A DNA stretch of 47,303 bases from assembly GCA_021846505.1 (NCBI GenBank), contig JAJZWV010000024.1:1-47303 (forward strand), in the 5' to 3' direction. Positions within the stretch are counted from its first letter, which is position 1. Every line of letters starts with the position of its first letter. The position numbers and the translations under genes are program-made. The notes under the pieces were generated by a model that was given only the letters and a program-made list of their open reading frames with translations, had not been told where the DNA came from and made no database searches. Below, piece by piece: positions 1 to 47,303 of this stretch. The DNA comes from Bacillota bacterium. GTDB lineage: Bacteria; Bacillota; Sulfobacillia; Sulfobacillales; JAIMBI01.

Positions 1-40
1 GGCGCGGTATGATGCCCTAAGACTCACACACAAGCGGGGG

Positions 41-445
41 ATGGGGGGCATCGGTGTGATTCGTGTGTTGGTGGCCAAGCCTGGCTTGGATGGGCATGAC
101 CGGGGCGCTAAGGTGATTGCGCGGGCGCTCCGCGATGCCGGCATGGAGGTGGTGTATACCGGACTGCACCAGACACCGGAGCAGGTGGCCGAGGCGGCGC
201 TGCAGGAGGATGTGCAGGTGGTGGCGCTGTCCATCCTATCGGGAGCGCACCCCACGCTGGTGCCGAAGATTGCCGGGCTCTTGAAGCAGAATGGGCAGGG
301 CGATGTGCTGCTGCTCCTGGGGGGCATCGTGCCGGAGCAGGATGTGGAGGGCATGCTGGCGGCCGGTGTGGCGCGGGTGTTTGGCCCGGGCACCGACACG
401 CGCGACATCGTGCGGTATATCCAAGAGCGGGTGGCCGCCTCATGA
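41..445 (+). CDS. mcmA2: Methylmalonyl-CoA mutase, small B12-binding subunit/domain
   Basis: This is the cobalamin-binding component of methylmalonyl-CoA mutase, which interconverts methylmalonyl-CoA and succinyl-CoA. The B12 lower-ligand motif [11 protein letters not shown] lies at residues 16-26; its Asp-x-His-x-x-Gly core is intact. The GG loop (LLGGIVP) and the C-terminal FGPGTD motif of the flavodoxin-like fold are also present. At about 134 residues it matches stand-alone mutase C-terminal subunits that sit beside meaB. Two starts are possible: ATG at 41, or GTG at 56 preceded by a G-rich stretch. The frame is open from 41 back to the window edge, so fusion to a large mutase subunit upstream cannot be excluded. 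The stop overlaps the meaB start, indicating coupled translation. Confidence 0.88.
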
Positions 446-1407
446 CTGCGGCGCCCAGCTTAGTCGACGGCGTGCTGGCCCGCCAGCGGCGGGCCGTGTC
501 GCGGGCGCTCACGGTGGTGGAGCGGGGTGGCCCGGAGGCGGAGGTGCTGCTGCAGGCACTGCTGCCCCATGCGGGGCATGCCCACGTCGTCGGCGTCACG
601 GGCGCGCCGGGGGTGGGCAAGTCCACCCTGGTGGATGGCCTGGCGCTGGCGGCGAGGGCCGTGGGCCAAACCGCCGGCATCGTGGCGGTGGATCCGTCCA
701 GCCCGTTTTCCGGGGGTGCGATTTTGGGTGACCGCATCCGGATGCAAGATGCCACGATGGATCCGGGGGTGTTCATGCGGAGCCTGGCCAGCCGCGGCCA
801 GACTGGCGGACTGTCGCGCGCCACCGCCGCGTCGCTCACGGTGATGGACGCGGCTGGCTTTGACTGGGTCCTCATCGAGACAGTGGGGGCCGGCCAGAGT
901 GAGATTGAAGTCATGGCGCTGGCCGAATCGGTCATGGTGGTGCTGGCTCCTGGACTGGGCGACGACATACAGGCCATCAAGGCCGGGATTTTGGAAATTG
1001 CCGATGTGTTCGTGGTGAACAAGGCGGACCGTCCCGGGGCTGACGCAAGCGTGCGGGAGCTGCGCGCCATGCTGCGCCTGGCGGCCGAGGCGCCACCGTG
1101 GGTGCCGCCGATCCTCACGACCGTGGCGGCGGAGCGGCGCGGCTTGGATCAAGTGCTGGCCGAGCTCAACCGCCACCGGGCCTTCCTGGACGAAACCGGG
1201 CGGCGCGCCGATCGCCGCACCTACCAGGTGGAGACGCTGGTGCGCCAGGCGGTGTGGGATGCGGTGGCGCGGCGCCTGGCGGCCGCGCGGCAGGATCCCC
1301 GCTGGGCCGAGGCCCTGACCGCCGTGGCCGCCGGGACGCGCGATGCCGGCGGACTGGCCGACCAGGTGCTGCGCGGCGCAGGAGGCGTGGCCGATGGAAT
1401 TCACTGA
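442..1407 (+). CDS. meaB: MeaB/ArgK-type GTPase, methylmalonyl-CoA mutase chaperone
   Basis: This G3E-family GTPase is known to gate B12 cofactor loading and to protect methylmalonyl-CoA mutase. Visible motifs are the Walker A sequence GAPGVGKS (residues 54-61), the family stretch [18 protein letters not shown] (84-101), the switch ETVGAGQSE (about 146-154) and the base-recognition NKAD (193-196). The length of 321 aa is normal. The ATG at 442 overlaps the stop of the B12-subunit gene (ATGA), and the 3' end overlaps the acyl-CoA dehydrogenase start by 14 bases. Together with its neighbours this points to a propionate, branched-chain or odd-chain acyl-CoA route, which is inferred from context. 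Confidence 0.95.
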
Positions 1408-2554
1408 GGACGAGCAGGGGATTGCCCATGCCGTCCGCCAGCTGGTGGCGGCCGCCATTGCTCCGGAGAGTGATCAAAACGACCGCGATCGGGTGTACCC
1501 GCGCGCCAACCTGGCGGCACTGGGGGAACACGGCTATCTCGGCATGACGGTGCCCACCTCTGACGGTGGCGGCGGCACCACCTACTTGGCTCAGACGCTG
1601 GTGGTGGAGGCCGTCGCCTACGGAGATCCCGCAACGGCGGTGGTGTACGAAGTGCACAACTCTCTGCATTTGGAGGCGATTTATCGATACGGCACCGAAG
1701 AGCAAAAGCACCGGTGGCTGCCGGACCTCATTGCCGGACGCCAAATCGGGGCGTTTGCGCTGACGGAGCCGGATGCCGGGTCCAATGCGGCCGCACTGTC
1801 CACGGTCGCGGAGCGCGTGGAGGGCGGCTATCGGCTGCGGGGCGGCAAAGTTTTCATTACTGGGGCGGGCGAGGCCGACCGGTACCTGGTGTTTGCCCGC
1901 GTCCCGGGCACCGCCGGGCGTGAGGGGATTACCGCGTTTGTTGTGGACAAGGCGGCGCCGGGCTTGAGCTTCGGGCGAGCTGAGGAAAAGATGGGCCTGC
2001 ACGCGGCACGGACCGGCGCTATTCTGCTGGACGGGGTGGCGGTCCCCACGGCCGACCGCTTGGGTGCGGAAGGCGCCGGCTATGAGATGGCGCTCCGCCT
2101 GCTGGAGGGAGGCCGTATTGGCATTGCGGCGCAGGCACTGGGCATGCTGGGCCGCGCTCTGGATCTGTCGCTGACCTACGCGCGCACCCGCAAGCAATTT
2201 GGGCAGCCGATTGGACGGTTCGAGGCGGTGCAGTTCAAGCTGGCCGATATGGCCACCGACCTCCACGCCGGGCGCCTGTTGACATACGACGCGGCCCGCG
2301 TGCGGGAGGATGCCCAGCGCGGGCGGATGGCGGCCGCGATGGCCAAGCTGTTTTGCTCGGAGGCGGCGGTGCGCCACTGCCTGGCGGCGATTCAGGTGCA
2401 TGGCGGCTACGGCTACATGCGGGAGTACCAGGTCGAGCGGCTCCTGCGGGACGCGAAAGTGACCGAGATTTATGAAGGCACCTCGGAAATCATGCGCCTC
2501 GTCATTGGCAGCCAGCTGCTGCGCAGCGATGCCGCCACCCGGCTGGAGTCCTGA
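1394..2554 (+). CDS. Acyl-CoA dehydrogenase
   Basis: This FAD enzyme introduces the alpha-beta double bond into an acyl-CoA and passes electrons to electron-transfer flavoprotein. The 386-aa protein has the usual three parts: an N-terminal helical domain, a middle beta domain with FALTEPDAGSN and KVFITGAGEAD, and a C-terminal helical domain with RKQFGQPIGRFEAVQFKLAD. The catalytic glutamate is in IYEGTSEIMR (about E361). The chosen ATG at 1394 gives MEFTEDEQ, a typical family N-terminus; an upstream in-frame ATG at 1343 would only lengthen the overlap with meaB. Substrate chain length cannot be read from sequence. Next to mutase genes, a short or branched acyl-CoA is a reasonable inference. 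Confidence 0.93.
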   Translation: MEFTEDEQGIAHAVRQLVAAAIAPESDQNDRDRVYPRANLAALGEHGYLGMTVPTSDGGGGTTYLAQTLVVEAVAYGDPATAVVYEVHNSLHLEAIYRYGTEEQKHRWLPDLIAGRQIGAFALTEPDAGSNAAALSTVAERVEGGYRLRGGKVFITGAGEADRYLVFARVPGTAGREGITAFVVDKAAPGLSFGRAEEKMGLHAARTGAILLDGVAVPTADRLGAEGAGYEMALRLLEGGRIGIAAQALGMLGRALDLSLTYARTRKQFGQPIGRFEAVQFKLADMATDLHAGRLLTYDAARVREDAQRGRMAAAMAKLFCSEAAVRHCLAAIQVHGGYGYMREYQVERLLRDAKVTEIYEGTSEIMRLVIGSQLLRSDAATRLES

Positions 2555-2559
2555 CGGCG

Positions 2560-3351
2560 ATGGCCGAGCCTATTCGCGTGGCATTGGCGGGTGCCACCGG
2601 CCGTACCGGCAGTGCGGTGGGGCGGGCGATCCTGGCAGCGGACGACCTGTTGCTGGTGGCCGCGCTGGCCAAGACGCACGTGGGCCAGCACTTGGGTGCG
2701 CTGTGGGGTGAAGAGGCGGTGGACCTGACGGTGATGGCCACCGTGGGGGACGCGGCCACCCAGTATCCGACCGTGCTGGTGGATTTTACAGATCCCGAAT
2801 CGGCCTATCCCCGCCTGCTGGACGCGGTGGATCGCGGATGGTCCATCGTGGTGGGCACCACCGGATTTTCGCGAATCCAGCGCGAGGAACTGGCGCGGCG
2901 CACAGAGCGCCAAGGGGTGGCCGCCGCCCTGATTGCGAATTTTTCGGTGGGCGCGTGGCTCTCCGAGCGGATGGCGATGGAGGCGGCCAAATTTTTTCCG
3001 GATGCCGAGGTGGTGGAAGCTCACCATGCGGCCAAGCGAGACCGGCCGTCGGGGACGGCCCTGCGCATGGCCAGCTTGCTGGCCACGGCCACGCGCCGCG
3101 ACCCAGACTCCATCCCGGTGCACAGCGTGCGGCTGCCGGGCCTGGTGGCCCACCAGACGGTGATGTTTGGGGCGGCGGGCCAAGTGCTCACCATCCGCCA
3201 CGACGTGCATGACCGGAGCGCCTATGCGGCGGGCGTGCTCGCCGCCATTCGGCGGCTCCCGGCCCTAGCGGGGCGCATGGTGGAGAGCCTCGACGACCTG
3301 ATGCCGCCCGCTAATCCGCCGGGCGATGCTCGTCGGCCTCCCTCTGGATGA
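2560..3351 (+). CDS. dapB: 4-hydroxy-tetrahydrodipicolinate reductase
   Basis: DapB performs the NAD(P)H-dependent reduction in the diaminopimelate/lysine pathway, feeding cell wall, lysine and, in spore formers, dipicolinate synthesis. The nucleotide loop GATGRTG (residues 11-17) and the catalytic signature HHAAKRDRPSGTA (155-167, with H155/H156 and K159) are both present. The protein is 263 aa, a normal length. The ATG lies 5 bases after the acyl-CoA dehydrogenase stop, so the two are probably co-transcribed. The last residues (ANPPGDARRPPSG) look unconserved, and the 3' end overlaps the minus-strand small gene by about 40 bases. No other dap genes are in the window. Confidence 0.93.
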   Translation: MAEPIRVALAGATGRTGSAVGRAILAADDLLLVAALAKTHVGQHLGALWGEEAVDLTVMATVGDAATQYPTVLVDFTDPESAYPRLLDAVDRGWSIVVGTTGFSRIQREELARRTERQGVAAALIANFSVGAWLSERMAMEAAKFFPDAEVVEAHHAAKRDRPSGTALRMASLLATATRRDPDSIPVHSVRLPGLVAHQTVMFGAAGQVLTIRHDVHDRSAYAAGVLAAIRRLPALAGRMVESLDDLMPPANPPGDARRPPSG

Positions 3352-3502
3352 GGGAACGGAGGACCGCATGAAATTTCTGCACGGCCGGGCCATAGCGCGC
3401 AGGGCTGGGGGCGGCCGGAGCGGGCCCGCGCACCCGCACGGACAGCGCATCCAAAGCCTCGCGCGCATCAGGCACCAGCGGTGGTTTTCGGCGCTTGCTC
3501 AT
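3311..3502 (-). CDS. Small basic protein, possible divergent alpha/beta SASP
   Basis: This 63-aa basic ORF runs from ATG at 3502 to 3311 on the minus strand. The segment KPPLVPDAREALDAL (residues 6-20) resembles the LVPEAxxALDxLKYEIA block of alpha/beta-type small acid-soluble spore proteins, which coat spore DNA. The tail YGPAVQKFHAVLRSLIQREA could correspond to the second SASP block (GGxMVRRLIxxAE). The middle is proline/alanine-rich, and the germination-protease site is not recognisable. No strong ribosome-binding site is seen; upstream in-frame ATGs exist, but they run into the tRNA-Pro unit. The coding call is moderate and the SASP assignment is inference from short motif similarity. It ends antisense to the dapB 3' end. 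Confidence 0.45.
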   Translation of the reverse strand: MSKRRKPPLVPDAREALDALSVRVRGPAPAAPSPARYGPAVQKFHAVLRSLIQREADEHRPAD

Positions 3503-3550
3503 GGCACCAAGATGCCCTGAGCGGCCCATGCGCTTGCACATGCCCGGTAC

Positions 3551-3580
3551 AAAAGCGGACAGCCCAGGAGGCGGTCCGCT
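3551..3580 (-). terminator. Intrinsic terminator of the tRNA-Pro gene
   Basis: On the minus strand, AGCGGAC (3580-3574) pairs with GTCCGCT (3560-3554). The second arm runs into TTTT (3554-3551), which is a textbook rho-independent terminator. It begins only 6 bases after the tRNA CCA end. Confidence 0.8.
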
Positions 3581-3585
3581 GCATA

Positions 3586-3662
3586 TGGTCGGAGAGACAG
3601 GATTCGAACCTGCGACCTCCTGCTCCCGAAGCAGGCGCGCTACCAAGCTGCGCTACTCCCCG
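3586..3662 (-). tRNA. tRNA-Pro (anticodon CGG)
   Basis: The minus-strand cloverleaf is complete. The acceptor stem CGGGGAG pairs with CTCTCCG, with a G-U at the fourth pair. The D arm is AGCGCAGCTTGGTAGCGC, and the anticodon stem CCTGC/GCAGG encloses TTCGGGA, giving anticodon CGG. The T arm contains GGTTCGAATCC. The 3' CCA is encoded (3588-3586). The gene has its own promoter and terminator, so it forms a monocistronic unit. Confidence 0.96.
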
Positions 3663-3673
3663 ATGTCCTCGCA

Positions 3674-3702
3674 ATTATAGCGCCCAGTGCGACGGCGTGC
3701 AA
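3674..3702 (-). promoter_or_regulatory. SigA-type promoter of tRNA-Pro
   Basis: Reading the minus strand there is a perfect -10 TATAAT (3679-3674). A -35-like TTGCAC (3702-3697) lies 17 bases upstream. The predicted start at about 3667 is 5 bases before the tRNA 5' end. Confidence 0.7.
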
Positions 3703-4070
3703 TGGGGTCGCGCGTGCATGTGCACCAAGGTGTGGCCGCGGGCGGGGCTTGCTGCCGAGGCTTTCCAGGCGGCACGGCCGCGAAAACGCCATGCAGCAAA
3801 AACAAGAAGCTCATGCGGCCCGCGGCCTCATGCGGTTGGGGGCGCGGCCCGCCGAAGGGGCCTCGTTGGAATGAATCGAGCGCGCCGAGGGCCGGGTCGC
3901 CTGTCAAGGCACCGGCGGCGATCCTGCTGACCGTGCGCCGTCGCACTGGTGGCACAGGTTTGCGCGGGGCTCTATGATGGGGCTAGCGCGGCAGCGCGCT
4001 CGGGGGCGCCCGAACTTCTTTCGCGGAGTGCGCCCCCAGGGGACAACACAATCAGAAAGAAGGCGGTCAC
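3703..4070. other. Intergenic region with leader hairpin before the crotonase gene
   Basis: No convincing gene is seen in this 368-base gap. Near its right end, TATGAT at 3973-3978 could be a -10 element, but no good -35 accompanies it. A perfect 8-bp stem GGGGGCGC/GCGCCCCC (4002-4009 with 4030-4037, 20-base loop) would lie in the 5' leader of the downstream crotonase gene. There is no T-tract, so a terminator is unlikely. A purine-rich ribosome-binding stretch (AAGGCGG) precedes the ATG at 4071. Confidence 0.4.
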
Positions 4071-4862
4071 ATGCCCGATGGATGGTCGGACTCCCTGGTG
4101 CTCCGCGATGACCAGTTTGCCCAGGAGCACATCGTGCGCCTGACTCTGAACCACGCCGCCAAGCGCAACGCGCTGTCGGCAGCCATGCTCCGCGCGCTGG
4201 CGGAGGCGCTGGCCGCGGTGGCCGCGAGTGACGCCCGTGTGGTGATTGTCCGGGCGGCCGGCCCGGTGTTCAGCGCCGGCCACGACCTTCGGGAAATTTT
4301 GCACGGCACGGAGGCGGAGGTGGCCGCCGTGTTTCAGGAGTGCGAGGGCGCGATGGCGGCCATTCGGGAGGCGCCGCAGGTGGTAGTGGCGGAGGTGGCG
4401 GGGCTGGCCACGGCGGCGGGCTGCCAGCTCGTGGCCACGTGCGATCTCGCGGTGGCGGCGCGGTCCGCCCAGTTTGCCACCCCGGGCGTGCACATCGGCT
4501 ATTTCTGTGTGAGTCCCGGCACGGCGCTGTCGCGCAACGTCGGGGTCAAGGCGGCGGCGGCCATGCTGTTTACGGGTGACCCCGTGAATGCGGAGGAGGC
4601 GCGGGAGGCGGGCTTAGTGAACCGCGTGGTGGACCCGGACACCCTGGCGGAGGAAACGCTGGAGCTGGCACGACGGATCGCGCGCTTCAGCCGGCATGTG
4701 CTGGCCCACGGCAAGCGGCACTTTTACGCCCAGCTGGACCGGCCGGCGGGCGAAGCGCTCGCCTACGCCAGCCGGGTGATGGTGGAGCAGCGGGCCATGC
4801 CCGATGCCCAGGAGGGCATGGCGGCGTTCCTGGCGAAGCGGGCCCCCGTCTGGCAGCCGTAA
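4071..4862 (+). CDS. Enoyl-CoA hydratase/isomerase family protein, ECHDC3-like
   Basis: This 263-aa crotonase-superfamily protein should bind an acyl-CoA thioester. The oxyanion-hole segments are SAGHDL (68-73) and GLATAAG (111-117). The sequence around 136-160 (ATPGVHIGYFCVSPG, then LSRNVGVKAAAAMLFTG) and the end (QEGMAAFLAKRAPVW) match the ECHDC3 subgroup better than true enoyl-CoA hydratases. The two positions that carry catalytic glutamates in rat crotonase appear substituted (AGCQL in place of the GGCEL-type motif; no acidic residue in the TPGVHIG segment). Hydratase activity is therefore doubtful, and the true reaction is unknown. The gene appears to be a single-gene unit. Confidence 0.85.
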   Translation: MPDGWSDSLVLRDDQFAQEHIVRLTLNHAAKRNALSAAMLRALAEALAAVAASDARVVIVRAAGPVFSAGHDLREILHGTEAEVAAVFQECEGAMAAIREAPQVVVAEVAGLATAAGCQLVATCDLAVAARSAQFATPGVHIGYFCVSPGTALSRNVGVKAAAAMLFTGDPVNAEEAREAGLVNRVVDPDTLAEETLELARRIARFSRHVLAHGKRHFYAQLDRPAGEALAYASRVMVEQRAMPDAQEGMAAFLAKRAPVWQP

Positions 4863-5134
4863 GCGAAACTCCGACACAATATTGATTCCTGCCCCCGAAT
4901 TTTTATCCGCGGGCCGTTTCAAAAATTCTGGACGCGTGCTATGCTTAGCGGGGGTGCGCCGTGGAGGCCGCCCGTCCTACCCCGCCTCGTTACCGGCAGG
5001 ACGATCCGACTCTGAATGTGGTATTTTCCCTCTCCTGAGAAGAGGGGGCTTTGCCGTACGGATTTGGGCACCTGGAGTTACATTGGTTTTTACGGCCGCG
5101 GCGAGCGGCCGCGGACCGCAACGGAGGTGAAGGC
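4863..5134 (+). promoter_or_regulatory. Leader/promoter region of the peptide-binding protein gene
   Basis: This 272-base gap is locally AT-richer than its surroundings. A promoter-like pair is present near 4916-4945: TTTCAA, 17 bases, TATGCT, with a weak -35. The leader then holds a small perfect hairpin CCCTCT/AGAGGG (5028-5033 with 5041-5046). A strong ribosome-binding site GGAGGTGA follows just before the GTG at 5135. No riboswitch or T-box could be recognised. Confidence 0.35.
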
Positions 5135-6904
5135 GTGCGCGCGAAATTGGGTTCTCGGTGGGTCAGGTGGGGCATGTTGGCGATCGGGTCGGTGGGATTG
5201 GTGCTGGCGGGCTGCGGAAGCTCCCCCACCCCAACCGCCGCTACCGTGAAAAGCGTCACGCTGGTGGGGGGTGTCGCCACGGAGCCCACATGGTGGTTTC
5301 CGGTGGACCCGGTGTCGTTCAACTCCACATCCAACGACGTGAGCGGCCTGATGTGGAAGGGCCTGTTTCACATTTCCAAAAACGACACCATCAACTACAG
5401 TCGGTCCATTGCGTCCAGCATCACGCCCAGCAAGCACGACACCGTCTTTACGATAAAATTTAATCCCAAGTGGCATTGGTCCAACGGCACGCCGGTGACG
5501 GCGTACGACAGCGCCTTCACGTGGCAAATCTACAAGGCGTCCAGCGTTTCATCGGCGCCGTGGGAAAACAGCAGCGTAGGAGGTACCAGCTTTGACCGCA
5601 TCCAGTCGGTAGTGGCCAAGAACGCCAGCACGCTGGTGGTGACCATCACGAAGCCGTCCAACCCCGTGTGGGTGGAGCTCAATGTGCTGAATTACCCCAC
5701 CCCGGTGCCGGTGAAAATCTGGAATCACTACCCCGACCCCTCGAATCCGAACCTGGTCAACCCTGCCGACATGACCAAGGAGCTGAAGTGGCTGCTGAAG
5801 GTGGGCCGCAAGCCCTTGGCGCCTCAGTTCCGCGTGGTGGACGGGCCTTACGGGGTCAGCAAGTTTGTCAATGACAACTACTGGGTCATGACTGCCAACC
5901 CCAAATATGACGGGCACAAGCCTGCCATCAAGACGCTGGTGTACCAGTATGAGACGTCGTCCGTGCGGGTGTATGTGGGCCTGAAGAGCGGGCTGTTGGC
6001 GGAGGCGGCGCTGCCGTCCGCTTACACGGCGGATGCCAAGAGCCTAAAGGGCTATCGCGCCGCCAACGCGGGCTACGTCATCAGCTACAACTTGCTGCAG
6101 CCCAACTTCCACAGCAACGCACCGGTGATTGGCGGGCTGTTCAACAAGCTGTACTTCCGCCAGGCGATGCAGATGGGCATCAATCAACCTCTGATTGCCA
6201 AGGATCTGTACCACGGGTTTGCGACCCCGAGCTGCACGGTGGTGGCGCAGAAGCCCACCAATCCGTACTACGACAAAAACGTGCACTGCTACCCGTACAA
6301 TCCTGCGGCAGGCAAGAAGTTATTGGAGCAGCACGGGTGGAAGCCCAACAGCAGTGGCGTGATGACCCGCAACGGCGTCACCCTGAAGTTCACCTTCCTG
6401 GTGATGTCGGGCTCCACCACGGACACCAACATCGTCCAGTACCTGAAGCAGAGCTGGGCGAAAGAGGGCATTGACGTCACGCTGCAGCAGCAGCCGTTCT
6501 CGCAGCTTATCAACCTCATCACCAACCCGGCCAACACCGGCAAGTGGGATTTGGCCTGGTGGGGCGCTGGCTGGTACGAGGGCGAAGGCTATCCCAGCAC
6601 CAGCCTGTACCTCACGGGCGCCACCAACAACTTCGGCGGCTACTCCAGCAAAACCATGGATCACCTGGCCACCGCTGTGTACGCGCCCGGCACCGCAGCG
6701 CAGGCCCAGCAGCGGCTGAACGCGTACGAGGAGTACGCCGCAATCCACCTGCCGGTCCTGATGATGCCGGAGTATGTGGGCGTTGGGAGCCCGGCCCCGT
6801 ACCGGATTATCAAGAATGGCTTGCATGGGGTGTCGAAGTACCACTCCCCCGTCAACGGCGGCTCCGAGCCGTGGCGGTGGACGGTGACGTCGCCCTCGGT
6901 GTAG
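5135..6904 (+). CDS. ABC transporter substrate-binding lipoprotein, oligopeptide/dipeptide type
   Basis: This extracytoplasmic solute-binding protein of the DppA/OppA family (SBP_bac_5) is 589 aa. The GTG at 5135 has an excellent upstream GGAGGTGA and gives an N-terminus with a hydrophobic signal ending in the lipobox LAGC (Cys27), so it is a membrane-anchored lipoprotein. Family features include TAYDSAFTWQIYK, the RQAMQMGINQPLIAKDLYHG segment and the C-terminal lobe with PSTSLYLTG. Unusually, no permease or ATPase genes lie beside it, so it probably serves a transporter encoded elsewhere. The ligand (peptide, nickel or other) cannot be deduced. A very strong hairpin follows the stop. Confidence 0.92.
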   Translation: MRAKLGSRWVRWGMLAIGSVGLVLAGCGSSPTPTAATVKSVTLVGGVATEPTWWFPVDPVSFNSTSNDVSGLMWKGLFHISKNDTINYSRSIASSITPSKHDTVFTIKFNPKWHWSNGTPVTAYDSAFTWQIYKASSVSSAPWENSSVGGTSFDRIQSVVAKNASTLVVTITKPSNPVWVELNVLNYPTPVPVKIWNHYPDPSNPNLVNPADMTKELKWLLKVGRKPLAPQFRVVDGPYGVSKFVNDNYWVMTANPKYDGHKPAIKTLVYQYETSSVRVYVGLKSGLLAEAALPSAYTADAKSLKGYRAANAGYVISYNLLQPNFHSNAPVIGGLFNKLYFRQAMQMGINQPLIAKDLYHGFATPSCTVVAQKPTNPYYDKNVHCYPYNPAAGKKLLEQHGWKPNSSGVMTRNGVTLKFTFLVMSGSTTDTNIVQYLKQSWAKEGIDVTLQQQPFSQLINLITNPANTGKWDLAWWGAGWYEGEGYPSTSLYLTGATNNFGGYSSKTMDHLATAVYAPGTAAQAQQRLNAYEEYAAIHLPVLMMPEYVGVGSPAPYRIIKNGLHGVSKYHSPVNGGSEPWRWTVTSPSV

Positions 6905-6914
6905 GACCGCGGAT

Positions 6915-6953
6915 GGCAGGGCCGGGCTCGCTTACAGCGGGCCCGGCCCTGCC
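6915..6953 (+). terminator. Strong GC hairpin after the peptide-binding protein gene
   Basis: GGCAGGGCCGGGC (6915-6927) is perfectly complementary to 6941-6953. The stem extends to 17 pairs with one G-U, closing on a TTACA loop. It begins 11 bases after the stop codon. No U-tract follows, so it may act as a U-less terminator or as a 3' stabilising structure separating this gene from murT. Confidence 0.6.
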
Positions 6954-6993
6954 GTCGGCCACGGCGGCGCGGCGCATCCGGTACACTGGCCGC

Positions 6994-8382
6994 ATGACGG
7001 TCCTCAAGAGAGTGCAAGTGTGGACCGCGCGCCAGGTCGTGCGCCTGGCGGCGGCGGTGCTGCGGCGGCTGTCTCGCGGCGGCGGGACGCTGCCTGGCCG
7101 CCTGGGCCTTTGGCTGGCGCCCGGCCTGCTGAGCGCGCTGGCCGCGGGCATGCCCCGCGGCGTGGTGGTGGTGACCGGCACCAACGGCAAAACCACCAGC
7201 GCCCACCTGCTGCACGAGGTGCTGGCGGCGGCGGGCTGGGGCGTGGTGCGGAATCAAAGTGGAGCCAACTTGGCCAGTGGCTTGGCCACGGCGCTGGCGA
7301 CAGCGGGGCCGGCGGACGTGGCGGTGCTGGAGACGGACGAGGCGACCGTGCCGAACGTGGCGCCCTCGCTGCAGCCGAAGGTCATGGTGGTGTCCAATTT
7401 TTTTCGAGACCAGCTGGACCGCTACGGCGAGCTGTCCACAACCGTGGCGCACGTGCGGCGGGGGCTTAAGAGCTTGCCGACCCAAGGGGTTGCCGTGTTG
7501 AATGCGGACGACCCCAACGTCGCGGCCCTGGCCGGCGATGTGAGGAGTGCGGTGTTTTACGGACTTGCGGGAGAGGGCCGGCCCACAGTGGGGGACGGCG
7601 GCGCCGATGCGCGGCGCTGCCCCTCCTGCGGCGCCGCCCTCACGTATGACGCCCGCCAGTACGCCCACCTGGGCGCGTACCGCTGCCTGACCTGCGGCTT
7701 GGCGCGCCCGCCGCTGGATCTGGCGGTTTCCGTCGGCCGCCGGGCGGAGGGGCAAGAGCTGGCCCTGGACTGGCGGGGCGAGCGCTTCACCGTGCCGTTT
7801 GGGCTGCCGGGCACGTACAATGCCTACAACGCCGCGCTGGCGGCCGCAGCGGCGCTGGCCCTGGGGGTGGCGCCGGCGGCCGTCGCCGCAGGCCTGTCGC
7901 AGGCAGGCGCGTCGTTTGGCCGCATGGAGGCGCTCAGCTGGCGCGGCGCAGAGGTTCGGCTGGCACTGGTGAAAAACCCGGCGGGCTTCAATGAGGTGCT
8001 GGAGACGGTGGCCGAAGATCCCCGCCCCAAGGACTTAGTGATGCTGATCAACGACCGCTACGCCGACGGCCGCGACGTATCATGGCTTTGGGACGTTGAG
8101 TTTGAGCGGCTGGTGGCCCGCGCCGGCGTCGGCCGCATCTGGGTGGGTGGGACGCGAGGGCGCGATCTGGCCGTGCGCTTGAAGTATGCCGGGATCCCCT
8201 CCAACGGCGTGGAGGTGGTGCCCGGCCCGCCCGCAGCGGCCCTGAGCGCAGCCGTGGGGCCTGGGGATGAGGCGACAGCGGTGGGCCGGCGCCTTTATGT
8301 GCTGCCGACGTACACGGCGCTGCTGGCGGTTCGCGAGCGGCTGGCGGCAGAAGGGGTGGTGCGCCATTTCCGGGAAGGCTAA
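6994..8382 (+). CDS. murT: MurT-like Mur ligase, lipid II isoglutaminyl synthase subunit
   Basis: MurT is the Mur-ligase-type subunit that, with the amidotransferase GatD, amidates the D-glutamate of lipid II. The 462-aa product has the ATP loop TGTNGKTT (61-68) and the Mur-ligase middle domain (SNFFRDQLDRYGE). A four-cysteine zinc ribbon inserted in that domain (C209, C212, C231, C234) is a MurT hallmark, and the C-terminal domain (LVKNPAGFNEVLE) is of the DUF1727 type. The ATG at 6994 has no ribosome-binding site and lies 6 bases after a -10-like TACACT (6982-6987), so the mRNA could be leaderless. gatD, normally adjacent, is absent; selB follows instead. Confidence 0.9.
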   Translation: MTVLKRVQVWTARQVVRLAAAVLRRLSRGGGTLPGRLGLWLAPGLLSALAAGMPRGVVVVTGTNGKTTSAHLLHEVLAAAGWGVVRNQSGANLASGLATALATAGPADVAVLETDEATVPNVAPSLQPKVMVVSNFFRDQLDRYGELSTTVAHVRRGLKSLPTQGVAVLNADDPNVAALAGDVRSAVFYGLAGEGRPTVGDGGADARRCPSCGAALTYDARQYAHLGAYRCLTCGLARPPLDLAVSVGRRAEGQELALDWRGERFTVPFGLPGTYNAYNAALAAAAALALGVAPAAVAAGLSQAGASFGRMEALSWRGAEVRLALVKNPAGFNEVLETVAEDPRPKDLVMLINDRYADGRDVSWLWDVEFERLVARAGVGRIWVGGTRGRDLAVRLKYAGIPSNGVEVVPGPPAAALSAAVGPGDEATAVGRRLYVLPTYTALLAVRERLAAEGVVRHFREG

Positions 8383-8410
8383 TGCCAGGGGACTCGCCGC
8401 GGCCCCGCAT

Positions 8411-10291
8411 GTGCTGCCGCCTCCAGTGGTGTTTGGCACGGCGGGGCACATCGACCACGGCAAAACCACGCTGGTGCGGGCGCTCACCGGGCGCGACACT
8501 GACCGGCTGCCGGAGGAAAAGCGCCGCGGCATTTCCATCGATTTGGGCTTCGCGCCGCTGACGCTGCCGTCGGGCCGCCCGGCTGCGTTTGTCGACGTGC
8601 CCGGCCACGAGCGATTTATCCGCAATATGGCGGCCGGCGTCCACGGCATGGATGCGGTGTTGTTGGTGGTAGCGGCGACGGAAGGCGTCATGCCGCAGAC
8701 CGTAGAGCACCTCGCCATTTTGGACTTTCTGGGGGTGTCCCGCGGGCTGGTGGCTCTGACGAAGGCCGACCTGGTCGAGCCCGATTGGCTCGAGCTGGTG
8801 GAAGCCGACACCCGCGCCGCACTGCAGGACAGCTTCCTCCGGCGCGCTCCCCTGCTGCCGGTGGGCGCCCCCACCGGCCAAGGGGTGCCGGCCCTGCTGG
8901 CCGAGCTCGATCGGCTGGCCGCGCGGGCGGAGCCGCGCGATGCCACCGGCGTGCTCCGCCTGCCCCTGGACCGGGTGTTTTCCGTGCGGGGGTTTGGCAC
9001 GGTGGTCACCGGCACCATCACGCGGGGCACTATTCGCGCCGATGAGGCCGTGGAGTTGGCCCCGGGTGGCTTCCGGGCCCGCGTCCGCGGCCTGGAGTCC
9101 CACGGGCGCCCGGTGGCGGAAGCGCGAGCCGGGCAGCGGGTGGCGGTCAACCTGTCGGGAGCGGAGCGCGCTGACGTGGCGCGGGGCCAGGTGCTGACCC
9201 ATCCCGGACAGCTGGATTCGGTGACGGTGGCGGCGGTGCGGCTGACCCTGCTGCCGGGCGCGCCCCCGCTGAAGCATCGGGCGCGGGTCCACACCTACGT
9301 GGGCACCGCAGAGGCTCTGGCGCGCGTGTACTTTTGGGACCGGGATGAGCTTAAGCCGGGTGGGGAGGCGTGGGCGGAGCTGCGGTGGGAGGCGCCGGTG
9401 GTGGTGCAGCGCGCGGATCGCGTCCTGATTCGCACCTACAGCCCGGTTGTGACCATCGGCGGCGGGGTGGTGGGAGAGCCCGGAACTCACCACCGGCGGC
9501 GTGAGGCGCACTTGGTGGAGCGCCTCGAGGCAGCCCTGGCGGGTGACCCGCTGACGCTGCTGGCGGAGCGGCTGGCGGGCCGCGGTGCTCCGGAGGCACT
9601 GGACCAGGCGGCCCGGTCTCTGGGATGGCCGGCGGAGGAGCTTGCGCGCCGCGTGGCCGAGCGCTCCGATTTGATCCAGGTCGGGTCCCGCTGGGTGTGG
9701 GCGGCGGCGGCGGCGCGGCGCGTGGCCGAGGAGGTGCGCCAGGTGGTGAGCGCCTACCATCGCGAGCACCCGCTGCGCCCCGGCTGGCCGCGGGACCGCC
9801 AGCGCCAGGCGTTTCCGGATTGGGATGCGCGGCTGTTTGGGCAGTGGCTGGCCGGGGTCGAGGGCTTGGCGGCAGACGGGGACGTGGTGCGCGCCTCGGG
9901 GTTTCGCGTGGAGCTGGACGCCCAGCAGGCCGCGTGGCGAGGCGCTGTGCTGGATTTCGCACGCCAGCGCGGTGTGGAGCCGGCGGACACCGATTCCCTG
10001 CTGGCCCAAGTGCCGGCGCCGGTGGACCTAGCCCGGGACTTGGTGGAGTGGATGGTGGCGTCCGGCGATTTGGTGCGGCTGGACGGCGAGCTGGTGATGG
10101 GTGCGAGCGCGTTTGCGTCGGCGGTGGCGCGGGTGCGGGATGCCATTGCGCGAGAGGGGCCGCTCGGCACGGCGGCGCTGCGGGACGTGCTGGGCACCAC
10201 CCGCAAGTATGCCGTGCCCATCTTAGAGCGCATGGACGAGGCGCGGGTGACCCGCCGGGAAGGAGATGTCCGGGTGGTGGTGCAGCCATGA
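8411..10291 (+). CDS. selB: Selenocysteine-specific elongation factor SelB
   Basis: SelB delivers Sec-tRNA(Sec) to UGA codons marked by a SECIS hairpin. The 626-aa protein has GTPase motifs GHIDHGKT (12-19), DVPGHE (62-67) and TKAD (117-120). The SelB-typical RLPEEKRRGISIDLGF replaces the EF-Tu effector region, and a long C-terminal half (about 350-626) carries the winged-helix SECIS-binding domains. The GTG start at 8411 is the most upstream plausible one after murT. It has no good ribosome-binding site, and GTGs at 8426 and 8429 are alternatives. No selA, selD, tRNA-Sec or selenoprotein gene is visible in the window. The 3' end overlaps the next gene (ATGA). Confidence 0.93.
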   Translation: MLPPPVVFGTAGHIDHGKTTLVRALTGRDTDRLPEEKRRGISIDLGFAPLTLPSGRPAAFVDVPGHERFIRNMAAGVHGMDAVLLVVAATEGVMPQTVEHLAILDFLGVSRGLVALTKADLVEPDWLELVEADTRAALQDSFLRRAPLLPVGAPTGQGVPALLAELDRLAARAEPRDATGVLRLPLDRVFSVRGFGTVVTGTITRGTIRADEAVELAPGGFRARVRGLESHGRPVAEARAGQRVAVNLSGAERADVARGQVLTHPGQLDSVTVAAVRLTLLPGAPPLKHRARVHTYVGTAEALARVYFWDRDELKPGGEAWAELRWEAPVVVQRADRVLIRTYSPVVTIGGGVVGEPGTHHRRREAHLVERLEAALAGDPLTLLAERLAGRGAPEALDQAARSLGWPAEELARRVAERSDLIQVGSRWVWAAAAARRVAEEVRQVVSAYHREHPLRPGWPRDRQRQAFPDWDARLFGQWLAGVEGLAADGDVVRASGFRVELDAQQAAWRGAVLDFARQRGVEPADTDSLLAQVPAPVDLARDLVEWMVASGDLVRLDGELVMGASAFASAVARVRDAIAREGPLGTAALRDVLGTTRKYAVPILERMDEARVTRREGDVRVVVQP

Positions 10292-10998
10292 ATCCCAGCC
10301 GCGTGGAGGTGGCGTGGGCGAAAATGCCCAAGGGCGCCCTGGGCGACAGCGGAGACACGATTGAGCTGGTGGAGCGGCCTCTGGGCGGCCTGTCCCTGAT
10401 TTTGGCGGACGGGCAAGGATCCGGGCCCGCGGCGCGGCGCATCTCGCGCCTGGTCGCGATGAAGGCGGTGAGCCTCTTGGCGGACGGGAGCCGCGACGGC
10501 GCCGTGGCGCGGGCGGTGCAGGATATGCTGTACACCGCCCGCGAGGGCCGGGTGACGGCCACGCTGGCGATTTTGTCGGCGGACCTGCACACGAAAACCG
10601 CGGTCATCGCGCGCAATTCTCCCTGCCCGGTGGTTGTGCGGCAGGAGGGCGTTGTGTTTCGCATCGATGGGGCCACCGATGTGATTGGCACCTACCGGCG
10701 GACTCGGCCGGCGATTACCGAACTGCCCCTGGGGCCCGACTTGGTGGTGGCTACCTATTCGGATGGCATCGCACATGCGGGGCGGCAGTGGGGCAAGTCG
10801 CTGGACTGGGACGTGCTGGACCAAGAGCTGGCCGCGCTGGACGTCGTGCACTTGGGCACCTGGGTGCAGTCGGTCCTGGACCGCGCGCTGGCACTGGACC
10901 GGGGGCGCCCCGGCGACGATTTGAGCGTGATGGCCTTCGGCCTCGTGGAAGATGAGCGGCCGCCGCTCCGCTGGCTCCGCGCGAGCATCCCATCGTGA
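10288..10998 (+). CDS. PPM/SpoIIE-type protein phosphatase
   Basis: This 236-aa protein consists of a single PPM (PP2C-like) domain of the SpoIIE/RsbX class, which removes phosphate from serine/threonine, for example on anti-anti-sigma factors. The metal-binding motifs are DGQGSG (41-46), YSDG (157-160) and PGDD (208-211). No transmembrane or sensor domain is attached, so it resembles stand-alone RsbX-like phosphatases. The ATG overlaps the selB stop, indicating translational coupling. Its target is unknown. No anti-sigma or anti-anti-sigma gene lies nearby. Confidence 0.82.
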   Translation: MNPSRVEVAWAKMPKGALGDSGDTIELVERPLGGLSLILADGQGSGPAARRISRLVAMKAVSLLADGSRDGAVARAVQDMLYTAREGRVTATLAILSADLHTKTAVIARNSPCPVVVRQEGVVFRIDGATDVIGTYRRTRPAITELPLGPDLVVATYSDGIAHAGRQWGKSLDWDVLDQELAALDVVHLGTWVQSVLDRALALDRGRPGDDLSVMAFGLVEDERPPLRWLRASIPS

Positions 10999-11399
10999 AG
11001 GCGGCGCCGCGGCTTGCACCCAGTGCGCCCGACGGCGCGCTGGTGGTGGTGGGGCCGTGCGCCGCGGGAAAAACAACGCTGGTGAACGCGCTCGCGGCCG
11101 CCGGGTTGCCCGCGCGCGCGGTGGCGCAGGAGCATTCGGTGGTGCCCACGCTGTTTCGCCAGCGGCCGGGCGCCGGCCTAATTTATCTGACCGCCGACTG
11201 GGCCGTGCTGCGGCGCCGCCGACCGCTTTCGGGCGGCCGCGCGCAACATCAGGAGGAGCTGCGGGTGCTGCAGGCTGCCCGCGCGGCGGCCGACTTGGTC
11301 GTTCACACCGACAGCCTGACGCCGGCCGAAGTGGCGGCGCTGGTGCTTTCTTGGGGGCGCGCCCACGCCTTGGCCGCAGCGACAGATGCTCGGGTTTGA
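10995..11399 (+). CDS. Small P-loop NTPase/kinase-like protein
   Basis: The 134-aa product begins with a clear Walker A motif GPCAAGKTT (20-28). It continues with a compact alpha/beta domain containing LIYLTADWAVLRRRRP (a possible arginine-rich lid) and ADLVVHTDSLTPAEV. The layout is that of small nucleotide or adenylate-kinase-like proteins, but no substrate-specific motif is recognisable. The start is GTG at 10995, overlapping the phosphatase stop (GTGA). Paired with the SpoIIE-type phosphatase it may form a functional couple; this is inference. The secD promoter begins inside its last codons. Confidence 0.6.
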   Translation: MKAAPRLAPSAPDGALVVVGPCAAGKTTLVNALAAAGLPARAVAQEHSVVPTLFRQRPGAGLIYLTADWAVLRRRRPLSGGRAQHQEELRVLQAARAAADLVVHTDSLTPAEVAALVLSWGRAHALAAATDARV

Positions 11400-11426
11400 C
11401 GGCAGGCGGCGTCGCTAGGCTATAAT
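11396..11426 (+). promoter_or_regulatory. Promoter of secDF
   Basis: TTGACG (11396-11401) and a perfect TATAAT (11421-11426) are separated by 19 bases, slightly longer than ideal. The -35 overlaps the stop codon of the preceding P-loop gene. A G-rich ribosome-binding stretch and the secD ATG (11454) follow. Confidence 0.65.
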
Positions 11427-11453
11427 GGGACGAATTTTGCGGGGGGGCTTGCT

Positions 11454-12683
11454 ATGAGGCGCGCTGGCTTAATCCTAATTGCGCTGGTCGTGCTCATTGG
11501 AGCGGCCGGCTATTATTTTGGCTCCGTCAATCCTGTCACCAACCGGCTCCACTTTGGCCTGGACTTTGTGGGCGGCGTCAGCGCGGAGTTTCAGGCGGAG
11601 CCGACGCCGGGCGCGCCGGTCAACGCCACCAGCATGCAGCGCACGCTCACCACCATGCGGCTTCGCACCAACCAGCTGGGCGTGAGTGACCCGGTGCTGC
11701 AGCAGGTGGGGCCGAACCGCATTCAAGCCCAGCTCCCCGGTGTGAAAAACCAAGAGCAGGCGCTCAAATATTTGGGAGAGACGGCACTGCTGCAAATCAA
11801 GACGCCGCACAGCCACCATGTGCTGGTGAGCGGCAGCGAGCTGACATCGGCGCAAGCGGCGTCGGTGCCGCCCAGCCCCACCAATCCGAGCGGCATCGTG
11901 ATAAATCTGACGTTTAATCCGCGGGGCGCCAAGGCGTTTGCGGCGGCCAGCGTCAAGTACCTGCACCAGCCGCTGCCGATTTACCTGAACAACAAGCTGA
12001 TCGAGGCGCCAACTATCGATAGCCCGATCCCGAGCGGCCGCGCGCAGCTGTCGGGTGGGTTTTCCAGCCTGCAGGCGGCGCAGCGCACCGCCCAACTTTT
12101 GATGTCGGGCGCGCTGCCGGTGCGGCTGAAGGTGCTGGACGTGCGCACCGTCAGCGCCACCCTGGGCCAGAAGTCTATTCAGGACAGCAAGATTGCAGCC
12201 GCGCTGGCGCTGGCGCTCATCGGAATCTTCCTGGTAATTTGGTACCGGCTGGCGGGATTTCTGGCTGACGTTGCGCTCGGCGTGTACGTGTTTTTGCTGC
12301 TGGGGGCTCTGGCGCTCCTTGGAGCCACGCTCACCCTGCCCGGGGTGGCGGGCATGATTTTGTCAGCCGGGATGGCCGTAGATGCTAACGTCATTATTTT
12401 CTCGCGCGTGCGTGAAGAGATCGTGGGGGGAAAAACGCCGCGGGCATCGGTGGAAGTGGGCATGCGGCACGCGTTTCGCGCCATCATCGACTCCCACTCC
12501 ACCACGTTTTTGGCGGGCGCGATCCTGTTTTTCCTGGGATCCGGCGAGGTGAAGGGCTTTGCCGTCACGCTGATGGTGGGCAACGTGATTTCGCTGTTCA
12601 CGGCGGTCTTGCTGACGCGGAGCTTCATTCGGCTGGCGGCGGACGCTGGCTGGGCCAAGGTCCGCGCGGTATTTGTGGGCTAG
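11454..12683 (+). CDS. secD: Protein translocase subunit SecD
   Basis: SecD is an RND-type membrane subunit that, with SecF, uses the proton motive force to assist late steps of Sec-dependent export. The 409-aa protein has one N-terminal membrane helix, the D1 motif (GLDFVGGVSAEF), a large extracytoplasmic P1 region and a C-terminal five-helix bundle. That bundle contains the conserved AGMAVDANVIIFSRVREE motif and a second conserved stretch around FLGSGEVKGFAVTLMVG. secF begins 14 bases downstream. The pair is separate rather than fused, unlike B. subtilis SecDF. Confidence 0.96.
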   Translation: MRRAGLILIALVVLIGAAGYYFGSVNPVTNRLHFGLDFVGGVSAEFQAEPTPGAPVNATSMQRTLTTMRLRTNQLGVSDPVLQQVGPNRIQAQLPGVKNQEQALKYLGETALLQIKTPHSHHVLVSGSELTSAQAASVPPSPTNPSGIVINLTFNPRGAKAFAAASVKYLHQPLPIYLNNKLIEAPTIDSPIPSGRAQLSGGFSSLQAAQRTAQLLMSGALPVRLKVLDVRTVSATLGQKSIQDSKIAAALALALIGIFLVIWYRLAGFLADVALGVYVFLLLGALALLGATLTLPGVAGMILSAGMAVDANVIIFSRVREEIVGGKTPRASVEVGMRHAFRAIIDSHSTTFLAGAILFFLGSGEVKGFAVTLMVGNVISLFTAVLLTRSFIRLAADAGWAKVRAVFVG

Positions 12684-12697
12684 GGGAGGGGAGCCGG

Positions 12698-13594
12698 ATG
12701 CCATTTCATTTTGAGTTTGTGAAGCACTGGCGCGCCTGGTTTGCCCTGTCGGCCATCCTGATGCTGGTGGCGCTGTTTGGGATTTTTGTGCGCGGGCTGA
12801 ACTACGGCATCGACTTCACCGGCGGAACCCAGATGGACCTCCGGTTTCAGCACTCGGTCAGCTCCACCGCGCTCCGGGGGCCCCTGAGCCAGTTCCACCT
12901 GAGCAGCAACAGCAGCATCGTGTTTGTGGGGTCCGGCCACCGGGAGGCGCTCATCACCACCCCCACCATCGCCGAGCACACGCGCGCGGCGCTGTTGGCC
13001 GCGTTCAAAACCCGCGTGGGATCCTTTGCGGCCATTGGCACCAGCCGGGTGTCGTCGGTGATTGGGCAGCAGACCGAGCAGACCGCACTGCTGGCGGTGC
13101 TGATTGCCGTGGTGGGCATCATCCTGTACATCGCGCTGCGGTTTGAATTTCGGTTTGCCATGGCGGCGATTATCTCGCTGGTGCATACTGTCGTTATTGC
13201 CGTGGGCATTGTGGCCCTCATCCACATTCCCCTGACGCAGTACTTTGTGATGGCTGTGCTGACCGTATTTGGGTATGCTATCAGCGACACGATTATTATA
13301 TTCGACCGCATTCGCGAAAATCTGCACCTGAAGAAGCGCGGAGAGGCGCTGGCGGACCTGGTGAACAAAAGCCTCAACCAGGTGCTGGTCCGGTCTATCA
13401 ATACGTCCAGCACCGTGATATTTGCCTTGCTGGCGATCCTGGTGTTTGGCGGATCGACGATTCGCGACTTTGCACTGACCATGCTGCTGGGGGTGCTGTT
13501 TGGCACCTACTCGTCGATTTTCATTGCCAGTCCCATCTGGCTGCTGTGGCGCAGCAAGACGGTCCCGACACCTCGGCGCACGCGGGCGGCGTAG
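12698..13594 (+). CDS. secF: Protein translocase subunit SecF
   Basis: SecF is the partner of SecD, with 298 residues and six predicted membrane helices. It has the N-terminal LNYGIDFTGGTQMDLRF motif, a short periplasmic-side domain and the C-terminal half with the conserved FGYAISDTIIIFDRIREN and LRSI-type segment (LVRSINTSSTVIFALLAILVFGG). A purine-rich GGGGAGGGGAG stretch precedes the ATG at 12698. It shares the TATAAT promoter upstream of secD. Confidence 0.96.
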   Translation: MPFHFEFVKHWRAWFALSAILMLVALFGIFVRGLNYGIDFTGGTQMDLRFQHSVSSTALRGPLSQFHLSSNSSIVFVGSGHREALITTPTIAEHTRAALLAAFKTRVGSFAAIGTSRVSSVIGQQTEQTALLAVLIAVVGIILYIALRFEFRFAMAAIISLVHTVVIAVGIVALIHIPLTQYFVMAVLTVFGYAISDTIIIFDRIRENLHLKKRGEALADLVNKSLNQVLVRSINTSSTVIFALLAILVFGGSTIRDFALTMLLGVLFGTYSSIFIASPIWLLWRSKTVPTPRRTRAA

Positions 13595-13693
13595 ACGGCG
13601 GCGGTCCTAGCCCCCGGGAGCCATGAAATGGCCATCGCAGGGAACACTGGAAGCACATCGCTGCGCGGCCAGAGGCGCGGGGGAGGACTTTGA

Positions 13694-14107
13694 GTGTCAG
13701 TCACGCTGGTGGATGCCGCAGCGGGAGTGCTGCTGGCACTGTCCTTGGTGGAGGAGGGGCCGTGGCTCCTGGGCTTTGCGGGGCTGGCCCTGCTGCGAGC
13801 CAGGGGATGGCCCTGGGAGGTGCTGGCGGCAGCGGCGCTGGCGGGTGAAGGGGCCGCGCGGCGCTTCGCGCCATCCCCCGCCGAGCGGGAGGCGATGTCG
13901 AGGCTGTCGGCGGTGCTGCTGGGACTGGCAGCCATAGGCGTGGCGTTTGGGGCCACCGTGGGGGTAGCCGCGTGGTGGGCGGGACCCGGGCGCGGCGCGA
14001 AGCAGGACGCGGGGCCCGCGCTGCGCGCCGTGGCACGCCGCGCGGGCCTCCGTGCGGTGCGCGCCCTAGTGGGCTTGGCTATGATTTTTGCCGTTCCCCT
14101 GCACTGA
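13694..14107 (+). CDS. Small membrane protein of unknown function
   Basis: This 137-aa ORF starts with GTG at 13694, preceded by GGGAGG. It is alanine-, leucine- and arginine-rich, with three or four hydrophobic stretches at about residues 5-35, 45-52, 70-95 and 122-135, and a basic segment between them (GRGAKQDAGPALRAVARRAG). No family is recognisable. Its place between secF and recJ, in the same direction, suggests co-transcription with secDF. Confidence 0.5.
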   Translation: MSVTLVDAAAGVLLALSLVEEGPWLLGFAGLALLRARGWPWEVLAAAALAGEGAARRFAPSPAEREAMSRLSAVLLGLAAIGVAFGATVGVAAWWAGPGRGAKQDAGPALRAVARRAGLRAVRALVGLAMIFAVPLH

Positions 14108-14173
14108 GCTGGCGGCCCGCCGCCTTTCCCAAGCTCTTCGGTTTGGATGGTAGACTCGGGCGGGGGGGACGCC

Positions 14174-16447
14174 ATGGACGAGGAGAGCCGCCGCGTGCTG
14201 GGCCCGGAGCCGGCTGGGGCTGAAAGTATGCTGACGGGTGCCGAGGGCGGGGACCCCTGGGCGGGTTTGGCTCGCGAGCTGAACATTCCGCCTCTGTGGG
14301 CGCGGCTGCTGTGGGCGCGAGATGTTCGGGAGGCCGCCGCCTTTGAGACCCTGGTCAGCGGCGCCACCCCCCTGGGAGATCCTCGGGCGCTGCCGGACTT
14401 GCCGGCGGCAGCGGATTTGCTCACCCGCGCCCTCGGCCGCCGGCAACGGGTGCGGGTGCACGGCGACTACGACGCCGACGGCGTTACGGCCACGGCCATC
14501 CTGGTGCGGGCCTTCAAGCGCCTGGCTCCGGATGCTCCGGTGGATTGGCACGTGCCCTCGCGGTTTGCCGAGGGCTACGGCGTGTCGCTTGACGCGGTGT
14601 GGCGGGCACACCAAGCGGGCGTCCGCGTGCTGGTGACGGTGGACTGCGGCACGAGCGCGCCTGATGCCGCCCGCTTGGCGGACAGCCTCGGCTTAACGTT
14701 TATTGTAACCGACCACCACCGGCTGCCGCTGGAATTGCCAGCGGTGCCCGCGCTGGTCAATCCCGAGCGAATGGCAGTGCCGCAGGTGCTGTCGGGTGCG
14801 GGGGTGGCTCTGCAGCTGGCGCGGTTTCTGCTGAGCGAGGAGCCGCCGCCAGCGCTCTGGGGGTTGGCGGCAGTGGGCACGGTGGCCGATGTGGTGCCTT
14901 TGGTGCGGGACAGCCGCGCCATCGTGCAGCGGGGCTTGGCGGCACTCGCGGCAGGCGGCGTGCCTGGCGTGGCGGCGCTGCTGGCGCTGGCGCACCGCGA
15001 GTCGCGGACGGTCAGCGCCCGCGATGTGGCGTTTGCGGTGGGGCCGCGCATCAACGCGGCCGGGCGCATGGGCCGGCCGGAGCCCGCGGTGGAGCTCTGC
15101 TTGGCGGATGATGCCGGAGAGGCTGCCGGCGCAGCGCAAATTCTAGACCAGCTGAATGAGGAGCGGCGGGCGGTGGAGCTGGCGGTGCGCACCGCAGCGC
15201 AGGCCGAGGTCGACCGGCGCCCGTCCCTGCCAGCCTTTCTGGTGGTGAGCGGCCCGTGGCACGAAGGGGTGGTGGGCATTGTCGCGGCGCGCCTGGCGGA
15301 GCGCTACCGGCGGCCGGCGGCGGTTGTTGCTCTGTCGGACGAGGGCGGCAAAGGGTCCGCCCGCTCCGGCGGGGCCGGCGACGTGGCGGGCGCGCTCGGG
15401 GCGGTGGCGGCGCACTTCACCAAGTGGGGCGGCCACCGGGGTGCGGGAGGCTTCAGCCTCGCCCGGTCCGGGCTGGCCGGCCTCGAGGAGGACTTGTCGG
15501 CCGCGTGGGCGGACCGCTGGGGGTCGGTGGCGGTGCCGGCGCCTGCGATCGATGCCGAGGTGGCCGTCGAAGATCTCACCCTGGATCTTGCGCAGTTTCT
15601 GCGCCGGCTGGAGCCTTTTGGCCACGGATTCCCCGAGCCCCGGTTTCAGGTGTCGGGGCTGGTCGTGGACAGCCGGCGCATGGGGGCCGACGGCCGCCAT
15701 CTCAAGCTGGCGCTCCGGGGCGAGCACCTCGCGTCGGTGGCGTTTGGCTTGGGCGCCTATGCCGACGACTTGGCGGGCCGGTGGCTGGTGGGGCGCGCGG
15801 GGCTGGCGGTGGGGCAGTATCGCGGGCGCGAGCAGGTTCAGATCCGGTGGGAAGCTTTTGGACAGCCCGCCGGGCCCCCGGTGGAGTTGGATGGCCACGC
15901 CTGGGAAGCGGGCCCACCTCCTGCGGGCCTGGCCCGGGTGCTGGTGCTGGTGGACGATGCCCGGGCCCGCGCCCGACTCGCGCCGACACTGCCGGAAAGC
16001 TGGGCGGCGTGCAGCTGGTGGCGGCCCGGCGAAGCGGACGGCCGGCCGTGGACCGCCTTGTGGATCAGAGGCGCGCCCCCCCATGCCGCGGCGCTGCGTG
16101 CCGCGGTGGGTCAACTGGCGGCGGATGGCGTCGTATACTGGGATCCTCGGGCGTTCGCCGGCGACCGCGTGGTGGCGAAGTGGGAGCGGCTGGTGCCGGA
16201 CCGCGATCGCCTTTTAGCTTTGTGGCGGAGCTATCGCGGCGGTCGGAGGGGCCTGAGGCCGGGGGCCGCCGTGCTTCAGGATTTGGGGATTGGCAGTGGC
16301 CAGGCCCCAGCCCAGCGCCGGGAGCTTTCCGAGTGCGCTCGGTGGGTGGCGGCGCGCCAGGAGCAAGCGCGGGCGCTGGGCGACTGGCAGGCGGGCGGGC
16401 CGGCGGCGTGGCGCCGCAGGGCACTCCCCTTGGCGGATAGGCGTTGA
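14174..16447 (+). CDS. recJ: Single-stranded-DNA-specific exonuclease RecJ
   Basis: RecJ is the 5'-3' single-strand exonuclease used in recombination and repair. From ATG 14174 the product is 757 aa. The DHH phosphoesterase motifs are HGDYDADG (96-103), VDCGTS, DHH (180-182) and the DHHA1 signature GGHRGAGGFS at about 415, followed by an OB-like domain and a long C-terminal extension as in Firmicutes RecJ. A further in-frame ATG at 14147 exists, but only 14174 is preceded by a G-rich ribosome-binding stretch. A -10-like TAGACT at 14150-14155 would also fit the shorter start. It is followed by apt and rel in the typical Firmicutes order. Confidence 0.93.
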   Translation: MDEESRRVLGPEPAGAESMLTGAEGGDPWAGLARELNIPPLWARLLWARDVREAAAFETLVSGATPLGDPRALPDLPAAADLLTRALGRRQRVRVHGDYDADGVTATAILVRAFKRLAPDAPVDWHVPSRFAEGYGVSLDAVWRAHQAGVRVLVTVDCGTSAPDAARLADSLGLTFIVTDHHRLPLELPAVPALVNPERMAVPQVLSGAGVALQLARFLLSEEPPPALWGLAAVGTVADVVPLVRDSRAIVQRGLAALAAGGVPGVAALLALAHRESRTVSARDVAFAVGPRINAAGRMGRPEPAVELCLADDAGEAAGAAQILDQLNEERRAVELAVRTAAQAEVDRRPSLPAFLVVSGPWHEGVVGIVAARLAERYRRPAAVVALSDEGGKGSARSGGAGDVAGALGAVAAHFTKWGGHRGAGGFSLARSGLAGLEEDLSAAWADRWGSVAVPAPAIDAEVAVEDLTLDLAQFLRRLEPFGHGFPEPRFQVSGLVVDSRRMGADGRHLKLALRGEHLASVAFGLGAYADDLAGRWLVGRAGLAVGQYRGREQVQIRWEAFGQPAGPPVELDGHAWEAGPPPAGLARVLVLVDDARARARLAPTLPESWAACSWWRPGEADGRPWTALWIRGAPPHAAALRAAVGQLAADGVVYWDPRAFAGDRVVAKWERLVPDRDRLLALWRSYRGGRRGLRPGAAVLQDLGIGSGQAPAQRRELSECARWVAARQEQARALGDWQAGGPAAWRRRALPLADRR

Positions 16448-16448
16448 G

Positions 16449-16478
16449 CCCCAGCCCGCTTCGGGGCAACGGCTGGGG
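16449..16478 (+). repeat. Palindromic hairpin between recJ and apt (REP-like)
   Basis: CCCCAGCC (16449-16456) pairs perfectly with GGCTGGGG (16471-16478) around a 14-base loop, followed by GAGAGGG. It begins 2 bases after the recJ stop. The sequence resembles short REP-type palindromes scattered in GC-rich genomes. Without other copies in this window this is only a suggestion. It could also attenuate or stabilise the recJ-apt transcript. Confidence 0.4.
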
Positions 16479-16503
16479 AGAGGGAAGAGGAGGACGAGCG
16501 GGC

Positions 16504-17106
16504 ATGGCGCAGGGCGTGAAGGGCCGAGAGCCCATGGGCCACCCGGACGCACGGGGGGCGCTGGAGCGTCCCCGAGGGCTGTGGCGGGCCGCTGTGCGGG
16601 AGATTCCAGACTTTCCGGCGCCGGGGGTGCTGTTTCGCGATATTTTGCCGGTCCTGGCGGACCCGGAGGCGTATCGGCAGATGCTGGATGAGCTGACCGA
16701 TGCTGCCGAGCCGTTTGGGGCCAACCTGCTGGTGGCGCCGGAGGCGCGAGGGTTTCTGCTGGCCGCTCCGCTGGCGGACCGCATGGGCACGGGCATGGCT
16801 GCGGTGCGGAAAGCCGGCAAGCTGCCCCCGCCGGTGGCGGGTGAAAACTACGCCTTGGAGTACGGGGCAGGGCGCTTGGAAGTAGAAGCCGGCGCCAACT
16901 GGGCAGGGCGTCGGGTGCTGGTCGTGGACGACGTCCTGGCGACGGGGGGCACGGTGTCGGCGGCGGCTCGGCTGGTGGAAGGGCTGGGGGCCACCGTGGT
17001 CGGCTACCTGTTTGTGATGGAGCTGGCGGCCCTGGGGGGCCGCCAGGCACTGGGCGATCGGCCGGCGGCCGCTCTGTGGACGGTGTGGCCGCCTGAGCAG
17101 CGGTGA
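16504..17106 (+). CDS. apt: Adenine phosphoribosyltransferase
   Basis: Apt salvages adenine to AMP using PRPP. The 200-aa product contains IPDFPAPGVLFRDILP, the family N-terminal signature. It also has APEARGFLLAAPLA in place of the usual GxESRGF/IxG segment, KAGKLPP for purine specificity and the PRPP-binding VLVVDDVLATGGT. The ATG at 16504 is chosen because AGAGGAGGA lies about 10 bases upstream. A longer frame from TTG 16444 would be read through the palindrome after recJ and has an unconserved N-terminus. The recJ-apt-rel order is classical for Firmicutes. Confidence 0.93.
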   Translation: MAQGVKGREPMGHPDARGALERPRGLWRAAVREIPDFPAPGVLFRDILPVLADPEAYRQMLDELTDAAEPFGANLLVAPEARGFLLAAPLADRMGTGMAAVRKAGKLPPPVAGENYALEYGAGRLEVEAGANWAGRRVLVVDDVLATGGTVSAAARLVEGLGATVVGYLFVMELAALGGRQALGDRPAAALWTVWPPEQR

Positions 17107-17205
17107 CCGCCTCGCAGTAAACTGGGCAAGCACGGAGCGGCGGCGCGTCGTTGCTGTGTGCCGTGCGAGCGGGTGGCGATTCAGGCGCGGCGAAGGAGGC
17201 GGGGC

Positions 17206-19356
17206 GTGTCGGTGGAATTGGACCGCATGGTGGACGCTTTAGGCTTCAAGCCGGATCTGGAGGCAGCGGGGCGCATCCGCGCGGCCCTGGATTTGGCGGA
17301 GCGCGCCCATGCCGGCCAGTCCCGCGCGTCTGGCGACCCCTATATCGCTCATCCGGTGGCGGTGGCTCGCATTCTGGCCGACCTGCACATGGACACGGAC
17401 ACCATCGTGGCCGCGCTGCTGCACGACGTCGTGGAAGACACGAGCGTGCCGCTCGATGATATCCGGGCGCAATTTGGGGACGACGTGGCCGAGCTGGTGG
17501 ATGGCGTCACCAAGCTGTCGCGCCTGAAGGTTCGGTCACGCGAGGAAGAGCAGGTGGAAAATCTCCGCAAGATGTTTTTGGCGATGGCCAAGGACATTCG
17601 GGTGATTTTCATCAAACTGGCGGACCGCCTGCACAACATGCGCACCTTAAAGCACCTGAGCTCCGAGCGGGTTGCGCGCATTGCGCGGGAGACCCGGGAA
17701 ATCTATGCCCCGCTGGCCAATCGGCTGGGCATTTTTCGCATCAAGTGGGAGCTGGAGGACCTGGCCTTTCAGTTCCTGGAGCCCGACGCGTTCCAGGACA
17801 TGCGGGTTAAAGTCCAGAAGCGGCGCCAGGAGCGCGAGGCCGCCGTGGACGAAGTGGTGTCGGTGCTGACCAGCCGGCTGTCCGCCATGGGAGTGGAAGC
17901 GGAGGTGTCGGGGCGCGCCAAGCACCTCTACAGCATCTACCGCAAGATGAAGGCCCAGGACAAAGACTTCAGTCAGGTTTATGACTTGGTGGCGGTGCGC
18001 GTGCTGGTGGCCAGCGTCCGCGACTGCTATGCCGCTCTGGGCCTGGTGCACGAGATGTGGAAGCCGCTGCCGGGCCGCTTTAAGGACTACATCGCGATGC
18101 CCAAGTCTAACTTGTACCAAAGCTTGCACACCACCGTCATCGGCCCTGGCGGGAACCCGCTGGAGGTGCAGATCCGCACCTTTGAGATGCACCGCACGGC
18201 GGAATTTGGCATCGCGGCGCACTGGCGCTACAAAGAGGCAAGCCCCAAGGACCCCGACTTTGAGCAAAAGCTGGCCTGGATTCGCCAGCTCATGGAATGG
18301 CAGCGTGACATGGGCGATGCGCGCGAGTTCATGGAAACGCTGAAGGTGGACTTGTTTGCCGATGAGGTGTTTGTTTTCACGCCGCGGGGCGACGTGATTG
18401 AGCTGCCCAGCAGCGCCACCCCCGTCGATTTTGCGTATCGCATTCACACCGACATCGGGCACCACTGTGTGGGCGCGCGAGTCAACGGCAAGGCGGTGCC
18501 GCTCGCCTCGCCGCTGGAAAACGGCGACATCGTCGAGATTATGGTGAACCGGTCATCACCGGGGCCCTCCCTGGATTGGCTGGGCTTTGTGCGCACCAGC
18601 AGCGCCAAGCACCGGATTCGCCAGTGGCTTCGGCGCGAGCGGCGCCAGGAGCACTTGACCCGCGGGCGGGAGCTACTGGCCAAAGAGCTGAAGCGCACCG
18701 GCCTGGATGGGGCGGTGGGCGACGAGCGGCTGGCGGCGCTGGTCCGGAAAATTGGCCTCGGGACCGTGGAAGAGCTGGCCGTCCGGCTCTCAGAAGGGGG
18801 GCTCACGCCCGGCCAGCTGTCCCAGCGGCTCTCGGAGGAGCTGGGTCGGGAGGCGGCGGCGATGCCGATCAAGTCCCCGCGCCCCTCGCGCGCGCCGACC
18901 CAGCCGGAGGTGCTGGTCCACGGAGAGCCTCGCCTGCTGGCGCGCTTTGGGCGCTGCTGCCTGCCGGTGCCCGGCGACGCGGTCATTGGGTATTTGACGC
19001 GGGGCCGCGGGGTGTCTGTGCATCGCGCCGACTGCAGCAATTTTGCCAAGCTGGCGGCCGACGATCCCGCCCGCATTGTGGATGTGGCGTGGGACGGCTC
19101 GGCGGCCGGTGCGCCCCACCCGGTGGAGCTGGCCGTGTACGCGTGGGACCGGCCGGGGCTTCTGGCGGATGTGGCCAACACCGTTCAGGGCACCAACATT
19201 CAAAATGCGTCGGCGCGTGGGTTCCGAGACCGAACGGCGGTGGTCCACCTGAAGCTCGAAGTGCGGGACCTGGGGCAGCTCACGCACATTATCGACAAGA
19301 TTGCGGCGCTGCCCTACGTGCTGCGCGTGGGCCGTGTGGCCAAGGAGCGGGCGTAG
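17206..19356 (+). CDS. rel: Bifunctional (p)ppGpp synthetase/hydrolase, RelA/SpoT family
   Basis: This is the main alarmone enzyme of the stringent response. It makes (p)ppGpp on starved ribosomes and degrades it. From GTG 17206 (AAGGAGGCGGGGC upstream) the product is 716 aa, normal for a long Rel. The hydrolase HD domain is intact (YIAHPVAVARIL, LLHDVVEDT with HD at 73-74, FIKLADRLHNMRTL). The synthetase domain (RAKHLYSIYRKMK, VYDLVAVRVLV, YQSLHTTV) follows, then TGS (VFVFTPRGDVIELP), a zinc-finger/helical region (GRCCLPVPGD) and a C-terminal ACT domain. Both active sites look functional. A start at GTG 17158 is possible but has no ribosome-binding site. Confidence 0.95.
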   Translation: MSVELDRMVDALGFKPDLEAAGRIRAALDLAERAHAGQSRASGDPYIAHPVAVARILADLHMDTDTIVAALLHDVVEDTSVPLDDIRAQFGDDVAELVDGVTKLSRLKVRSREEEQVENLRKMFLAMAKDIRVIFIKLADRLHNMRTLKHLSSERVARIARETREIYAPLANRLGIFRIKWELEDLAFQFLEPDAFQDMRVKVQKRRQEREAAVDEVVSVLTSRLSAMGVEAEVSGRAKHLYSIYRKMKAQDKDFSQVYDLVAVRVLVASVRDCYAALGLVHEMWKPLPGRFKDYIAMPKSNLYQSLHTTVIGPGGNPLEVQIRTFEMHRTAEFGIAAHWRYKEASPKDPDFEQKLAWIRQLMEWQRDMGDAREFMETLKVDLFADEVFVFTPRGDVIELPSSATPVDFAYRIHTDIGHHCVGARVNGKAVPLASPLENGDIVEIMVNRSSPGPSLDWLGFVRTSSAKHRIRQWLRRERRQEHLTRGRELLAKELKRTGLDGAVGDERLAALVRKIGLGTVEELAVRLSEGGLTPGQLSQRLSEELGREAAAMPIKSPRPSRAPTQPEVLVHGEPRLLARFGRCCLPVPGDAVIGYLTRGRGVSVHRADCSNFAKLAADDPARIVDVAWDGSAAGAPHPVELAVYAWDRPGLLADVANTVQGTNIQNASARGFRDRTAVVHLKLEVRDLGQLTHIIDKIAALPYVLRVGRVAKERA

Positions 19357-19815
19357 GTGCGTGTGCTGGTGCAGCGCGTGCTGTCCGCCCGCGTGGAGAT
19401 TGAAGGCGCGGTGGCCGGGGAGATTGGCCCGGGATTGCTGGCGCTGGTGGGGGTGGGGCGGAACGACACCGCCGAAGCCGTAGAGTGGTGTGCGGACAAG
19501 GTGATTGGCCTCAGGGTGTTTCGGGATGCCGAGGATCGCATGAACTTGGCTGTGGGTGACATCGCCGGGGGGTCGGTGCTGTCGGTGTCCCAATTCACGC
19601 TGTACGGAGACGTGGGGCGCGGGCGGCGGCCGGGGTTTTCCCGCGCCGCCCCGCCGGACGCCGCCGAGGCCTGGTGGGAGCACTTCAATGACCGGATTCG
19701 CCGCGCGGGGGTGCCGCTGGCCCTGGGCCGATTTCGGGCCGACATGGCGGTGCACTTGGTGAACGACGGGCCGGTGACCCTGTGGATTGACTCGGACCAG
19801 CACTTCGCCCCCTGA
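19357..19815 (+). CDS. dtd: D-aminoacyl-tRNA deacylase
   Basis: DTD hydrolyses D-amino acids and glycine mischarged on tRNA. The 152-aa product is of normal length and carries the two cross-subunit active-site motifs: SVSQFTLYGD (SQxxL, about residues 76-83) and NDGPVT (NxGP-T, about 137-142). The GTG start at 19357 abuts the rel stop directly. The rel-dtd-hisS-aspS order is the standard Firmicutes arrangement. Confidence 0.95.
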   Translation: MRVLVQRVLSARVEIEGAVAGEIGPGLLALVGVGRNDTAEAVEWCADKVIGLRVFRDAEDRMNLAVGDIAGGSVLSVSQFTLYGDVGRGRRPGFSRAAPPDAAEAWWEHFNDRIRRAGVPLALGRFRADMAVHLVNDGPVTLWIDSDQHFAP

Positions 19816-19846
19816 ATGAGCCGAAAGCCGCGAGAGGAGGAGCGCC

Positions 19847-21118
19847 ATGGATGAGCGCTGGCAGCGCCCGCGGGGCACGCAGGACGTGTTGCCCGCCGAG
19901 GCCGAGCGGATGGAGCGGCTGCGCCGCCTAGTGGCGCAAGTGGCCGAGCTATATGGCTACGGCGCCATCGAGACGCCGGTATTTGAGCAGACCGCGGTGT
20001 TTGTGGACGGAGTGGGGGGCGCCACGGACATCGTGCAGCACGAGCGCTACTCGTTTGTTGACGCGGGAGGCGTGGCGCTGACGCTTCGGCCCGAAGGCAC
20101 GGCGGCCATTGCCCGCGCCTACGTGGAAAACGGCCTGTCGGCTTGGCCCAAGCCGGTGAGGCTGTACTACTGGGCCCCGATGTTTCGCCGCGAGCGCCCT
20201 CAGAAGGGCCGCTACCGCCAGCATCAGCAGTATGGGTTTGAGCTGTACGGCTCCCCGGAGCCCACCGCCGACGCGGAAGTGCTGCTGGTGGCCCGACGGC
20301 TGCTGCAGGCGGTGGGGCTGTCGCCACACGTGCTGGTGAATTCAATTGGCTGTGATCAATGCCGCCCCCGCTACCGCGAGGCGCTGGTGGCGTACTTGGA
20401 CAGTCACGGGGCGGCCCTCTGTGGCGACTGCCGGCGGCGCCTGGCCGACAACCCGCTGCGCGTCCTGGACTGCAAGCAGGATCAGGCGGTGGCCCGGGGC
20501 GCCCCCGACATCGCGGCGTTTTGGTGCGATGCGTGCCGCAGCCACCAAGAGGCGGTGGTGGCGCTGGCGGCCGAGGCCGGGATTCCCGTGGAGCGCGATC
20601 CCGCGCTGGTGCGCGGGATCGACTACTACTCCCGCACCGTCTTCGAGGTGCACGACCCGTCGCTGGGCGCCCAGTCCACGGTGCTGGGCGGCGGGCGCTA
20701 CGATGGGCTGACTGTGCGAGTGGGCGGGGCTCCGGTGCCGGCGGTGGGCTTCGCCGGAGGGGCGGAGCGCCTGCTGATGGCTGCCGGCGCGGCGCTGGGG
20801 GCGCCGCGGGTGCCCAGCGCGTATGTAGCGCAGGTCGGAGTGGGCCATCAGGGATGGCAGGCGGCTGAGCGGCTGCGCGGCGCGGGGATTCCCACCGAGG
20901 TGGACCTCATGGCTCGCAGCTTGAAAGCCCAGATGAAGGAGGCCGGGCGGCGCGCCAGCGTCGTGGTGCTGGCTGGCGGCCGAGAGTGGGAGGACGGCTT
21001 GGTCACGGTGAAGAGGCTGTCGGACGGGCGGGAGGCCGCCGTGGCGCTGGCCAACCTGGCGGGCACCGTGCGGGAGTGGCTGAATGGTGTGGAGGCGGAG
21101 CACGCGGAACCGAAGTAG
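19847..21118 (+). CDS. hisS: Histidyl-tRNA synthetase
   Basis: This class II synthetase charges tRNA-His. The 423-aa protein shows motif 1 near FEQTAVFVDGVGGATDIVQ, motif 2 RYYxxMFRxE-like (LYYWAPMFRRERPQKGRYRQHQQYGFE) and the HisA-type motif LVRGIDYYSRTVFEVH. Motif 3 (AVGFAGGAERLLMA) and a C-terminal anticodon-binding domain follow. A cysteine-rich insertion (CDQCRPRY, CGDCRRRL, CDACRS) in the middle suggests a zinc-binding subdomain seen in many Firmicutes HisRS. The ribosome-binding site GAGGAGGAG precedes the ATG at 19847. No T-box leader is seen in the 31-base gap from dtd. Confidence 0.95.
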   Translation: MDERWQRPRGTQDVLPAEAERMERLRRLVAQVAELYGYGAIETPVFEQTAVFVDGVGGATDIVQHERYSFVDAGGVALTLRPEGTAAIARAYVENGLSAWPKPVRLYYWAPMFRRERPQKGRYRQHQQYGFELYGSPEPTADAEVLLVARRLLQAVGLSPHVLVNSIGCDQCRPRYREALVAYLDSHGAALCGDCRRRLADNPLRVLDCKQDQAVARGAPDIAAFWCDACRSHQEAVVALAAEAGIPVERDPALVRGIDYYSRTVFEVHDPSLGAQSTVLGGGRYDGLTVRVGGAPVPAVGFAGGAERLLMAAGAALGAPRVPSAYVAQVGVGHQGWQAAERLRGAGIPTEVDLMARSLKAQMKEAGRRASVVVLAGGREWEDGLVTVKRLSDGREAAVALANLAGTVREWLNGVEAEHAEPK

Positions 21119-21149
21119 CCCGCTCAATGCGAAAAGGAGTGAGTTGGCG

Positions 21150-22931
21150 GTGTCAGACAGCAAGGCCGGGGCGGCCTGGGGCCCGGAGCGGTCCCACTAC
21201 TGTGGCGAGGTGGGGGAAAGCCTGGTGGGCTCTGCCGTCACGGTGGCCGGATGGGTGCATCGCCGGCGAGACCACGGCGGCCTGGTGTTTATTGACCTCC
21301 GGGACCGGACAGGCCTGGTGCAGGTGGTAGTGAGCCCCGAGGCGGCCCTGGCGTTTGGCACGGCCGAGGCGGTGCGCCCGGAGTGGGTCGTTGCGGCGAC
21401 GGGCACCGTGGCGGATCGGCCCGCCGGGATGGCCAACCCGGAGCTGCCAACCGGGATGGTGGAGGTGCGAGCGGCGGCCCTCCACGTGTGGTCGCGGTCG
21501 GAGACCCCTCCCGTATCCCCGGCCAGCGGCGCCGAGGTGGATGAGCGGCTCCGCTTAAAGCACCGCTACCTGGACCTCCGGCGGCCGGAGCTGCTGAAAA
21601 ACTTTGTGCTGCGGGACCAGGTGGTGTACGCGGTGCGCCGGTGGATGCACGATCACGGCTTTTTGGATGTGGAGACGCCGGTGCTGGGCCGGAGCACGCC
21701 CGAGGGGGCCCGGGACTTCTTGGTGCCCAGCCGCGTGCAGCCCGGGCGGGTTTACGCGCTGCCGCAGAGCCCCCAGGTGTGGAAGCAGCTCCTGATGGTG
21801 GGTGGTCTGGACCGGTACTATCAGATTGTCAAGGTGTTTCGCGATGAGGCACTGCGCTCCGACCGCCAGCCAGAGTTTACCCAAATCGACATCGAGACGT
21901 CGTTTTTGAGCCAGGCGCAAATTTTGGCCTTGGTGGAGGATATGGTGCGCAGCGTATTCCGGGAAGCGCTGCAGGTGGAGCTTGCGCCTTGGCCACAGCT
22001 GACGTACGCCGAGGCGCTGGCCCAATACGGATCGGACAAGCCGGACCTGCGGGCCGGCCCGCCGCTGGTGGATTTGACGGCCGTTGCACGCGGAGCGGCG
22101 GCGATCGCCCAGTCAAACGAAGACCGGTGGGTGGGAATCGCGGCCACCCCGGCGGCGCTGTCGCGCCGGCAACTGGACGCGCTGGTGGAGCGCGCGCAGG
22201 CGATAGGCGCGCCGGGGCTGTTTTGGATCCGCCCCACCGCCGACGGCATCCGCACCAATGCCGGGCGGGCGCTGGCGGAGGGCACGGTCGCAGCCATGGC
22301 AGAGGCGGCCGGCATCCAAGCGGCCGACAGCGGCCTGCTCTTGGTGCTGGCGGGGCCGGCCCCGGAGGTGCACCGCCAGGCCGGCGTGCTGCGCCTTGAG
22401 CTGGCCGACCAGCTAGGGCACGTGGCTCCGGGGTTTCACTTTCTCTGGGTGACGGACTTTCCGCTGTTTGAGTGGTCCGCAGAGGAGCAGCGGTGGACGT
22501 CGGCGCATCATCCTTTCACGATGCCGCACCCGGACGACCGCTCCCTGGTGGCGAGCCATCCGGGGCAAGCGCGCTCCCAGGCGTACGATGTGGTGCTGAA
22601 TGGGGTCGAGCTGGCGTCCGGCAGCCTCCGGATTTATGACCCGGAGCTGCAGGCGGAGGTTTTCGGCGTCCTGGGCTTGTCCCGGGACGAGGTGGACGCG
22701 AAGTTTGGCTACCTGCTGGACGCGTTTCGCTACGGGCCGCCGCCGCACGGCGGCATTGCCTTGGGGCTCGACCGCCTGGTGATGCTTATGGCGGGCGCGG
22801 ACAGCTTGCGCGACGTGATTGCGTTTCCCAAGACGCACACCGGATCGGATCTCGTCATGGGATCGCCGGCGCTCGCGGATCCCGGGCAGTGGGCGGAGCT
22901 CCGCCTCTCGCCATGGGAGGACGACCGCTAA
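21150..22931 (+). CDS. aspS: Aspartyl-tRNA synthetase
   Basis: This bacterial-type class II synthetase is 593 aa. It has an N-terminal OB-fold anticodon-binding domain (VTVAGWVHRRRDHGGLVFIDLRDRTG) and motif 1 around FLDVETPVLGRSTPEGARDFLVPSR. Motif 2 is YYQIVKVFRDEALRSDRQPEFTQ. A GAD insertion domain covers about 290-420, and motif 3 is GIALGLDRLVML. The start is GTG 21150 after AAAAGGAGTGAG; TTG 21144 is an alternative. Discriminating versus non-discriminating specificity cannot be decided here. Its stop overlaps the convergent redoxin remnant. Confidence 0.95.
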   Translation: MSDSKAGAAWGPERSHYCGEVGESLVGSAVTVAGWVHRRRDHGGLVFIDLRDRTGLVQVVVSPEAALAFGTAEAVRPEWVVAATGTVADRPAGMANPELPTGMVEVRAAALHVWSRSETPPVSPASGAEVDERLRLKHRYLDLRRPELLKNFVLRDQVVYAVRRWMHDHGFLDVETPVLGRSTPEGARDFLVPSRVQPGRVYALPQSPQVWKQLLMVGGLDRYYQIVKVFRDEALRSDRQPEFTQIDIETSFLSQAQILALVEDMVRSVFREALQVELAPWPQLTYAEALAQYGSDKPDLRAGPPLVDLTAVARGAAAIAQSNEDRWVGIAATPAALSRRQLDALVERAQAIGAPGLFWIRPTADGIRTNAGRALAEGTVAAMAEAAGIQAADSGLLLVLAGPAPEVHRQAGVLRLELADQLGHVAPGFHFLWVTDFPLFEWSAEEQRWTSAHHPFTMPHPDDRSLVASHPGQARSQAYDVVLNGVELASGSLRIYDPELQAEVFGVLGLSRDEVDAKFGYLLDAFRYGPPPHGGIALGLDRLVMLMAGADSLRDVIAFPKTHTGSDLVMGSPALADPGQWAELRLSPWEDDR

Positions 22932-23250
22932 GCGGCGGCCACATGGGAGGCGGTGAGAAATCGGGCGTGGTGCCACAGCACGCGCCCGGTGCCGCTGGTC
23001 AGCACCATCCAAGACAGCCCGGCCACGCCATAGCCGTCTGCCAGCCGACCGGTGCCATCCACGGGCGCGGGAAGCGCCAGCGGGTGGCCAAGCTGGTGGA
23101 GAAACTGGGGCAAGGCATGCGGCTGGGCTCGGTGGGCGCCTCGTCCGCCCCAGCGGAGTGTCAAAAGGCGAGGGGGGAAGGCACCAGCCCGGAGGAACTG
23201 CTCCGGGCCGCCACAGCGCACTGGCAGCGGGGTGCTGCTTCGGGTCCCAC
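22928..23250 (-). pseudogene. Decayed TlpA/ResA-like thioredoxin-fold gene
   Basis: On the minus strand, the segment from about 23130 to the TAG at 22928 reads FLHQLGHPLALPAPVDG, then ADGYGVAGLSWMVL and GRVLWHHARFL. This is the C-terminal half of a TlpA/ResA-type redoxin, including the cis-Pro-region equivalent GVAGLSW. Upstream, the expected WCxxC active-site helix is replaced by RWGGRGAHRAQPHALPQF with no cysteines, and the N-terminal third is not readable in one frame. The fragment is probably non-functional. The upstream boundary is approximate. It ends antisense to the last codon of aspS. Confidence 0.4.
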
Positions 23251-23373
23251 AGCGGGCGCGTTTGCCCATTGCGCGGCGGACCGCCGAACGAAGCACGGGG
23301 AGCCGAAATCGCCCGAGGCGCCCGCCAATGTCGGCGGGTGCGGACCGTGGCGCCGCCGTGTGCCTCCACGGGT

Positions 23374-23517
23374 TCACGGCGTGCGGTCGGCGTCGCGGTG
23401 CTCGCGCTGGTCCCACCAGCTCCGCATCACCTCAAACCAGTCCTGAGGCTGGTCCTCTCGCCGGGCGTCCTGGAGATCCTCCTCACGCCGTTCGGGGGAT
23501 GCTTCGTGACCGTTCAT
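23374..23517 (-). CDS. Small charged protein of 47 residues, unknown function
   Basis: Reading the minus strand, ATG at 23517 is preceded by a strong ribosome-binding site (AGAAGGAGGGCACGCC). It opens 47 codons ending with TGA at 23374. The product is very rich in Glu, Asp and Arg and has a distinctive C-terminal half with WFEV, then MRSWWDQREH. There is no signal or membrane segment. A perfect 7-bp hairpin GGGGCTT/AAGCCCC (23541-23558) lies just upstream in its leader. No family is recognised. The good ribosome-binding site and clean frame argue that it is translated. Confidence 0.5.
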   Translation of the reverse strand: MNGHEASPERREEDLQDARREDQPQDWFEVMRSWWDQREHRDADRTP

Positions 23518-23663
23518 GGCGTGCCCTCCTTCTGGGGGTGGGGGCTTGGCGAAGCCCCTTCACTGAGCTCACCCTAATCCGAAGCGCGCCGACACTCACT
23601 GCGCTCGAGCCCAACGGGTGGTTGGCCACGCCGAGCGGCCGTTCCGCGCGGACAAGTGGTCCC

Positions 23664-23713
23664 ATCATGCCATGCCAAACGCTGAGACATGCCATAGAAT
23701 GATGAGGCATGAT
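23664..23713 (+). promoter_or_regulatory. Inverted repeat overlapping the sensor-kinase start
   Basis: ATCATGCC (23664-23671) and GGCATGAT (23706-23713) form a perfect 8-bp inverted repeat with two more direct ATGCC copies between. The right arm includes the ATG of the kinase ORF, and a -10-like TAGAAT sits between the arms. This is a candidate operator for autoregulation; no protein can be assigned to it from sequence alone. Confidence 0.35.
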
Positions 23714-24851
23714 CCTCGCAGGGGAATGGGGGTATTGCGTGTCGACGCATGTTCGGGATCGGTGGCCCGACACGGCTGAGCGGGGCAGCTCGGGGGCGCC
23801 TCCTGGGCTCACCGAGGACGTGGCGCAGAAAATCGCGCGCATCATCTACCGCATCGCCGACGTCGAGGCGGTGGCCATCACGGACCGTGAGCGCATTTTG
23901 GCGTATACTGGCGGGGGCTGTCCCCACATGCGGCCGGGCGCGCCCGTGCAGACCCAGGCCACCCGCCGGGTACTCGATACCGGCACGCTGGCGCTGGTGC
24001 GCGATCGTGAGGAGCTGCACTGCCCGGAGCCCACGTGCCCATCCCCGATTCAGTCGGCTGTTGTGGCACCCCTGCAGGTGGGCCACCGGGTAGTGGGCGC
24101 GGTGAAGCTTTACCGGACCGACCCCGGAGAAATGCCGCCGTACGCGACCCGCTTGGCGCAGGGCATGTCGGAGCTCCTGAGCCTGGAGCTGTCGCTGGCT
24201 GAGTCCGAGCGCCAGCGGGAGCTGTTGGCGGAGGCCCGCCTGGACGCACTGCAGGCACAGATTCGGCCGCACTTTCTCTTCAACGTCCTAAATACAGTGA
24301 TTGCCACCAGCCGTCAGGATCCGGAGGAAGCGCGGCGCCTGCTGGCAGAGCTGGCGCAGTTTCTGCGCGCCACGCTGTCGGACCACCGCGAGCAGACGAC
24401 GCTGGCGGAGGACTTGGCGGTCGTAGACCTGTACCTGCGCTTGGAAGGAGCCCGCTTCGGCAGCCGCGTTAAGGCGACAGTGGATGTTGACCCGAGCCTG
24501 CTTGCGCTCCGGATGCCGGTGCTGACCCTGGAGCCGCTGGTGGAGAACGCGGTCACCCATGGGGTGGTGCCCCGCGAGGCCATGGATGGCGTCGAGGGGC
24601 ACGTCTGGATCCGCGCACGCCGCCGCGCCGGGCGGGTGGTCATTCTCGTGGCCGACAACGGAGTGGGCATCAGCGCGGCGCGCATTCACGAGGCGTTTCA
24701 GCCGCGCGCGGGGACCGGTCTGGGTCTTGGCTTGTGGAACGTGCGTGAGCGGCTCCAAGGTCGGGCCGTGCTGCGCTTGAAGAGCCGTCCCGGGTGGGGG
24801 ACCGTCGTGCGGCTCTCCTTCCCGTCGGCTCTCGAGGGGCCGCCCGCATGA
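23709..24851 (+). CDS. Soluble GAF-domain sensor histidine kinase, LytS family
   Basis: This 380-aa two-component kinase of the LytS type lacks the usual membrane sensor. It begins with a GAF-like domain (about 35-150) containing three cysteines (C71, C105, C110) that could bind a metal, Fe-S cluster or redox signal. The His_kinase box LQAQIRPHFLFN (phospho-acceptor H188) follows. The ATPase domain has N280, DNGVG (316-320) and GTGLGLGL (335-342). It starts at ATG 23709, or possibly GTG 23739, which has a better G-rich upstream stretch. The stop overlaps the response regulator start, so they form one operon. Confidence 0.88.
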   Translation: MILAGEWGYCVSTHVRDRWPDTAERGSSGAPPGLTEDVAQKIARIIYRIADVEAVAITDRERILAYTGGGCPHMRPGAPVQTQATRRVLDTGTLALVRDREELHCPEPTCPSPIQSAVVAPLQVGHRVVGAVKLYRTDPGEMPPYATRLAQGMSELLSLELSLAESERQRELLAEARLDALQAQIRPHFLFNVLNTVIATSRQDPEEARRLLAELAQFLRATLSDHREQTTLAEDLAVVDLYLRLEGARFGSRVKATVDVDPSLLALRMPVLTLEPLVENAVTHGVVPREAMDGVEGHVWIRARRRAGRVVILVADNGVGISAARIHEAFQPRAGTGLGLGLWNVRERLQGRAVLRLKSRPGWGTVVRLSFPSALEGPPA

Positions 24852-25591
24852 CAAACGCCCGGGCGGTGCTGTCCGCCCTGATCGTGGATGACGAAGCGCC
24901 AGCGCGGGCCGAGTTGCGCTTCCAGCTCGAGCAGATTCCCGAGGTGCGGGTGGTGGGCGAGGCGGCCACCGCCAACGAGGCGCTGGAGCTCATCGAGGCC
25001 GTGGGCCACAACGTGGTCTTTCTGGACATTGCCATGCCCGGCGCCGACGGCATGGTGCTGGCGGAGCGCCTGCGAGGCGCTGCACCGGCATCACCGGCCA
25101 TCGTGTTTGTCACGGCGTACGACGGCTATGCCGTGGAGGCTTTTCGCCTCGAGGCGGTGGACTATCTGCTGAAGCCGGTGGTGCCGGAGCGGCTGGCCGC
25201 CGCGGTGAGCCGCGTGCGTGGGCGGAAGGAGCCGGGGGCCGAGGATCGGGCGACGGCCCAGCGGCGATTTGTGGCGGGCCATGCAGAGAATCGCACCGTG
25301 CCCGTGCCGTTTGAAGACGTGCTGTACTGTGAGACCGTGAAGAAGCATGTCGAGATGGCGGTAGTGGGCGGGCGGCGGTATGTGGTTCGCGAGACGCTGC
25401 ACGCTTTGGAGAAGAGCCTGCCACCGGATCTGTTCCTCCGATGCCACCGCGGCGGGATCGTCAATTTGCTGCACGTGGCCGACATTCGTCCGTTTTTCCA
25501 AGGCACCTACACCATCCGCCTGGACAATGGCGACGAGCTCCCGGTGAGCCGGAGGCTTGTCCGCCCCCTAAAGCAAGCACTCCATCTGTAG
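24848..25591 (+). CDS. LytTR-family response regulator
   Basis: The 247-aa partner of the adjacent LytS-type kinase has an N-terminal receiver domain with acidic pocket D14/D15, phospho-acceptor D60 (VVFLDIAMPG), T89 and K109 (YLLKPV). A LytTR DNA-binding domain follows at about 145-247 (VPVPFEDVLYCETVKKHVEM, FLRCHRGGIVNL, ELPVSRRL). The ATG at 24848 overlaps the kinase stop. LytTR proteins bind paired direct repeats and often control transporters, murein hydrolases or bacteriocins. No obvious target gene is immediately downstream, because the next segment is a decayed transposase. Confidence 0.92.
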   Translation: MTNARAVLSALIVDDEAPARAELRFQLEQIPEVRVVGEAATANEALELIEAVGHNVVFLDIAMPGADGMVLAERLRGAAPASPAIVFVTAYDGYAVEAFRLEAVDYLLKPVVPERLAAAVSRVRGRKEPGAEDRATAQRRFVAGHAENRTVPVPFEDVLYCETVKKHVEMAVVGGRRYVVRETLHALEKSLPPDLFLRCHRGGIVNLLHVADIRPFFQGTYTIRLDNGDELPVSRRLVRPLKQALHL

Positions 25592-25749
25592 GAGGTAGGG
25601 GCTGAGGACCGCGGCCCGGGGCTGCCCAGACTCGTCAGGTGGGCTGCGCTGCCGGCTCCGGTGTCAGGCCGCCGGCTCGCCGGGGCATTCTGCCACAGCC
25701 GCAGTGTCCGCCGGCAGAAGGCGCCCCGCAGGAGGCATCTCATGAAGCG

Positions 25750-26310
25750 ATGCAGCGCCACCTGCCGTGAACGCCTGAGCTCGTCGTGGTGGTTGCGTTT
25801 GCACCTGATCAGCGCGATGCCGGTTGCCTTACCGGGCTGTCCGCGCACCCGGACCGCCTATGGCCGGGGTGGAGCCTGCGTGGGACTGAGCCCATGCAAC
25901 GCACGCTGGCTCACCTGGAGGCCCCTTCCTGGAGCCGACCCGTGCCCGCGTGTGGGTCGAGTCGCCGACGAGTGAGGGAGGGCTGGCCACGGGTGGCGCC
26001 TCGCTGTGGCTGAGCCCGCTGGCAGTGATGCGGACTGGGCGGCGGAGACGCGTGGGCGCGCGGGTGCAGCCGCCGCCTCTGCTAAAGGTCGCTGTCGGTG
26101 ATCACGGGCGGCAGTGCCGGACGACGAAAATGCAGCGGCGAGTGGATTCCGGTTTGGGGAGCGCGTGCGCAGCGAGAGCAGCCTGGCCAGCACCGGACTG
26201 TGGCAAGCGCGCGATATGGTGGGCCTCGCCCCGGCCCCGGAGTCGACGGGGCTGCCTCGCCTCCGCGCGGGCCTGGTCCACCCCCACGGTGATGGGCAGG
26301 CTGGCACGCG
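25750..26310 (-). pseudogene. Remnant of an IS110-family transposase
   Basis: No intact ORF exists in this 0.8-kb gap, but minus-strand reading gives pieces in different frames that resemble IS110 transposases. Near 26300-26110 there is TVGVDQARAEA followed by HHIARLPQSGAGQAALAAHA, like the DEDD N-terminus. Around 26035-25900 a segment with SGLSHSEA and GDSTHTRARVGSRKGPP is like the Transposase_20 region (AGLxPS...R.SKRGxP). Near 25848-25790 RGQPGKATGIALIRC is like the RGKPxKVALVAVxRK tail. The total length is about half of a normal gene, so an internal deletion plus frameshifts are likely. No element ends or bridge-RNA region were recognised. Confidence 0.38.
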
Positions 26311-26336
26311 ACAGGGTGGTGCGCTTGCGCCAGGAG

Positions 26337-26364
26337 GGGTCCCTGCTTGTCTTAGCAGGGATCC
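26337..26364 (+). other. Hairpin upstream of the ArsR-rhodanese promoter
   Basis: CCCTGCT (26341-26347) pairs with AGCAGGG (26354-26360) around TGTCTT. Outer bases extend the stem to about 11 pairs with one G-U. No T-tract follows on either strand. It may be a transcription boundary or a binding site; its role is unknown. Confidence 0.35.
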
Positions 26365-26386
26365 GCATTCTAGATTGTCTTCGTGT

Positions 26387-26400
26387 TATACTGCGCAGTA
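26387..26400 (+). promoter_or_regulatory. -10 element with overlapping 12-bp palindrome (ArsR operator candidate)
   Basis: TATACT (26387-26392) is a good -10 for the ArsR-rhodanese gene, although no clear -35 lies 17 bases upstream. It overlaps the perfect palindrome TACTGCGCAGTA (26389-26400). A palindrome covering the -10 and start site is a typical ArsR-family repressor operator, so autoregulation by the adjacent ArsR protein is the simplest reading. Confidence 0.55.
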
Positions 26401-26421
26401 GAACAGGAGAGGAGTTGGCCC

Positions 26422-27093
26422 ATGGACGACCGTACGTTCAAATCCGGAATCTACGAGCAGGTCGCACGGCTGGGCAAGGCGACCAGTCATCCCCATCGGA
26501 TAGAGATTCTGGACCTGCTGTCCCAGGCGCCCATGACCGTGGAAGTGTTGGCCCGCCGCATGGACCGGCCCGTCGGCAGTGTATCCCAGCACCTGCAGCA
26601 TCTGCGCCAGGCCCGCCTGGTGACCGCGCGCCGTCACGGCACGTACGTGACCTACCGTTTGGCAGACGAGACCGTCTCCACTTTTCTGGTGCAGATGCGC
26701 GAGATGGCCGAGCGCCGCTATGCCGAAGTCCGGGCCGTGACCGAAGCCTTTCTGCAAGACATCGGCTCGCTCGAAGCTCTGGACATGGCGGGACTGGAGG
26801 AGCGTGTCCGCCGGGGAGATGACGTCGTCCTCATCGATGTGCGGCCCCGCGACGAGTATGCAGCAGGCCACTGGCCCGGCGCCTGGTCGGTGCCTCTGGA
26901 GGAGCTGACGACCGCTCCCCGGCCGCTGCCCGCCGGAGCGCTCATCGCAGCGTACTGTCGGGGCCCGTACTGCGTCCTGTCGATGCGGGCGGCACAGCAC
27001 CTGAAGGCAGCAGGGTACAACGTGGTGCGCCTCACCGAGGGGGCAGGTGAATGGAAAGCGCAGGGCCGCCGGCTGGAGGCAGAGGACGCGTGA
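26422..27093 (+). CDS. ArsR-type HTH regulator fused to a rhodanese domain
   Basis: This 223-aa fusion has an N-terminal winged helix (about 10-100, recognition region PVGSVSQHLQHLRQARLVTARRHGTYVTYRL) and a C-terminal rhodanese domain (about 120-220). The rhodanese active-site loop is CRGPYC, with C179 the likely persulfide-forming residue and C184 a second thiol. The fusion is known in many bacteria and is thought to sense sulfane sulfur or persulfides. The ATG at 26422 is preceded by AGGAGAGGAG. A palindrome over its own -10 suggests self-repression. Downstream are DsrE, an SQR-like flavoprotein and a permease, consistent with sulfide/polysulfide-responsive control. Confidence 0.9.
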   Translation: MDDRTFKSGIYEQVARLGKATSHPHRIEILDLLSQAPMTVEVLARRMDRPVGSVSQHLQHLRQARLVTARRHGTYVTYRLADETVSTFLVQMREMAERRYAEVRAVTEAFLQDIGSLEALDMAGLEERVRRGDDVVLIDVRPRDEYAAGHWPGAWSVPLEELTTAPRPLPAGALIAAYCRGPYCVLSMRAAQHLKAAGYNVVRLTEGAGEWKAQGRRLEAEDA

Positions 27094-27129
27094 CCCGAGC
27101 GTCGGAGAAGTGGGAAGGAGTGGAACCCA

Positions 27130-27483
27130 GTGAATCAGCGAGTGCTGTTTGTGATCAACGAGGCGCCGTACGGCTCTGAGCGCACCTACAACGCTCTGCG
27201 GCACGCCAATGCCATCGCACGGTCGGCCGATGTCGTCCAGGTGTTTTTTCTGGGCGACGGCGTCGCGGCCGCGCGCCGAGGACAGCAAACGCCCAACGGC
27301 TACTACAACGTGGAGCGCATGCTGCGTCAGGCGGACCGAGCGGGCGTGGTGATGGGGGTGTGCGGGTCCTGCATGGATGCGCGCGCGCTGCCGGCCGAGG
27401 CGCTCGTGCCGGGAGCGCACCGGAGTTCGATGGACGAACTGGCCGCGTGGACGCTGTCCGCGGACCAAGTGCTGGTCTATTAG
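27130..27483 (+). CDS. DsrE/DsrF-family sulfur-handling protein
   Basis: This 117-aa protein of the DsrE/YchN fold starts at GTG 27130 after GGGAAGGAGTGG. Proteins of this family carry or transfer sulfane sulfur on cysteines. The relevant motif is VCGSCMDARAL with C78 and C81, followed by the conserved SSMDELAAWTLSADQVLVY tail. It lies between the ArsR-rhodanese regulator and an SQR-like gene, so it probably accepts or relays persulfide in the same pathway (inference). Confidence 0.88.
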   Translation: MNQRVLFVINEAPYGSERTYNALRHANAIARSADVVQVFFLGDGVAAARRGQQTPNGYYNVERMLRQADRAGVVMGVCGSCMDARALPAEALVPGAHRSSMDELAAWTLSADQVLVY

Positions 27484-27510
27484 GTTCCCTGATCGCCGAG
27501 GAGGGATTGG

Positions 27511-28659
27511 ATGCACACCGTGCTGGTGGCCGGAGGTGGCGTAGGGGGATTGGCGTGTGCGCACCGATTGAGTCGGCGGCTTGCCGGTTGTGATCGCGTG
27601 GTGGTGTTTGACCAGATGCCCATGCACACTTTTTGGCCCTCACTTCTGTGGGTGATGACAGGGACGCGGCGGAGCAGCGCCGTGACGCGGCCGTTTAAAG
27701 ATCTCCGCGACGCGCGGGTGGAGGTGGTCCAGGCTCCGGTCACGGCGATCGATCCGAAATCCAAGATCATCCACGCAGGAGGGCAGACATGGGCAGGGGA
27801 GGCGCTGGTAGTGGCTCTGGGCGCAGCGCTGGACCCCGACCGGATTCCCGGGCTTGGTGCCGAACCCGGGAACTTCTACACCGCGGGCGGTGCGGCGGCG
27901 GTGTGGCGCGAACTGCAGGCCTTGGAGCACGGGCGGGTGGTGGTGGCCGTCCCCACGACCCCCTTCAAGTGTCCGGCGGCACCTTATGAGGGGGCGATGC
28001 TGATCGATGCCTACCTGCGCAAACGCGGTCGGCGGGCGCGCGTGTCCGTGGAACTGTGGGCGGCGGAGCCCGCACCGATGGCGGTGGCCGGGCCGGGGGT
28101 AAGCGCCTCGGTGAAGGAAGCGCTCGCCCGCCGCGACATCGCGTATTACCCCGGCGAGCGCTTGGAGCGCGTCGCGGGCGACCGAAGGCAGCTCGAGTTT
28201 GCCGGACATCGGCCGGTTAGCTATGACCTGCTCGCATACGTGCCGCCCCACCGGGTGCCCGAGGTCGTTGTGTCGGCGGGACTGGCGCCGGTGGACGGCT
28301 GGGTGTCCGTGGACCGCCACACCCTGGAAACGCCCCACCCTGGGGTGTATGCCATCGGCGACGTGGTGGGCATCCCGCTGGCGATGGGCAAACCCCTCCC
28401 CAAGGCAGGCGTGTTCGCGTTTGCAGAGGGCGAGGTGGTGGCGGATCGCATCGCCGATCAGTTGGCCGGGCGGTTGCCGGCGGCCCACTTTGACGGGCGT
28501 GGCGAATGTTTCATCGAAATGGGGCGCGGCCAAGCGGGATTCGCCCGCGGGGACTTCTTCGCTGAGCCCGCCCCCGCCGTGAGGGCGTATACGAGTGGCC
28601 GGCACTGGCACGCCGCCAAGCTGGCATTCGAACGCCGGTGGTGGTCTCAGTGGTGGTAG
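27511..28659 (+). CDS. Sulfide:quinone oxidoreductase-like FAD protein
   Basis: This 382-aa flavoprotein of the NADH-dehydrogenase-II/SQR superfamily has the N-terminal dinucleotide motif AGGGVGGL (7-14), FAD ribose-phosphate region ALVVALGA, and the SQR-type segment FKCPAAPYE with C154. The second FAD motif YAIGDVVGIPL and KAGVFA precede a C-terminal stretch GECFIEMGRGQAGF with C333. SQRs oxidise sulfide to polysulfide and reduce membrane quinone. C154 fits a catalytic cysteine, but a second redox cysteine in the usual later position is not obvious, so the exact SQR type is uncertain. The tryptophan-rich C-terminus could help with membrane attachment. Its stop overlaps the MFS gene. Confidence 0.82.
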   Translation: MHTVLVAGGGVGGLACAHRLSRRLAGCDRVVVFDQMPMHTFWPSLLWVMTGTRRSSAVTRPFKDLRDARVEVVQAPVTAIDPKSKIIHAGGQTWAGEALVVALGAALDPDRIPGLGAEPGNFYTAGGAAAVWRELQALEHGRVVVAVPTTPFKCPAAPYEGAMLIDAYLRKRGRRARVSVELWAAEPAPMAVAGPGVSASVKEALARRDIAYYPGERLERVAGDRRQLEFAGHRPVSYDLLAYVPPHRVPEVVVSAGLAPVDGWVSVDRHTLETPHPGVYAIGDVVGIPLAMGKPLPKAGVFAFAEGEVVADRIADQLAGRLPAAHFDGRGECFIEMGRGQAGFARGDFFAEPAPAVRAYTSGRHWHAAKLAFERRWWSQWW

Positions 28660-29894
28660 CCGCCGCCGGGGACCCGGGGCCCTCGGCGTCCCGCGCGCCG
28701 AAGGCGGTGTGGGCCGTCGCCCACGCGGTCAACGACGCCTATCCCACCCTGTACCTGCCGCTGCTGCCCATCCTAATGACCCGCTGGCACTTCAACATAG
28801 CCCAGGCGGGTTTGCTGGTCGGGCTGCTCGCGCTGAGCACACAAGCTACACAGCCGCTGCTGGGGGCGTGGTCTGACGGGCGCGGCGGTCCCTGGTTCAT
28901 TGTCGGCGGCCTGATGGCCGGCAGCCTCGGCAGTGCCGTGGGGCTGGCGTGGGCGCCATCGTATGCGGTTTTTGCCGCGGCCCTGATGATGGGGGGCCTC
29001 GGCAATGCCGCCTTTCACCCCCACATGGCGGCATTGGTCGCCGCTCAAGGGCGAGACCAGCACGGCCAGCGGATGAGCGCTTGGATGGTGAGCGGCATGG
29101 TGGGCCATGCGCTGTCCCCGCTGGCCGTGGTGGCGGCATGGGAGTGGGGCGGGCGGTGGGGATTGACGGCCCTGGCGCTGCCGGGCCTTCTGGCCGCCGT
29201 GCTGCTGTATGGATCGGCTCGGTCGCTGACCCGGCGGACCGCGCCGCGCGCGACAGACTGGCGGGATGCGTGGCGGCGGGGGCGCCTGCTGCTGGCCGTG
29301 ATCATGCTGCGCAACTGGGCGGCGATGAGTCTCCTGACCCTATTGCCCGTGCTGTGGCGGCAGCGCGGGGGCTCGCTGACCGACACCGGCCTCCTCATCA
29401 TGGTGGTGTACGGGGCCGGCGCGGTCGGAAACCTGCTGGGTGGAAGGCTGTCGGATCGGTGGGGTGCGCGGGTGGTGCTGGTGGTGTCGGTCATGGGCGC
29501 TGCCGGGGCCGCCCTCACTTGGGCGTTGAATCGAGGGGCTGGCCCGTGGCTGTTTGCCGAGGTGGCGCTGTGGGGCTTCGCCGTCAATGGAGCGGGGGCC
29601 GTCATTTTGGTCTATGGTCAGCAGCTGTTTCCCGGGAGCGCGGCCATGGGCGCTGGCATCACCATGGGGTTGGGGAACACCGTGGGGGCCCTGGGCGGAT
29701 GGGTCATCGGGGCGGTCGCCGCCGCCGCCGGGCTCGTGCCGGCCGTGGAGTGGGCGGCCGGGTTGCTGGGGTTGGCCCTGCTGCCGGCGATGTTCTTGCG
29801 GCCGGCCACTGGGGACGGGCGAATCGCCACGCCACCGGCGCGCGATGGGTTGTCGCCTCGCCCCAGCGGCGGTGCAGGAGGCGAACAGCTGTAA
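28638..29894 (+). CDS. MFS transporter, fosmidomycin-resistance (Fsr)-like
   Basis: This 418-aa major facilitator protein has about 12 hydrophobic segments. The start region AHAVNDAYPTLYLPLLPIL followed by QATQPLLGAWSDGRGGPW matches the Fsr-like subgroup, and GGRLSDRWGARVVL is the second half's A-like motif. The true start is among GTGs at 28638, 28647 and 28650. All overlap the upstream gene, so translation is coupled. In this setting it could export or import a sulfur compound, but the substrate is unknown. The C-terminal tail (GLSPRPSGGAGGEQL) is hydrophilic. Confidence 0.85.
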   Translation: MVVSVVVAAAGDPGPSASRAPKAVWAVAHAVNDAYPTLYLPLLPILMTRWHFNIAQAGLLVGLLALSTQATQPLLGAWSDGRGGPWFIVGGLMAGSLGSAVGLAWAPSYAVFAAALMMGGLGNAAFHPHMAALVAAQGRDQHGQRMSAWMVSGMVGHALSPLAVVAAWEWGGRWGLTALALPGLLAAVLLYGSARSLTRRTAPRATDWRDAWRRGRLLLAVIMLRNWAAMSLLTLLPVLWRQRGGSLTDTGLLIMVVYGAGAVGNLLGGRLSDRWGARVVLVVSVMGAAGAALTWALNRGAGPWLFAEVALWGFAVNGAGAVILVYGQQLFPGSAAMGAGITMGLGNTVGALGGWVIGAVAAAAGLVPAVEWAAGLLGLALLPAMFLRPATGDGRIATPPARDGLSPRPSGGAGGEQL

Positions 29895-30428
29895 AGATGG
29901 TGACGAGTGTAAAGAGTGTAAAGATGGCTCGGGCATCCCCGGGGCCGCCAGAGCCCGGGATTGGCGGCTGGCCAGCGAACGGCTCAGCGCCGCCGGCCTA
30001 GTTGACAGCGCCCAGTCGTGGCATGGGGAAAAGGGCAGGACAAGCGGGTCCAGATCCCCAGGGTCCGCACCCCTACAAAGGGCTATCCGCCCCGCGCGGC
30101 CGCTGCGGCAAATCGCGGGGCGCGGACCGCGCTGGCGTCCCATCGACTTTCCGGGCTTGGCCGCAGTGCAGCCACCTCGCAGGCTGCCGACCCTGGATGC
30201 ACGCTGCCCGTGTCCTTAAGCGACTGCCATTGCCGCGTCACCTGTTTCGGTGGGAGCTGGCCGGTGCCGTCGCGATTCTGTCTGGCATGCGCCGGATTCG
30301 CGGGAGCACTTTGGTGCTGTGAGCCAACAGCGACAGGACGCGGGGACGCGCCTGGATGGTCCGCCCCTCAGGCTTCGCTATAGCGCTACAGCGGCTCCTG
30401 CACCGCCGCGGACGCTCGGGGCAGCCGG
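29895..30428. other. Gene-free region with short direct repeats
   Basis: No convincing gene is found in this 534-base segment on either strand; the open frames lack ribosome-binding sites and known motifs. At its left edge, TGTAAAGA occurs three times (29890-29897, 29908-29915, 29917-29924), the first overlapping the MFS stop codon. The remainder may be decayed coding sequence or the convergent 3' regions of the MFS and holin-like genes. No terminator with a T-tract was seen. Confidence 0.4.
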
Positions 30429-30761
30429 TCAGCGGACAGCCGTCGGCACAAACAGGTCCACCAGGCCGATGATGAGCGCCGCTATCAGGGCAGCCACGAT
30501 GGTGACATGCATCGTGGGAATCACAAACTGAACCATCCAGATGACGGCGGCGGACACGATAAATCCCACGACGCCGCGTCCATAGGGTGACACGCCGCGC
30601 CCAAAGGCACTTTCGAGCAGGTACCCCCCGATGCTGATCGCCACCGCCGCCAAGAGAGCGTCCCAAAACGTCAGATGGGAGAAACCCGGAACCACGTATC
30701 CGAGGAGCATCAGCACCAGCGCCGCGACAATGAAGCGCACAATGGCTCCAACCCAGCCCAT
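30429..30761 (-). CDS. Phage-holin-family (YvlD-like) four-helix membrane protein
   Basis: The 110-aa minus-strand product has four hydrophobic helices. It contains VGAIVRFIVAALVLMLLGYV, PGFSHLTFWDALLAAVAI, RGVVGFIVSAAVIWMVQFVI and VTIVAALIAALIIGLVDLFV as separate segments, with the PxSPxxRG-like turn SPYGRG. This pattern fits the small 4-TM holin-superfamily proteins common in Firmicutes chromosomes, whose role is unknown and not phage-related by context. AGGAGGCGAGG on the minus strand provides a good ribosome-binding site 5' of ATG 30761. No neighbours share its direction. Confidence 0.75.
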   Translation of the reverse strand: MGWVGAIVRFIVAALVLMLLGYVVPGFSHLTFWDALLAAVAISIGGYLLESAFGRGVSPYGRGVVGFIVSAAVIWMVQFVIPTMHVTIVAALIAALIIGLVDLFVPTAVR

Positions 30762-30975
30762 AGCCTCGCCTCCTGATATCCACCATTTTCATGCGCGGTC
30801 CCGCCCACGACTCGCGCGAGGCCACTGTGCGGCCAGCGTGGGCATGGCCGTAGTGTGGCGCGGCGCCAGCGTTTCATACCCCGGGTAGGTGCCTCGGCCG
30901 ACGGGCACGCTACGTCGGGGATGCTGCGGGCATCGCCAGGCGCAAACGGTGGCATCATCGTTCCGCTGACCACGC

Positions 30976-30995
30976 GTTGACAACAAGTTGACAAC
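30976..30995 (+). repeat. Two direct copies of GTTGACAAC
   Basis: GTTGACAAC, itself an odd palindrome, occurs at 30976-30984 and 30987-30995, an 11-base period, ending just before the ribosome-binding site of the DUF3243-like gene. Each contains TTGACA, but no -10 hexamer lies at the right distance because the ribosome-binding site and start codon occupy that position. An operator or a translational control site is more likely than paired -35 elements. Confidence 0.5.
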
Positions 30996-31014
30996 TAGGA
31001 GGTGCACTGGCAGC

Positions 31015-31302
31015 ATGGCCAGTCAAGCAAACGGAGTGCCGCGGTCGTTTCAGGATCTGAAGGCGCGCGCCGCCGCGAAGATTCGGCGCGGCGACCAGGA
31101 CGTCCACAACGACATCATCGAGATGGGCGATGCGATGCTGCAGGCGGGCGTTGAGCCCGAGACGCATCAGGACCATGTGGCGAAAGCCGTGTGGCAGTCG
31201 AGTCAGCCGCACGAGAAGCGCATGCTGGCGGACTTGGTGGCCCGGATGGCCAAGGCAGAGGCCGACACTACCAGCGCCGCCGACCAGAACCCACTCGGAT
31301 GA
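31015..31302 (+). CDS. DUF3243-like small cytoplasmic protein
   Basis: This 95-aa protein starts at ATG 31015 with AGGAGGTG about 10 bases upstream. The stretch EMGDAMLQAGVEPETHQDHV followed by KAVWQSSQPHEKRMLADLVARM resembles DUF3243 (B. subtilis YmfJ-like) proteins, which are small, helical and of unknown function. The N-terminal part (SFQDLKARAAAKIRRG) is not conserved in that family as far as can be judged. It is a single-gene unit preceded by an unusual tandem repeat and followed by the 6S RNA promoter region. Confidence 0.6.
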   Translation: MASQANGVPRSFQDLKARAAAKIRRGDQDVHNDIIEMGDAMLQAGVEPETHQDHVAKAVWQSSQPHEKRMLADLVARMAKAEADTTSAADQNPLG

Positions 31303-31396
31303 CGATCGGATGACGAGGACTCGGGAACTCGGAGTCTCTCTCTGGATCGGTTTGGATTGCGGAGGACGGTTTGCCGGCAACGGCAGCCGTCTCTCC

Positions 31397-31425
31397 TTGT
31401 GAAGCGGACCGGGGGTGCCTATAAT
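31397..31425 (+). promoter_or_regulatory. Strong SigA promoter of the 6S-like RNA
   Basis: TTGTGA (31397-31402), a 17-base spacer and a perfect TATAAT (31420-31425) form one of the best promoters in the window. The predicted start is near 31432, at the base of the closing stem of the RNA. No open reading frame follows. Confidence 0.78.
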
Positions 31426-31431
31426 GGCGGC

Positions 31432-31644
31432 AGGACCCTGCAGTGTGCGTGAGCGTTGTGGTATGTTTTGAGCCAACACCATGACATAGGGAACCGGATC
31501 CTTGGGCAGGTAGCCGGCACGCCCCCCCGTCAGGGCTAGGGGACGTCGAAAATTTGCGGGAGGTTCCCACCTGCTTGCGAGCAGGTTCAAAACGCCAATG
31601 AGTCACACGGCATCGCGGGGCATCGGCGGGGGCAACCCCCGCCG
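31432..31644 (+). ncRNA. ssrS: 6S RNA
   Basis: 6S RNA binds sigma-A RNA polymerase as an open-promoter mimic. Helices readable here give its standard rod shape. The closing stem has CCCTGC 31436-31441 with 31615-31620, GTGTG 31443-31447 with CACAC 31604-31608, and GCGTT 31453-31457 with 31591-31595. A central bubble carries a small hairpin on its 3' strand (ACCTGCT/AGCAGGT, 31569-31575 with 31580-31586). The apical arm has GGGAACC 31489-31495 with 31562-31568 and TAGCC/GGCTA at 31511-31515 with 31534-31538. TTTTGAGCC and GGTTCAAAA can also pair across the bubble. A perfect promoter and terminator bracket it, with no ORF inside. The position between aspS and rarA matches the Gram-positive 6S locus. 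The mature 3' end is probably near 31622. Confidence 0.8.
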
Positions 31645-31655
31645 TTCCTTATTTG
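31624..31655 (+). terminator. Intrinsic terminator of the 6S-like RNA
   Basis: CGGCGGGGG (31624-31632), loop CAA and CCCCCGCCG (31636-31644) form a perfect 9-bp stem. It is followed by TTCCTTATTTG, a T-rich tract. The T-rich tract runs into the left end of the TnpB element. Confidence 0.85.
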
Positions 31656-31661
31656 ATCAGG

Positions 31662-31702
31662 TGGGGCGTAAAACCCCCGGCTTGAGCGCTGGGGATATGA
31701 CC
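31662..31702 (+). repeat. Left terminal hairpin resembling the element's right end
   Basis: The run AAACCCCCGGC, a short loop, then GCTGGGGATATGAC closely resembles the right-end sequence at 33092-33125 (CGAATCCCCCGGC, loop, TGTGGGGAAGATGTCA). Perfect hairpins follow: CCCGAAGGGCT (31723-31733) with 31753-31763, and TTTCGCC (31782-31788) with GGCGAAA (31797-31803). The segment GGAAACACC and GTGAGGGCGAGCAGG recalls omega-RNA cores, although it lies 5' of tnpB. It is either the normal left end or a remnant of a second, older copy. Confidence 0.5.
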
Positions 31703-31959
31703 CGCGGTGGCCCTTGGAAACACCCGAAGGGCTGAAAGCCCCGCAGGGGGGAAGCCCTTCGGGCCCGTGAGGGCGAGCAGGTTTCGCCGCCGCGCTGGCG
31801 AAATCGCCGCGCAGGCTGGGCCGCCGAGCATTCCCGGCCGTACCATGGGCGGGACATCGACCCGCTGCACGCTAAAGGAGCCCGAACGCCAGGGGCATTC
31901 GGCGCGGCGGCCGGTTGCGCTTGGGCGCCTCGCCCACCGGGGACCACCAGCTCACAGCC

Positions 31960-32976
31960 TTTGGGGCCAGGCGCGCGGCGTCTGGAATCAGGCGCGGGCC
32001 GCAACCCGCCGCCGGCTCGACCAAGGCGTGCCCTTGATGGGGTGCGAGGACTTAGCCAGCCTCGCAGCCGGGACGGACACCGCGGAGCGGGGCGTCTTGG
32101 CCGATGCCCCGCCCCAACCCCTCCCGCAGCGGCGGAGCGATTTGGCCCGTGCATTTCACGAAGCGGTTGACCCCGCCCAGCCCAGAAAGCACCTAGCCCC
32201 TTCAAAGAGCGGGGGTGGGATGACACGCTCCGGGTCCCCCAAGGGTCGCGATGGCGGGGAGCCGGGTGCGCCTGCCCAAACTTGGCTGGGTGACGTTCTT
32301 CCAGAGGCGGCCGATGCCGGGCGTGCTCAAGAACCCCACCGTCAGCCGCCCCGGCCGCCACGGGTTTGTCCCCGTCCAGACAGAGCAGGCGGTGGCCGCC
32401 CCCGTGCCAAGGCCCCCACCGATTGGGGGGCGGCGACCTGGGGGGTGCATTTTCTGGCGCTCTCCGACGGGACGGTGGGCGACGCCCCGCGGGCGGCCCC
32501 TGCGCGGCGGCGCCCGCCGAGGGCGCGGGTGCAGCGGACGCTCGCGCGCCAAGTGAAGTTCTCGAAGAACTGGACAAAGACCAAACGCCGTCTCAACGCC
32601 TTGCATGCCCGGATAGCGGACCGCCGCCGCGAGTTTGTGCAGCGCCTCAGCCCCACCGTCAGCCCACACCACGCGACGGTGGCGCTGACGCGGAGCAGCC
32701 GGGGAGCCGTGTGCGTCAGCAGGCCGCCTGAATCGCGCCATCGTGGAAAAGGCTGGGGGCGGTTGGCCACGCTGCTTGACGCCAAGGGGGGCGCCACGCA
32801 GCGGGCAGGTGGTGATGGTCCCGGCCGCCTAGTCCTCGCAAGAGTGCCCGGCCTGCGGACACACGGCGAAAGCTAATCGACCGACGCGGGAGCGATTGTG
32901 CTGCGAGCATGCGGCTGCGCGCAGATGGCGGACGTGAAGGCGGCGGAGACGCTGGAGGACCGGGGGCGCCAGACGT
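31960..32976 (+). pseudogene. tnpB: tnpB pseudogene (RNA-guided nuclease of IS605-type elements)
   Basis: TnpB homology is scattered over three frames. GVWNQARAATRRRLDQGVPL and the DLARAFHEAV region run from about 31977 to 32216. VRLPKLGWVTFFQRRP and PKNVTVSR-like LKNPTVSRPG lie at about 32263-32340. WGVHFLALSDG is at 32439-32471, RTLARQVKFSKN and KRRLNALHARIADRRREF at about 32535-32636, and the zinc-ribbon SQECPACGHTAKANRPTRER at about 32836-32895. After a one-base frameshift come CGCAQMADVKAAETLEDRGR. The third RuvC Asp (in ADVKAAE, codon 32931-32933) survives. The first (GVDLG) is deleted and the catalytic Glu is not found. With several frameshifts it cannot encode an active nuclease. The N-terminal start is not recognisable. 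Confidence 0.8.
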
Positions 32977-33125
32977 TGGGCGTCCCCTCCGGCCTGACCG
33001 GCGTCCGCTCCCCGCCGGGGGCACCGGGTGGCTGCCTGTGGCGGGGGGCGTTGGCCTCCCGATGAAGCAGGAACGGCGCCACGGCTCGGGCGAATCCCCC
33101 GGCGTTAGCTGTGGGGAAGATGTCA
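32960..33125 (+). ncRNA. Omega-RNA (reRNA) remnant at the right end of the TnpB element
   Basis: TnpB uses an RNA made from the 3' end of its gene plus the right end of the element. Here the expected landmarks appear in order. GGCTGCCTGTGG and GATGAAGCAGGAAC fall at about 33031-33074. The terminal hairpin GAATCCCCCGGC with loop and GCTGTGGGG follows at 33092-33115, ending in GATGTCA. In an active element the guide would start right after 33125, inside the neighbouring MerR/XRE/cupin gene. With tnpB broken this RNA is probably a relic, but its sequence is better preserved than the protein's. Confidence 0.6.
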
Positions 33126-33917
33126 TACGCGGGGAGTAGGGACCGGGCCCTCCGCATCCCGATGCACCCAGAGGGCTTGCAGGATGCCGTCTCCGGCATG
33201 CCATCGGTGCAGCACCTCGGACCGAAACGCCATCGAGTCCCCGGCCTCCAGCACGTAGGCGCGGTCACCTGTCAACTCCAGGTGCAGGCGGCCGCTCGCC
33301 ACCCAGATAAATTCCTCACCGGGATGGCCGTGGAAGGCGTCCACACCCTTGCCGGGCTCTGCGGTCACCAGGAGGGGGCGCAGGTGGACCGGGCCCTGCG
33401 CCAGGCCCTCCAGCACCAAGCCCTCGCCGCTCGTGAGCAGCACCGGCCGGGCATGGGCTCTCACCAAGGCCGGGCCCGCCCCGGACTCCCCGCGCACCAG
33501 GTCGATGAGAGCCAAGCCGTATAGGGTAGCCAGTGCCTGCAGTGTGACCAGCGTGCCGTTCGATCGGCCCGCCTCCAGCGCCGCCAGCCGCGTCTCGCTG
33601 AGGCCCACCCGCCGGGCCGCGTCGCCAAGATCCCAGCCGCGGCTCTGCCGGAGGCGGGCCAGTGTCTGCCCCAGCTCGGAGCGCCGGGCGGCCGGAGGCT
33701 CATCCAATTCGCCCAGCAGGGCGGCTGCTGCGGCGATGCGGGTGCCCCGGCCCAGGACCTGCTTGATGAGGTGGAGCCGCACCAGCTCCGGCGCCAGGAA
33801 GTAGCGCGCCCCCGCACTGTCGCGCGGGCAGCGCACCAATCCGCGGCGCTCCCACTTGCGAATGGTTTGGGGGGAGACCCCTACCTCAGCCGCAGCTTCC
33901 TGAATGCGCATGCGCAC
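33123..33917 (-). CDS. Transcriptional regulator with MerR-like HTH, XRE HTH and cupin domain
   Basis: This 264-aa minus-strand regulator has three parts. A MerR-type helix-turn-helix lies at about 4-70 (RIQEAAAEVGVSPQTIRKWERRGLV). An XRE/HTH_3 domain lies at about 82-140 (LGQTLARLRQSRGW, ARRVGLSETRLAALEAG). A cupin_2 domain covers about 175-252 with possible metal/ligand residues H196, H198, E202, H237 and H240. XRE-cupin regulators are common, but an added MerR-like N-terminus is unusual. The GTG at 33917 has GGGGAGG seven bases upstream; ATG 33911 is an alternative. The stop codon (33125-33123) lies within the terminal bases of the TnpB element, so the last codons may have been altered by the insertion. 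It is divergent from the threonine aldolase gene. Confidence 0.85.
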   Translation of the reverse strand: MRMRIQEAAAEVGVSPQTIRKWERRGLVRCPRDSAGARYFLAPELVRLHLIKQVLGRGTRIAAAAALLGELDEPPAARRSELGQTLARLRQSRGWDLGDAARRVGLSETRLAALEAGRSNGTLVTLQALATLYGLALIDLVRGESGAGPALVRAHARPVLLTSGEGLVLEGLAQGPVHLRPLLVTAEPGKGVDAFHGHPGEEFIWVASGRLHLELTGDRAYVLEAGDSMAFRSEVLHRWHAGDGILQALWVHRDAEGPVPTPRV

Positions 33918-34041
33918 GCCAGCGCCTCCCCTTCTTCATACGGTGCCGCCGCCGCCGGGGGTCGGCTGATTGCCCCGGGATCAAGCGCGGCGCCCAAGTG
34001 GACTTAGATTCGAGAGGCAGCGCTGGTTTCCTGCTTGAAGC

Positions 34042-34071
34042 TTGGGAGGCGCCGCTGCAGGGTGATATGCT
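34042..34071 (+). promoter_or_regulatory. Putative promoter of the threonine aldolase gene
   Basis: TTGGGA (34042-34047), 18 bases and TATGCT (34066-34071) form a moderate promoter in the divergent intergenic region. The leader contains a perfect 7-bp hairpin TCCCGGC/GCCGGGA (near 34098-34115). CAGGAGGTGCAGGC then precedes the ATG at 34167. No known riboswitch was recognised. Confidence 0.4.
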
Positions 34072-34166
34072 GGTCGTAACCGGTTCGCCAGAGCCACATC
34101 GTCCCGGCGCCCGCCGGGAGGCAATGCTGGCGCGACACGATCTGACGGGTCCCAGGAGGTGCAGGC

Positions 34167-35204
34167 ATGATCGATTTGCGCAGTGACACGGTGACCCAGC
34201 CGACGGCCGCCATGCGGCAGGCGATGGCGGAAGCCGTGGTGGGTGATGACGTGTACGGGGAGGACCCGACGGTCAGTCGGCTGGAGCTGGAGGCCGCACG
34301 ACTTTTGAAGAAGGCGGCGGCCCTGTATGTGCCCACCGCCACCATGGCCAACCAGATTGCCCTACTGAGCCACACGGAGCGCGGCGACGAAGTGTTTTTG
34401 GATGAAGACGCCCACATTTACTACTACGAAGCGGGCGCGCCGGCGATGCTGGCGGGCGTGACCTGCCACTTGCTGCCCCACACAGCCGGGGTAATTGATG
34501 CGCAGGTGCTGGCCGCCGCCATTCGGCCAGCCAACGTGCACCACCCTCGCCCTCGGCTGCTGGTGGTGGAAGACACGCACAATCGGTCCGGCGGATCCGC
34601 GGTGCCGGCCTCCATGCTGGCCCCCGCTATTGCCGTGGCGCGCCAGCATGATTTGGCGGTGCACATGGACGGCGCCCGGCTGTTCAACGCGGCGGTGGCG
34701 TTGTCCATTGCGCCCAGCGACTTGGCTGCGGACGTGGATACGGTGACACTGTGCCTGTCCAAAGGCCTGGGAGCCCCCTTGGGCGCGCTCTTGGTGGGCC
34801 CCGCGGCGCTCATCGAGCGGGCGCGCCGCTACCGCAAGCAGCTGGGCGGCGGGATGCGGCAGGCTGGCATCGTCGCTGCAGCGGGGCTGTACGGGCTCGA
34901 ATATCACGTCCAGCGCCTGAGCCAGGATCATCGGCGGGCTCAGCTGCTGGCCAAATCACTGTCGACCGTGCCGGGCTTCAGTGTGGTGCTGCCCCCGGTG
35001 CCCACCAATATGGTGATGGTGGATGTGACGGGCAGCAACATCGGGGGCATGGATCGAGTGCTGCGCGAGGCGGCCGCGGCCGGCATTGGCCTGTCGGCGG
35101 TGGGGCCCTGCCGCCTGCGGCTCGTGACTCACCTAGACATCAGCGATGCGGACATCGAGGTGGCGGTGGCATTTTTCCGGCGGCTCGCCGCCGAGCAGGA
35201 CTAA
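34167..35204 (+). CDS. ltaE: Low-specificity L-threonine aldolase
   Basis: This PLP enzyme cleaves L-threonine or L-allo-threonine to glycine and acetaldehyde. The 345-aa product begins with the family signature [13 protein letters not shown]. It contains [11 protein letters not shown], the substrate/PLP region [12 protein letters not shown] and [14 protein letters not shown], and the PLP lysine in [12 protein letters not shown] (K199). The ribosome-binding site CAGGAGGTGCAGGC fits ATG 34167. It lies 9 bases before rarA and may be co-transcribed with it. Confidence 0.94.
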
Positions 35205-35213
35205 TCGCCGGCG

Positions 35214-36554
35214 ATGGATCTATTTAGTGGAGCGGGCGCCCAGGACCGCGCCGCAGCGGCGCCGCTGCCCGAGCGCATGCGGCCCCGACGCCTGGAGGAC
35301 GTAGTGGGGCAAGAGCATCTGACCGGCCCGCAGGGGGTGCTCCGCCGCATGGCGGCGGCCGGCCGGGTGCGGTCGGTGGTGCTGTTTGGGCCGCCCGGCT
35401 CCGGCAAAACCAGCCTCGCGCGTGCGCTGGCCGAAGCGGCGGACTTAGCGCATGTGCCCTTATCAGCGGTGGAGAGTGGCGTGGCGGACGTGCGCCGGCT
35501 GGTGGAAGTCGCCCGCCAGCGCTGGGACCACGAAGGCCGCGGCACGCTGGTATTCCTGGACGAAATCCACCGGTTCAACCGAGCGCAGCAAGACGTGCTC
35601 CTGCCTCATGTGGAGGATGGCACAGTAGTCCTGGTGGGAGCAACCGCCGAAAACCCCTGGGTCAGTTTGAACGCGGCCCTGCTGTCGCGGTGCTTGGTCT
35701 TAGAGCTCAGGCCGCTCACCCGCGATCACATCCTGGCCGTGCTGCGCCAGGCGATGGCGCGCCGGTCGGAGTGGCTGCCGGCGGCGGAGGCTTCTCCCGA
35801 GGCGCTGGGGCAAATTGCGGATCGCGCGGGCGGTGACGGTCGGCTGGCGCTGACGCTGTTGGAGTGGGCATGCCTGGCACTTCCCGGCGGGGTGCGGGCC
35901 GGGCCCGAATTGAATGCGCTGTGGGGAGAAGTGCCGCACTACCACGACCGGGCTGGAGATCGCCACTATGACCGAGCGTCGGCGCTTATCAAAAGCATGC
36001 GCGGGTCGGACCCCGACGCCGCGCTGTTTTGGTTTGGCCAGCTGCTGGCCGGCGGCGAGGACCCGCGCTTTGTGTCGCGCCGCGTGATGATTGCGGCGGC
36101 GGAGGATGTGGGGCTGGCCGACCCGCGTGCGCTCCAGATCGCGGTGGCGGCGCACCAGGCGCTGGAGGCAGTGGGGTTGCCGGAAGCCCGCATTCCGCTC
36201 GCGGAGGCGGTGCTGTATGTGGCGCTGGCTCCGAAATCCAACAGTGTGGTGGCCGCACTGGCCCGCCTGGACACGGTGCTGGCTCAGCACGGCGGCGCCG
36301 CCGTGCCCGATTGGCTCCGGGATGTAAGCTACCGCCCGGACCGGCGCCGCGATCCGGACCGCATCGGGTATGCCTATCCCCATGACGCCCCCGGGCACTT
36401 CGTCCCGACGCGGCACCTTCCGCCTGAGGTTGACGGCCAGACGATTTACGCACCCACCGAGCAGGGCGAAGAGGCACTGGGGGCTGCGCGCTTGGCCGAA
36501 TGGCGCCGGGCGCGCCGGGAAGCCGGCGGAGGGCCCCCGCCGCCGCCCCCCTGA
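35214..36554 (+). CDS. rarA: Replication-associated recombination protein RarA (MgsA)
   Basis: RarA is an AAA+ ATPase related to clamp loaders and RuvB that acts at stalled replication forks. The 446-aa product has Walker A GPPGSGKT (59-66), Walker B FLDEIHRFN (DEIH at 116-119), sensor 1 GATAENPWVSLNAALLSRC and the C-terminal tetramerisation region (DASALIKSMRGSDPDAALFWFGQLL-like). In many Gram-positive bacteria this gene lies next to aspS or 6S RNA; here the 6S-like RNA is 3.6 kb upstream. The proline-rich tail is unconserved. The sdh operon follows after 61 bases. Confidence 0.95.
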   Translation: MDLFSGAGAQDRAAAAPLPERMRPRRLEDVVGQEHLTGPQGVLRRMAAAGRVRSVVLFGPPGSGKTSLARALAEAADLAHVPLSAVESGVADVRRLVEVARQRWDHEGRGTLVFLDEIHRFNRAQQDVLLPHVEDGTVVLVGATAENPWVSLNAALLSRCLVLELRPLTRDHILAVLRQAMARRSEWLPAAEASPEALGQIADRAGGDGRLALTLLEWACLALPGGVRAGPELNALWGEVPHYHDRAGDRHYDRASALIKSMRGSDPDAALFWFGQLLAGGEDPRFVSRRVMIAAAEDVGLADPRALQIAVAAHQALEAVGLPEARIPLAEAVLYVALAPKSNSVVAALARLDTVLAQHGGAAVPDWLRDVSYRPDRRRDPDRIGYAYPHDAPGHFVPTRHLPPEVDGQTIYAPTEQGEEALGAARLAEWRRARREAGGGPPPPPP

Positions 36555-36615
36555 TCCGCGCCAGGCGCATGGAAGCTCTGCGAAACGGCCAGGCTAGCCG
36601 GCGAGGGGGCGAAGC

Positions 36616-37029
36616 ATGGACCAAGGCATCAAGGTGCGGCCCGCAACTGGGCTAAAGCGCCACCCCGCCCAGACACTGGCCACGTACCGGACCGGCACGT
36701 GGGCTTGGATGCTGCACCGCGTGACCGGCCTTTTGGTGCTGGGGTACCTGTACTTCCACCTCATCGTACTGTCATCCGATGTGTGGATGAGCGGCCCGGC
36801 CGATTTCAACCGCGTGGTGGGGGAGCTGACATCGCCGCCCTTCATTTTGGCGGACCTCGCGCTGTTTGTGGTGGTCCTGTACCACGCCCTAAACGGGATC
36901 CGCATTATGCTGTTTGACTTGGGGTATGGCATCCACCGGCAGCGCGAGTGGTTTTGGGGATTGATGGCGGTGGGCGCCTTGCTGATGGTGGCCGCGTCCG
37001 CGGCGCTGCTGCCGCTGGCCCACTTATAG
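36616..37029 (+). CDS. sdhC: Succinate dehydrogenase cytochrome b subunit SdhC
   Basis: This is the first membrane-anchor subunit of complex II, 137 aa with three transmembrane helices. The N-terminal WAWMLHRVTGLLVLGYLYFHL includes the conserved HRxTG (H34-R35). Histidines H48 and H90 (VVVLYHALNGIR) are candidate heme b or quinone-site ligands. The start is ATG 36616, with a G-rich stretch (GAGGGGGCGAAGC) upstream. It is followed after 2 bases by a second anchor gene. The order C-D-B-A resembles complex II operons with two small anchors rather than the B. subtilis single SdhC. Confidence 0.9.
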   Translation: MDQGIKVRPATGLKRHPAQTLATYRTGTWAWMLHRVTGLLVLGYLYFHLIVLSSDVWMSGPADFNRVVGELTSPPFILADLALFVVVLYHALNGIRIMLFDLGYGIHRQREWFWGLMAVGALLMVAASAALLPLAHL

Positions 37030-37031
37030 CG

Positions 37032-37421
37032 GTGGCCGCCAGCAGTCATCCACCTGCCAGCGGCCACGCCGGAGCCTGGCCCTGGCTCCTGCAGCGGGTG
37101 TCCGCCACCCTGCTGCTGTTTTTTGTGCTGGCGCATCTGTGGATTGAGCACTTTATGCACGTGGGCGCTCGCATCACATACCGGACGGTGTTGGACCGGC
37201 TGCTGCAGGGATTCTACGTGTTTGTCGATGCCGGGCTGCTTGCGGTAGTGGTGTTCCATGGCTTGAATGGGCTCCGCAATGTGCTGGTGGAAAACACCGA
37301 AAATCCCGCCGCCGTGCGGGCCGTCACCACAGCGATGTGGGTGCTGGGGGTAGCCACGTTGGCGTTTGGCATGGACGTGCTGTCGCCGTTTCTCTTTGGG
37401 CACCCGTGGTTTCGCCTGTGA
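37032..37421 (+). CDS. sdhD: Succinate dehydrogenase membrane anchor SdhD
   Basis: The second anchor of complex II is 129 aa. It contains PWLLQRVSATLLLFFVLAHL (H35), a second helix with AVVVFHGLNGLRNVL (H76) and a third helix (AMWVLGVATLAFGMDVL). These features parallel SdhC and support pairwise heme or quinone binding. GTG 37032 lies 2 bases after the sdhC stop, so translation is coupled, and no separate ribosome-binding site is needed. The 3' flank of 93 bases before sdhB contains a palindrome and a 9-bp direct repeat. Confidence 0.85.
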   Translation: MAASSHPPASGHAGAWPWLLQRVSATLLLFFVLAHLWIEHFMHVGARITYRTVLDRLLQGFYVFVDAGLLAVVVFHGLNGLRNVLVENTENPAAVRAVTTAMWVLGVATLAFGMDVLSPFLFGHPWFRL

Positions 37422-37473
37422 GGGGCACCGGCCCAGGGCCGGAAGCCGATCGGTGGGGGTGCAGGATCGGCGC

Positions 37474-37497
37474 CCTGAGAACCTAAAACCTGAGAAC
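37474..37497 (+). repeat. Direct repeat between sdhD and sdhB
   Basis: CCTGAGAAC occurs twice, at 37474-37482 and 37489-37497, with a short AT-rich spacer. The 1-nt-centred palindrome CCGGCCCAGGGCCGG lies about 40 bases upstream. It is located in the only sizeable gap of the sdh operon, before the GGGAGGAGGC ribosome-binding site. It may be an mRNA processing site, an internal operator or chance. Confidence 0.4.
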
Positions 37498-37514
37498 GCA
37501 TCGGGAGGAGGCAT

Positions 37515-38300
37515 GTGGTGGGCAGCGACGTCCTGTTCCAGGTCATGCGCTACGACCCGCGCCGGGATGTGGAGCCCTACTGGGCGGAGTACCCCGTGGC
37601 GGTGGACGACGGCGACACAGTCCTGATGGGCCTCATGCGCATTCGCGAGGATATCGACGGATCCCTCGCGTTCCGCGCGTCGTGCCGCTCGGGCATTTGC
37701 GGCTCCGACGGGATGGTGATCAATGGGCGCTCCCGGCTGGCGTGCAAGACGCAGGTGGCCGCTGTGGTGTCCGATCGGGGCCGGGTCGTGCTGGAGCCCC
37801 TGCGCAACTTGCGGTACGTCAAAGACTTGGTGGTGGACCAGACCCCGTTCTGGCAGAAGTTTCGGCGTGTGGAGCCCTACCTGATGCCCGAGGAGCCGCG
37901 CTCGGCAGCGGAGCGGCCCATGGTGCTGCCCCAAGCGGAGTTTGACCGGCTGTCCAAAGCCTCGGACTGCATCTTCTGCGAAATTTGCTACTCCGAGTGC
38001 CCCATCAACGGCGTGGACCGCGGATTTCTGGGCCCCCAGGCGCTCATCAAGGCGTTCCGGTTCGAGTTTGATCCCCGCGATGATGGCGCGGCCGCCCGCT
38101 ACGCGCCGCTCTCTAACGTCGAAGGGGCGTGGCGGTGCCGCACGACGTTCAACTGCACGGACTCGTGCCCCAAGGGCATTCCCATCACGGAGGGCATTCA
38201 GCGCCTCAAAAGAAAGCTGGTGGGGGAGCTGTTGTCCGGCATGCAGCCCGCCTACCGCACCCCGATGCCAGTGGAGAGCCCGGAGGAGACCAGCTCGTGA
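37515..38300 (+). CDS. sdhB: Succinate dehydrogenase iron-sulfur subunit SdhB
   Basis: SdhB carries electrons from FAD to quinone through three Fe-S clusters. The 261-aa protein has the [2Fe-2S] ligands C57, C62, D65 (Asp in the third position, as in E. coli) and C77. The [4Fe-4S] motif is [12 protein letters not shown] (C152, C155, C158), with C162. The [3Fe-4S] set includes C208 and C214, and C218 precedes P. GTG 37515 follows GGGAGGAGGC; GTG 37518 is equally possible. The stop overlaps the sdhA start (GTGA). Confidence 0.95.
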
Positions 38301-40006
38301 CGAACACCGGGAAAATCCCGAAGGTTGACCAAACCACCCGCTACGATGTGCTGGTGGTCGGGGCGGGACTCGCGGGGCTGCGGGCGGCGCTGGCCGTGGA
38401 TCCCCAGCTCTCGTGCGTGGTGCTGTCGAAGGTGTACCCGGTGCGCTCCCACTCGGTGGCTGCGCAGGGTGGCATCAATGCGGCCCTGGATGCCGAGGAC
38501 CAGTGGCAGCATCACGCGTTTGACACGATCAAAGGGAGTGACTACCTGGCCGACCAGGACGCCGCCGAATTTATGTGCGAAGACGCACAGCGTGCGGTTT
38601 ACGAAATGGAACACTGGGGCACCTTGTTTTCCCGCCGGCCCGATGGGCGGATTGCGCAGCGGTCGTTCGGGGGACAAGGGTATCCCCGTGCGTGCTACGC
38701 GGCGGACAAAACCGGGCGCGCCCTCTACCAGACCCTGTTTGAGAGGGCCGTGGCACGGCGCATTGCGGTGTTTGAGGAGTTTTTCGTTCTGTCGCTGGTG
38801 GTGGCGGAGCGCCGGGTGGCGGGAGTGCTGGCCATTGAAATCGCCTCCGGCCGCCTCATTGCGATTCCTGCCCGTGCGGTGATTTTTGCCACCGGGGGGG
38901 CGGGCATGATGTACGCGCGCACCACCAACCCGTACATTGCCACCGGCGATGGCTTGGCCATCGCGTACCGGGCCGGTGTGCCCTTAAAGGACATGGAGTT
39001 TGTGCAGTTTCACCCCACCACGCTGCCAGGCATGAACGTGCTCATCACCGAAGGCGCTCGGGGCGAGGGGGCGTACCTGCTCAACGCCGAGCACGATCGG
39101 TTTATGGGACGCTATGCGCCGAAGCTGATGGAAGTGGCGCCCCGGGATATTGTTTCGCGGGCGATCGAAACGGAAATTTTGGAGGGGCGCGGCTTTGCCG
39201 ACGCGTACGTGCACTTGGACCTCCGACACCTCGGGGACGACTTGATTCGCCATCGGCTGTCTGAAATTTACGACTTCGCGATTACCTATCGGGGGATCAA
39301 TCCGGTGCGGGATCCCGTGCCGGTGCAGCCAGGCCAGCACTACATCATGGGGGGCATCGCCACGGGGATCGAGGGCCAAACCGAACTGGCTGGGTTGTAC
39401 GCAGCCGGGGAGTGCGCTGCGGTCAGCGTGCACGGGGCCAATCGCCTCGGGGCCAACTCACTGCTGGACACCTTGGTGTTTGGGCGCCAAGCTGGACTGG
39501 CCGCCAGCCGATTTTGCCGCGAGGCGGGCCAGGGCCCGCCGATTCCCGAGCAACACTGGCAGGGGTGGGCCGACCGCCTAGCCGATCTGCGGAGCCACGC
39601 GGGCCGGGACCACTACGCGCCTATTCGCCGCCAACTGCGAGCCACGATGACCGACAGCGTGGGCACATTTCGCGACGCGAAGCACCTGGCCGCCGCCCGC
39701 GCCACCCTGCGCGCTCTGCGGGACGCCTATGCCCACGCCGGAGTGACGGACTCCGGCACGGTGTTTAACTATGACCTGCTGGCGTTTGTGGAAACCGGGT
39801 TTCTGCTGGACGTGGCCGCCACGGTGGTGGAAGGGGCGCTCCTCCGCGAAGAGAGCCGGGGCGCTCACTGGCGGCGAGACTATCCCGCACGGGATGATGA
39901 AAAGTTTTTGAAGCATTTTTTGTTCACCTGGAGTGCGGAGGGCCCAGTGGTGGGCGAGGCGCCGGTAGTGGTGACTCATTACCAGCCGAAGCCACGCACA
40001 TACTGA
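38297..40006 (+). CDS. sdhA: Succinate dehydrogenase flavoprotein subunit SdhA
   Basis: This 569-aa catalytic subunit of complex II oxidises succinate to fumarate. It has the dinucleotide-binding [13 protein letters not shown], the covalent-FAD histidine in [15 protein letters not shown] (H52), and the substrate-site segments [13 protein letters not shown] and [35 protein letters not shown] and the C-terminal [14 protein letters not shown] domain end the protein. The GTG start at 38297 overlaps the sdhB stop. The N-terminal extension before the Rossmann motif is short. With SdhC, SdhD and SdhB it forms a full complex II for the TCA cycle and respiration. Confidence 0.96.
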
Positions 40007-40055
40007 ACGCGGCTAGCCGGCGGCGCGTCACCGCGGCGCGGCGGGAATCCGCACA

Positions 40056-40084
40056 TTGACCCTCCCGCGCGTGCGTGATAGCCT
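40056..40084 (+). promoter_or_regulatory. Promoter of the Rrf2-mnmA unit
   Basis: TTGACC (40056-40061), 17 bases and TAGCCT (40079-40084) give a plausible SigA promoter about 50 bases upstream of the Rrf2 start. The region just after it is where an Rrf2-family autorepressor would be expected to bind, though no clear dyad was found. Confidence 0.5.
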
Positions 40085-40135
40085 GACACCACAGGAGTGA
40101 GTGGCGGGTGGGCATGTCGACAAAGAGGTGACGGG

Positions 40136-40603
40136 ATGCTCAGAATTTCGAGCCGCGGCCGATATGGGATCAAGGCCGTGTTCGAGTTGGCGCGGCACTA
40201 CGGCCGGGCTCCCGTCCCGCTGGCGGCCGTAGCCCGCGCGCAGGGGGTGCCCGAGCCTTACTTGGAGCAGCTGATGCCCGCGCTGAAGCGCGCGGGCGTG
40301 GTGCAGGCCGCCCGCGGGGCGCAGGGCGGCTATCGGCTGTCGCGGCCTCCGGGGGCCGTGACCGTGGGGGACGTCGTCCGGGCGCTGGAGGGCCCCATCC
40401 ACCTGGCGACCTGCACCTCGGACGACGCCGAGGACTGCCCGGCGCTGCTGGAATGCATTGGGCCGGACGTGTGGACGCGCGTGCAGGAAGTGTTGGTGGC
40501 CGCGATGGATGGCATGACGTTTGAATCCCTGTTGGGGCGCCAGCGCGGATTGCCAGGCGCGTTTGGGGGGGCCATGGCAGAGAAAGTGGGGGGAGGACCA
40601 TGA
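40136..40603 (+). CDS. Rrf2-family transcriptional regulator (IscR/CymR-like)
   Basis: This 155-aa winged-helix regulator starts MLRISSRGRYGIKAVFELA, the hallmark of Rrf2 proteins. It continues with the recognition region VPEPYLEQLMPALKRAGVVQAARGAQGGYRLSRPP. Three cysteines in the loop ATCTSDDAEDCPALLEC (C-x7-C-x5-C) resemble the Fe-S cluster ligands of IscR/NsrR-type members, so it probably senses Fe-S status, redox or NO rather than cysteine synthase binding as in CymR. ATG 40136 follows AGAGGTG; the longer frame upstream is not conserved. The stop overlaps mnmA. Confidence 0.9.
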   Translation: MLRISSRGRYGIKAVFELARHYGRAPVPLAAVARAQGVPEPYLEQLMPALKRAGVVQAARGAQGGYRLSRPPGAVTVGDVVRALEGPIHLATCTSDDAEDCPALLECIGPDVWTRVQEVLVAAMDGMTFESLLGRQRGLPGAFGGAMAEKVGGGP

Positions 40604-41664
40604 GGCGCGGCCGTGTAGCGGTGGGCATGAGCGGCGGCGTCGATTCTTCGGCGGCCGCCGCTCTGCTGCTGGAGCAGGGCTACGACGTGGTGGGTGTGAC
40701 CATGCGCCACCTGCCTCCGGAGGCGGCCAACAGCTGCTGCTCGCTGGAGGCGCTGGTGGACGCGCGGCGCGTGGCCAAAAAGCTGGGTATCGAGCACCAT
40801 GTGGTGGACGTCGAGGCGCCCTTTGCCGAGCATGTCATTCACCCGTTTGAGGAGGCGTATCTGGCGGGGCAAACGCCCAACCCCTGCGCCCAGTGCAACC
40901 GCTACATCAAGTTTGGGGCGCTGTGGGACTGGGCGGCGGCGGCCGGGGCCGACGCCATCGCCACTGGCCACTTTGCCCGGGTGGTGCGCGCCCGGGATCA
41001 TTGGGAGCTGTGGCGCGGCACCGATGCCGTCAAAGACCAGAGTTACATCCTGTACACGCTGGGGCAGGAGGACTTGGCCCACGTGCTGTTCCCACTGGGG
41101 GAGTGGACCAAGGCCCAGGTGCGGGCCTACGCCGATGAGCAGGGCCTGGTGACGGCCCACAAGCCGGAGAGTCAGGAGCTGTGCTTTGTCGCGAAAAATG
41201 ACTACCGGCGCTACTTGGCGGAGCATCGGCCCGAGGCCGAGGCCGCAGGCGAGATTGTGGACACGGCCGGCCGGCGCCTCGGCCAGCATGCGGGGGTGGC
41301 TTTCTACACAGTGGGTCAGCGGCGCGGGCTGGGTGTGCATGCGGCCACGCCTCTGTATGTGGTGGGGGTGGACGCGACGGCCAATCAAGTGGTGGTGGGG
41401 ACGCACGACGAAGCGCTGGCGCGTGAGGCCGAGGTGGCTCTGGTGCGCTATCCCGACGGCCGGCTGCCCGGTGACGTAGCGGGCACCGTGCGCGTGCGCT
41501 CCCATGCCAAGGAAACCCCCGCGCGGTGGCATCCTTTGGGCGCTGACCGCGCCGCTGTCCAGTTCACCCCGCCGGAGTGGGCGGTGGCCCCCGGCCAGGT
41601 CGCAGTGCTGTATGATGGCCCTCACTTACTGGCCGGCGGCCAAATCGATCGCGTGACGGCGTGA
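40600..41664 (+). CDS. mnmA: tRNA-specific 2-thiouridylase MnmA
   Basis: MnmA makes 2-thiouridine at position 34 of Lys, Glu and Gln tRNAs using persulfide sulfur. The 354-aa protein has the PP-loop SGGVDS (11-16) and the two catalytic cysteines C96 (NPCAQCN) and C195 (SQELCF). ATGHFAR and DQSYILYTL are also present, and a C-terminal beta-barrel domain ends the protein. The ATG at 40600 overlaps the Rrf2 stop. In many Firmicutes a cysteine desulfurase gene sits between Rrf2 and mnmA; it is absent here, so the sulfur donor must be encoded elsewhere. Confidence 0.96.
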   Translation: MRRGRVAVGMSGGVDSSAAAALLLEQGYDVVGVTMRHLPPEAANSCCSLEALVDARRVAKKLGIEHHVVDVEAPFAEHVIHPFEEAYLAGQTPNPCAQCNRYIKFGALWDWAAAAGADAIATGHFARVVRARDHWELWRGTDAVKDQSYILYTLGQEDLAHVLFPLGEWTKAQVRAYADEQGLVTAHKPESQELCFVAKNDYRRYLAEHRPEAEAAGEIVDTAGRRLGQHAGVAFYTVGQRRGLGVHAATPLYVVGVDATANQVVVGTHDEALAREAEVALVRYPDGRLPGDVAGTVRVRSHAKETPARWHPLGADRAAVQFTPPEWAVAPGQVAVLYDGPHLLAGGQIDRVTA

Positions 41665-42134
41665 CGCGGTGGCAGCTTTTAAATCTTCCGGTGCATCTGG
41701 GCGAGGCACCTGAACCCTGGGGCACCGTGGCGGCGTTATGGTTTTTGTGGGAAGAGCGGCGCGTGGACCGGGTCGGAATTATCTCGCGGTGGCGCCGCCG
41801 GTGGGAGATGCCGCTTGGTCCAGGGGTGCGCTTGGATTGGAGCGGGGTGTGGATCGCCGATGCCACCGTGTTGTGGCCGGCGTCGGCACGGGTTTGGCGG
41901 GTCCGCCGTCGGCTGGACCGGCAAGGATGGGTGCTGGCCAATCCGGGCGGCGAGGTGCTGGGGCTGCTGAAAGATGTGGCGTTTGACCCGGACTCTGGCG
42001 CCATGAGCTGGCTGTGGCTGTCGCGAGGGCGGCTGGCGGACGTATTGCATGGCATGGTTTCGGTCCCGGCGTCGGCGGTGTCGGAGGACGGCAGCAGTAT
42101 AAGCTGGTTGTCAACAGGAGATGCTGTCCGCTGA
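41661..42134 (+). CDS. PRC-barrel domain protein (YrrD-like)
   Basis: This 157-aa protein starts at GTG 41661, overlapping the mnmA stop. Two repeats with PRC-barrel character are visible: RVGIISRWRRRWEMPLG near 37-55 and VLANPGGEVLGLLKDVAFDP near 90-110. In B. subtilis a PRC-barrel gene (yrrD) lies in the same stretch between trmU/mnmA and alaS, which supports the assignment through synteny. Its function is unknown. It is probably cytoplasmic or membrane-peripheral, since no signal or helix is visible. Confidence 0.65.
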   Translation: MTRWQLLNLPVHLGEAPEPWGTVAALWFLWEERRVDRVGIISRWRRRWEMPLGPGVRLDWSGVWIADATVLWPASARVWRVRRRLDRQGWVLANPGGEVLGLLKDVAFDPDSGAMSWLWLSRGRLADVLHGMVSVPASAVSEDGSSISWLSTGDAVR

Positions 42135-42161
42135 CGGGAAGCCGTCGGGGGGGATGGTTGA

Positions 42162-42365
42162 ATGGCGATGGTGCCTGATTTGCTGTGCCCAGGGTGCCGC
42201 GGCAAGAACGTCGGCAAGGTGGGCACCGGGCAATTTTACTGCTGGGACTGCTACATAGAGTTTCAGGTGTCCGCGCGAGGCACCCGCCTTTACCGGGTGG
42301 AGTCGGATGGGGAGCTGTCGCGCATCGACCGGCTTGAGGGGCTGGGCCACGAGGTGGTGTCATGA
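42162..42365 (+). CDS. Small zinc-ribbon protein
   Basis: This 67-aa ORF has a clear four-cysteine zinc ribbon: C9-x2-C12 and C27-x2-C30 in LLCPGCRGKNVGKVGTGQFY followed by CWDCYIEF. A short basic and acidic tail follows. Its ATG is at 42162 and its stop overlaps the next small gene (ATGA). Such proteins lie near the alaS region in several Firmicutes. The role is unknown; zinc or nucleic-acid binding is inferred from the ribbon only. Confidence 0.65.
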   Translation: MAMVPDLLCPGCRGKNVGKVGTGQFYCWDCYIEFQVSARGTRLYRVESDGELSRIDRLEGLGHEVVS

Positions 42366-42565
42366 AAAGCTATGTTCGCGGCTTGCTGGCGGGCGCGGTG
42401 CTGGGCGCCGTGGCCTGGAACGTAATGCGCCGGCGTATGGCCCCGCCGCGCCGGATGGCCGCGCGACTGGCGTGGCGGGCGAGGCGCCAGCTGGCGCCGC
42501 AGGCTATTCGCCTCACCCGCCATGGCGGCCGCCGGCTGCTGCGCATCGCCCGCCGCATCGGCTAG
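42362..42565 (+). CDS. Small basic membrane-anchored protein
   Basis: The 67-aa product has one N-terminal hydrophobic segment (YVRGLLAGAVLGAVAWNVM) followed by an extremely arginine-rich tail (RRRMAPPRRMAARLAWRARR and onward). No family is recognised; the layout recalls YtxH-type anchors. The ATG at 42362 overlaps the zinc-ribbon gene stop, and the AI-2E permease gene follows after 15 bases, supporting real translation. Confidence 0.5.
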   Translation: MKSYVRGLLAGAVLGAVAWNVMRRRMAPPRRMAARLAWRARRQLAPQAIRLTRHGGRRLLRIARRIG

Positions 42566-42580
42566 CGCGAGCGCTGGGCC

Positions 42581-43639
42581 TTGACGCGGGGCGGACCGCC
42601 CGCGGCGCTGCGGTGGGCCCGGATGGCCTATGTGGCGGCCATGGCCACCGGCAGCCTCGCGCTCCTGTGGCTTGCCGGGCGAGCCCTCCTCCCCTTGGCC
42701 TTTGCCGCCGTGTTGGCTTACGTCCTGGCCCCCCCAGTCGCGTGGCTGGAGCACCGCCGCATCCACAGGGTGGTGGGCATCCTCATCACCTACACCCTTT
42801 TGGCCTTTTTTTTCGCCGCGATTGCGCTGTATGTCATCCCGCTGGCGGCGCGGCAGGCCGGAGCGCTGGCGCGCCGGCTCCCTTACCTGGTGTCCGCCAG
42901 CCAAGCGACGTGGGACCGATACCTGGCGCTGTTTCACGAGGCGCCCCTGCCCGCCACGCTGCGCGGCGCCCTCAGGCAGGTGGGGGCGCGTCTCGATGCC
43001 AGCGTCCTGCATGTGCTGGGCAGCACACTGGCGGCTGCCATCGCTCTGGTGCCGTGGCTGGTGGCGCTCGTGATTTCCCCCGTGCTGGCGTTTTACGTGC
43101 TCAAAGATTTGCACACGGTGCGGCTGCGCGTGTGGAACCTCGTGCCGCTGGAGTGGCAGCCGGCGCTGTTTAAAATGGGGAGAGACTTGGACCGCGCGCT
43201 CGGCGGGTATATCCGCGGCCAGCTGCTGGTGGCGGTGCTGGTCGGTTTTCTGGCGGGGCTGTGGACCTTTGCGCTGGGCATTCGCTTTCCGGTGCTGGTG
43301 GGCCTGGCCGCGGCGGTGACGGACGTGGTGCCGTACATCGGCCCGGTGGTGGGGGCCCTGCCGGCGATCGCGCTGGGCCTCCTGCACTCGCCGTGGACGG
43401 CGCTGTATGCCGCATTGGGGTTCATTGCCATTCACCAGCTGGAAGGCACCGTGCTGTCGCCGCAGGTGGTGGGGGAAGCGGTGGGGCTGCATCCGCTGGC
43501 GGTGGTGCTGGCCGTCCTGCTGGGGGCGGCCCTGGCCGGCCTGCCCGGCATGCTGGTGGCGGTGCCGGTGGCTGCCGCCATCCGAATTGTCGCCGAGCAC
43601 GTGTATCGATGGCTAGGCGAAGGCCAGCCCCAGCTGTAG
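42581..43639 (+). CDS. AI-2E family (UPF0118) permease, YrrI-like
   Basis: This 352-aa membrane protein of the AI-2E exporter/UPF0118 family has about eight hydrophobic segments. The characteristic C-terminal part is VPYIGPVVGALPAIALGLL followed by HQLEGTVLSPQVVGEAVGLHPLAVV, with PVAAAIRIVAEH at the end. In B. subtilis yrrI occupies the same position directly upstream of alaS. The start is TTG 42581, or ATG 42623, which would remove 14 unconserved residues; neither has a strong ribosome-binding site. Family members transport diverse substrates, including Na+/H+ exchange and signals, so no substrate is claimed. Confidence 0.85.
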   Translation: MTRGGPPAALRWARMAYVAAMATGSLALLWLAGRALLPLAFAAVLAYVLAPPVAWLEHRRIHRVVGILITYTLLAFFFAAIALYVIPLAARQAGALARRLPYLVSASQATWDRYLALFHEAPLPATLRGALRQVGARLDASVLHVLGSTLAAAIALVPWLVALVISPVLAFYVLKDLHTVRLRVWNLVPLEWQPALFKMGRDLDRALGGYIRGQLLVAVLVGFLAGLWTFALGIRFPVLVGLAAAVTDVVPYIGPVVGALPAIALGLLHSPWTALYAALGFIAIHQLEGTVLSPQVVGEAVGLHPLAVVLAVLLGAALAGLPGMLVAVPVAAAIRIVAEHVYRWLGEGQPQL

Positions 43640-43735
43640 CGGAGGCAGCCTGGTGGCCGGACCCGGCGGGGCCGTAGTACACTGGATGCCTTCCCCGAAG
43701 TTTGTGACGTGAAGCCGAAGGACCGGAGGGAGCGC

Positions 43736-46363
43736 ATGACCGCCACCGAGATTCGCGAGCGCTTTATAAAGTTTTTTGTGGAGCGGGGCCACCGCGTGGT
43801 CCCCAGCTCGTCGCTGGTGCCCGCTGGTGACCCCACGCTTCTGTTTACCAACGCCGGGATGAATCAGTTCAAAGATGTCCTGGTGGGCCGCGAGCAGCGC
43901 TCGTATCGGCGGGCGGTGTCCGTGCAGAAGTGCGTCCGGGCCGGCGGCAAGCACAATGACTTGGACAACGTGGGCCAAACGGCGCGCCACCAAACGTTCT
44001 TTGAGATGCTGGGCAACTGGTCGTTTGGCGACTACTGGAAGCGCGAGGCCATCGCATGGGCCTGGGAATTTGTCACCGAGGAGCTGGGGCTGCCGGCAGA
44101 CCGGCTGTGGGCCACTGTCCATCCAGACGACGCGGAAAGTGCTGCGCTGTGGCCCACCGTCACCAGCCTGCCGCCCGAGCGCGTAGTGGCGCTCGCGGAA
44201 AACTTTTGGGAAATGGCCGACACCGGCCCCTGCGGGCCGGACAGCGAGCTGTTCATCGACCGCGGCTCCGAGTGGGCCTGCGGGCCGGATTGCGGCATTG
44301 GCCGCTGTGAGTGCGACCGCTTCGAGGAGTTTTGGAACCTGGTGTTCATCCAATACGACCGGGATGCCGATGGCCACCTGACGCCGCTGGCGATGCAGTC
44401 CGTGGACACCGGCATGGGCTTGGAGCGCATTGCGGCGATTGTGCAGGACCTGCGCTCCAACTTTGAGACCGACGTGCTGTATCCGCTGATTCAGGCGGTG
44501 GAGCAGATGTCGGGCCATCCGTATGCCGCCGATGCGAGTGGCCTCCCGCTGCGGGTCATCGCGGACCACGCGCGCTGCATCACTATGCTGATGGCGGACG
44601 GCGTGCAGTTTTCTAATCGGGACCGCGGCTACGTCATGCGGCGCATTCTGCGCCGCGCGGTCCGGTACGGCCGGCTGCTGGGCCTAACGGAGCCGTTTCT
44701 CTACCGGCTGGTGCCTGTGGTGTCGGAGATGCTGGGCGTGGCCTATCCCGAAGTGGCTGCCGGCTTGGATACCATCGCGGCCGGCATTCGCGCGGAGGAA
44801 CAGCGCTTTCACCTGACACTGGAAGAGGGCCTGGAGCGCCTGACCGGCATGCTGGCGGCCGCACAGGCCGGCGCCGTACTGGCCGGCGCCGATGCTTTTC
44901 TTCTGTACGACACCTACGGCTTTCCGCTGGACCTCACCCAGGATGCCGTGCGCGAGGTGGGCATGACGGTGGACCTGGACGGCTTTCACGAAGCCATGGC
45001 GGCCCAGCGGGCCCGAGCTCGCCAAGGGCAAGCCACGGGGCGAGCCAACTTGCCGCCCATGCCCCCGAGTCAGTTTTTGGGGTATCGGACCCTGTCCTCC
45101 GAGAGCGAAGTGAGCGTCATCGCGAGCGACGGCGACACCGTGGCACGTGCCGTCGCCGGGGAGCACGTGGCGCTCTACCTGCCCGCGACGCCATTTTATC
45201 CGGAAGGCGGCGGCCAGGTGGGGGACCACGGCGAGCTCACAGGCCCCGCGGGCCGCGTCCACATCACCGACGTTCAGAAGGTGCACGGGGCGATTTGGCA
45301 CTGGGGCGAAGTGGTCGAGGGCCAGGTGGCGGCGGGCGACGCCGTATCCCTGGCCGTGGACCCTGGATGGCGCCACGCGGCGATGCGCAACCACACGGGC
45401 ACGCACCTCCTGCACGCGGCCCTGCGCCAGGTGCTGGGCGCCGGCGCCCGCCAAACGGGCTCGCTGGTGGCCCCGGATCGGCTGCGGTTTGACTTCAGCC
45501 ATCCGGAGGCGCTGTCGCCGGAGCAGCTGCTGGCGGTAGAGGATATGGTGAACCAGTGGATTTTGGAGGACCGGCCCGTGGCCACCACCGAAGCACCGCT
45601 GGATGAGGCGCTGGCAGGCGGCGCGGTGGCGTTTTTTGGCGACAAGTATGGCGAGCGCGTGCGGGTGGTGGAGGTGCCGGGGGCCTCCAAGGAGCTGTGC
45701 GGCGGCACCCACTGCCAGCGCACAGGTCAGATTGGCCAGCTGCGGGTAGTCAGCGACACGGGCATCGGGAGCGGCATGCGGCGCGTGGAAGCTGTCACGG
45801 GCCTGGGGGCGCTGGCGCGCGCGCGCGCTCACGACGCGCAGTTGGCCCGGGCGGCATCCGTGGTAAAATCGCCCCGCGAGGCACTCGACGATCGCCTGCA
45901 GGACCTGATGGCCCGACTCCGGGAGTGGGAGCGGCAGGGGGCCGCCTGGCGCCAGGCGGAGCGGTCGCGGGATGCCCAGCACTTGGCCGCGGCATCGGAG
46001 GCCGTAGGGCGGTGGCGCACCGTGGTGTGCGAGCTGCCGGAGCGGGACCTGGACGACCTGCGGGATTTGGCCGACCAGCTGGTCCGGGTGCATGGCGTGG
46101 ATGTGGCCCTCTTGGGGAGCCGGGATGCCGCGCGGGCGACCCTAGCCGCAGCGGTCGGGGCCGGCGCCATTGGCCAGGGCGTGGCGGCGGGGCGGCTGGT
46201 GGCCGCCATCGCGCCCTGTGTCGGCGGTGGCGGCGGGGGCCGGCCGGATCGGGCCCAAGCGGGGGGCAAAAGCCCTGCCGGGTTGCCTGCGGCGTTGGAA
46301 GCGGCAAAAAGCTGGATTGGCGAGCCAATTCGGCAGGGATTGTCGGCGTCGAACGCGAAGTAG
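43736..46363 (+). CDS. alaS: Alanyl-tRNA synthetase
   Basis: This class II synthetase is 875 aa. It has the N-terminal catalytic domain (ATEIRERFIKFFVERGH, RVVPSSSLVP, LLFTNAGMNQFKDVLVG), the tRNA-recognition domain, and the editing domain with HTGTHLLHAALRQVLG and CGGTHCQRTGQIG (zinc ligands). A C-terminal coiled-coil/C-Ala domain ends in glycine-rich GGGGGGRPDRAQAGG. ATG 43736 is chosen because GGAGGGAGCGC immediately precedes it. GTG 43709 would add nine unconserved residues. A -10-like TACACT lies near 43678. The alaS-ireB-yqgF-DUF1292 order follows. Confidence 0.96.
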   Translation: MTATEIRERFIKFFVERGHRVVPSSSLVPAGDPTLLFTNAGMNQFKDVLVGREQRSYRRAVSVQKCVRAGGKHNDLDNVGQTARHQTFFEMLGNWSFGDYWKREAIAWAWEFVTEELGLPADRLWATVHPDDAESAALWPTVTSLPPERVVALAENFWEMADTGPCGPDSELFIDRGSEWACGPDCGIGRCECDRFEEFWNLVFIQYDRDADGHLTPLAMQSVDTGMGLERIAAIVQDLRSNFETDVLYPLIQAVEQMSGHPYAADASGLPLRVIADHARCITMLMADGVQFSNRDRGYVMRRILRRAVRYGRLLGLTEPFLYRLVPVVSEMLGVAYPEVAAGLDTIAAGIRAEEQRFHLTLEEGLERLTGMLAAAQAGAVLAGADAFLLYDTYGFPLDLTQDAVREVGMTVDLDGFHEAMAAQRARARQGQATGRANLPPMPPSQFLGYRTLSSESEVSVIASDGDTVARAVAGEHVALYLPATPFYPEGGGQVGDHGELTGPAGRVHITDVQKVHGAIWHWGEVVEGQVAAGDAVSLAVDPGWRHAAMRNHTGTHLLHAALRQVLGAGARQTGSLVAPDRLRFDFSHPEALSPEQLLAVEDMVNQWILEDRPVATTEAPLDEALAGGAVAFFGDKYGERVRVVEVPGASKELCGGTHCQRTGQIGQLRVVSDTGIGSGMRRVEAVTGLGALARARAHDAQLARAASVVKSPREALDDRLQDLMARLREWERQGAAWRQAERSRDAQHLAAASEAVGRWRTVVCELPERDLDDLRDLADQLVRVHGVDVALLGSRDAARATLAAAVGAGAIGQGVAAGRLVAAIAPCVGGGGGGRPDRAQAGGKSPAGLPAALEAAKSWIGEPIRQGLSASNAK

Positions 46364-46386
46364 CTGGGCACGAGGGAGGTGAGGGT

Positions 46387-46659
46387 ATGGGGGAGTTGGA
46401 CGAAACCCGTCGGTTCTCTGGGCGCCCAGATGGCCCCAACGAAGCTGACCTCATTCTGCGCCGGGTATACGAAGCGCTGAAGGATCGGGGCTACAATCCC
46501 ATCAGCCAGCTGGCTGGCTACCTGCTGTCCGGCGATCCCGCCTTCATTACGAGCCACTTGGAAGCCCGCAGCTTGATCCGGCGCCTGGAGCGCGACGAGC
46601 TGGTGGAGGAGTTGCTGCGGCAGTATGTGGACAAGTTGGAGCGCACGCCCGCTGGCTAG
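46387..46659 (+). CDS. ireB: IreB family regulatory phosphoprotein (UPF0297)
   Basis: This 90-aa protein has the near-invariant family core. It contains ADLILRRVYEALKDRGYNPI, then SQLAGYLLSGDPAFITSH and ARSLIRRLERDELVEELLRQY. In Enterococcus the homologue is phosphorylated by the kinase IreK and tunes cephalosporin resistance; B. subtilis has YrzL. The threonine in the N-terminal DETRRF is the likely phosphorylation region by analogy. GGGAGGTGAGGGT precedes ATG 46387. Its position between alaS and yqgF is the standard Firmicutes arrangement. Confidence 0.93.
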   Translation: MGELDETRRFSGRPDGPNEADLILRRVYEALKDRGYNPISQLAGYLLSGDPAFITSHLEARSLIRRLERDELVEELLRQYVDKLERTPAG

Positions 46660-46698
46660 CGGCCGATGAGTCGATGAAAGGGGTTCCTAAGGGGCACC

Positions 46699-47154
46699 AT
46701 GGGTACGGCGGGCCGGGTGTTGGCAGTGGACCTAGGCGCGCGGCGCGTGGGGCTGGCCTTAAGTGACGAGTTGGGGCTGCTGGCGACGCCGAAGCCGCCC
46801 ATTGTGCTGTCGGGACCTGGCGAGGCGGAAGTTGTCGCCGGAGTAGAGGCCGCGGTCCAGCAGTTTGGGGCCGCCGCAGTCCTGGTCGGGTGGCCTTTGA
46901 ATCTCAACGGATCTCGCGGACCCATGGCTGAACGGGCGGAGCATTTTGCCGAGGTGCTGCGCACCAAGGTTTCTTGTCCTGTCGTGCTGTTTGACGAGCG
47001 CCTGACGTCACGGGAGGCGGAAGGCCGACTGCTGGCTCAGGGCATGAGCCGCGAGCGGCGCCGTCAGCACATTGACGGGGCGGCGGCGGCGCTGTTTCTG
47101 GAAGCATATTTGGCGCAGAAGCGTATGAAGTCCAACGAATCAGGAACGGAGTGA
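46699..47154 (+). CDS. yqgF: Putative pre-16S rRNA nuclease / Holliday-junction-resolvase-like YqgF
   Basis: This 151-aa RNase H-fold protein of the YqgF/RuvX family is implicated in 16S rRNA 5'-end maturation. The first acidic motif is VLAVDLGARRVGLALSDE. ILVGWPLNLNGSRG-like VLVGWPLNLNGSRGPMA and VVLFDERLTSREAE follow, with IDGAAAALFLEAYL near the end. The ATG at 46699 comes after AGGGGCACC. It lies upstream of a DUF1292 gene as in B. subtilis yrrK-yrzB. Confidence 0.93.
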   Translation: MGTAGRVLAVDLGARRVGLALSDELGLLATPKPPIVLSGPGEAEVVAGVEAAVQQFGAAAVLVGWPLNLNGSRGPMAERAEHFAEVLRTKVSCPVVLFDERLTSREAEGRLLAQGMSRERRRQHIDGAAAALFLEAYLAQKRMKSNESGTE

Positions 47155-47158
47155 CACG

Positions 47159-47303
47159 ATGAGCGACAAGAACCCTCCCATCCCCCTCAACCCCAAGAAT
47201 GTCGCCCCCTTGACCGAGGACGAGGGCGACGAGATTGTCACGCTGACTGACGAAGAGGGCCAGGACCACGAGTTTGTGCTGGTGGACGTGCTCGAGCTGA
47301 ACG
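47159..47303 (+). CDS. DUF1292 (UPF0473, YrzB-like) protein, partial
   Basis: The ORF starts at ATG 47159, 4 bases after the yqgF stop, with AGGAACGGAGTG upstream, and runs off the window after 48 codons. The visible part is an acidic leader followed by GDEIVTLTDEEGQDHEFVLV, typical for DUF1292 proteins found after yqgF in Firmicutes. The function is unknown. Confidence 0.85.
   Translation, partial: MSDKNPPIPLNPKNVAPLTEDEGDEIVTLTDEEGQDHEFVLVDVLELN

Follow-up and report, generated by a model that had tools for sequence, protein, structure and literature searches.

A 6S RNA gene between aspS and rarA in a high-GC Bacillota bacterium, and a possible competing hairpin on its 5′ strand

Introduction

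6S RNA, a well-known small RNA, imitates an open promoter and thereby restrains RNA polymerase. The E. coli 6S RNA and B. subtilis 6S-1 belong to Rfam family RF00013, whose members are rods of 160 to 200 nt, and both have a closing stem, a bubble with a hairpin on its 3′ strand, an apical arm, a pRNA template at the bubble edge, and their own promoter and terminator. A position near rarA has been published for the 6S genes of lactic acid bacteria and B. subtilis, and the pRNA motif of the lactic acid bacteria comprises conserved GG and AA dinucleotides, with an A directly upstream of the start (PMC8414754). For the 5′ bubble strand of the B. subtilis RNA, a weak hairpin has been predicted, which structure probing did not confirm (PMC8876501); when the Rfam 6S seed was analyzed for covariation, the alternative helix known from the E. 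coli RNA showed none (PMC7657543).

Here we analyze a contig stretch of 47,303 nt (the window) from a Bacillota bacterium, in which an earlier sequence-only reading had proposed a 6S RNA gene. The gene shares all of the listed E. coli and B. subtilis features, including RNA length, and is an ordinary, unsurprising addition to the known family. It adds a well-supported 6S gene, a predicted pRNA, and a conserved neighborhood for a Bacillota lineage known here from metagenome-assembled relatives only.

Results and Discussion

A single, complete 6S RNA gene

To evaluate the proposed 6S identity, we used the covariance-model search that the sequence-only reading had suggested. Positions 31432 to 31625 (+ strand) matched RF00013, the 6S model of Rfam, with 77.7 bits, well above the gathering (curated) cut-off of 46.4 bits, and the alignment spanned model positions 1 to 187, the complete model length. 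The same search of the whole genome (3.58 Mb in 119 contigs, 96% complete) returned this match and no other, the reverse of a locus that lacks a model match while a clear 6S lies elsewhere. Because the locus passed this covariance-model test, the 6S interpretation is supported. The gene consists of the following parts.

31397-31425, + strand: promoter of the sigma-70/sigma-A type, TTGTGA (31397-31402), a 17-base spacer, and TATAAT (31420-31425), read directly
31432-31625, + strand: 6S RNA (ssrS/bsrA-type), mature region as modelled by RF00013, 194 nt
31624-31644, + strand: intrinsic terminator hairpin of 9 bp followed by a T-rich tract, read directly

Both signals had been described in the earlier reading, and both are present as described. 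The RNA starts near 31432, and a counterpart of the promoter, TTGnnn-(17 or 18)-TATAAT, lies 5 to 17 nt upstream of the 6S RNA in 40/40 same-order loci examined; because the element recurs in every one of these loci, it is not a chance match. The terminator, CGGCGGGGG-CAA-CCCCCGCCG, is a perfect 9-bp hairpin followed by TTCCTTATTTG. Its hairpin is kept in two relatives of the same genus (L031 and L033), where the loops differ and the T tracts are longer or better than here. The claim that about 210 bases lack an open reading frame was borne out for the + strand and did not hold for the reverse strand, which has two long frames (30955-31590 and 31268-31606); long reverse-strand frames are common in this window of 69% GC.

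Model score, conserved rod, own promoter and terminator, pRNA template, and the lack of a better candidate in the genome all place the RNA in RF00013, and no feature places it outside the family. We conclude with near certainty that this high-GC Bacillota bacterium has one 6S RNA gene, which lies intact at positions 31432 to 31625 and has a promoter, a terminator, and an open-promoter-like bubble. Other Rfam matches near the terminator and in the flanks (g2, Ms_AS-8, Streptomyces-metK, and others) scored below their cut-offs, at 10.8 to 20.1 bits, and were taken as chance. A plasmid collection searched with the 6S locus gave no match.

Covariation supports the canonical fold

The Rfam alignment reproduced the closing stem, central bubble, 3′-strand hairpin, and apical arm that had been drawn from the sequence alone. 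Covariation was scored in 39 same-order sequences.

31433-31450, + strand: closing stem (helix 1), 5′ strand, pairing with 31607-31623; Rfam alignment and covariation
31465-31474, + strand: helix P2 (helix 2), 5′ strand GUUUUGAGCC, also the body of the pRNA template; Rfam alignment and covariation
31475-31488, + strand: central bubble, 5′ strand (5′-CB) AACACCAUGACAUA; Rfam alignment
31489-31568, + strand: apical arm; Rfam alignment and the strongest covariation
31569-31586, + strand: hairpin on the 3′ strand of the bubble (helix 7); Rfam-aligned sequence and covariation
31584-31593, + strand: helix P2, 3′ strand GGUUCAAAAC; Rfam alignment and covariation
31607-31623, + strand: closing stem, 3′ strand; Rfam alignment and covariation

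Across the canonical fold, 113 cells had both partners of a pair changed, compared with 51.9 (sd 6.5) in shuffled alignments, none of which reached the observed count (0/500), and all slid versions of the structure scored below the true register. The clearest changes were in helix 4 of the apical arm, where five of six pairs had both-side changes; the top pair of helix 7 had them in 16/39 sequences, and P2 was almost invariant. These data support the canonical arrangement of closing stem, bubble, and apical arm. Thermodynamic folding, the other computational check proposed, would not by itself have revealed a 6S structure: the folding energy of the region was not unusual for its composition (z = −0.88), and 33 of 200 shuffled sequences folded at least as well.

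The inner 4 bp of the 3′-bubble hairpin are compatible with P2, and the hairpin can reach 7 bp (ACCUGCU/AGCAGGU) once P2 opens. As in B. subtilis 6S-1, a short 3′-bubble hairpin is already possible in the free RNA (PMC8876501).

A conserved pRNA template and a predicted E. coli-like release

The pRNA start was placed by homology at C31477, on the edge of the bubble.

31464-31477, + strand: predicted pRNA template, with the start opposite C31477 and synthesis towards 31464; placed by its conservation and by published pRNA rules

The template GTTTTG[AG]GCCAACA is intact in 40/40 same-order sequences. The predicted pRNA, 5′-GUUGGCUCAAAACA-3′, would carry GG at positions 4/5 and AA at 9/10, with an A directly before its start; this matches the pattern published for lactic acid bacteria, except that GG is at 5/6 there (PMC8414754).

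The template also bears on whether the RNA could instead be a 6S-like RNA of the Ms1 type, which binds core polymerase and has no template role. The rod shape of Ms1 is similar (PMC9130861), but the 6S model was matched here over its whole length, the template is intact in all of the same-order sequences, and the host is a Bacillota bacterium by its relatives (the closest named ones by RarA, at 77 to 79% identity, are metagenome-assembled Bacillota), whereas Ms1 was described from Actinobacteria. We therefore consider an Ms1-type RNA very improbable and treat the locus as 6S.

In the mechanism that we propose for this 6S RNA, the housekeeping-type promoter would give a transcript of ~190 nt ending at its own terminator and folding into a rod whose bubble resembles an open promoter. 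By homology, the RNA would take the place of DNA on the RNA polymerase holoenzyme with the housekeeping sigma factor and reduce transcription, chiefly in stationary phase. Once nucleotides are available again, polymerase would copy the RNA from 31477 to 31464, giving a pRNA of ~14 nt, and this synthesis would open helix P2. The 3′ strand of P2, once freed, would allow the 3′-bubble hairpin to grow from 4 to 7 bp (31569-31586), as in release of the E. coli type. The outer pairs of the 7-bp form are invariant, so the resemblance to E. coli release is read from the sequence only.

The predicted release appears to differ from that of B. subtilis 6S-1 (PMC8876501) in that the 3′ hairpin can grow at the expense of P2 and no convincing collapse helix was seen. 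Complementarity between the distal 5′-CB and the P2 3′ strand gave a permutation z of −2.3, little beyond the −1.9 of a negative (reversed-arm) control and far from the −6.7 of P2, so that a central bubble collapse helix of the B. subtilis type appears to have little support here.

A competing hairpin on the 5′ strand

The Rfam consensus draws no hairpin on the 5′ strand of the bubble, whereas the sequences of this bacterium's class have co-varying arms for one.

31462-31488, + strand: competing 5′-strand hairpin (UAUGUU/GACAUA) that surrounds the predicted start of the pRNA and is weak in this species; in an alternative register, 31455-31462 would pair with 31478-31485

Within the order, UAUGUUUU, on the 5′ side of the template core, is able to pair with the bubble sequence AAAACAUA in a hairpin that surrounds the predicted pRNA start and is incompatible with half of P2. 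Pairing is kept in 98.1% of cells in these sequences, with both-side changes at one pair, which is thin support. Across the class, the two arms change together (examples are UAGGUUUU/AAGACCUA, GCAGUUUU/AAAACUGC, UGUGUUUU/AAAACACA, GAGUUGUUG/CAACAACUC, and UUUUAAAUGAC/GUCAUUUAAAA).

We assessed this pattern with one sequence from each of 45 families, permuting the downstream arm among families in a test that does not model phylogeny. Matched hairpins averaged −5.58 kcal/mol and permuted ones −4.16 kcal/mol (sd 0.20), with 0/20,000 permutations as low as the matched mean (z −7.0). By the same kind of test, the arms co-vary across families as strongly as those of P2 (z about −7 versus −6.7), and z was −6.3 with 40 non-redundant sequences. 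The signal was weaker when only contiguous stems of at least 6 bp were counted (20/45 matched, compared with a permuted mean of 14.0, sd 2.3); about half of the 45 families are without a 6-bp competing stem. In other classes of the phylum, perfect versions of 8 to 10 bp were found by eye in some sequences (G145, G210, and G303). In this species, predicted pairing of the hairpin was 0.02 to 0.40 in growing chains and 0.04 at full length, where P2 reached 0.70; in sequences of two families (f30 and f39), the hairpin was predicted to be dominant even at full length.

From these results, we tentatively propose that in the class of this bacterium and in some other Bacillota, 6S RNA has a second, evolutionarily maintained state in which the P2 5′ strand is paired to the distal 5′-bubble strand and the pRNA start lies in the loop; we hold this to be a serious possibility, a little short of an even chance. 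Formation of the hairpin would exclude P2 and probably, on steric grounds, pRNA synthesis as well. Temporary hairpins occur in other RNAs with long-range folds, and by analogy the likeliest role here would be to hold the 5′ strand temporarily until its distant partner is made. Alternatively, once the pRNA has been released, the hairpin may represent a state in which the RNA is off or being recycled. It may also have been described earlier in the comparative 6S literature. If the second state is real, this co-varying helix, on the strand opposite to that of the known E. coli alternative helix, would offer a direct handle on 6S folding or resetting between the polymerase-bound and free states.

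The 6S locus is conserved, with an IS605-type element inserted after the gene

The aspS and rarA genes named in the sequence-only reading are both present, and rarA is separated from the 6S gene by an inserted element, a regulator, and an aldolase, as that reading stated.

21084-22931: aspS (Pfam), 8.5 kb from the 6S gene
30988-31302: DUF3243 gene, directly upstream of 6S
31656-33125, + strand: IS605-type element with a decayed OrfB/TnpB (OrfB_IS605, PF01385), outside the RNA gene
35214-36554: rarA (Pfam)

The regulator is a MerR/cupin protein and the aldolase a threonine-aldolase-type lyase. Relatives show all or part of the order hisS-aspS-Phage_holin_4_2-DUF3243-6S-Thr aldolase-rarA, and rarA lies downstream of 6S wherever the examined stretch reaches that far. 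The link to rarA that the reading had named is published for lactic acid bacteria (PMC8414754), where uspA is found instead of the DUF3243 and Thr aldolase flanks seen here, and the link to aspS is borne out by the aspS-6S-rarA order of relatives. DUF3243 is a conserved neighbor of 6S in most of the order relatives examined, as a co-conserved partner.

Here, the conserved order is stretched by ~7.5 kb after aspS and by the 1.47-kb IS605-type element past the terminator. The segment between aspS and the holin-like gene at 30429 (22932-30428) is well under 1 kb in several of the same-order relatives examined; its genes here encode, among others, an ArsR-like regulator that has a rhodanese-like domain and a sulfide-quinone-reductase-like protein, both recognized by eye, and an MFS transporter (Pfam).

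The IS605-type element contains a decayed OrfB/TnpB frame (31707-32876), and its ends are shared with other, partial copies in the same genome that begin or end at 31656 or 33125. It is absent from the same-genus relatives L031 and L033. A 6S copy that is decaying or silenced through damage by this insertion could be envisaged, given that the element begins ~12 bases after the terminator hairpin and that the T tract is poorer here than in relatives. Nevertheless, the promoter, the template, all helices, and the terminator hairpin, which lie upstream of the insertion, are intact, and the genome holds no second 6S as a replacement, which makes decay highly unlikely and leaves an intact 6S gene as the preferred reading. 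That the RNA is a cis-acting leader or attenuator of the gene cluster ending in rarA, upstream of which it lies, has a negligible chance of being correct, as the RNA has a promoter and a terminator of its own, the next gene is on the opposite strand (33123-33917, −), and the fold is kept in relatives with different downstream genes.

Distribution of 6S genes among relatives

RF00013 matches over the cut-off were found in 58/61 relatives, in 112/120 genomes of the class sample, and in 194/199 of the phylum sample. Three genomes of one family (f18; G056, G081, and G082), each >90% complete, gave a weak partial match (28.5 bits) or none. One genome of the class (G053) carries two diverged 6S genes (L005 and L123, with 103.2 and 71 bits), and other genomes of the phylum carry two or three.
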